The notes beneath the pieces were generated by a model that saw only the letters and a program-made list of their open reading frames with translations, searched no databases and was not told the DNA's origin. The position numbers and the translations under genes are program-made. DNA of 32,035 bases from NCBI GenBank assembly GCA_021162615.1, contig JAGGYH010000012.1:1-32035 (forward strand), written 5' to 3'. Origin of the DNA: Candidatus Aminicenantota bacterium (lineage in GTDB: Bacteria > Acidobacteriota > Aminicenantia > Aminicenantales > Aminicenantaceae). Within the stretch, counting starts at the first letter, position 1, and each line of letters starts with the position of its first letter. Positions 1 through 32,035 of this stretch are shown in pieces.

Positions 1-3
1 ACA

Positions 4-139
4 GCATCTGCTGCAACCTCGATTCGTGAATAACCAGGATCGACTTCCTGCATCCGAAGGCTAAATCTTCAATGTCGCCGCGTCCGCACCTGAATTTCAG
101 TAAGCTATCCTTAATCTAGACTTGTGAATAAGACAGAAT
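4..139 (+). repeat. Partial copy C of the dispersed intergenic repeat with tail boxes
   Basis: Bases 54-100 match the right end of full copy B (23651-23697) almost base for base: GAAGGCTAAATCTT, then AATGTCGCC, then a CACCTGAATTTCAG-type terminus. The left half of the element is absent; the preceding bases 4-41 are instead a box (GCATCTGCTGC, CTCGATTCGTGAATAA, CAGGAT) that recurs at 29678-29714. After the terminus, 101-139 resembles the tail that follows copy B (AAGCT, then CTAGACTTGTGAATAA). It appears to be a rearranged, composite copy. The window edge may cut off further sequence. Confidence 0.75.
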
Positions 140-149
140 AGATATTCGT

Positions 150-155
150 TATAAT
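150..155 (+). promoter_or_regulatory. Possible -10 element for comM
   Basis: A TATAAT hexamer lies 55 bp before the comM start in an AT-rich stretch immediately after repeat copy C. No convincing -35 hexamer lies 16-18 bp upstream, so this is a weak call. Confidence 0.3.
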
Positions 156-210
156 TTTCTTTTGTATGATAATTTACTGCCTGTGCCGGCGTCTTTCTGA
201 ATAGAAGCCA

Positions 211-1734
211 ATGCTGTTTAAAATTGCCGGTTCCGCTCTTTATGGAGTGGAGGCTTATTTAGTGGAGGTGGAGGTCGATATTGTTTTCGGAGTACCTGAT
301 TTTGTTACGGTCGGGCTTCCGGACAAGACGGTCAGAGAAAGCAGGGAAAGGGTAAAGACAGCTCTGAAAAACTGCGGATACCCTGTTACAAGGCGGAAAA
401 TCATTATCAATCTTGCTCCAGCTGACAGAAAAAAAGAGGGTTCGGCATTTGATCTCCCTATAGCTCTTGGGCTTTTGGCTCATCTGGAGGTCTTTCCCAG
501 CAGCCGTCTTAAGAACTTTTTGTTTTCCGGAGAACTGGCCCTTGACGGCAGGATCAAGCCTGTTCCGGGTGTTCTCCCCACAGCCGTTTTGGCAAAGAAA
601 AAAGCCTTTAAAGGCATCGTCATACCCAGAGAGAACGAGAAGGAAGCCGCACTTGTAAAGGGATTGGATATATATGCTTTGAATGACATCCATGAAGTGA
701 TAAGCATGCTTAATGGGTCTGCGGATATTAAACCATCGAATTTTGACCTTAAGGACCTTCTTAAAGATGAAGATATGAATTTTGACTTCAGAGATATTAA
801 GGGCCAGGAACACTGCAAACGGGCTCTGGAAGTGGCGGCAGCCGGAGGCCATAATGTTTTGATGATCGGACCGCCGGGTGCGGGAAAGACCATGATGGCC
901 AGGCGCCTGCCCACGATAATGCCTCCCATGACATTTGATGAAATTGTAGAGACCACGCAGATCTACAGCGTGGCAGGGCTTTTAGGAGACAGGGGAGCTG
1001 TTGTTTACAGGCCTTTCCGGTCCCCCCATCATACCACATCGGATGCCGGTTTAATTGGAGGGGGCGTGATTCCCAGGCCGGGGGATGTGAGTTTGGCCCA
1101 TCATGGTGTGCTGTTCCTGGACGAGCTTCCTGAATTCAGGAAAAAGGTCCTGGAAAGCCTCAGACAGCCCATGGAAGACGGCAAAGTTACTATTTCCAGA
1201 GCATCCATGACCGTGACCTATCCTTCTTCTTTTATGCTGGTCGCCTCTATGAATCCGTGCGAGGATTCCCACTGTTTTTTGCCTGATTCCGGATATGAAT
1301 GTACGGACAGCCAGAGAAATAGATACTATTCAAAAATCTCAGGCCCTCTTCTGGATCGGATCGATATCCATCTGGAAGTGCCCAAGGTCGACTACAAAGA
1401 TATCTCTTCAAAAGAGGGAGGGGAGGCGTCCGATACCATAAGGAAAAGAGTCGTTAAAGCCAGGGACAGACAGCTCAAGCGCTTCAGAGGCCAAAAGATT
1501 TTTTGCAATGCTGAGATGGGGGTTAAAGAGCTGAAGCATTTTTGCACTCCGGACAAGGAAGGGGAGGAGCTTTTGCATTTAGCTGTCGATAAACTGGGAT
1601 TCAGCGCGAGAGCCTATGACAGGGTCCTTAAAGTCGCCAGAACCATTGCGGATCTGGAGGGGGCAGAGGGGCTGAGTGCGGCTCATATATCAGAGGCCAT
1701 TCAGTACAGGATGTGGGACAAATATTTCAAATGA
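211..1734 (+). CDS. comM: YifB/ComM-family Mg-chelatase-like AAA+ ATPase
   Basis: This 507-residue protein is full length for the YifB/ComM family. In naturally transformable bacteria ComM acts as a hexameric branch-migration helicase that extends heteroduplex during recombination of incoming DNA; many non-competent species also carry it. Residues 1-165 form the Lon-protease-like N-terminal domain (a degenerate S5 fold beginning with the family-typical start and the VGLPD motif). Walker A is GPPGAGKT at 220-227 and Walker B is LFLDE at 301-305. The C-terminal Mg-chelatase-type domain ends near residue 505. The start is an ATG with only a weak ribosome-binding site (GAAGCC). The gene stands alone on its strand, flanked by copies of the dispersed repeat on both sides, and its TGA stop is two bases before copy A begins. 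Confidence 0.95.
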   Translation: MLFKIAGSALYGVEAYLVEVEVDIVFGVPDFVTVGLPDKTVRESRERVKTALKNCGYPVTRRKIIINLAPADRKKEGSAFDLPIALGLLAHLEVFPSSRLKNFLFSGELALDGRIKPVPGVLPTAVLAKKKAFKGIVIPRENEKEAALVKGLDIYALNDIHEVISMLNGSADIKPSNFDLKDLLKDEDMNFDFRDIKGQEHCKRALEVAAAGGHNVLMIGPPGAGKTMMARRLPTIMPPMTFDEIVETTQIYSVAGLLGDRGAVVYRPFRSPHHTTSDAGLIGGGVIPRPGDVSLAHHGVLFLDELPEFRKKVLESLRQPMEDGKVTISRASMTVTYPSSFMLVASMNPCEDSHCFLPDSGYECTDSQRNRYYSKISGPLLDRIDIHLEVPKVDYKDISSKEGGEASDTIRKRVVKARDRQLKRFRGQKIFCNAEMGVKELKHFCTPDKEGEELLHLAVDKLGFSARAYDRVLKVARTIADLEGAEGLSAAHISEAIQYRMWDKYFK

Positions 1735-1735
1735 T

Positions 1736-1922
1736 GAAATTCAGATATGGCTGTCGCTTGCAAAAGATTTTTAACGCCATTCTCCTTCGTTTTTCTCGGC
1801 TCCTGCGTAACTCCCCCCGTTCGTGGGTCAGACATACTCGTCGCCCGGCTTTGCCGGGTACCCTCGAAAAGCCTCATTCGAAGGCTAAATCTTTTATGGC
1901 GCTTCAGCCACACCTGAATTTC
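1736..1922 (+). repeat. Full copy A of a structured intergenic repeat (about 187 bp)
   Basis: The element is bounded by inverted termini: GAAATTCAGATATGGC at the left and GCCACACCTGAATTTC at the right, which pair except at two G/A positions. Conserved blocks shared with copy B (23508-23695) include AGATTTTTAACGCCATTCT, AACTCCCCCCGT, CGTGGGTCAGACAT and GAAGGCTAAATCTT. An inner hairpin CCCGGC-TTT-GCCGGG (1844-1858) and outer pairing of CCTTCG (1784-1789) with CGAAGG (1879-1884) suggest a long imperfect stem-loop. A degenerate tail (AAGCA, then GACTGGATGAATAGGAT) follows to about 1950. It begins two bases after the comM stop codon. No conserved reading frame is seen. Confidence 0.85.
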
Positions 1923-1979
1923 TTTAAGCATGAGACTGGATGAATAGGATATTATGTCGATATTCTGGGGGGGCTTGTG

Positions 1980-1985
1980 TATAAT
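1980..1985 (+). promoter_or_regulatory. Possible -10 element for the Cys-motif/DUF1080 gene pair
   Basis: A TATAAT lies 35 bp before the ATG of the downstream gene, just beyond repeat copy A. I see no good -35 hexamer at the right distance, so the call rests on the -10 match and position alone. Confidence 0.3.
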
Positions 1986-2019
1986 GGATGGGATTAAGTT
2001 CTCCTTAGTGGAGGGAAGA

Positions 2020-2592
2020 ATGGAATTAGAGAAGAAAAACCGCTTCGATCGAAGGGATTTTATGTTCTCTGCCTCAGGAATCCTGGCAGCAGCCTGTTTC
2101 GGAAGCAGGACTGGTCTGTACACTCCTTTTGTCCAGAAAAAAGAATTAGCCCTGGAGCTCAGTGAAGAAGAGTCAAAGACGGTGGAGAGATCTTCCATGG
2201 CCAAGGAATTTATGAACTATTTCGGGAAAGGATATTCCTGTGCCGAGTCCATATTGATGGTTTCTTTGAGGCATCTCGACCTCCCTGAAGACTCTGTTTG
2301 GGCTGCCTCTGGTTTCGGGGGCGGAATAGGGAAAAGGGATTTGTGCGGGCTGCTGACAGGGGGCGTCATGGGTCTGGGATTTGCTTCGGGAACGATTCAG
2401 GAAGAAAGAAGCGAGGCCAAAAGACTGTGCAGCGTTGCGGTTGATAAATACTGGAAGCGGTGGCAGTCTCAGGCTCCTCTGAAATGCCAGGACATCAGGC
2501 CCCCCGGAACCAGCTCAAAAGTGTGTGTTCGGCTCGGGAAGCTGGCTGCGGCTGAAGCCGAACTCTTGATTGAGGAGATGAGAGGACAATGA
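2020..2592 (+). CDS. Tat-exported C_GCAxxG_C_C family protein
   Basis: This 190-residue protein belongs to the C_GCAxxG_C_C family of small, probably redox-active cysteine proteins of unknown precise function. Its family signature is YSCAESIL (Cys74) followed by FGGGIGKRDLCG-LTGG (Cys109), with further cysteines at 137, 156 and 169. The N-terminus reads FDRRDFMF followed by a hydrophobic run, a twin-arginine signal (Arg11-Arg12). LAAAC ending at Cys26 could make it a Tat-exported lipoprotein. I chose the ATG at 2020 because GGAGG lies 5 bp upstream and the Tat motif begins directly after it; an in-frame ATG at 1954 would add 22 unlikely residues. The stop overlaps the start of the DUF1080 gene by 4 bp (ATGA), so the two are probably co-translated. 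Tat export suggests that a folded, possibly cofactor-bearing protein crosses the membrane. Confidence 0.85.
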   Translation: MELEKKNRFDRRDFMFSASGILAAACFGSRTGLYTPFVQKKELALELSEEESKTVERSSMAKEFMNYFGKGYSCAESILMVSLRHLDLPEDSVWAASGFGGGIGKRDLCGLLTGGVMGLGFASGTIQEERSEAKRLCSVAVDKYWKRWQSQAPLKCQDIRPPGTSSKVCVRLGKLAAAEAELLIEEMRGQ

Positions 2593-3311
2593 AAAAAAGA
2601 TCCTTACTTTTGAGTTTAAGCTTGCTGTTTATTTTGACGGTCCTTACTGCCAGTGCAGTCTCAGGACGGCAGGAAAAAGGCTCTGATTTTGAGGAACAGG
2701 GCTTCATCGTCCTATTCAATAATAAGAACCTTGACGGATGGCGCAAGCTGACGGAATACAGCGGAGACTGCGGCCAGTGGACCGTTGAGGACGGAGTCCT
2801 GGTGGGGACCCAGTATCCGGAAGGAAAAGGCGGACTTCTTGTCACGCAAGAGAAGTATAAAAATTTTATTCTTTATGCGGAAGTCAAGGCTGATTATCCT
2901 GTGGATTCAGGCCTTTTTTTACGCGTCCAGCCCAGTGTTCTTTCGTATCAGATAACCATAGATTACAGACCTGACGGGGAAGTAGGGGCTGTTTACTGCC
3001 CCCTGGGAGGCGATTTTTTGCTCCATAATCCTGGGGTGAAAGAGTTGTGGAAAAAAGACGACTACAATCAGATTCTTGTGAGCATAAAAGGCCAGCCTCC
3101 TATCATCAAAGTGAGCCTGAATGGAAAAGAAGTGGTTGAATTTAAGGATGAGATGAAAGACGGAAGATACAGGGTCCCGGATGAGGGATTCATCGGAGTC
3201 CAGGTCCATCCCGGAGAAAGCTGGGGTAAGGGGAATCACGTTTATTTCAGAAAGATAATGGTAAAACCTCTTGTTATTGGGGACGCTCCATTAGGTACCA
3301 CCCTATATTAA
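2589..3311 (+). CDS. Secreted DUF1080 (3-keto-disaccharide hydrolase-like) protein
   Basis: A 240-residue protein with an N-terminal Sec-type signal peptide (MKKRSLLLSLSLLFILTVL, likely cleaved near residue 26), followed by a single DUF1080 domain. Recognisable parts are LFNNKNLDGWR (residues 41-51), WTVEDGVLVG, a middle stretch with SGLFLRV, and the C-terminal GFIGVQVHPG and VYFRKIMVKPL strands. DUF1080 has a concanavalin-like jelly-roll fold; some members hydrolyse 3-keto-glycosides and many have unknown substrates. It overlaps the upstream Tat protein gene by 4 bp. The last residues (about 12, after VKPL) are encoded by a REP-like inverted repeat beginning at 3279, beyond where the family normally ends, so the present C-terminus looks shaped by that element. 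The substrate cannot be told from sequence. Confidence 0.85.
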   Translation: MKKRSLLLSLSLLFILTVLTASAVSGRQEKGSDFEEQGFIVLFNNKNLDGWRKLTEYSGDCGQWTVEDGVLVGTQYPEGKGGLLVTQEKYKNFILYAEVKADYPVDSGLFLRVQPSVLSYQITIDYRPDGEVGAVYCPLGGDFLLHNPGVKELWKKDDYNQILVSIKGQPPIIKVSLNGKEVVEFKDEMKDGRYRVPDEGFIGVQVHPGESWGKGNHVYFRKIMVKPLVIGDAPLGTTLY

Positions 3312-3517
3312 TGAATCCGCTGGGTATAAAAAAAATATTTTAGATTGTTTCCTTCTGAAATGTTTCCATTTAATACCGCCCTGCAAGTCTGCAAACGTAA
3401 GTCCCTATATAGATTTGGTTCTGACGAGGAAGGATAAGGGAAAATTACATTCCGATAGTAAGCCGCGTACCTAAATGGGTGGTTCTATACTAGGGTGGTA
3501 CCTAATGGGACGTCCCC
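3279..3517. repeat. Inverted pair of REP-like 27-bp repeats at a convergent gene junction
   Basis: Left arm 3279-3305 reads GGGGACGCTCC then ATTAGGTACCACCCTA; the right arm 3491-3517 is its reverse complement except for two bases (GGGGACGTCCC instead of GGGGACGCTCC). The right arm contains the perfect palindrome GGGACGTCCC, and both arms contain GGTACC. A degenerate third motif (GTACCTAAATGGG) lies at 3467-3479. The 185 bp between the arms is AT-rich and has no gene. The left arm is translated as the end of the DUF1080 protein and the right arm supplies the last base of the hutI stop codon. The arrangement resembles a REP doublet or a small non-autonomous transposon; no transposase is present. 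Confidence 0.8.
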
Positions 3518-4792
3518 CTATCCATAGAGGAGCCCCTCCTTTACCACCCATTTTCCGTTTTTGATGACGTGTTTTACGGGGTTGATGCCGAAATGGTACA
3601 CAAGGAAGGGGTAATTGGGGGCATCGCACAGAATGAGGTCCATTTTTTTGCCGGTCTCCAGGCTTCCTATCTCATTATGGCGGTCGACCGCATAGGCCGC
3701 ATTGAGGGTCACGGCGTTTATGGATTCTTCGATGCTCATACCCATGGTGTAGACCCCCAGCTGCATGATAAAAAAGAGCGATTCGGTCATGGAGCTTCCC
3801 GGGTTGAAATCTGTAGCCAGAGCCACGGCCGCTCCTGACTGAATGAGTCTCCGGGCAGGCGCCCGTTTGTTCTGCATAAGGAAGAACGGGACACCAGGAA
3901 GCAGAACGGCTGCTGTAGAGCTGTTAGAAATCCTTTGAATGCCGTCCTCATTGATGGCAATGAGATGTTCGGCGGACACAGCTTTTTCTTCAGCAGCCAG
4001 TTGGGCGCCTCCCTGAGATGCAAATTCGTCAGCATGAATTTTGATTTTAAAACCTGCTTTTTTCCCGGCCCGGATCAAGGCCCTTGACTCGTCAACGGAG
4101 TAAACGCCTTGTTCGCAGAAAATATCGAAAAATTCTGCCAGGTTTTTTTCTCTGACGGCCGGTATGATTTCTTGAGTGAGGAGTTTTATATACTCATGCT
4201 TTTTGTTCTTATACTCCTTTGGCACTTCGTGGGCACCCATGAATGTGGGAATGATGTCCACGGGATGCGACCGGTCAGCTTGTTTTAACGCTTCGAGCTG
4301 TTTTATCTCATCCTTAAGGTTGAGCCCGTATCCGCTTTTTGCTTCAACGGTCGTTGTGCCGTGAAGGAGCATAGTGTTGAGTCTTTTATGACAAAGAGAT
4401 ACGATCTCCTTTTTCGAAGCCTTCCTTGTTTTTTCCACTGAGCTCTGTATGCCCATACCTTTTTCGGCCAGTTCAAGATAGGTGTGGCCTTGGAGCCGCA
4501 GGAGGAATTCTTGTTCCCGGCTCCCGGCAAAGGGAAGGTGAGTGTGGGAATCGACAAGACCCGGAAGGCAGGTCAACCCTCTGCCGTCTATCTTAAGGCA
4601 TCCGGATGTTTCAGTGACCTGGCTCCTTAATTCATCTTCTCGGCCTACAAAAACGATCTTTCCGTTTTTTGAGGCAATGCACCCTTTTTCGATCACGCCC
4701 AGTTCCAGGAGGTCTTTTTTCCTTTTAGGCGCAGTCCCCCTGCATGTAAGGAGCTGTTCGCATCCGGAAACAACAAGATCAGCTGATATCAT
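3518..4792 (-). CDS. hutI: Imidazolonepropionase
   Basis: A 424-residue metal-dependent amidohydrolase that converts 4-imidazolone-5-propanoate to N-formimidoyl-glutamate, the third step of histidine degradation. The match to HutI is strong throughout: metal site [14 protein letters not shown] (His83, His85), [21 protein letters not shown] (His188), [15 protein letters not shown] (His253) and [10 protein letters not shown] (Asp328). The ATG lies inside the last codons of ftsZ, so the genes overlap by 14 bp. The bases just upstream are CCTCCT, not a Shine-Dalgarno sequence, so translation is probably coupled to termination at the ftsZ stop. No other hut gene is in the window. The stop codon TAG abuts the REP-like right arm, with its final G supplied by that arm. 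The assignment is firm; why it sits in a division operon is unknown. Confidence 0.95.
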
Positions 4793-5999
4793 AGGAGGAT
4801 TTTCCTGCGGATCTCTCTTTGTTTTTTCTTATGAAGGACGGAGTGTCATATGAGTCCCATCTTTTTTCCCAGTTTGTTTGCGGATTTTCGTCTATGACCC
4901 GGTTTCCCCTGGGCCTAAACACATACGGGGGTGTTTCTTGATGGACTTCAAACGGAGGCGGAGTATCCTCAGCAGGATGAGAGATCAATTCCTGTGGTTT
5001 GAGGTAATCCTGGTCTGTTTTTGAGTCAAATCCGGTCGCGATCACTGTGACCTTAACGGTCTCCTTCATGGAGCTGTCTATGACCGTTCCAAAAATGATG
5101 TTGGCATCCGGGTGGGCTTTTTGGTGGATCAATTCAGAGGCCTTGGATACTTCATGCAGCCGGATATCCTTTCCTCCGGTTATATTGATGAGCACACCCT
5201 GGGCCCCGGATATGGATGTGTCCACAAGAAGAGGAGATGAGATGGCTTTTTGAGCCGCGTCAAGCGCCCGGTTTTCCCCTGATGCAATGCCGGTTCCCAT
5301 AAAGGCCATCCCCATTCCTTTCATGATGGACTTGACATCAGCGAAATCGAGATTGATCAGGCCGGGTCTTGTGATGAGATCAGAGATACCCTGGACAGCC
5401 TGACGCAGGATATCATCGGCCATTTTAAAAGCTTCATGCATGGAAGTATCCAGGTTCACGGTTTCCAGAAGTCTCTCATTGGGGATTGAGATCACCGTAT
5501 CCACAGCTGACCTCAGCTCTTCCAGTCCGTCGTTCGCCTGGTCTGCGCGGATTTTTCCTTCAAAGTTAAAGGGAAGGGTGACAATGGCGATAGCCAGGAC
5601 ATCCATTTCAGATGCGAGATTCGCCAGAACCGGTGTGGCCCCGGTTCCGGTTCCTCCGCCCAGGCCCGTGGTCAGAAATACCATATCCGCCCCTTCCAGG
5701 AGCTCGATCAATTTCTCGGTATCCTCCATGGCAGCTTCCCGCCCGACATCAGGTCTTCCTCCGGAACCCAGCCCTTTTGTGAGCTTGCTTCCTATCTGGA
5801 GTTTGGTTCCGGCTTTGTTGCTGCTCAATGCCTGCAGGTCGGTATTGACGGCAATAAATTCCACTCCGTCAATTTGTGATTCGATCATGCGGTTTACGGC
5901 GTTTCCGCCTCCGCCGCCGATTCCAATGACCCTGATTTTTGCTCCAGGGCTTTCATCGACCAGATGAAATTTTAGTTTTGTTTTTTGTTCCTCACTCAT
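4779..5999 (-). CDS. ftsZ: Cell division GTPase FtsZ
   Basis: The 406-residue tubulin homologue that polymerises into the Z-ring at mid-cell. The nucleotide-binding domain starts with [17 protein letters not shown] (residues 22-38) and contains the tubulin signature GGGTGTG at 114-120. The synergy (T7) loop NLDFADVK follows, completing the GTPase site of the next subunit. After a variable linker (about 320-375) the conserved C-terminal peptide appears as [11 protein letters not shown], the docking site for FtsA and other partners, followed by about 13 extra residues. The start is an ATG 6-7 bp after AGGAGG; this Shine-Dalgarno sequence begins inside the stop codon of ftsA, 10 bp upstream. The 3' end overlaps hutI. 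Confidence 0.98.
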
Positions 6000-6009
6000 T
6001 TTTTACCTC

Positions 6010-7233
6010 CTATGCTTCTTTGAGCCAATCTTTGAGTTTGACCCAGAAGCCTTTCTTTTTATCTTTTGGGAAGCCTTTTTCCTTCCATTTGTTGAATCCG
6101 TATAAAAGAAGACCCACGGCCGTGGAGTAATCAGGAGTGTTGACTCGATCGACCAGTCCTCCCGCTCCTCCGGGGTCTCCCTGTCTTACAGGAAGGTCAA
6201 AGACTCCTTCAGCGATTTCTTCGAGGCCGTCAAGAAGCGATGTCCCGCCGGTAAGGACAATGCCCGAGTTCAATGATTTCTCATATCCCATTCTTTTGAT
6301 GTCATTATCGACCAGACGGAATATTTCTTCTGCCCTCGGCTGTATGATTTCAGCGAGAAGCTGTCTTGAAAGCACTCTTGCTTTTTTCCCGCGTCCCACG
6401 GACGGAACCTCAATGGTGTCCTGTTCATCGACCAGAGGACTGGACACACAGCCGAATTTTTTCTTGATTTTTTCCGCTTCCGGAATAGGCGTGCGCAGAC
6501 CGACAGCTATATCGTTCGTGAAGTTATCCCCTCCGATAGGAATAACGGAAGTGTACCAGAGGCTTCCTCTCTCAAAGATGGCTATTTCCGTGGTCCCGCC
6601 TCCGATATCGATCAGCCCCACGCCCAGCTCCATCTCATCATGCGTGAGAACGGATTGGCTGGTGGCGATCTGATTGAGTACGATCTGCTCGATCCCGATA
6701 CCGGTCCGGGATATGCATGTCTTAAGATTTTGAACGGAAGTTATGGCGCCAGTGACTATGTGGACATTGACCTCCAGTTTGATACCGCTCATCCCGAGCG
6801 GATATTTGATCCCGTCCTGTTCATCGACCACATATTCCTGAGGAATGATGTGAATAATCTCTCTGTCGGGGGGAATGGAGACGGCTTTGGATTGTTCGAT
6901 AACGCGTCTTATATCCTCTCTGGTTATTTCTCTGTTTTTCCCTGATACGGCAATCACGCCCCTGCTGTTAAAGCTCTTTATGTGAGCTCCGGAAATGCCT
7001 ACATATCCGGAATCGATTTCAAATCCGGCCATGAGTTCCGCTTCTTCCTGTGCCTTTTTTATGGCCTCCACAGTGGCGTCAAGGTTCACCACCACTCCCT
7101 TTCTCAGCCCCCTGGAATCCGCGGTTCCGATACCTATGATTTCGATTTTTTTCTCTTCTGTTACTTCTCCTATAAGGGCTGTTGTTTTTTTTGTCCCGAT
7201 GTCGATTCCCACTATATATCCGTTTTTAGGCAT
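6010..7233 (-). CDS. ftsA: Cell division actin-like protein FtsA
   Basis: A 407-residue actin-fold ATPase that tethers FtsZ filaments to the membrane and recruits later division proteins. Visible landmarks are the phosphate-1 motif IVGIDIGTKKTTALIGE (residues 7-23), the 1C (SHS2) domain region around EIIGIGTADSRGLRKG, the phosphate-2 motif VGLIDIGGGTTEIAIF, and the adenosine motif SGIVLTGGTSLLDGLEE. The C-terminus, KKKKGFWVKLKDWLKEA, is a basic amphipathic helix typical of the FtsA membrane anchor. The ATG shares one base with the ftsQ stop (TGATG), with AGGAGG just upstream. Length is normal for the family. Confidence 0.97.
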   Translation of the reverse strand: MPKNGYIVGIDIGTKKTTALIGEVTEEKKIEIIGIGTADSRGLRKGVVVNLDATVEAIKKAQEEAELMAGFEIDSGYVGISGAHIKSFNSRGVIAVSGKNREITREDIRRVIEQSKAVSIPPDREIIHIIPQEYVVDEQDGIKYPLGMSGIKLEVNVHIVTGAITSVQNLKTCISRTGIGIEQIVLNQIATSQSVLTHDEMELGVGLIDIGGGTTEIAIFERGSLWYTSVIPIGGDNFTNDIAVGLRTPIPEAEKIKKKFGCVSSPLVDEQDTIEVPSVGRGKKARVLSRQLLAEIIQPRAEEIFRLVDNDIKRMGYEKSLNSGIVLTGGTSLLDGLEEIAEGVFDLPVRQGDPGGAGGLVDRVNTPDYSTAVGLLLYGFNKWKEKGFPKDKKKGFWVKLKDWLKEA

Positions 7234-8099
7234 CAGCTTCCCTCCTTTTCCGGCAAGGATATTTGTTTATTTGATAAATTTTTTTCCGGTGTGAGTATAA
7301 AACGGTCCTTAAACCTCATATTTATACTCTGCAGCTCTCCGAATTTGGCAAAATAAAGTCTTTTATCCATGTATTCCCGGATCTTGTTTGAGAAATCGCT
7401 CTCACCTAAAATAAGCCACGGAGAGTTTTGGTTCAGCTTGACCGAGACGCATCTGTATTTTGACATGTCGATCGTCTTTATCATGCGTTTTTGTTCCGGG
7501 GTGAGGTTTTCAAGGCAGTTCAGTGCCAGCTCAAATTTATCCTCAAAGTCTTTCTCGAATCCGCTGCTGTCAGCGATAAGAGGAAGTCCGCTGTTTTCTG
7601 CCAGTTGAACTTCCTCGAGCAGGACGCCGTCTCTGTCTATGAGATAGAAGCGGTCTTTCTTTATGATGGCTATGGGCACTCTTTCCGTTATTTCTATATA
7701 CACAGTAGAAGGAAATATTTTTTTCATATGGACATCCCTGACCCAGGTATATGATTTGATGATTTCCTGCATCCCGCCGATGTCAAGAAGAAGGAGATTT
7801 CCCAGTCTTTTCCCCTGGAAGAAGCCCTGGATGGAATTTTTGAGTCCGGGCTTTGCGCAGCGGATTTCAATCCTGTCCACTTCCAGCCTATCCCATGTGA
7901 TGAGAAACAGATAGGCCTTCTGGACAAGAAAAAACAGGCCTCCGATGAGCAGAAAGCTGATAATGATATGTTTTGGCCCAAGTTTTATTTTTCTTTTGAT
8001 CCTATGTGATCTTGTTTGTTCTGCGTCTCTGCGAAAATAGGGCTGGGAGATAAAGGGATTCAGCTTATGCTTTATGGAAGGATTCAGGTTAACGGCCAT
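7233..8099 (-). CDS. ftsQ: Division protein FtsQ/DivIB
   Basis: A 288-residue bitopic membrane protein of the FtsQBL division subcomplex. A basic cytoplasmic stretch (residues 1-43) is followed by one membrane segment (about 44-67, HIIISFLLIGGLFFLVQKAYLFL). A POTRA domain (about 70-140) contains VDRIEIR and the conserved WVRDVHMKKIFPSTVYIEITERVPIA block, and a beta domain ends the protein. Identification rests on the POTRA/FtsQ pattern, topology and position between murC and ftsA. The start lies inside the end of murC (11-bp overlap). The family diverges rapidly, so whether it is closer to FtsQ or DivIB is not decided here. Confidence 0.93.
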   Translation of the reverse strand: MAVNLNPSIKHKLNPFISQPYFRRDAEQTRSHRIKRKIKLGPKHIIISFLLIGGLFFLVQKAYLFLITWDRLEVDRIEIRCAKPGLKNSIQGFFQGKRLGNLLLLDIGGMQEIIKSYTWVRDVHMKKIFPSTVYIEITERVPIAIIKKDRFYLIDRDGVLLEEVQLAENSGLPLIADSSGFEKDFEDKFELALNCLENLTPEQKRMIKTIDMSKYRCVSVKLNQNSPWLILGESDFSNKIREYMDKRLYFAKFGELQSINMRFKDRFILTPEKNLSNKQISLPEKEGS

Positions 8100-9489
8100 T
8101 CTCTTTTTTGCCTCTCAGTTTTTCTATAATGCCCGGGATGGTTCCGGAGATACTGCCTGCCCCAAGAACCAGTATCATGTCCTTGGGCTGTGACAGCTCT
8201 GCAACCAGGCTGGGAATTTTATTCATGTCAGGTTCAAAATAAACACTTTTATGTCCGAACTTTTGTATTTCCTCAAAAAGTTTTTCCCCGGAAATACCCG
8301 GAATCGGGTTTTCCCCAGCCGGATACACTTCAGTGATAATGAGGATGTCCGCCTGATTGAACGAGGTAGCGAATTCGTTCATCAGCATGGAGAGACGGGA
8401 ATACCGGTGGGGTTGAAAAACAGCCAGGTTCCTTCGCATCCATCCCCGCTTGGCAGCTTCCAGGGTTTTTATGATCTCAGTAGGGTGATGAGCGTAGTCT
8501 TCTATGACAATTATGTCTTTGATTTTCTTTTTAAGTTCAAAACGCCTGCCGATCCCGGTGTAGCTTTCTAGACCTTCAAGGATTGCAGGAACGGGGATAT
8601 CCAGATTGAGCCCCACAGCGACGGCAGCCATGGCATTGCAAATATTGTGCGCTCCGGGAACGTTCAGTTTAAGCCTCCCTATCTTTTTGTTTTTATGATA
8701 CAGGGTCGATGTGGAAGAGAAATTTTTAAATTCCTGGTCTGTGGCATAGATGTCTGCCTGGGCAGAGAATCCGTAGGTGATGATGTTTCTCTCGAGGCCG
8801 GGAATCAGGCTCTGAAGGTTGGCATCATCGAGGCACAATATGACCGGACAGTAAAAAGGAACCTTATTTGCAAAATTTATAAAGGTCTTTTTTATTTCTT
8901 CAACGGTCTTGTACTGGTCAAGATGTTCTTCGTCAAGGTTCGTCAGCACGGCAATGTACGGAGACAGGTAAAGAAAAGAGCGGTCGCTTTCGTCAGCTTC
9001 GGCGACAATAAATTCTCCCTCGCCCAGTTTGGCATGGGCGCCGACCGTATTCAAACGGCCTCCTACAATAATAGTGGGATCGAAATCTCCTTTTTCAAGG
9101 ACATGGGCGATCATGGAAGTAGTAGAGGTTTTGCCGTGAGAACCGGTCACGGCAATGCTGTTTTTCAGCCGCATCAGTTCTGCCAGCATCTCTGCTCTCG
9201 GGATAACGGGAATTTTCAGTTTTTTTGCCTCAATGACTTCTATATTATCCGGTTTTATGGCAGAGGAAATGACTACTACATCTGCTGCCTGCACAAGACC
9301 GGCTTTGTGGCCTATGTTGATATCAGCTCCTAGAGAAGCAAGCCGTTTGGTTGATTCCTGGGGGATCAGATCTGAACCTGACACGACGTATCCGAGGTTC
9401 AGAAGGATTTCAGCAATCCCGTTCATGCCGGTCCCTCCGATTCCGACCATATGGATATGTTTGAGTTTTCTGTTTGTCCGCTTGATCAA
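8089..9489 (-). CDS. murC: UDP-N-acetylmuramate--L-alanine ligase MurC
   Basis: This 466-residue ligase adds the first L-alanine to UDP-MurNAc in the cytoplasm, using ATP. It shows the Rossmann N-terminus HIHMVGIGGTGMNGIAEIL, the ATP-binding loop TGSHGKTSTTSM, the central-domain motifs EADESDRSF and LTNLDEEHLD, and the C-terminal domain with YAHHPTE and FQPHRYSR. The start is TTG: AGGAG lies 8 bp upstream. The first ATG, 13 codons further in, would cut into the first beta strand of the nucleotide fold. It follows murG by one base and overlaps ftsQ by 11 bp. No murB or ddl follows, unlike many proteobacterial dcw clusters. Confidence 0.97.
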   Translation of the reverse strand: MIKRTNRKLKHIHMVGIGGTGMNGIAEILLNLGYVVSGSDLIPQESTKRLASLGADINIGHKAGLVQAADVVVISSAIKPDNIEVIEAKKLKIPVIPRAEMLAELMRLKNSIAVTGSHGKTSTTSMIAHVLEKGDFDPTIIVGGRLNTVGAHAKLGEGEFIVAEADESDRSFLYLSPYIAVLTNLDEEHLDQYKTVEEIKKTFINFANKVPFYCPVILCLDDANLQSLIPGLERNIITYGFSAQADIYATDQEFKNFSSTSTLYHKNKKIGRLKLNVPGAHNICNAMAAVAVGLNLDIPVPAILEGLESYTGIGRRFELKKKIKDIIVIEDYAHHPTEIIKTLEAAKRGWMRRNLAVFQPHRYSRLSMLMNEFATSFNQADILIITEVYPAGENPIPGISGEKLFEEIQKFGHKSVYFEPDMNKIPSLVAELSQPKDMILVLGAGSISGTIPGIIEKLRGKKENGR

Positions 9490-9490
9490 T

Positions 9491-10579
9491 TTATGTTCTC
9501 CTCTTCTTTTTTCTCATAAGCCCCAGACAAAGCGCTGTGATTTTTTCCGCAGGGTTTTCTCTTTTTAATTGTTTCAGTTTTTTCTCCATCTGGTTGAGTG
9601 TGTCTTTATTTTCAATAAAATAAGTGATTTTAGATGAAAAATTTTCCGGAGTAAAATCCTTTTCAAGAATGATTTCCGCTCCCTTGATTCTTTCCAGTTC
9701 CCTGGCATTCAAAAGCTGATGGTTTTCTGTAGAAAGGGAAAAGGGGACCAGAATGGAAGGCTTTTGAGATGCAATAAGTTCTGCTATGGTGGTGGCTCCC
9801 GACCGGCACACAATCAAATCCGACTTCTGGAAATATTCGTAAATGTTAAAGAAAAAGGCCGATACTTCCGTGCTCTCAAAGCCGTTTTGTTCGTAACTTT
9901 CTTTGACCCAGTTCAGGTCGTTTTCTCCTGTTTGATGAAAGATCTTGAGCGCGTCTTTTCTGGCTTTCAGGAGGGGGAGGCTCATGGTTATTTTATTGTT
10001 CAGGAAATGAGAACCCTGGCTCCCTCCGAAAACAAGGATTGTAAGGCGTTCTTCTCTTTGTTTCGGCTTCAGCGAATAGAATTCTTCCCTTACCGGATTT
10101 CCAAGAAATTCTCCTTTGCCTTTAAATGCCGGAAGGGATTTTTTGAAGGCCACCACAGCTTTTTGTGCAAAAGGAGTAAGGATCCGGTTGGTCAATCCGG
10201 GATGGAGATTTTGTTCCATTATCAGGGAAGGGATCCCTATGAGAGATGAGATGAGGACTATAGGGCCTGAACTGTATCCACCCATGCCAATAACAAGCGC
10301 AGGCTTTATGTCTATGATGATAAGCAGCGATTTGATAAGAGAATAGGGGAGTATGAGGACTGATTTTATGACCAGAAATCCCTTTCCCTTGATTCCTTCT
10401 ATTTTCAACGGGATGAAATCCGCATCATAGTGCTTCATTATGGATTGTTCGAGCTTCCGGGTGCTTCCGACAAAAGTGATTTTTATGCCCTGCTCCTGCA
10501 GCTTTTTCCCCAGCACTAAAGCAGGATAGAGATGGCCGGCTGTTCCTCCGCCGGATATTATGACTCTTTGTTCCATCAT
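9491..10579 (-). CDS. murG: MurG: lipid I to lipid II N-acetylglucosaminyltransferase
   Basis: A 362-residue GT-B glycosyltransferase that transfers GlcNAc from UDP-GlcNAc to lipid I at the inner face of the membrane, forming lipid II. Family motifs are IISGGGTAGHLYPALVLGKKL near the N-terminus, MGGYSSGPIVL, EQNLHPGLTNRIL, the C-domain loop VFGGSQGSHFLN, and the UDP-binding stretch VCRSGATTIAELIASQKPSILVPF. Two adjacent ATG codons are available. The first overlaps the ftsW stop (ATGA). The second, at 10576, has better spacing (5 bp) from the upstream AGAGG, so the true start could be one codon later. Confidence 0.97.
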   Translation of the reverse strand: MMEQRVIISGGGTAGHLYPALVLGKKLQEQGIKITFVGSTRKLEQSIMKHYDADFIPLKIEGIKGKGFLVIKSVLILPYSLIKSLLIIIDIKPALVIGMGGYSSGPIVLISSLIGIPSLIMEQNLHPGLTNRILTPFAQKAVVAFKKSLPAFKGKGEFLGNPVREEFYSLKPKQREERLTILVFGGSQGSHFLNNKITMSLPLLKARKDALKIFHQTGENDLNWVKESYEQNGFESTEVSAFFFNIYEYFQKSDLIVCRSGATTIAELIASQKPSILVPFSLSTENHQLLNARELERIKGAEIILEKDFTPENFSSKITYFIENKDTLNQMEKKLKQLKRENPAEKITALCLGLMRKKKRRT

Positions 10580-11685
10580 TTCCTCTTATATGCCTGTTTC
10601 CTTTGTGAAATATGAAGAAGGATCCCGATACTGGCCATCATATACAGCAGGGAAGACCTGCCGTAGCTTAAAAAAGGAAGAGTAAGGCCTGTGGCAGGGA
10701 GAAGCCCGAGCACAATGCTGATGTTCAGCATGGCTTGAGAAAAAATAGCGATAGTGAGCCCTGCTGCCAGAAGGCTGCAGAATTGATTGGGCGCTCTTCT
10801 GGATATAAGCAAGCCTCTCCATAGAATGATCCCGTAAAGAAGGAGCACGCTCACGGTTCCAATCAGACCCAGCTCTTCTCCTATGATTGCGTAGATGTAA
10901 TCCGTGTGAGCACAGGGAAGAAAGAAAAGTTTTTGAGTGCTCTGCGCTATACTGACTCCGACGATGCCGCCCGAGCCCACAGCGAGCTTGGACTGGTATG
11001 CATGAAAGCCGCTGCCAAGGAGGTCATTCGAAGGAGAGATATAGGAGTTCCATCTGTCTATTCTGTAGTTTGCCTGGAAGAGATAAAACGCGAAAACAAG
11101 CACGGACGCCAGTCCGATAAGGAAGAGCTTGTCCAATCGTATCCCCCCTATAAAAAGCATTATTGAGCCGATAATGAAGATAAAGAGCGAGGTGCTGTAA
11201 TCAGGTTCCTTGATGATCAGGAGAATCAAGATAAAGAGAACGGCAGCCGGAACGACCAAGGTGCTCGTTTGGTGGAGTTTTTCTTTTTTCCGGCTGAGAT
11301 AGGAAGCTAGAAACAATATGATACTCAGCTTTGCAAGCGATGAAGGTTGGAATCTGAAGCTGAAGATATGGATAGAGCGGTTTGTGTTGTTGACCTCCGG
11401 CATCACGAAGCAGAGCACAAGAAGGGCTAAAGTCAGGATCAGCAGCCCGTATATGAATAAAGTGTTTTGATAAAATGCCGATTTCATTGAGATGATGATG
11501 AGAATCAGAATAAAGCCTGCTGCCGCTGCCATGGCCTGATTGATGAGAAAGGTGAAAGGCTGGCCGTATCTTTCATTGGACTGCACTGCGGACGAGCTGA
11601 ATACCATTATAAGACCGAAAGCCACAAGAATAATAGTGGCGATGAACAGCGGCTTGTCAAAACCAAAACGCCTGAATGCTTCCAT
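10576..11685 (-). CDS. ftsW: SEDS-family septal peptidoglycan polymerase FtsW
   Basis: A 369-residue polytopic membrane protein of the SEDS family, which polymerises lipid II together with its class B PBP partner (FtsI, encoded in this operon). About ten hydrophobic segments are visible. Family landmarks are FSSSAVQS after the first helix, FRFQPSSLAKLSIILFLASYLSR, IKEPDYSTS (the region of the catalytic aspartate, QPDLGTA in many homologues), and CAHTDYIYAIIGEELGLIGT. The end reads GLTLPFLSYGRSSLL. Position between murD and murG favours FtsW over RodA. The ATG follows the murD TAA directly with no gap, and the end overlaps murG by 4 bp. Confidence 0.96.
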   Translation of the reverse strand: MEAFRRFGFDKPLFIATIILVAFGLIMVFSSSAVQSNERYGQPFTFLINQAMAAAAGFILILIIISMKSAFYQNTLFIYGLLILTLALLVLCFVMPEVNNTNRSIHIFSFRFQPSSLAKLSIILFLASYLSRKKEKLHQTSTLVVPAAVLFILILLIIKEPDYSTSLFIFIIGSIMLFIGGIRLDKLFLIGLASVLVFAFYLFQANYRIDRWNSYISPSNDLLGSGFHAYQSKLAVGSGGIVGVSIAQSTQKLFFLPCAHTDYIYAIIGEELGLIGTVSVLLLYGIILWRGLLISRRAPNQFCSLLAAGLTIAIFSQAMLNISIVLGLLPATGLTLPFLSYGRSSLLYMMASIGILLHISQRKQAYKRK

Positions 11686-13059
11686 TTATGTACCTGCTCT
11701 TTTTATCTTTTGAGAAAGGTTTTTTACCTCATCTTTAAAAACCTTTCCCCTGTGCTCAAAGTTGTCAAACATATCAAAACTGGTGCATGCCGGTGCCAGG
11801 AGCACCGCTTCTCCAGACTTTGAAAGATCAAAAGCCCTTTCCACGGCTTGTTTTAAGGATACCGCCTTTTCCGTTTCCGCATATTTTCCGAGTGCTTTTA
11901 TGATGGTTTCCCCTGCTTCTCCGATCACGATGATTTTTTTGACCCTTTTTTTGATCTGTTTTTTCAGGCGGCTGAAATCACCTCCCTTATCTCTTCCTCC
12001 CAAAATCAAAGTGATCTTTTTATCAAAACTCATGATAGACTTTAAGGTCGCGTCAACATTGGTGGCTTTTGAATCGTTGTAGAAATCCACTCCTTTGAGA
12101 GTCATGACTTTTTCCAGCCGGTGTTCCAGTCCTTTGAAACTTATTATGGTTTTTCTCATTTTATCCAGAGGGATACCAAACACATGACCTGCCAGGATGG
12201 AAGCCATGATATTCTCCTGATTGTGGATCCCTTTGAGGGGAATATCCTTTATGTTCATGGCTTTTTGTGCTTCTTTGTTTTTTAGAATGATCCATTGCTT
12301 TTGGAGGAAGCATCCTTTACGGATTTTAGTTTTCATGCTGAAAGCATGGATATTTTCAGGCCCCTGCTTTCTTGAAGCCCAGACTTGAGGGTCATCCCTG
12401 TTCAGTATGGCTGTTTGGTCTTTTTTCTGGTTTTTGAGAAGTTTTGTTTTGGCCAGAAGGTAGGATGAAAAGCTGCCGTGCCAGTCTAGGTGGTCAGGAG
12501 TTATATTAAGGATCACGGATACATCGGGAGCAAATGTTTCGACATATTCGAGCTGAAAACTTGATAATTCGGTCACATAGATATCGTCTTCCGAACTTTT
12601 TTCCGCAAAGCTGATCAAAGGAGTCCCTATGTTTCCGGCCAGATTGGATTTGAATCCCCCATCTTTGAGGATACTGTGGACAAGCGAGGTTACAGTGGAT
12701 TTTCCGTTCGAGCCGGTTATGCCGATTATTTTCCCTTTGAGATAAGAGAAGGCGAGCTCTATCTCGGAAATTATTTTTATTCCTCTGCGTTCAGCTTCTT
12801 TGAGCGGCGGTATCGGGGGGACTCCCGGGCTTGGAATGATCAGATCCGCATCCAGGAACCACTGGAGTGTATGGCCTCCTGTTTCAAACGGTATGCCTCT
12901 TTTCTGATAGAGAACAGCTTCTTCATTCACGGCCTGTTCTTTTTTTGATTCGCTTATTTTTATTTTTATATCCCTATTCAGGCTTATAAGAAAGTCACAT
13001 ACGGCTTTTCCTGTTTTTCCAAAGCCGACGACCAGGACTTTCTTGTTTTCCAGTTCCAT
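11686..13059 (-). CDS. murD: UDP-N-acetylmuramoyl-L-alanine--D-glutamate ligase MurD
   Basis: A 457-residue cytoplasmic ligase adding D-glutamate to UDP-MurNAc-L-Ala. It shows the Rossmann start KVLVVGFGKTGKAVCDFL, the ATP loop GITGSNGKSTVTSL, ELSSFQLEYVETF, LNITPDHLDWHGSF, and the C-domain DSKATNVDATLKSI and GGRDKGGDFSRL. I chose the ATG at 13059, two bases after the mraY stop with AGG upstream. It gives the usual N-terminus; an in-frame ATG at 13149 would add 30 residues overlapping mraY that do not resemble the family. Confidence 0.97.
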   Translation of the reverse strand: MELENKKVLVVGFGKTGKAVCDFLISLNRDIKIKISESKKEQAVNEEAVLYQKRGIPFETGGHTLQWFLDADLIIPSPGVPPIPPLKEAERRGIKIISEIELAFSYLKGKIIGITGSNGKSTVTSLVHSILKDGGFKSNLAGNIGTPLISFAEKSSEDDIYVTELSSFQLEYVETFAPDVSVILNITPDHLDWHGSFSSYLLAKTKLLKNQKKDQTAILNRDDPQVWASRKQGPENIHAFSMKTKIRKGCFLQKQWIILKNKEAQKAMNIKDIPLKGIHNQENIMASILAGHVFGIPLDKMRKTIISFKGLEHRLEKVMTLKGVDFYNDSKATNVDATLKSIMSFDKKITLILGGRDKGGDFSRLKKQIKKRVKKIIVIGEAGETIIKALGKYAETEKAVSLKQAVERAFDLSKSGEAVLLAPACTSFDMFDNFEHRGKVFKDEVKNLSQKIKRAGT

Positions 13060-13061
13060 TT

Positions 13062-14150
13062 TTACCTGATTTTCAGTGTGGTCAGGCTGAAAAGTGCGAA
13101 TATGATTCCCACAATCCAGAACCTGACGACTATTTTTTGTTCCGACCATCCCATCAGTTCAAAATGATGGTGCAGGGGAGCCATCTTGAAAACTCTTTTT
13201 CCTCCAGTGAGTTTGAAGTAGCCTACCTGTATCACTACGGAAAGAGCCTCCACCACGAATACACCGGCCACCATAAAAAGCAGGAACTCCTGCTTGATCA
13301 TTATGGCCACGACACCCAGAGTCGCTCCCAGAGAAAGGGAGCCGACGTCTCCCATAAAGATTTCAGCTGGGTGGCAGTTGTACCACAGGAATCCGAGGCA
13401 GGCACCGGACAGGGATCCGAGAAGCACAGTGAGCTCTGCAGCTTGGGTTACAGGAACAATGTTTAAATACTGGGACCAGAGCGCATGCCCGGCTATATAA
13501 GAGAGAGCCGTGAAAGAGGACGCACTGATCAGAGTCAATCCTATGGCAAGTCCGTCAAGCCCGTCAGCGAAATTCACGGCATTGGATGAGCTGACCATTA
13601 TGAGCATGATCCACGGGATATACAGCATTCCTAAATAAGGAGTCCATTTCTTGAAAAAGGGGACGGTCAGATGCAGGTTAAAGTCTCCCCGAAGGCCCAT
13701 GTAGAAGAGCACCGCTGCAATAACAGCGGCAAAGACTATCTGGAGGATGAATTTGTATTTTGCCAGCAGCCCTTTGGGCCGGTTTTTTCTGATTTGAAGG
13801 TAATCGTCCAGTAAGCCGAGAGCGCCGAAGAGAAGCATGGTTGCCATGGCCAGCCAAATATACAGGTTGCTTAAATCACACCATAAAAGGGTGGAAACCG
13901 CTGTGGCTCCAATGATCAGAATGCCTCCCATGGTAGGCTTCCCTTTTTTTGTGATATGTGTTTTCGGCCCTTCCTCCCTTATAGCTTCGCCGAACTGGTG
14001 TTTCCTTAAAAATCTTATCAGCCACGGTCCAAGAACCATTGTAAAGAGAAGCGCGGTGATTCCGGCGAGGGCTGTCCTTACCGTGATATAGCGGAATACA
14101 TTGAAAAATATAAAGAATTTTTTCAGCGGAACAAGGAGCATATAAAGCAC
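13062..14150 (-). CDS. mraY: Phospho-N-acetylmuramoyl-pentapeptide transferase MraY
   Basis: A 362-residue integral membrane enzyme that transfers phospho-MurNAc-pentapeptide to undecaprenyl phosphate, giving lipid I. About ten membrane helices are seen, along with the diagnostic motifs GPKTHITKKGKPTMGG, LGLLDDYLQI (the Asp pair at the active site), NAVNFADGLDGLA, MGDVGSLSLGA and the HHHFELMGWSE loop. The start is GTG: GGGAGG lies 8 bp upstream, while the next ATG three codons in would be 17 bp from it. It starts one base after the murF stop. Confidence 0.97.
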   Translation of the reverse strand: MLYMLLVPLKKFFIFFNVFRYITVRTALAGITALLFTMVLGPWLIRFLRKHQFGEAIREEGPKTHITKKGKPTMGGILIIGATAVSTLLWCDLSNLYIWLAMATMLLFGALGLLDDYLQIRKNRPKGLLAKYKFILQIVFAAVIAAVLFYMGLRGDFNLHLTVPFFKKWTPYLGMLYIPWIMLIMVSSSNAVNFADGLDGLAIGLTLISASSFTALSYIAGHALWSQYLNIVPVTQAAELTVLLGSLSGACLGFLWYNCHPAEIFMGDVGSLSLGATLGVVAIMIKQEFLLFMVAGVFVVEALSVVIQVGYFKLTGGKRVFKMAPLHHHFELMGWSEQKIVVRFWIVGIIFALFSLTTLKIR

Positions 14151-14151
14151 T

Positions 14152-15534
14152 TTATTTCCCTCCCTTTTTTAAGGCCCTGACTATTTTCTCAGTTTCCACT
14201 CCTCTTGATCCTTTGATCAGGACAATGTCGTTCTCTTTTAACAGGGATGGGATTTCCCTGGCCGCTTCTTCAGAATCACTGAATGAAAGGATATTATGGG
14301 GAGCCATTCCTGAATCCAGGGCGCCTTCGGCCATGTGCTTTGCCAGAGGGCCCACGGTTATGAGCATGTTGATTCTTTTTTGGGCGGCTGATTTTCCCGC
14401 AGCACTGTGGAAATCTCTTTGCCTTTCCCCAAGTTCCAGCATATCTCCGAGCACAGCGATTTTTCTTCCTCCTTTTTGAACGGAGAGGCTTTTGAGTGCT
14501 TCCTCAAGGGCAGCCGGATTGGAATTATACGAGTCGTTTATCACTTTGATATTATCATCCATGTAGAGGATCTCTCCTCTGTTAAGGGATGGCTTCAGTT
14601 CTTTCCCTGTTTCCACGATATGGTCAAAGGGAACAGACATAAGCGAAGCCGTACTTGCGGCTGCCAGGAAGTTATAGAGATATCCCCTGTTTGAAAACGG
14701 TATGAATGTTCTGGCCTGGCGGCCCATACAGAAGAAATCAAAGGACATTTTTTCTAATGAATGGACATGAATATTACAGGCTTTAACGTCACATTTATCC
14801 GTAAAACCGAACAGAACCGGCTTTTTTCGAAGCGATTTCATCATGTTCAGTATGAGAGGCTGGTCTCCGTTGAGAACAGCTGTTCCTTCCGGATTCATGC
14901 CGTCCAGAATTTCTTTTTTTGCATCCGCTATTTGATGTATGTTTTCGAAAAATTCCATATGCACGGGATAAACATTACAGATAACAGCGATATCCGGCCG
15001 TGCGATACGGGTCAGTGTCAGAATCTCTCCCTTGTGGCTCATCCCGTACTCCAGGACAGCCGCCTTATGGCCTTTGTTAAGGCTGAGAAGGGAGAGAGGG
15101 AGGCCTATATGATTGTTAAAGTTTCCACGGGATTTCAAGGTGTTGTATTTTTTTTTGAGAAACTCTGCTGTGAATTCTTTGGTAGTGGTTTTCCCTGTGC
15201 TTCCCGTGATTCCGATCACTTTTACTTCGTGCTCCAGCAGAACCTCGTGTGCGAGTCTTTGAAGGGCCTTTAAAGTATGGTCGACTTTTATATAAGCTGT
15301 GTTGTTCTCCATATAAGAGATGTCTTTGGAGATCACAGCTCCCTTGGCTCCGTTTTTCACAGCGTCTGGGATATAGTCATGTCCGTCTCTTTGGCCCTGA
15401 AGCGCAAAAAACAGGCTCCCTTTTTTGATATCCCTGGAATCTATGCTGAAGTCTCTGAATTTAGAGGAAGGGTCTCCCTGCTCGATTTTTCCGTTCATCT
15501 TCTCAGCGAGCTGACTCAATCGAACTTCAGCCAT
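14152..15534 (-). CDS. murF: MurF: UDP-MurNAc-tripeptide--D-alanyl-D-alanine ligase
   Basis: This 460-residue ligase adds the D-Ala-D-Ala dipeptide to UDP-MurNAc-tripeptide. Motifs seen are FSIDSRDIKKGSLFFALQGQRDGHDYIPDAVKNGA (the MurE/F N-domain), the ATP loop GITGSTGKTTTKEF, LEYGMSHKGEI, NVYPVHMEFF, and DSYNSNPAALEEALKSL with VLGDMLELG in the C-domain. The start chosen is the ATG at 15534 (MAEVRLSQLAEKMNG), one base after the murE stop, with AGAGAGG 9 bp upstream. An ATG three codons earlier (15543) is possible; the longer in-frame extension to 15588 overlaps murE and is not family-like. Confidence 0.96.
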   Translation of the reverse strand: MAEVRLSQLAEKMNGKIEQGDPSSKFRDFSIDSRDIKKGSLFFALQGQRDGHDYIPDAVKNGAKGAVISKDISYMENNTAYIKVDHTLKALQRLAHEVLLEHEVKVIGITGSTGKTTTKEFTAEFLKKKYNTLKSRGNFNNHIGLPLSLLSLNKGHKAAVLEYGMSHKGEILTLTRIARPDIAVICNVYPVHMEFFENIHQIADAKKEILDGMNPEGTAVLNGDQPLILNMMKSLRKKPVLFGFTDKCDVKACNIHVHSLEKMSFDFFCMGRQARTFIPFSNRGYLYNFLAAASTASLMSVPFDHIVETGKELKPSLNRGEILYMDDNIKVINDSYNSNPAALEEALKSLSVQKGGRKIAVLGDMLELGERQRDFHSAAGKSAAQKRINMLITVGPLAKHMAEGALDSGMAPHNILSFSDSEEAAREIPSLLKENDIVLIKGSRGVETEKIVRALKKGGK

Positions 15535-15535
15535 T

Positions 15536-16999
15536 TTAATCATCCTCTCTTTTTTTTGCCGCAGCTTCGGCGACTTTGACATCATCAAAAGGGATGACCC
15601 TGTCTTTTATGGTCTGGGTTTTTTCATGCCCCTTTCCTGCAATGAGGACATAATCTCCCTTTTTTGCCATGGAAACGGCTTTTTCTATGGCCTCTCTTCT
15701 GTCCGGGATGATTTCGTATTTGTTTTTTCCTGTTTTTCGGATCCCTTTTTCAATGCTTGAAATGATATCCATGGGGTCTTCAGACCTGGGATTGTCTGAA
15801 GTAATAATGGTCCAGTCCGCTGTTTTCCCTGCTTTTTCCCCCATCCTGGGCCTTTTTGATTTATCCCTGTCTCCCCCGGCTCCAAAAACAAGGAATATTC
15901 TCTGTGAAGCGATCTCCTTTATGGTTTCAAGAAGGTTTTTCAGGGCGTCATCCGTATGCGCATAGTCCACAAAAAGATGGAGCCCCAGGGTATTGGGTAT
16001 TTTTTCAAATCGTCCTGGCACGTATTTCAGAGCGGCGATTCCTTTTTCAACAGCGTTAAGGGGGATTTCTAAGGCCAGGGCACAAGAAGCAGCTGTGAGA
16101 ATATTGTAAAGGTTTGGTTTTCCGAGAAGAGGAGAGACGATCTCCATCCTTCCGGAAGGAGTTGTGATGCTGGCCGTTATGCCTTTGGAGCTGAATCTGT
16201 ATTTGCCGGGATGGATATCAGCTCTTTTGTTCAAGCCAAAGCTCAAAACCTTTTTTGATAATTCTGAAATGAGCTTCCGGCCCCAGATGGAATCTGAATT
16301 GACCACAGGTTTGCTTTTATCTGCCGTTAAAAACAGCTTTTTCTTGGCGTTATAGTAGTTTTCAATAGATTTGTGATAGTCTATATGCTCGCCGCTGAGA
16401 TTTGTGAAAGCAGTGACATCAAAATCAATCCCGTTTATCCTTTTCATTTCTATGGAATGTGAAGAGACTTCCATGACACAGTGGGTGGCGCCCTGCTCCA
16501 GCATTTTGTGCATCAGAGCATTTGTGTCAGGAGCTTCCGGAGTGGTTCTTACAGCGGGTGTATCAAATCCAGGCCCCCTGTAAGAGATGCTTCCTATGAC
16601 CCCCGGGGAATATCCACCCTTTTCTAGAATTTTTTCCAGGAGATAGGTGACAGTTGTCTTTCCCTTGGTGCCGGTTATTCCGATGACCTGTATTTTTCGT
16701 GACGGATGGTTAAAGAACTCTGTTGAAATCAAAGCAAGGGCGAGCCTTGCATCATCTGATCGGATCCAGGTCTTTAAAAATCCTTCGGGCTTTTTTCTCA
16801 CCGACAAAACAGCCACAGCGCCTTTTTCAAGGGCATCGGGAATAAAATCATAACCATCCTGTTTTTCTCCTGTGAGTGCGGCAAATAAAAATCCGGGCTT
16901 TATTTTTTGCGAAGAATAGGAGATTCCGGTGATGCGTTCTTCAAGGTTTCCGCTTATGCGCAAACCCGGAATATTTCTAGTGAGCTCTTTTATTGTCAT
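15536..16999 (-). CDS. murE: MurE: UDP-MurNAc-dipeptide diamino-acid ligase, probably meso-DAP specific
   Basis: A 487-residue ligase that adds the third stem-peptide residue to UDP-MurNAc-L-Ala-D-Glu. It has GISYSSQKIKPGFLFAALTGEKQDGYDFIPDALEKGA, the ATP loop GITGTKGKTTVTYL, EVSSHSIEMKRINGIDFDVTAFTNLSGEHIDYH, DYAHTDDALKN, and GAGGDRDKSKRPRMG. The motif DNPRSEDP is the DNPR form that characterises meso-diaminopimelate-adding enzymes; lysine-adding MurE lacks the arginine. This suggests DAP-type peptidoglycan. The ATG overlaps the ftsI stop by 4 bp (ATGA). Confidence 0.96.
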   Translation of the reverse strand: MTIKELTRNIPGLRISGNLEERITGISYSSQKIKPGFLFAALTGEKQDGYDFIPDALEKGAVAVLSVRKKPEGFLKTWIRSDDARLALALISTEFFNHPSRKIQVIGITGTKGKTTVTYLLEKILEKGGYSPGVIGSISYRGPGFDTPAVRTTPEAPDTNALMHKMLEQGATHCVMEVSSHSIEMKRINGIDFDVTAFTNLSGEHIDYHKSIENYYNAKKKLFLTADKSKPVVNSDSIWGRKLISELSKKVLSFGLNKRADIHPGKYRFSSKGITASITTPSGRMEIVSPLLGKPNLYNILTAASCALALEIPLNAVEKGIAALKYVPGRFEKIPNTLGLHLFVDYAHTDDALKNLLETIKEIASQRIFLVFGAGGDRDKSKRPRMGEKAGKTADWTIITSDNPRSEDPMDIISSIEKGIRKTGKNKYEIIPDRREAIEKAVSMAKKGDYVLIAGKGHEKTQTIKDRVIPFDDVKVAEAAAKKREDD

Positions 17000-18756
17000 G
17001 TTTTTCCCGTATCTGTTCTCTGGGCCGCAATGATCGGCCTTGCGGGCCCGGCTTCCGGGGGTACCCCCATATACCGGAGTGCTTTTAAAGCCGTTTCTCT
17101 AAAAACCGGTGCGGCAACCTCGCTCCCGTAATAGGAGCCTTTTGGGTCATCGATCACAACAATGATCGACAGGACCGGGTGATCCGCGGGAATGAATCCC
17201 AAAAAAACCGAAGTATGAGCGCTGGAAGTATAGCCGCCTGTTTCAGGGTTGATTTTCTGCGCTGTCCCTGTCTTCCCAGCCGCCTCATACCCGTTTACCT
17301 GGGCTGTTCTCCCGGTGCCCTCTGTCACGACTCTTTTCAGCATTTCTTTTATTTGCAGGGCGGTTTTTTCTGATAGAACCCTTTTGGGTGCCGCAGCCTG
17401 CCCAGGTTCGTTTAATTCGGGATGGCTTCCTTTTTTTATAATGGTAAAAGGAATCTGAACACCGTTGTTGGCAATAATATTCCCGGCGTTGAGAAGCTGT
17501 AAAGCGGTTACGGAGACTTCATATCCTATGGAAAGCGAAGCCAGTGATAAGCGGCTCCACTGATCTATGGGATGGAGAATCCCTCTTTGTTCTGCAGGAA
17601 GCTCTATTCCGGTTTTTTCCCCGAATCCAAAGTCTTTGATCCTCTCATAGAGGAGTTTTTCTCCTACGAGCTGACCTATCTGTATGGTTCCGACATTTGA
17701 AGAATGTATGATGACTTCAGGGAATGAAAGTATGTCATACCTGTGATGGTCGCGAAAGGTCTTGTTAGCGATCCTGATATAACCCTTGCTGCAGTCGAAA
17801 GTTTCCGAATAGGGGATTTTGTTTGAGTCGATCGCTGCAGAAAAAGTGACGATCTTGAATGTGGAGCCTGGGTCAAAAACATGATGGATGGCTTTATTTG
17901 AGAAGAGAGAGCGAAGGTCAGTCAAAGGTTTGTTAAGGTCGCTCTCGGGAAAGCTGGACATGGCCAGTATTTCTCCTGAGGCAGGATGGGAAACAATGAT
18001 CACTCCCCAGGAAGCTTGAGCTTCCTTAACAGCGTTTTCGAGATTTACCGCAGCAATATACTGAATGGTCTCATCAATGCTGAGGATGAGGTCTTTTCCC
18101 GGCTCGGTTTGCTTGAGGATACGAAAGCTGTATTCCTTTCTTCGCGCATCTTTATAATTCAGCATGATTCCCTTTTTCCCTCTTAAAAGGGAGTTATACT
18201 GAAGTTCAGCTCCGTTTATTCCGTTTTCGGAGAAATCGACTCTGCCGATAACATGGGAAGCGAGATCTCCGTTTGGATAAAAACGCTTGCTCTCTTCCCG
18301 CATATGTACACCTTTCAGATTCATTTCCTTTAAGATGCTTTCCTCTTCCGGTTCGATTTTATGTTTTATAGGGATAAAAGGGTCATTGTCTTTTATCTGT
18401 GATTTTATGCTTCTGGTTTTTTTCGCGGAAATGCCCAGGATCCTTCTCAGTTTGTTTATCCGGCTGTATTGTATGTCTAATGGCTCGTCTTCGACTGTTG
18501 AATAAAAAACAAATGCTCTGGGCACACTGCAGGCCAGTTTGTTTCCGTTCCGGTCAAAAATAGTCCCTCTCTGGGGAATAATGTCGTCCTGATTTTGATT
18601 TTGTCTCTCCACCTGGTTTTTTAATTCACTGTGCTGTATGACCTGCAGCTGAACCAGCCGGAAACCTATGGCTGCCGTCCAGAGGACAAAAAGAAAGACC
18701 ATACATATGGTTCTTCTTTTTGTTTTTTTAGAAATATCTGCACTCATTTGAATCAA
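16996..18756 (-). CDS. ftsI: Septal class B penicillin-binding protein (FtsI/PBP3 type)
   Basis: A 586-residue transpeptidase that cross-links septal peptidoglycan as partner of FtsW. It has a short cytoplasmic tail and a membrane helix (about 17-37). A PBP dimerisation domain (about 57-215) includes PQRGTIFDRNGNKLA, and the transpeptidase domain carries all three catalytic motifs: STFK (Ser298, Lys301), SSN (352-354) and KTG (495-497). There are no PASTA domains. The start overlaps the ftsL stop (TTGA) and is a TTG without a clear ribosome-binding site. An ATG three codons later (18747) is an alternative, and translation is probably coupled to ftsL. The last part contains a 12-bp perfect palindrome (17057-17068). 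Confidence 0.95.
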   Translation of the reverse strand: MIQMSADISKKTKRRTICMVFLFVLWTAAIGFRLVQLQVIQHSELKNQVERQNQNQDDIIPQRGTIFDRNGNKLACSVPRAFVFYSTVEDEPLDIQYSRINKLRRILGISAKKTRSIKSQIKDNDPFIPIKHKIEPEEESILKEMNLKGVHMREESKRFYPNGDLASHVIGRVDFSENGINGAELQYNSLLRGKKGIMLNYKDARRKEYSFRILKQTEPGKDLILSIDETIQYIAAVNLENAVKEAQASWGVIIVSHPASGEILAMSSFPESDLNKPLTDLRSLFSNKAIHHVFDPGSTFKIVTFSAAIDSNKIPYSETFDCSKGYIRIANKTFRDHHRYDILSFPEVIIHSSNVGTIQIGQLVGEKLLYERIKDFGFGEKTGIELPAEQRGILHPIDQWSRLSLASLSIGYEVSVTALQLLNAGNIIANNGVQIPFTIIKKGSHPELNEPGQAAAPKRVLSEKTALQIKEMLKRVVTEGTGRTAQVNGYEAAGKTGTAQKINPETGGYTSSAHTSVFLGFIPADHPVLSIIVVIDDPKGSYYGSEVAAPVFRETALKALRYMGVPPEAGPARPIIAAQRTDTGKT

Positions 18757-19058
18757 TTGCCCGAATCTTTGAAATCCTCATATATCAATTGTTTTTCTTC
18801 AGGTTCCTTAAGACCCAGTTTTTGTTTCGCTGTTTTTTCTACTTTTTCAAGTGAAAGAAGGGCTGTCTTTTCTGCTTCCAGGGTTTCCACTTCTTTTTGA
18901 AGTCTGGTGACTTTTGCCTCCAGGTCTCTTATTGTATAGCCCATTTTTACCGATTCCGCCTGGCGCCAGATATAGAAGGTCAAAATGAGTATGGTCATGA
19001 ACGCAAAGAGGACAGCGCTGATGATCGTGTTCTTTTTAAATTTTTTCTTTACCATCAT
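18753..19058 (-). CDS. ftsL: Division protein FtsL-like (small bitopic coiled-coil protein)
   Basis: A 101-residue protein with a basic N-terminus, one membrane helix (about 11-31) and a periplasmic coiled coil (about 42-78, IRDLEAKVTRLQKEVETLEAEKTALLSLEKVEKTA). It ends in the typical LGLKEPEEKQLIYE stretch that follows the leucine zipper in FtsL/DivIC proteins. FtsL binds FtsB and FtsQ and helps activate FtsWI. Sequence conservation in this family is low, so the call leans on size, topology and its place between rsmH and ftsI. It overlaps both neighbours by 4 bp. Confidence 0.9.
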   Translation of the reverse strand: MMVKKKFKKNTIISAVLFAFMTILILTFYIWRQAESVKMGYTIRDLEAKVTRLQKEVETLEAEKTALLSLEKVEKTAKQKLGLKEPEEKQLIYEDFKDSGN

Positions 19059-19954
19059 ATGTTTCTTGAAACCCTCAGTTTTGCAGACCTTGCCCTGAAA
19101 TTTGCCTCGATTTCCTTTTTAGCGGGAGTAACGGGTTTTTTGGTCAATATGGTTATAAAAGGGCGTTCCTGTTTGGATGATGCCAGTTTTTTCATTGTCT
19201 GTTTGATGATCCTGTCTTCCAGAGAATGAAATGAAATGACAGCGGTCCGGGTATTTTTTGGGGTCAGTTTGACTATTTTTTCCAGAAAAGCATCAAGGTC
19301 TTTGAGTTCCTGATTGACTTCAATGCGCAGCGCCTGAAAAACCCTGGCTGCCGGATGAGTTTTACCTTTTTGAGGCCTCCACCGGCATATCTCCTCTGTT
19401 ATTTTAAGAAGCTGGCTGGTCGTATTGATTTCCTCTTTTTTCCTTCTGGAATAGATTTCCTTGGCCAGGATTTTAGCCTGCCTCAGCTCTCCGTATTCCC
19501 GGAATATCTGGGCCAGTTTGTTCTCAGAACTTTTGTTTATGATTTTCGCTGCTGTGGTTTTGTTGCGGAGGTCCATGCGCATGTCCAGGGGCCCTTTTTT
19601 CTGATAGCTGAAACCTCTTTGCGCATCATCAAGCTGGAAAGATGAAAGGCCCAGGTCCAGCAAGATTCCCCTGATGGATGAGAAGTCTATTTTCAATTCA
19701 GGAATATATCTGAAGTCCGAGTGGTACAGGGTGACTCTGTCCGCGAACGGTTTGAGATTCTCTTTGGTTTTCATGAGAGCTTTTTCGTCTATATCAAACC
19801 CTATTACCTGGGCGTTTTTGCTGCGCCTCAGGATCTCGCTTGAATGTCCTCCCAGTCCGATAGTGCAGTCCAGGTAAACTCCTTCCCTTTGCGTATCCAG
19901 AAGAGAGAGGACTTCTTCAAGAAGAACAGGGATATGAGCTTGCTGGCTCATCAT
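19055..19954 (-). CDS. rsmH: 16S rRNA (cytosine(1402)-N(4))-methyltransferase RsmH
   Basis: A 299-residue SAM-dependent enzyme (formerly MraW) that methylates N4 of C1402 in 16S rRNA near the ribosomal P site. It begins with the family start HIPVLLEEVLSLL. The SAM-binding motif is YLDCTIGLGGHSSEIL, and further family blocks are ILLDLGLSSFQLDDAQRGFSY, GPLDMRMD, TSQLLKI...FQALRIEVNQEL and AVISFHSLEDRIIK. The C-terminus has the usual KPVTPAKKEIEANFRARSAKLRV. It overlaps mraZ and ftsL by 4 bp each, the standard dcw arrangement. Confidence 0.97.
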   Translation of the reverse strand: MMSQQAHIPVLLEEVLSLLDTQREGVYLDCTIGLGGHSSEILRRSKNAQVIGFDIDEKALMKTKENLKPFADRVTLYHSDFRYIPELKIDFSSIRGILLDLGLSSFQLDDAQRGFSYQKKGPLDMRMDLRNKTTAAKIINKSSENKLAQIFREYGELRQAKILAKEIYSRRKKEEINTTSQLLKITEEICRWRPQKGKTHPAARVFQALRIEVNQELKDLDAFLEKIVKLTPKNTRTAVISFHSLEDRIIKQTMKKLASSKQERPFITILTKKPVTPAKKEIEANFRARSAKLRVSRNI

Positions 19955-20415
19955 TTATCTTCCTTAGGTTTCAGTTCTGATATTTGGTCAAAGTCTTCAT
20001 CTGTTAACGGGTTTTGTTCAATGATTTGTTCCAGGATTTCCTTGTTCCAGATTTCCAGATGATCATTAAGCCCCACTACTTCGACTTCGTTTCCGAGGTT
20101 TGCTTTCTCTTTTAGAGCTTGACTGATGAGGACTCTCCCCTTAGAATCTATTTCATAGTAAGATCCTTTGACGTTGACTCTGAGCATGAAACTTCTGACC
20201 TTGGGTTTTAACTGATGAAGGCCTTCATCAGTAAGCCCTGTCAGTTTCTGCCATCTGGGGAGAGGGTAAATTTGAACAGATTGATCGGTCAAGGAGGTAA
20301 TGAACACTTCTTTCCCGTATTTTTCCAGGATGGCTTCCTGAAATTTTGCAGGAATCTTGATTCTTCCGCTTTTGTCAAAGCGCGCTGTGTAACTTCCTAT
20401 TAAATAGTTTCCCAA
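19951..20415 (-). CDS. mraZ: Transcriptional regulator MraZ
   Basis: A 154-residue protein with two tandem AbrB-like (SpoVT/MraZ) half-domains, each carrying the DxxxR motif: DKSGR near residue 14 and DSKGR near residue 91. MraZ forms a ring that binds direct repeats in its own promoter and usually represses the dcw operon. The only plausible initiation codon in frame is a TTG. It gives MGNYLIGSYTARFDKSGRI, about four residues longer than the usual MFxGxY start, and lies inside the third GGGA repeat of the putative MraZ operator. No clear Shine-Dalgarno sequence precedes it. Another non-standard start a few codons later cannot be excluded. Confidence 0.94.
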   Translation of the reverse strand: MGNYLIGSYTARFDKSGRIKIPAKFQEAILEKYGKEVFITSLTDQSVQIYPLPRWQKLTGLTDEGLHQLKPKVRSFMLRVNVKGSYYEIDSKGRVLISQALKEKANLGNEVEVVGLNDHLEIWNKEILEQIIEQNPLTDEDFDQISELKPKEDK

Positions 20416-20434
20416 TTTGTCCCGTTTTGTCCCG
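20410..20434 (-). promoter_or_regulatory. Putative MraZ operator: three GGGA direct repeats at 10-bp spacing
   Basis: On the minus strand the sequence reads CGGGACAAAA, CGGGACAAAT, TGGGAAAC. This gives GGGA at three successive positions exactly 10 bp apart (CCC on the plus strand at 20411, 20421 and 20431). Known MraZ sites in other bacteria are TGGGA-type direct repeats with about 10-bp periodicity upstream of mraZ. The first repeats fall close to the expected transcription start and the third overlaps the TTG start codon of mraZ, which fits autorepression. Confidence 0.85.
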
Positions 20435-20443
20435 TTTTTCTAA

Positions 20444-20472
20444 AATATATGATAGAAAAAGGGTAATGTCAA
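20444..20472 (-). promoter_or_regulatory. Sigma-70-type promoter of the dcw operon
   Basis: The minus strand shows a perfect -35 hexamer TTGACA (20472-20467), a 17-bp spacer and a -10 hexamer TATATT (20449-20444). Transcription would start near 20436-20438, leaving an untranslated leader of only about 20 nt before the mraZ TTG, with the MraZ repeats inside it. Confidence 0.85.
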
Positions 20473-20503
20473 GGGAAAAAAGGAAAAAAATTGGATGAGG
20501 AAA

Positions 20504-20752
20504 TCAGGGGTTTTTTTCTTTGAGGAGGGATTTGGCTTTTTGGTAATCCTTTTCATCGACCATTATCCTGATTTTTCCCAGTCCGTCCGCAGAGAAAGCA
20601 TGTACGGATTGAACCACAAGCCCCTTGAGAAAAGCAGTAATTCCACAGCTTTCAAGAAAGCTTTTTATCACCTCAGCCTCTACAGGGCCCTGAACGGTCG
20701 TAACCTCTATCAATTTTATGTCTCTGGGTTTTTTATCTCGTTTGTCTTTCAT
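20504..20752 (-). CDS. DUF2007-domain protein
   Basis: An 82-residue protein with the DUF2007 pattern: [32 protein letters not shown], a middle segment, then [24 protein letters not shown]2007 is a small ferredoxin-like alpha/beta fold, sometimes called a putative signal-transducing protein. Its function is not established. It overlaps the NUDIX gene by 4 bp (ATGA), so the two are one transcription unit reading towards mraZ, and its stop is about 30 bp before the -35 of the dcw promoter. No terminator separates them, so read-through into the dcw operon is possible. Confidence 0.85.
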
Positions 20753-21171
20753 AAAAATTTCTTCTTTTGTTTGAAATAATCGGATAATATCTGTTTGTGG
20801 TCAAAGGCAAGAGGGAAGTCGATCTCTTCTTCTGTGAAGATTCCGATTTCCTCGGCATCGTCACGCGCCTTTGGTGTTCCCTGAGCTTCAGCGATAAAAA
20901 CAGTTGATACCGTATGTTTTCTGGGATCTCTTTTAGGGTCCGAATACGTGTGCATCTGGAATTTAAGGGTTACATCTAGAGATGTTTCTTCTTTTGCTTC
21001 GCGGACGGCTGCCTCTTCAAGGGATTCTCCGTAATCAACGAATCCTCCGGGAATAGCCCAGCCATACGGCGGATTTTTTCGCTTGATGAGAATGATGGCT
21101 TTCTTATTATTTTTTTGCTTCATCTCAATGATGATGTCCACTGTGGGTATGGGATTCCTGTATCCGCTCAT
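20749..21171 (-). CDS. NUDIX hydrolase
   Basis: A 140-residue pyrophosphohydrolase of the NUDIX superfamily. The Nudix box reads [26 protein letters not shown] (residues about 42-67) and matches GX5EX7REUXEEXGU except that Ser replaces the penultimate Gly. The catalytic REAKEE helix is intact. WAIPGGFV before the box and the small size recall the ADP-ribose pyrophosphatase/8-oxo-dGTP-type subfamilies, but the substrate cannot be read from sequence. It is the first gene of a two-gene unit with the DUF2007 gene and has a recognisable promoter (21221-21249). Confidence 0.92.
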
Positions 21172-21220
21172 TTTTTCTGCCTTTCATTTGATTCATCGAT
21201 TGTGAATCATCCAGGTTAGT

Positions 21221-21249
21221 ATTTTATTTATTTTGCGGTAAAAGTTCAA
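21221..21249 (-). promoter_or_regulatory. Promoter of the NUDIX-DUF2007 unit
   Basis: On the minus strand TTGAAC (21249-21244), a 17-bp spacer and TAAAAT (21226-21221) lie about 50 bp before the NUDIX ATG. Each hexamer matches the sigma-70 consensus at five of six positions. Confidence 0.65.
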
Positions 21250-21260
21250 CTGTCTGAACT
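21243..21260. promoter_or_regulatory. Palindrome over the -35 of the NUDIX promoter, possible operator
   Basis: AGTTCA-N6-TGAACT is a perfect 6+6 dyad covering the -35 hexamer of the NUDIX promoter. Its size and position are those expected for a dimeric repressor site. The binding protein is unknown, and a chance palindrome of this size is possible. Confidence 0.4.
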
Positions 21261-21289
21261 CTTCATAAAAAATAGGGGTGAACGTATTT

Positions 21290-21328
21290 TTGCCTTTCAG
21301 GCAAGCCGATGTGAAATTCAGATGTGGC
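21290..21328 (+). repeat. Solo terminus of the dispersed repeat next to a small hairpin
   Basis: GTGAAATTCAGATGTGGCC (21311-21329) matches the terminal inverted repeat of elements A and B, but no second terminus or core block follows, so it is a truncated or solo end. A small hairpin TTGCC-TTTCA-GGCAA (21290-21304) precedes it. Confidence 0.55.
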
Positions 21329-21401
21329 CTGGACTGTTTACTTTTAATACAGGTGAACTGAAAAGAGGACATTTTTTAATGATGCATTTTCAGGGCTTCT
21401 C

Positions 21402-21410
21402 TGTTATAAT
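21402..21410 (+). promoter_or_regulatory. Extended -10 promoter of the Tyr-rich lipoprotein gene
   Basis: TGTTATAAT is a perfect extended -10 element (TGnTATAAT) 42 bp before the ATG. No clear -35 hexamer is visible, which is acceptable for extended -10 promoters. Confidence 0.55.
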
Positions 21411-21452
21411 TTGGCATGTAATTTGCTCTTTATATATGCGAGGAGTAAAAAA

Positions 21453-22052
21453 ATGAAAAAACTTATTATCATTATCCCGCTGATCATACTGATCTCGGGA
21501 TGTGTAGTCATAGGGGAAAAATACAGGATGCCGGGTCCCAGAGTAAGAACGGTTACGTATTATGATTATTATCCTTCTTACTACGACTGGGATTACGGAT
21601 ACTATTATGGTTATCCTTATTGGGGCTGGACAGGCTTTGGCTGGTGGAATCCTTTCTGGTATTACGGTTTCTATAATTTTTACTATGGTTGGTACTATCC
21701 TTACTATGGAGCCTATTATCACTATTATCCCAACCGGTACAGCGGAGGGAAAAGTATTGTGACAAGGGATCAGCTCAGAGATCCCAATAAAAGCAGTTCA
21801 AATGTCTCGGGACGGAGGATCCGTTATATCGACAGAAGTTCTGTATCAGGCCTTAAAGGAGTGACCAGCCAGGGGAAGTCCTCAAGAACAAGCAGTATTA
21901 GATCTTCCAGGGTGAGAAGCATCAGGTCAGGTTCTGTATCCCGGGTCAGAAGTTCGGGTTCCCGCGGTCGGAGTTCGGTCTCTCGAACCAGAAGCTCAGG
22001 CACACGAACCCGGAGTTCAAGTTCGCGAAGTTCAGGAAGAAAAAGGAAGTAG
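21453..22052 (+). CDS. Low-complexity lipoprotein with Tyr/Trp-rich and Arg/Ser-rich regions
   Basis: I do not recognise a named family for this 199-residue protein. It starts with a lipoprotein signal MKKLIIIIPLIILISGC (lipobox ISGC, acylated Cys17). Residues 36-96 hold 26 tyrosines and 7 tryptophans mixed with Gly, Phe, Pro and Asn (YYDYY, YYYGYPYWGW and similar). From about residue 114 the protein is dominated by Ser-Arg runs (RSS, RSSG, RTRSS) and ends RKRK, so it is very basic. The start at 21453 has AGGAG 7 bp upstream. The TTG at 21411, upstream, is the last place the frame could open and lies at the promoter. The protein is probably exposed at the cell envelope; an adhesive or wall/DNA/polyanion-binding role is conceivable but not shown. 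It converges on the M23 peptidase gene. Confidence 0.8.
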   Translation: MKKLIIIIPLIILISGCVVIGEKYRMPGPRVRTVTYYDYYPSYYDWDYGYYYGYPYWGWTGFGWWNPFWYYGFYNFYYGWYYPYYGAYYHYYPNRYSGGKSIVTRDQLRDPNKSSSNVSGRRIRYIDRSSVSGLKGVTSQGKSSRTSSIRSSRVRSIRSGSVSRVRSSGSRGRSSVSRTRSSGTRTRSSSSRSSGRKRK

Positions 22053-22082
22053 GGACCGGAAAAGAAATCTTTAATCCCGCAC

Positions 22083-23420
22083 TTACCTGTTTGATGTCGC
22101 AGGAGACGGTTTTAAGGGGGAGCCGGCAGATCCGGGGAAGATGTAAAGAGGTCCGGCCAGAGCTAACTGAAAACCCCAGACCAGTGCATTGAATTCATTT
22201 CGATATTCCTCTCTCAGCGGAGCCACGGGTTTGAATTTGTGCGCGAGAGGATTGACATAATTTCCGTGGTATCTGATTCTGTAGTCCAGGTGAGGACCGG
22301 TAGAGGCTCCGGAGGAGCCCACATATCCTACTGTCTGCCCGCTGGTTACTTTCGCTCCTTTTCTTATTCCGCTGGCATAGTTCCGGAGATGAAGGTACAT
22401 GGTTTCATAGGAATTTTTATGGCGGATCCTTACCATCCTGCCTGCAGCGCCGTTTCTGCCCACAAAAGTCACAGTGCCGTCAGCTGTGGCCTGAACAGGA
22501 GTTCCCACAGGAGCTCCATAGTCAACTCCGTAGTGAGGCCTGTACACTTTCCAAACCGGGTGGAGCCGGCTGAGGCTGAACCGGGATGTGATTCTTGCGC
22601 CGTTTATGGGTGATTTGAGGAATTCTTTTCGCAGGGACTTGCCTTCAGGGTCAAAATAATCCCATTCCCTGGAATCCGGATATGTAAAGCGAAAGGCCTG
22701 GAAGGTGTTCCCCTGATTTATGAATTGAGCGGTAAGGATGTTTCCGTAACCTATGAAGTTGCCGTCCAGATATTTTTTTTCAAAAACCAGCTCAAAAGAG
22801 TCGCTCTTTCTGATATCTGCATAAAAGTCTATGTCCCAGGCAAATATATCGGCAATGGCAATAGCAAGGGAATCCTTTTCCCCGGCTTCATTTACAGCCT
22901 GGATCAGATTGTCGTTGATAACGCCCCACACTAATTTTATTTTTGTTTTTATGGGGAGAGATAGGATCTCTGCCTCATAGGAGTCAGCTTTTTTTTGTAT
23001 TTTAAGATATTTTTTTGTATCAATGTCGTATTCCATACATTGAAAAGCTCCGTTTTCTTCACAGTAAAGACGGACCTCGTTTCCGGCTTTTATCTTAGCC
23101 ATATCATAAACTGGTTCCACTTCTTCCCTTAAACGAAGGATCTCCTGGGGACTGAAATCATACTCCTTGAGTATGTCTGATAAGGACTGGCCTTTTTTTA
23201 TGCTGATTTTATGTTCCACCAGGTGAGGGGCTGTTTCAGCAGCAGGTGAAGGATTCTCTTCGACAAGTGGAGCCTGCTTTTGCTGCGTTCTGCCCTGCCC
23301 TTTTGGAAGGAAAACAAGTAAAAAATAGGTGATGAAAAGAAAAAAAACATAGAACAGAAAAAGCGCCGGGTTTTTTCCGGGCCTGCTTTTTTTGATTCTT
23401 ATATGAATGCTGCTTTTCAT
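22083..23420 (-). CDS. M23-family peptidoglycan endopeptidase-like protein (MepM-like)
   Basis: A 445-residue envelope protein. An N-terminal membrane anchor (about 19-38) is followed by a Pro/Glu-rich linker, a LysM/OapA-like segment (HKISIKKGQSLSDILKEYDFS, about 70-90) and a long middle domain. The C-terminal M23 (LytM) domain spans about 275-395. Zinc and catalytic positions are His296 and Asp300 (HYGVD), His344 (MYLHL) and His377. The HLH of classical members is HLD here (STGPHLDYR), so the third ligand is Asp379. Domain order resembles MepM, which cleaves peptide cross-links to allow wall growth. About 60 residues follow the domain. A good promoter lies upstream; the ribosome-binding site is weak. 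Confidence 0.9.
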   Translation of the reverse strand: MKSSIHIRIKKSRPGKNPALFLFYVFFLFITYFLLVFLPKGQGRTQQKQAPLVEENPSPAAETAPHLVEHKISIKKGQSLSDILKEYDFSPQEILRLREEVEPVYDMAKIKAGNEVRLYCEENGAFQCMEYDIDTKKYLKIQKKADSYEAEILSLPIKTKIKLVWGVINDNLIQAVNEAGEKDSLAIAIADIFAWDIDFYADIRKSDSFELVFEKKYLDGNFIGYGNILTAQFINQGNTFQAFRFTYPDSREWDYFDPEGKSLRKEFLKSPINGARITSRFSLSRLHPVWKVYRPHYGVDYGAPVGTPVQATADGTVTFVGRNGAAGRMVRIRHKNSYETMYLHLRNYASGIRKGAKVTSGQTVGYVGSSGASTGPHLDYRIRYHGNYVNPLAHKFKPVAPLREEYRNEFNALVWGFQLALAGPLYIFPGSAGSPLKPSPATSNR

Positions 23421-23467
23421 TTATTTTGGATCGTTCCTATAAATCTCTCATGCTGTATCAAGGAAAA

Positions 23468-23496
23468 AAGATAATTCATTTTTCATATGAAGTCAA
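23468..23496 (-). promoter_or_regulatory. Promoter of the M23 peptidase gene
   Basis: The minus strand reads TTGACT (23496-23491), a 17-bp spacer, then TATCTT (23473-23468), about 48 bp before the start codon. The -35 hexamer lies only about 10 bp from the left terminus of repeat copy B. Confidence 0.7.
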
Positions 23497-23506
23497 ATAA
23501 CCTGTG

Positions 23507-23738
23507 TGAAATTCAGATATGGCTTGTGCTCGCTAAAGATTTTTAACGCCATTCTTCGCACTGTGTTCTCGGCTGCTGCGCAACTCCCCCCGTCCGTGGG
23601 TCAGACATGCTCACAGCTCGGCTTTGCCGAGTTCCCTCCAACACAGCACTCAGAAGGCTAAATCTTCAATGTCGCCACGTCCACACCTGAATTTCAGAAA
23701 GCTCTCTTCAACCTCGACTTGTTCGTCATCCAGGATGG
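23507..23738 (+). repeat. Full copy B of the structured intergenic repeat, with tail
   Basis: The same element as at 1736-1922: TGAAATTCAGATATGGC at the left (23507) and CACACCTGAATTTCA at the right (ending 23696). The inner hairpin is CTCGGC-TTT-GCCGAG (23617-23631), a T-A pair replacing a C-G pair of copy A. CTGTGTT (23561-23567) pairs with AACACAG (23640-23646). The tail AAAGCTCTC then CCTCGACTTGTTCGTCATCCAGGAT runs to about 23736, close to the stop of the DUF4405 gene at 23750. This copy fills most of the gap between that gene and the M23 promoter. No reading frame is shared with copy A over the full length. Confidence 0.85.
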
Positions 23739-23749
23739 GGGGATGCTGT

Positions 23750-24406
23750 TTATTTATGGAGGAGTATGGGCACGGTGATGTGCTTTTCAGGAGGAATGAT
23801 CTCTTTTAATAAAGTGTAAATCCGGGAAGGAGATATCTTGTTCCTGTCAGCGTTTTTTTTGAGGGATTGGCCCGGGTCCTTGATGTTTATTCCTTTTGTT
23901 TCCAAAAATGCAGCAGCTTTTTCAGGCTCCAGTCCCAATTCCTGCACAAAACGGTCAAACGGCAGTTTTTCAGCCCGTGCAAGAAAAGGCTCGTCTTTAT
24001 TCTCCGGCCAGGCGTCTTTGATCAAAGACCCTAAATCCATAACAGAGCTGAAAGGGGGGATGCTGGCAATGGTCCCTCCAAGCAGGATGATGACAACCAG
24101 AAGAGATAAATATAACTCTATTCTCGCCTTGGTGTATTGTTTGAATTTTCTTTTTATGTAATGCAGGATGGAGTGCCAATTATTGTAGAGGTGCAGGGAG
24201 ATGAAGAGAAGGAAGATATAACTGAAAACAGTGTGGATGGTCTCCCATTCGCTTTTGGCGAATCCTGCGAATGTCCAGTTGGTCCAGTCAGCGATCCTCC
24301 CTGAAGGAACCGTGTATAGGACAAGGCCGGATACAGCATCTATGATAAGGGTCCAGAGGATGGCAAGGGTTGTGAAGGCTCTGAAATTAAACGGCTTTTT
24401 TTTCAT
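23750..24406 (-). CDS. DUF4405-domain membrane protein
   Basis: A 218-residue protein with three or four membrane segments (about 10-32, 55-76, 97-115). The DUF4405 pattern is clear: SGLVLYTVPSGRIADWTNWTFAGFAKSEWETIHTVFSYIFLLFISLHLYNNW. Members resemble cytochrome b/ferric reductase-type membrane domains. His58, His72, His78 and His82 lie where haem or quinone ligands could be, but haem binding is inferred. The C-terminal 90 residues (after about 125) are soluble and not recognised. It lies 18 bp after the amidase stop, so it is likely in the same transcript. The stop falls just after the tail of repeat copy B. Confidence 0.8.
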   Translation of the reverse strand: MKKKPFNFRAFTTLAILWTLIIDAVSGLVLYTVPSGRIADWTNWTFAGFAKSEWETIHTVFSYIFLLFISLHLYNNWHSILHYIKRKFKQYTKARIELYLSLLVVIILLGGTIASIPPFSSVMDLGSLIKDAWPENKDEPFLARAEKLPFDRFVQELGLEPEKAAAFLETKGINIKDPGQSLKKNADRNKISPSRIYTLLKEIIPPEKHITVPILLHK

Positions 24407-24424
24407 GTTCTGTTTCCAGGTTAA

Positions 24425-26029
24425 TTATTTTTTTATTTCCGGAAATCCGGATGGAGGCCGGCGGTGCTTTGTGGCCTGTTCATAGGAGTAAGCGATTTTT
24501 ATGAGTTCAGGCTCTCCGAACAGTTTCCCGACTATCTGGAGTCCTGCCGGAAGTTTTTTGTGAGTAAAGCCCATGGGTATAGTTAAGGCAGGAAGTCCGG
24601 TTTGGGGCGCGATCACCCGGCTGTTATCGCCGACCGGGCTTCTCATATCACCTAGTTTTCTGGGTGGATTACCCCATGTGGGATAGACAATCACATCCAC
24701 ATTTTGATCATCCATTGCCTTGAGTATGGCTTCCCGGTATTTTATATTCTGGGGCTCATGATAGACATCCTTGCAGGCTGGTTCTTGCCTCAGCGGTAAT
24801 TCCAGTGCCTTGTCGATCCTTTCTCTGGAAGACCTTATGGATTTTTTGGAATTAAATATTTCGGTCAGGCTCTTTACTGGTGCTTTGTCTCCCAGTGATG
24901 CAAGATATTGATTGATATCGTGGTGGAACGTATCACACCACAGATTTTTCGTGAGATCTCCAAAGTCAGGGATGACAAAAGGGTCAATGATCTCAGCTTT
25001 CTGTTCCTTCATATCCTGGAGAGCTTGTTCAAACACTGCTTTGACTTGAGGGTCTGAAGAGGCCCGGTCAGCCAGGACTCTAAAAACACCAATGCGGGCC
25101 CCTTTAAGCCCGTCTTTATCCAGAAAATCAGTGTATGTGTCCGGGATTTTTCCCCTGCATCTCTCCGTTATGGGGTCTTCCGGGTCATATCCTGATATTT
25201 CATCTAAAATCCTGGCCGCATCTTCCACAGTCCGGGTCATGGGGCCGCCGATATCATTTCTTTTATAAAGAGGGATGATGCCGTCCCTGCTGGTCAGACC
25301 CATTGTGGAACGGATTCCCACAAGGCAGCAGTGTGCCGATGGGCCTCTAATGGAGTTTCCCGTATCCGTTCCAAGCCCTACCGTACCGAAATTAGCGGCC
25401 ACGGCAGCTGCGGTCCCTCCGCTGGAGCCGGCCGGAGTGCGCTTCAGGTCATAGGGATTCCTGGTTATTCCTGAGATCGAACTCACTGTCTCATAGGGGC
25501 TGAAGGCCCATTCGGCCATATTTGATTTGGCGAGGATCACGGCCCCGGCTCTGCGCAGCGCTTTGACCTGATAGGCATCATCGGGGGGAATAAACCCTTT
25601 TAAGGCCTCTGAACCAGCCGTGGTCTGGAGGTCATAGGTTTCAAAGTTATCTTTCACGATCACTGGAATTCCATGAAGGGGGCGGAGCTTTTTTGTTTTC
25701 TGCAGTTCCTCGTCGAGCTCTGCAGCTCTTTTGAGGGCGTTGGGATTGACCATAATAATGGAGTTTAACTTTTTTGCCTTGTCGTATTTTTCGATTCGGT
25801 CGAGATAGGCCTTTACCAGTTCCTGACAGGTGAGATCTCCGGAGAGATAGGCTGAGTGGATGTCTTCTATAGTCGCTTCAATGATTTGAAAAGATTCAGC
25901 CTGTTTGCCTGTTTGTTTTTGGCAGGCCTGAAAGACCAGGAATGAAAAGGATAGGGATATAAGGCCTATTATCAGAGGAAACAGCCGTGAAATGTTTGGT
26001 GGCTTTCTTTTTTTGTTTTTATCCGCCAT
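24425..26029 (-). CDS. Exported amidase-signature family hydrolase
   Basis: A 534-residue member of the amidase signature (GatA/peptide amidase) family with an intact Ser-cisSer-Lys triad. Lys126 is in [10 protein letters not shown], cis-Ser202 in GSSGG and nucleophile Ser226 in [10 protein letters not shown]; the spacing matches the family. Unlike cytoplasmic GatA it begins with a basic segment and a hydrophobic helix (about 16-35) ending in FQAC, so it is probably a lipoprotein (Cys36) or membrane-anchored. It therefore likely hydrolyses amides or peptide amides in the periplasm; the substrate is unknown. The C-terminal AS core ([18 protein letters not shown]) is complete. No convincing ribosome-binding site is visible. 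Confidence 0.92.
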
Positions 26030-26055
26030 CTTTTAAAACACACAGAGAAGTCATT

Positions 26056-26358
26056 TTATACTTTGATGTCAGGAAGAAATTTTATACCGGAAAGAAAATC
26101 TTTCTGCCAGATGACCCTTCCGATCACTCTCACGCCATTTGAGTTACTGCCGAGTCTGTCAAATGTGATTTCTATGAGAGAACCTATAGGGACTTCTTCA
26201 TTAAGGAAAAGGCAGCACCCGTTTTCGCTTAAATTCTGGGAGAATCCTTCACCCCTTATAGATGAATTCGTCCTATAACTCACCCTTTGTACAGTATCTA
26301 CGCGCTTTTTTTCTCTGAGATTGCTGTCTCTTTTGATTGTTTTTTTGTTCTTTTTCAT
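26056..26358 (-). CDS. Single-domain PilZ protein
   Basis: A 100-residue protein with the PilZ c-di-GMP-binding pattern. The RxxxR motif (RVSYR) precedes GFSQNLSENGCCLFL, where NxSxxG is the second binding motif, followed by ITFD and VIGRVIWQ strands and GIKFL. PilZ proteins sense cyclic di-GMP and act through protein partners. It lies 26 bp before the amidase gene on the same strand and has its own promoter upstream, so it leads a PilZ-amidase-DUF4405 unit. Whether these three act together is not known. Confidence 0.85.
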   Translation of the reverse strand: MKKNKKTIKRDSNLREKKRVDTVQRVSYRTNSSIRGEGFSQNLSENGCCLFLNEEVPIGSLIEITFDRLGSNSNGVRVIGRVIWQKDFLSGIKFLPDIKV

Positions 26359-26412
26359 GGGCGCTTCATAAGGCAGAGGTTTTAAGTAAAATGTTCATGC
26401 TGATGAAAATGA

Positions 26413-26441
26413 ATTTTAACAGAATCAGCGTTTAATGTGAA
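26413..26441 (-). promoter_or_regulatory. Promoter of the PilZ-amidase-DUF4405 unit
   Basis: On the minus strand TTCACA (26441-26436), a 17-bp spacer and TAAAAT (26418-26413) lie 55 bp before the PilZ start codon; each hexamer matches consensus at five of six positions. Confidence 0.6.
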
Positions 26442-26539
26442 GATGAATAATCCAGGTTGAATGAAAAAAAACTTTAAACTCTCATCTTTTTATCTTAAAC
26501 TGAATGGATGAAGAATGCTTATGGGGAAGGAGTGTGATT

Positions 26540-28270
26540 ATGTTTAAAAAGCTTTATTCAAGAATTATGGTATTTCTTTTAGTGGTTTTTGCGGCTGGTT
26601 CTTTTTTCTCTTGTTCGCCGCAAACAGAAACAGCTGATTTGGTCCTGAGAAACGGGAAGATCGTGACCTTGGATGACACTCAGCCGGAAGTCACGGCCCT
26701 GGCAGTCAGGGATGGGAAAGTTATGGCTTTGTGTGATAATGAGGAAATCGAATCCTACATCGGAGACAGCACTGAAGTCATAGACCTTGAGGGAAAGCTG
26801 GCTGTCCCTGGTTTTATAGACAGCCACCTTCATTTTACAGGCATTGGGCAGGCTGCTCTCTCTCTCAATCTGATGCATGTGAAGAACTGGCAGGAAATCG
26901 TCTCCATGGTTGAAGAGGCAGTCAAAGATAAAGAGCCGGGAGAGTGGATTCTGGGCAGAGGGTGGCATCAGGAAAAATGGGATGATGTGCCCCAACCCAA
27001 TGTAGATGGGCTTCCTTATCATGATGATCTAAGCAGAGTCAGCCCTGATAATCCGGTGATGCTGACCCATGCCAGCGGGCACTCCTGTTTGGTCAATGCC
27101 AAAGCCATGGAGCTGGGCGGCGTCACAAAAGAAACCACAGCGCCTGAAGGAGGAGAGATCGTCAGGGATCCGGAAGGGAATCCTATAGGCGTTTTCAGAG
27201 AGACCGCTCAAGGACTGGTGAGAAGGGCCTATTCCACATCACTTAAGAACAGAACTCCTGAGCAGGAGGAAGAAGAGCGGAGAAAGGTCGTGGAGATGGC
27301 GGATAAGGAATGCCTGTCAAAGGGCATCACCAGCCTTTATGATGCCAGCTCATCCTTCAGCACTATAGACCTGTTTAAGGAATTTGCTGATCAGGGAAAG
27401 CTCGGGGTCCGTCTTAATGTCATGATCAGTGAAGGAAACGAGAGACTCACCAAAGAAAATCTTTCCGAATACAGACTTCTAGGCGCGGGAGATCATCATC
27501 TGACTGTTCGGGCGATAAAGAGGTTTATGGATGGAGCTTTGGGGTCCCATGGGGCCTGGTTTCTTGAACCTTATAAGGACCTTCCCTCCAGCACGGGATT
27601 GAACACGACTCCGGTGGAAGTCATTCAAGAGACCGCCCGGATCGCCATTGAAAATGGCTTTCAGCTCTGCATCCACGCCATCGGCGACAGGGCCAATAGA
27701 GAGGTGTTGGATATCTATGAGGAGGCTTTTAAAGCCCATCCGGATAAAATAGACCTGAGATGGAGAGTGGAACACGCCCAGCATCTCAACCCCCAAGACA
27801 TCCCCCGTTTCGGCAAACTGGGTGTGATCGCTTCCATGCAGGCTGTCCACTGCACATCAGACGGCCCCTGGGTTTATAAACGGCTGGGAGAGGAAAGGGC
27901 TGAACAGGGTGCTTATGTATGGAGAAAGCTCATGGAAACAGGAACTTTGATATGCAATGGAACGGATGCGCCGGTCGAAGATGTGGATCCCATTCCCTGT
28001 TTTTATGCAGCTGTGACAAGAAAGATGTCTAACGGAGAGCTTTTTTATCCGGAACAGAAGATGACCAGGGAAGAAGCCCTGCGCTCTTACACCATAAACG
28101 GCGCTTATGCTTGCTTTCAGGAAGATATTCTGGGCTCTTTGTCTCCGGGCAAGCTGGCAGATATCACGGTGCTGTCCAAAGACATCATGACTGTTCCTGA
28201 AGAGGAGATCCTTGACGCTGAGGTCCTTTATACTCTTGTGGGCGGAAAGGTGCTTTATTCGAAAAAATAA
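26540..28270 (+). CDS. Exported YtcJ-type amidohydrolase (lipoprotein)
   Basis: A 576-residue metal-dependent hydrolase of the amidohydrolase_3/YtcJ group. The opening beta domain (LVLRNGKIVTLDD, VTALAVRDGKVMALCD) is followed by the metal site PGFIDSHLHF (His96, His98). CIHAIGDRANREVLDIYE, RVEHAQHL and the aspartate motif NGTDAPVEDVDP follow, and GSLSPGKLADITVL closes the beta domain. The N-terminus MFKKLYSRIMVFLLVVFAAGSFFSC is a lipoprotein signal (Cys25). I chose ATG 26540 with AGGAG 7 bp upstream over the in-frame 26504, which adds a non-signal stretch. YtcJ-like enzymes have broad or unknown amide substrates. A hairpin follows the stop. Confidence 0.92.
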   Translation: MFKKLYSRIMVFLLVVFAAGSFFSCSPQTETADLVLRNGKIVTLDDTQPEVTALAVRDGKVMALCDNEEIESYIGDSTEVIDLEGKLAVPGFIDSHLHFTGIGQAALSLNLMHVKNWQEIVSMVEEAVKDKEPGEWILGRGWHQEKWDDVPQPNVDGLPYHDDLSRVSPDNPVMLTHASGHSCLVNAKAMELGGVTKETTAPEGGEIVRDPEGNPIGVFRETAQGLVRRAYSTSLKNRTPEQEEEERRKVVEMADKECLSKGITSLYDASSSFSTIDLFKEFADQGKLGVRLNVMISEGNERLTKENLSEYRLLGAGDHHLTVRAIKRFMDGALGSHGAWFLEPYKDLPSSTGLNTTPVEVIQETARIAIENGFQLCIHAIGDRANREVLDIYEEAFKAHPDKIDLRWRVEHAQHLNPQDIPRFGKLGVIASMQAVHCTSDGPWVYKRLGEERAEQGAYVWRKLMETGTLICNGTDAPVEDVDPIPCFYAAVTRKMSNGELFYPEQKMTREEALRSYTINGAYACFQEDILGSLSPGKLADITVLSKDIMTVPEEEILDAEVLYTLVGGKVLYSKK

Positions 28271-28590
28271 AAAAAACAGTGATAAATATTATCTGGTTGG
28301 AGCCCAGATACATTTCATTTTAAAAGTTTTTGTCTTTTTTCTGTCGATGTGCAGTATAAAGCACCAGTAATTAACTGCTTTTCGGTTTAAATTCCGGCTG
28401 TTTATCAGTACATCTTTAAATTTTTTCATGCCGCTTTTTTTCTGGAGTCTTTTTCTCTTTCCGCATCATCAAAATATACGAATGATGTTTTCAAATGATA
28501 TTCGTATCGATTCTCAACACCGTTTGTACACTTTTGATTACAAATAGATTGTCATTACTGCTGGCAGTATGGTATAAGGAAAAAAGGCAA
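28271..28590 (+). other. Intergenic region between amidohydrolase and MscS genes; weak hairpin
   Basis: This AT-rich gap of about 320 bp contains a stem-loop TATCTGG-N7-CCAGATA (28290-28310) followed by a broken T-rich run, a possible weak terminator for the amidohydrolase gene. No repeat, RNA gene or second open frame was recognised. An N-terminal extension of the MscS gene could begin at 28495. Confidence 0.4.
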
Positions 28591-29454
28591 ATGATCGAAT
28601 ACCTCAGCTCCCCGAATGTGCAGAAAGTTCTGTTTTCTCTTCTCACTATTTTTGTTGCTTATATTCTTGCGATTCTTATAAACAGGATTGTTAATAGAAC
28701 CATAACTGATTTAAAAAAGCGCTACAGTGCCAGAAAAGCAGTGGTTTACACCATATCTGTTCTCGCTATAATCAACATCATTTTAATCTGGCTGAAAGAG
28801 CAGACGTCCATCGCCACACTGGTTGGGATCGGAGGGGCAGGATTGACTTTAGCTTTACACCAGCCTATAACAGCTATTGCCGGCTGGCTTCTGCTTCTTA
28901 TAAGAAGGCCTTATGATACCGGAGACAGGGTTCAAATTGGAGACGTCAAGGGGGATGTTATTGACATCCGTCTTTTTTATACTTCTCTTCTGGAGATCGG
29001 AAACTGGGTAGGTTCTGACCAGAGTACAGGCCGGGTAGTTCACTGTCCCAACAGCAAGATCTTTACCGAGTCTATCTATAATTACACCCGTGGATTTGAG
29101 TACATATGGAACGAAATCAAAATAATCGTTACTTTTGAAAGCGATTGGGAAAAAGCCAAGCAAATCATATATGAAGCGGTTGAAAAAGATGACATTGACA
29201 TTAATGATTCAATAAGAGAGAGGATATCCCAAATGTCAAGAAAATACTTGATTCATTATGGGAAGCTGACTCCAATGGTATGGACCAATATTGTTGATTT
29301 TGGTGTGGAGCTGACACTCCGCTATATGACGGATGCCAGGAAAAGAAGGTCGAGCCAGGATAATATCTGTCAATTCCTCTTAAAAAAGTTCAATGAAGAG
29401 CCTGATGTGGAGTTCGCTTATCCCACTTACCGCCTGTTTAAGCGCGGCGAGTAA
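28591..29454 (+). CDS. MscS-family mechanosensitive ion channel
   Basis: A small-conductance mechanosensitive channel homologue of 287 residues from the chosen start. Two N-terminal helices precede the pore helix TM3, GIGGAGLTLALHQPITAIAGWLLLLIRRPYDTGDRVQIGDVKGDVIDI, the hallmark of the family. The beta domain follows (VVHCPNSKIFTESIYNYTRG) and then the cytoplasmic alpha/beta domain. MscS channels open under membrane tension to release solutes during osmotic down-shock. The ATG at 28591 is preceded by AAGGA. An in-frame ATG at 28495 would add 32 residues including a hydrophobic stretch and cannot be excluded, although no ribosome-binding site precedes it. Just after the stop lies an inverted repeat. 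Confidence 0.9.
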   Translation: MIEYLSSPNVQKVLFSLLTIFVAYILAILINRIVNRTITDLKKRYSARKAVVYTISVLAIINIILIWLKEQTSIATLVGIGGAGLTLALHQPITAIAGWLLLLIRRPYDTGDRVQIGDVKGDVIDIRLFYTSLLEIGNWVGSDQSTGRVVHCPNSKIFTESIYNYTRGFEYIWNEIKIIVTFESDWEKAKQIIYEAVEKDDIDINDSIRERISQMSRKYLIHYGKLTPMVWTNIVDFGVELTLRYMTDARKRRSSQDNICQFLLKKFNEEPDVEFAYPTYRLFKRGE

Positions 29455-29467
29455 TCCTGGTCATTCA

Positions 29468-29592
29468 TAAAATATGGTTGCGTTTCCAACCACATTCATA
29501 CTGGCCGACTATCTTAAAACCGTCACTTAATTAAGAACATGCTTTTTCCGTTAGTTCATGTAATGATTTAAATTCAATGCAACCATATTTTA
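29468..29592. repeat. 14-bp inverted repeat enclosing 97 bp downstream of the MscS gene
   Basis: TAAAATATGGTTGC (29468-29481) is exactly inverted as GCAACCATATTTTA (29579-29592). A small hairpin TGGTTG-N6-CAACCA (29475-29492) overlaps the left arm, so two alternative foldings are possible. It begins 14 bp after the mscS stop. It could be a terminator region, an RNA switch-like structure or a tiny non-autonomous element; nothing else distinguishes these. Confidence 0.6.
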
Positions 29593-29677
29593 CCTTTTAG
29601 GCGAGCCGGTCTCACAGCATCTGCATTGTTGCAGGGCATTCGCAGTGAAGGACCACAGCTTTATACCCTGCGCCTCG

Positions 29678-29740
29678 CATCTGCAGCCATCTCGACTCGT
29701 GAATAATCAGGATCACATTCATGGTTTTGAAGGCTTGAAC
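29678..29740 (+). repeat. Partial copy D of the dispersed repeat (tail box plus degenerate right end)
   Basis: Bases 29678-29714 (GCATCTGCAGC, CTCGACTCGTGAATAA, CAGGATC) match 4-41 at the window start with few differences. In both places GAAGGCT follows the box after exactly 15 bp (29729 here, 56 there). The remainder of the right end is degenerate here. It stops about 13 bp from the stop codon of the M28 peptidase gene. CACAGCATCTGC at 29613-29624 may be a further fragment. Confidence 0.65.
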
Positions 29741-29752
29741 TTTAAGAGTATC

Positions 29753-31198
29753 TTAGCGGTCGGCCCACATATATCCGGCGATAAACGCGAGTTTGGCGAT
29801 ATCTGCCATTATGTCAGGATTGATCCTGTAAATAGTGTCTCCGGTCTGGTGGTATCCGATGTGAGGGCCGTTGGACGCGAAAGAAACGCTGGGTATGCCT
29901 TTTTGATAAAACGGGGCATAGTCAGAGCCTCTGACGCCCACTCCTCTCAAAAAACGAACGTTTCTCAATACATTCACAGATTCATCAGCTTTTTCAAAGA
30001 CTTTCTGCAGGAGTTCAGGTTCAGGGCTCATTGAGCAGCCGGTGCCGTCTCCTTCACCCACCATATCAAAATTGAACATACCATCCGCTTTTTCAAATAC
30101 CGGGGGGATATGGTCTGCAAAGAAAGAAGACCCTTGAAGTCCTTTTTCTTCTCCGCCGAAAAGAACAAATACGACCGACCTTTTTGGTTTTGTTTTGAGT
30201 TTTGAGAAGGCTTCCGCGATTTCCATGACCACAGCGCTCCCGCTGGCGTTATCATCCGCGCCCGCAAAGAGCAGCCCCAGGTGTTTTCCACAGTGGTCAA
30301 AATGACCTCCTATGACCAGACAGTGCTTTTTGAGCTGCGGGTCTGAACCTTCCACATATCCCGCGATATTATAACCCATGCCTTCCGGGAAATGGCGGGA
30401 AGTGACGTTGTAAGCGATTTTGGAGGAGAGAGGGAAGGAGAGGGGTTTTTTATAGGTCAGGAGGTCTTTTTTCAGCTCCAGGCAGTGAATGCCTTTTTCT
30501 TCGAATATCCTATCCGCTGTTTTTTCACTGATAACAGCGGGAGTGAAGTCTTTGATCCAGTCCATGTTTGGATTGGCTATAGGTTCGGGATAGATATAAA
30601 AGAGGCCCAGTGCGCCCATGTCTTTGGCTGTCTTCATCCGGTGTCGGTGCTCATCGTGTTCTTGAAAGCGTTTGTCGTTTCTATCAGGAGTGCCTCTGAA
30701 ACAGAGAACGAATTTCCCCTTTACATCTAGTCCGGCATAGTCATCATATCCCAGATCCGGAGCGGAAATACCCCAGCCTGCAAAAGCGACTCCGGCGGTA
30801 TGGCTTCCGCTGTCAGTGGAGAGAAGCGGTAAGAAGTCTTTTTCCACTTTGATTTTAATCCCTTCCTTTTCATCGCCGGGGAAAAAGGTCATCTCAGCCT
30901 GGTCTACCACAGTGTAAGGGGATTCAAAGGGTTGGAGATAACCGTTATCAAGGATCGGATTGAGCTTCCAGTTCCTGAATTTTCCCGCTGCCCATTCAGC
31001 AGCTGCTTTATATCCCGGGTGCCCGGTATGGCGGCCTTCATATTTGGGAGATGACAGTATTTTGACATAGGCATAGGCATCCTCAGGATTTATGAATTCA
31101 AGCCCTTTGGATATATTTTTATCAATATCCCGTGCAGCCGCAGAGGAAAGCAATACAGCCGCGGCTAGCAGTACAATCAGTTTATTTCTTGTTTTCAC
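29753..31198 (-). CDS. Secreted M28-family zinc peptidase with inserted PA domain
   Basis: A 481-residue exopeptidase-like enzyme. The signal peptide MKTRNKLIVLLAAAVLLSSAAA (cleaved near residue 22) leads to an N-terminal helix region with YEGRHTGHPGYKAAAEW. A protease-associated (PA) domain follows (about 120-250: GYDDYAGLDVKGKFVLCFRGTP), then the catalytic domain with a complete two-zinc site: His299 (GGHFDH), Asp315 or Asp316 (GADDNASG), Glu350/Glu351 (GGEEKG), Asp378 (NFDMVG) and His450 (GYHQTGDT). It probably trims amino acids from peptides outside the cytoplasm. The start is GTG, 5 bp after AGGAGG. It overlaps the upstream small membrane protein gene by 17 bp. Confidence 0.94.
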   Translation of the reverse strand: MKTRNKLIVLLAAAVLLSSAAARDIDKNISKGLEFINPEDAYAYVKILSSPKYEGRHTGHPGYKAAAEWAAGKFRNWKLNPILDNGYLQPFESPYTVVDQAEMTFFPGDEKEGIKIKVEKDFLPLLSTDSGSHTAGVAFAGWGISAPDLGYDDYAGLDVKGKFVLCFRGTPDRNDKRFQEHDEHRHRMKTAKDMGALGLFYIYPEPIANPNMDWIKDFTPAVISEKTADRIFEEKGIHCLELKKDLLTYKKPLSFPLSSKIAYNVTSRHFPEGMGYNIAGYVEGSDPQLKKHCLVIGGHFDHCGKHLGLLFAGADDNASGSAVVMEIAEAFSKLKTKPKRSVVFVLFGGEEKGLQGSSFFADHIPPVFEKADGMFNFDMVGEGDGTGCSMSPEPELLQKVFEKADESVNVLRNVRFLRGVGVRGSDYAPFYQKGIPSVSFASNGPHIGYHQTGDTIYRINPDIMADIAKLAFIAGYMWADR

Positions 31199-31406
31199 CA
31201 GTTCCTCCTTTTTTTTTGTTTTTCCTGATTTCTTTCATTACGTTTTTATGAAGAACCAGGAAGTAATAGGCCGCAAGGCAGGCCATGATGACTCCGAATC
31301 TCACTGTGTTTCCCATGAACAGGGAAACAACAGCATATATAATGACTCCGATGAGAAGAATTAAATGGAAAAAAGAGAAGACCCAGTCAATGATGTCTTT
31401 GTTCAT
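31182..31406 (-). CDS. Small two-helix membrane protein, unknown function
   Basis: A 74-residue protein with two predicted membrane helices (about 7-30 and 36-54) and a very basic C-terminus (KNVMKEIRKNKKKGG). I do not recognise a family. It is placed by tight coupling: its ATG overlaps the cyclophilin stop by 4 bp (ATGA) and its end overlaps the M28 peptidase start by 17 bp. GGAG precedes the start codon. Coding status is supported by this coupling and by its typical membrane-protein composition. Confidence 0.7.
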   Translation of the reverse strand: MNKDIIDWVFSFFHLILLIGVIIYAVVSLFMGNTVRFGVIMACLAAYYFLVLHKNVMKEIRKNKKKGGTGENKK

Positions 31407-31981
31407 TTTCTCCGTATGGAGATGATTTCAATGGTTTCTCTGGGAACGTCACGCATTCCGTGGGCGGTCATTGTCTTTGTATTGGCAATGGCCTCCACAA
31501 CATCCATGCCTCCCGTGACTTTTCCGAACACACAGTATCCCCAGCCGTCCTCTGTTTTTGCGGTGAAGTTCAGGAAGTCATTATCAGTATGATTGATGAA
31601 GAACTGGCAGGTGGCACTGTGAGGATCCATGGTCCTGGCCATGGCAATGGTGTATTTGTCGTTTTTAAGACCGTTATCCGCTTCGTTTTTTATGGGGCTG
31701 TTAGCTTCTTTCTCTACAAAGTCGGGAGTAAGCCCTCCCCCCTGGATCATAAAGTCTTTGATGACGCGGTGGAAGATCGTGCCGTCATAAAACTGGCTGT
31801 CCACATAAGAGAGAAAATTTTCGACCGTCACCGGGGCTTTGTCTTTGTAAAGCTCAACGGTCATTTCTCCTTTGGTTGTCTTTATGATAACATTGACTAT
31901 ATTTTCCTCTGCATAAGGTGTAGTGCTGAAAAAAAGAAATGAAAAAAGGGCAAATGAAAGTATAAGCACTTGTTTTATCAT
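31403..31981 (-). CDS. Exported cyclophilin-type peptidyl-prolyl isomerase
   Basis: A 192-residue periplasmic PPIase that speeds cis-trans isomerisation of proline bonds during protein folding. The signal peptide MIKQVLILSFALFSFLFFSTTPYA is probably cut before EEN (residue 25). The cyclophilin core shows KGEMTVELYKDKAPVTVENFLSYV, FYDGTIFHRVIKDFMIQGG (Arg and Phe of the active site), ATCQFFIN and WGYCVFGKVTGGMDVV. The start at 31981 has AAGGAGG 5 bp upstream; an ATG six codons earlier (31999) has none. It leads a unit with the small membrane protein and the M28 peptidase. Its promoter would lie at or past the window edge. Confidence 0.94.
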   Translation of the reverse strand: MIKQVLILSFALFSFLFFSTTPYAEENIVNVIIKTTKGEMTVELYKDKAPVTVENFLSYVDSQFYDGTIFHRVIKDFMIQGGGLTPDFVEKEANSPIKNEADNGLKNDKYTIAMARTMDPHSATCQFFINHTDNDFLNFTAKTEDGWGYCVFGKVTGGMDVVEAIANTKTMTAHGMRDVPRETIEIISIRRK

Positions 31982-32035
31982 TGACTCCTCCTTCTTCATA
32001 TATAGAAATAATCAGAATACCAGAATCTTACAGAA

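What the first reader, a model, noticed from the sequence alone, without database searches (positions are those of the whole stretch)
1736..1922. Undescribed structured intergenic element with terminal inverted repeats and a compensatory base change
Two full copies (1736-1922 and 23508-23695) have nearly equal length (about 187-188 bp), matching GAAATTCAG/CTGAATTTC termini and several identical core blocks. The inner hairpin is CCCGGC-TTT-GCCGGG in one and CTCGGC-TTT-GCCGAG in the other, a C-G to T-A double change that keeps the pair. Flanking arms also differ in sequence yet remain self-complementary in each copy (CCTTCG/CGAAGG versus CTGTGTT/AACACAG). This favours selection on, or duplication of, a folded DNA or RNA rather than a protein. 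Candidates are a MITE-like element, a RAYT-independent REP class, or a mobile structured RNA.
Basis: seen in the sequence. Interest (0 to 1): 0.78.

Follow-up and report, generated by a model that had tools for sequence, protein, structure and literature searches.

The report
Modular hairpin repeats with conserved tip

Summary
The window is one contig of a Candidatus Aminicenantes MAG that holds at least 55 copies of the element, many at contig ends. Copies are intergenic, in random orientation to genes. The 187-bp unit is the inner part of nested palindromic shells reaching about 380 bp. Across 54 copies from the group, 97% of stem cells pair and 20 of 36 pairs show changes on both sides. One strand folds better than its complement in 95 of 98 copies from Aminicenantes and Saccharibacteria and tolerates G·U far more than A·C, so the fold is maintained on one specific strand. 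At the tip sits an internal loop, GAGTATGTCTGA/GAGTTACGCAG, between covarying helices. It also occurs, with unrelated arms, in Saccharibacteria, Coriobacteriia/Atopobiaceae, Betaproteobacteria and Gastranaerophilales. No Rfam family matches. RAYT, IS110, IS1380 and reverse-transcriptase genes are each missing from some carriers, no tip lies beside a RAYT gene, and no target duplication was found. Best reading: a non-autonomous, REP/MITE-like mobile element acting as a folded single strand recognised at its tip by an unidentified factor. Whether it acts as RNA or ssDNA is unresolved.

The parts
1736..1922 (-). full copy 1 of the 187-bp inner element (no outer shells), directly after the stop codon of a ComM-like ORF (211-1734)
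   Evidence: sequence; BLAST family of 40+; alignment
1790..1853 (-). tip module of copy 1: closing helix, internal loop GAGTATGTCTGA/GAGTTACGCAG (exact match 1803-1839) and inner hairpin
   Evidence: R1 match 62 bits; exact pattern
1844..1858 (-). side hairpin CCCGGC-TTT-GCCGGG (consensus helix 4)
23508..23695 (-). full copy 2 of the inner element
   Evidence: sequence; 81% identical to copy 1
23563..23626 (-). tip module of copy 2
   Evidence: R1 match 51 bits
23617..23631 (-). side hairpin CTCGGC-TTT-GCCGAG
23696..23733 (-). outer-shell arm of copy 2 (AGTCGAGGTTG...CCTGGATG on the motif strand); the opposite arm is deleted down to TAACCTG at 23498-23504
   Evidence: comparison of flanks of 48 copies
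53..98 (-). half copy near the contig start
   Evidence: repeat family D1, sequence
21313..21331 (-). terminal fragment of another copy, preceded by outer-shell sequence (about 21255-21312)
   Evidence: repeat family D5, sequence, flank comparison

Best explanation
The feature is one copy of a dispersed, protein-free, modular hairpin element that spreads in trans and works as a folded single strand. The strand carrying GAGTATGTCTGA folds into a rod of nested helices separated by conserved asymmetric internal loops, capped by a near-invariant internal loop (GAGTATGTCTGA / GAGTTACGCAG) with a variable hairpin; in Aminicenantes a side hairpin makes a three-way junction near the tip. Shown: repeat nature, intergenic location, random orientation, presence/absence between relatives, covariation, strand-specific folding, tip conservation with different arms in several phyla, and shells exchanged between copies. 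Inferred: an unidentified factor binds the tip loop in the folded strand (ssDNA exposed during replication or DNA uptake, or an RNA) and drives copying or insertion; gene conversion between copies, with the conserved loops as homology, swaps whole shells. It behaves like a REP or MITE but is not shown to be a member of either family.
For: 55+ copies in the own genome and many in family relatives. Copies are intergenic and randomly oriented. The comM site is free of the element in the same-genus genome and in 5 other genera. 54-copy alignment: 97.1% of cells paired, 20 of 36 pairs changed on both sides versus 10.7 in shuffles and 6-9 when slid. Tip across phyla: 96% paired, 5 of 6 pairs with double changes. 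G.U 65 versus A.C 16 cells. Motif strand more stable than its complement in 40/41, 11/11, 25/27 and 19/19 copies. Bilateral shell swapping in Saccharibacteria and shells in the own genome.
Against: No mobilising protein was identified and no exact empty/filled site pair was found, so transposition itself is not shown. Copies are related, so shuffle controls overstate covariation. Some copies are old and vertically kept (L017/L258), which also fits a host function. The three betaproteobacterial copies lack the strand bias.
Confidence: 0.5

Rival explanations
1. A multi-copy structured non-coding RNA (mobile RNA class): each copy is transcribed and the RNA, through its conserved tip loop, binds a protein or takes part in its own spread.
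For: Strand-specific fold, about 7 G.U pairs per element under RNA parameters, a larger strand difference with RNA than DNA parameters, and near-invariant internal loops between covarying helices across phyla.
Against: No Rfam match; no promoter inside or just beside copy 1 beyond chance level; no transcript data available. DNA folding parameters give the same direction of strand preference.
Confidence: 0.25
2. A REP/BIME/REPIN mobilised by a RAYT (Y1/IS200-type transposase).
For: High-copy intergenic palindromes; the own genome has two Y1_Tnp genes.
Against: No Y1_Tnp detected in 7 of 18 carriers; no tip module near any of 22 Y1_Tnp loci, whereas RAYTs are reported as always flanked by their REPs (PMC2817692); the own RAYT-like gene is flanked by a different repeat, GGGGACATCCCATTAGG; no GTAG-type end tag.
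Confidence: 0.06
3. A cis-acting mRNA element: 3'-UTR stabiliser, attenuator or bidirectional terminator.
For: Strong hairpin just after a stop codon in copy 1.
Against: Orientation to neighbours is random and convergent pairs are not enriched: 12 convergent, 9 divergent, 18 codirectional in the own genome; elaborate conserved loops are not needed for termination.
Confidence: 0.08
4. Plain insertion-sequence relics (MITEs) whose arm pairing is kept only by arm-to-arm copying (template switching), with no selection on a fold.
For: In the terminal stem of own-genome copies double changes (14) are about as frequent as broken pairs (19), and wobble intermediates are rare (3). Outer shells end in TTAACCTGG/CAGGTTAA in several copies.
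Against: Arm copying should erode the non-complementary loops, which are nearly invariant, and predicts no strand preference, which is strong. No target duplication of 4 bp or more; IS1380-type transposase absent from the own genome.
Confidence: 0.08

Closest known systems
GTAG- and CGTC-tagged REPs, BIMEs, REPINs (PMC3733652, PMC2817692, PMC3116915)
   Same: Multi-copy, intergenic, palindromic, non-coding, patchily distributed; CGTC REPs also lack a linked transposase (PMC3733652).
   Different: REPs are 20-40 bp with an end tag and simple stems; this is 187-380 bp with conserved internal loops, no end tag, strand-specific fold and nested shells. No RAYT link.
MITEs and long bacterial palindromic repeats such as ERIC or Correia elements (from own knowledge)
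   Same: Similar length, inverted ends, dispersed, no protein.
   Different: MITEs share ends with an insertion sequence and leave target duplications; here ends differ between genera and no duplication was seen. The conserved part is the centre, not the ends.
IS110 bridge RNAs and other transposon-linked structured RNAs such as HEARO/omega RNA (from own knowledge)
   Same: About 150-250 nt, structured, with conserved internal loops and covarying stems.
   Different: No Rfam match; no linked nuclease or transposase shown; IS110 genes not found in 8 of 15 carriers.

Membership tests
REP/REPIN (RAYT-associated) | A Y1 (RAYT) transposase gene flanked by the repeat in carriers | tested here: not met
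   22 Y1_Tnp loci carry no tip module; not detected in 7 of 18 carriers
REP/REPIN (RAYT-associated) | 20-40 bp palindrome with GTAG or CGTC tag | tested here: not met
   187 bp or more; termini GAAATTCAG or unrelated in other genera
REP/REPIN (RAYT-associated) | Multi-copy intergenic palindrome | tested here: met
MITE | Terminal inverted repeats shared by copies within a genome | tested here: met
   but they are not conserved between genera
MITE | Target-site duplication | tested here: not met
   No excess of flank identity of 4 bp or more in 50 copies, at the 187-bp ends
MITE | Autonomous partner with the same ends | tested here: inconclusive
   IS1380 absent from the own genome, different ends in a relative; other insertion-sequence families not searched
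Structured RNA class | Conserved secondary structure with covariation on one strand | tested here: met
   tree-aware statistics not available
Structured RNA class | Known Rfam family | tested here: not met
Structured RNA class | Transcription of the motif strand | not testable with these tools
   no RNA-seq
IS110 or reverse-transcriptase-driven element | IS110 transposase or reverse transcriptase in all carriers | tested here: not met
   IS110 in 7 of 15 and RT in 4 of 15 carriers; no RT in the own genome; several genomes incomplete

The most novel reading that the evidence does not exclude
A previously undescribed superfamily of mobile structured nucleic acids, defined by a tip internal-loop module (GAGTATGTCTGA/GAGTTACGCAG) conserved across several bacterial phyla, that spreads through a folded single-strand (RNA or ssDNA) intermediate by an unknown recombination or copying system and evolves by swapping nested palindromic shells.
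Probability: 0.35. Interest if true: 0.85.

Novelty: new variant of a known kind. Interest (0 to 1): 0.62.

Why it matters
Dispersed bacterial palindromes are usually short and tied to a RAYT, or are deletion derivatives of insertion sequences. Here a long modular hairpin keeps a near-invariant tip loop in bacteria as distant as Aminicenantes, Saccharibacteria and Coriobacteriia while its stems turn over completely. That points to a widespread factor that recognises the loop and to an unknown way of spreading. The conserved tip gives a concrete bait for finding the partner, and cultivated, genetically tractable Saccharibacteria exist (PMC10633639) in which it could be tested if a carrier is among them.

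Tried and rejected
Known RNA family: Rfam gathering and loose searches, nothing. RAYT/Y1 transposase, IS1380, IS110 and reverse transcriptase as partner: each missing from some carriers or not linked. Phage or plasmid origin: no match in phage or plasmid records or viral contigs. Target-site duplication: none of 4 bp or more. mRNA or terminator role: orientation random. Literature: the motif letters are in no relevant paper; REP surveys do not describe it. A permissive motif search for orthologous sites gave some false tip positions; only pairs confirmed by alignment are used.

Full report
What is there. The window is a whole contig (G000:C58, 32,035 bp) of a 2.85-Mb genome. The organism is placed as Candidatus Aminicenantes because its family relatives are Aminicenantes MAGs in the named collection (for example CP070825, G071, gives the same coordinates as G014 of the same family). 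The strand that carries the conserved features is the minus strand of the window.

How many. BLAST lists 40 places in the own genome. A covariance model of the tip (R1) finds 55, several of them at contig ends, so the true number is probably higher. In the class, 23 of 142 genomes have a match at E 1e-4 or better, mostly in the same family and a few, weaker, in four other families of the order.

Structure. An alignment of 54 copies from several genera gives 36 consensus pairs. 97.1% of cells form standard pairs, and 20 pairs have changes on both sides (10.7 in shuffles, 6-9 when the partner is slid). Shuffle counts overstate significance because the copies are related; R-scape was not available.

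One strand matters. In the consensus stems G·U occurs in 65 cells and A·C in 16 (14 columns against 3). Folded as RNA, the motif strand is more stable than its complement in 40/41 own-genome copies, 11/11 of a complete Aminicenantes chromosome, 25/27 other Aminicenantes copies and 19/19 Saccharibacterial copies (medians 10-21 kcal/mol), but not in three betaproteobacterial copies. DNA parameters give the same direction with smaller differences. This argues against a cruciform or mere arm-to-arm copying as the whole explanation, and for a folded single strand, RNA or ssDNA.

The tip is shared between phyla. The exact pattern GAGTATGTCTGA-N(5-22)-GAGTTACGCAG hits 58 stretches in 257 Gb; chance would give about 0.1 (my estimate), and the pattern read backwards gives none in 13 carriers. 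Besides Aminicenantes the hits are in Saccharibacteria, unnamed uncultured bacteria with the same kind of element, Coriobacteriia, Atopobiaceae, Betaproteobacteria and a Gastranaerophilales MAG, with unrelated arms, so Aminicenantes contamination does not explain them. One hit in a 'Syntrophobacteria' MAG looks like an Aminicenantes copy and may be contamination. Among 29 such sequences the inner hairpin and the closing helix covary: 96% of cells paired, 5 of 6 pairs with double changes. The invariance of the loop is partly imposed by the exact search, but relaxed matches in the same genomes differ at only a few positions. In the phylum of one Saccharibacterial carrier only 3 of 287 sampled genomes, one of them that carrier itself, have it, a patchy distribution.

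Nested shells. Many own-genome copies extend beyond GAAATTCAG/CTGAATTTC into outer arms: TTAACCTGGATTATTCAC..GTCGAGGTTG on one side and TCGGCTTGCCTATATGGTAAAAAAATG..TGAATAGGTCAGGTTAA on the other, mostly 253-380 bp in all; others have a different left arm containing GGAACCATGCCCGCTCGCC. In one Saccharibacterial genome four copies share identical outer arms but carry three different inner arms and three different tip hairpins. The element therefore evolves by exchange of bilateral shells, probably gene conversion (inference).

Mobility. Copies are intergenic and randomly oriented relative to neighbours: 12 convergent, 9 divergent, 18 codirectional among those with both neighbours called. The comM site of copy 1 is free of the element in the same-genus genome and in five other genera. 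One insertion (L017/L258) is shared by the two species at the same place and has diverged with pairing kept; another intergene holds separate insertions in opposite orientation. No target duplication is seen at the 187-bp ends.

Partner. Rfam has no match. Y1 transposases are not detected in 7 of 18 carriers, and none of 22 such loci has a tip module nearby; the RAYT-like gene of this genome has its own, different flanking repeat. IS1380, IS110 and reverse transcriptase are absent from many carriers. Several carriers are incomplete MAGs, so single absences are weak, but no candidate is general.

Verdict. A real and, as far as the searches here show, undescribed family of modular hairpin repeats. 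It works like a REP or MITE in being dispersed and non-autonomous, but fails their defining tests. The most probable mechanism is recognition of the folded tip by an unknown factor; whether the active form is ssDNA or RNA is open.

Noticed in passing
window 3279-3517: A second, unrelated palindromic repeat (239 bp, ends GGGGACGCTCCATTAGGTACCACCCTA / TAGGGTGGTACCTAATGGGACGTCCCC) whose ends match the inverted repeats flanking the RAYT-like Y1 transposase gene of the same genome (L101 4470-5200); about 4 further copies. It looks like a non-autonomous derivative of that gene's element.
   Followed up: partly
L063, L045 (Betaproteobacteria) and L086 (Gastranaerophilales): In both groups the element is followed by a second hairpin of the same kind, (T)TTACTTT...AAAGTAA, although the organisms are unrelated.
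   Followed up: no
L041, L051, L060, L065, L067 and many own-genome flanks: A sequence AACCATGCCCGCTC(G/A)GCC recurs beside the element in several Aminicenantes genera; it may be a shell or a separate repeat.
   Followed up: partly
L261:2700-3000 (G001:C63): An element copy whose tip has been replaced by unrelated sequence (CAATGGTCAATGGTCAATGCTGAATGG...) while the outer arms are kept.
   Followed up: no
L181, intergene after comM in G001: At the site that carries copy 1 in the window, the same-genus genome has a different palindromic sequence built on AATCTGTATGCATA.
   Followed up: no
G062:C5 (L058:1740-2150): Two Saccharibacterial copies with different arms lie head to head within 200 bp in one intergene.
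   Followed up: no
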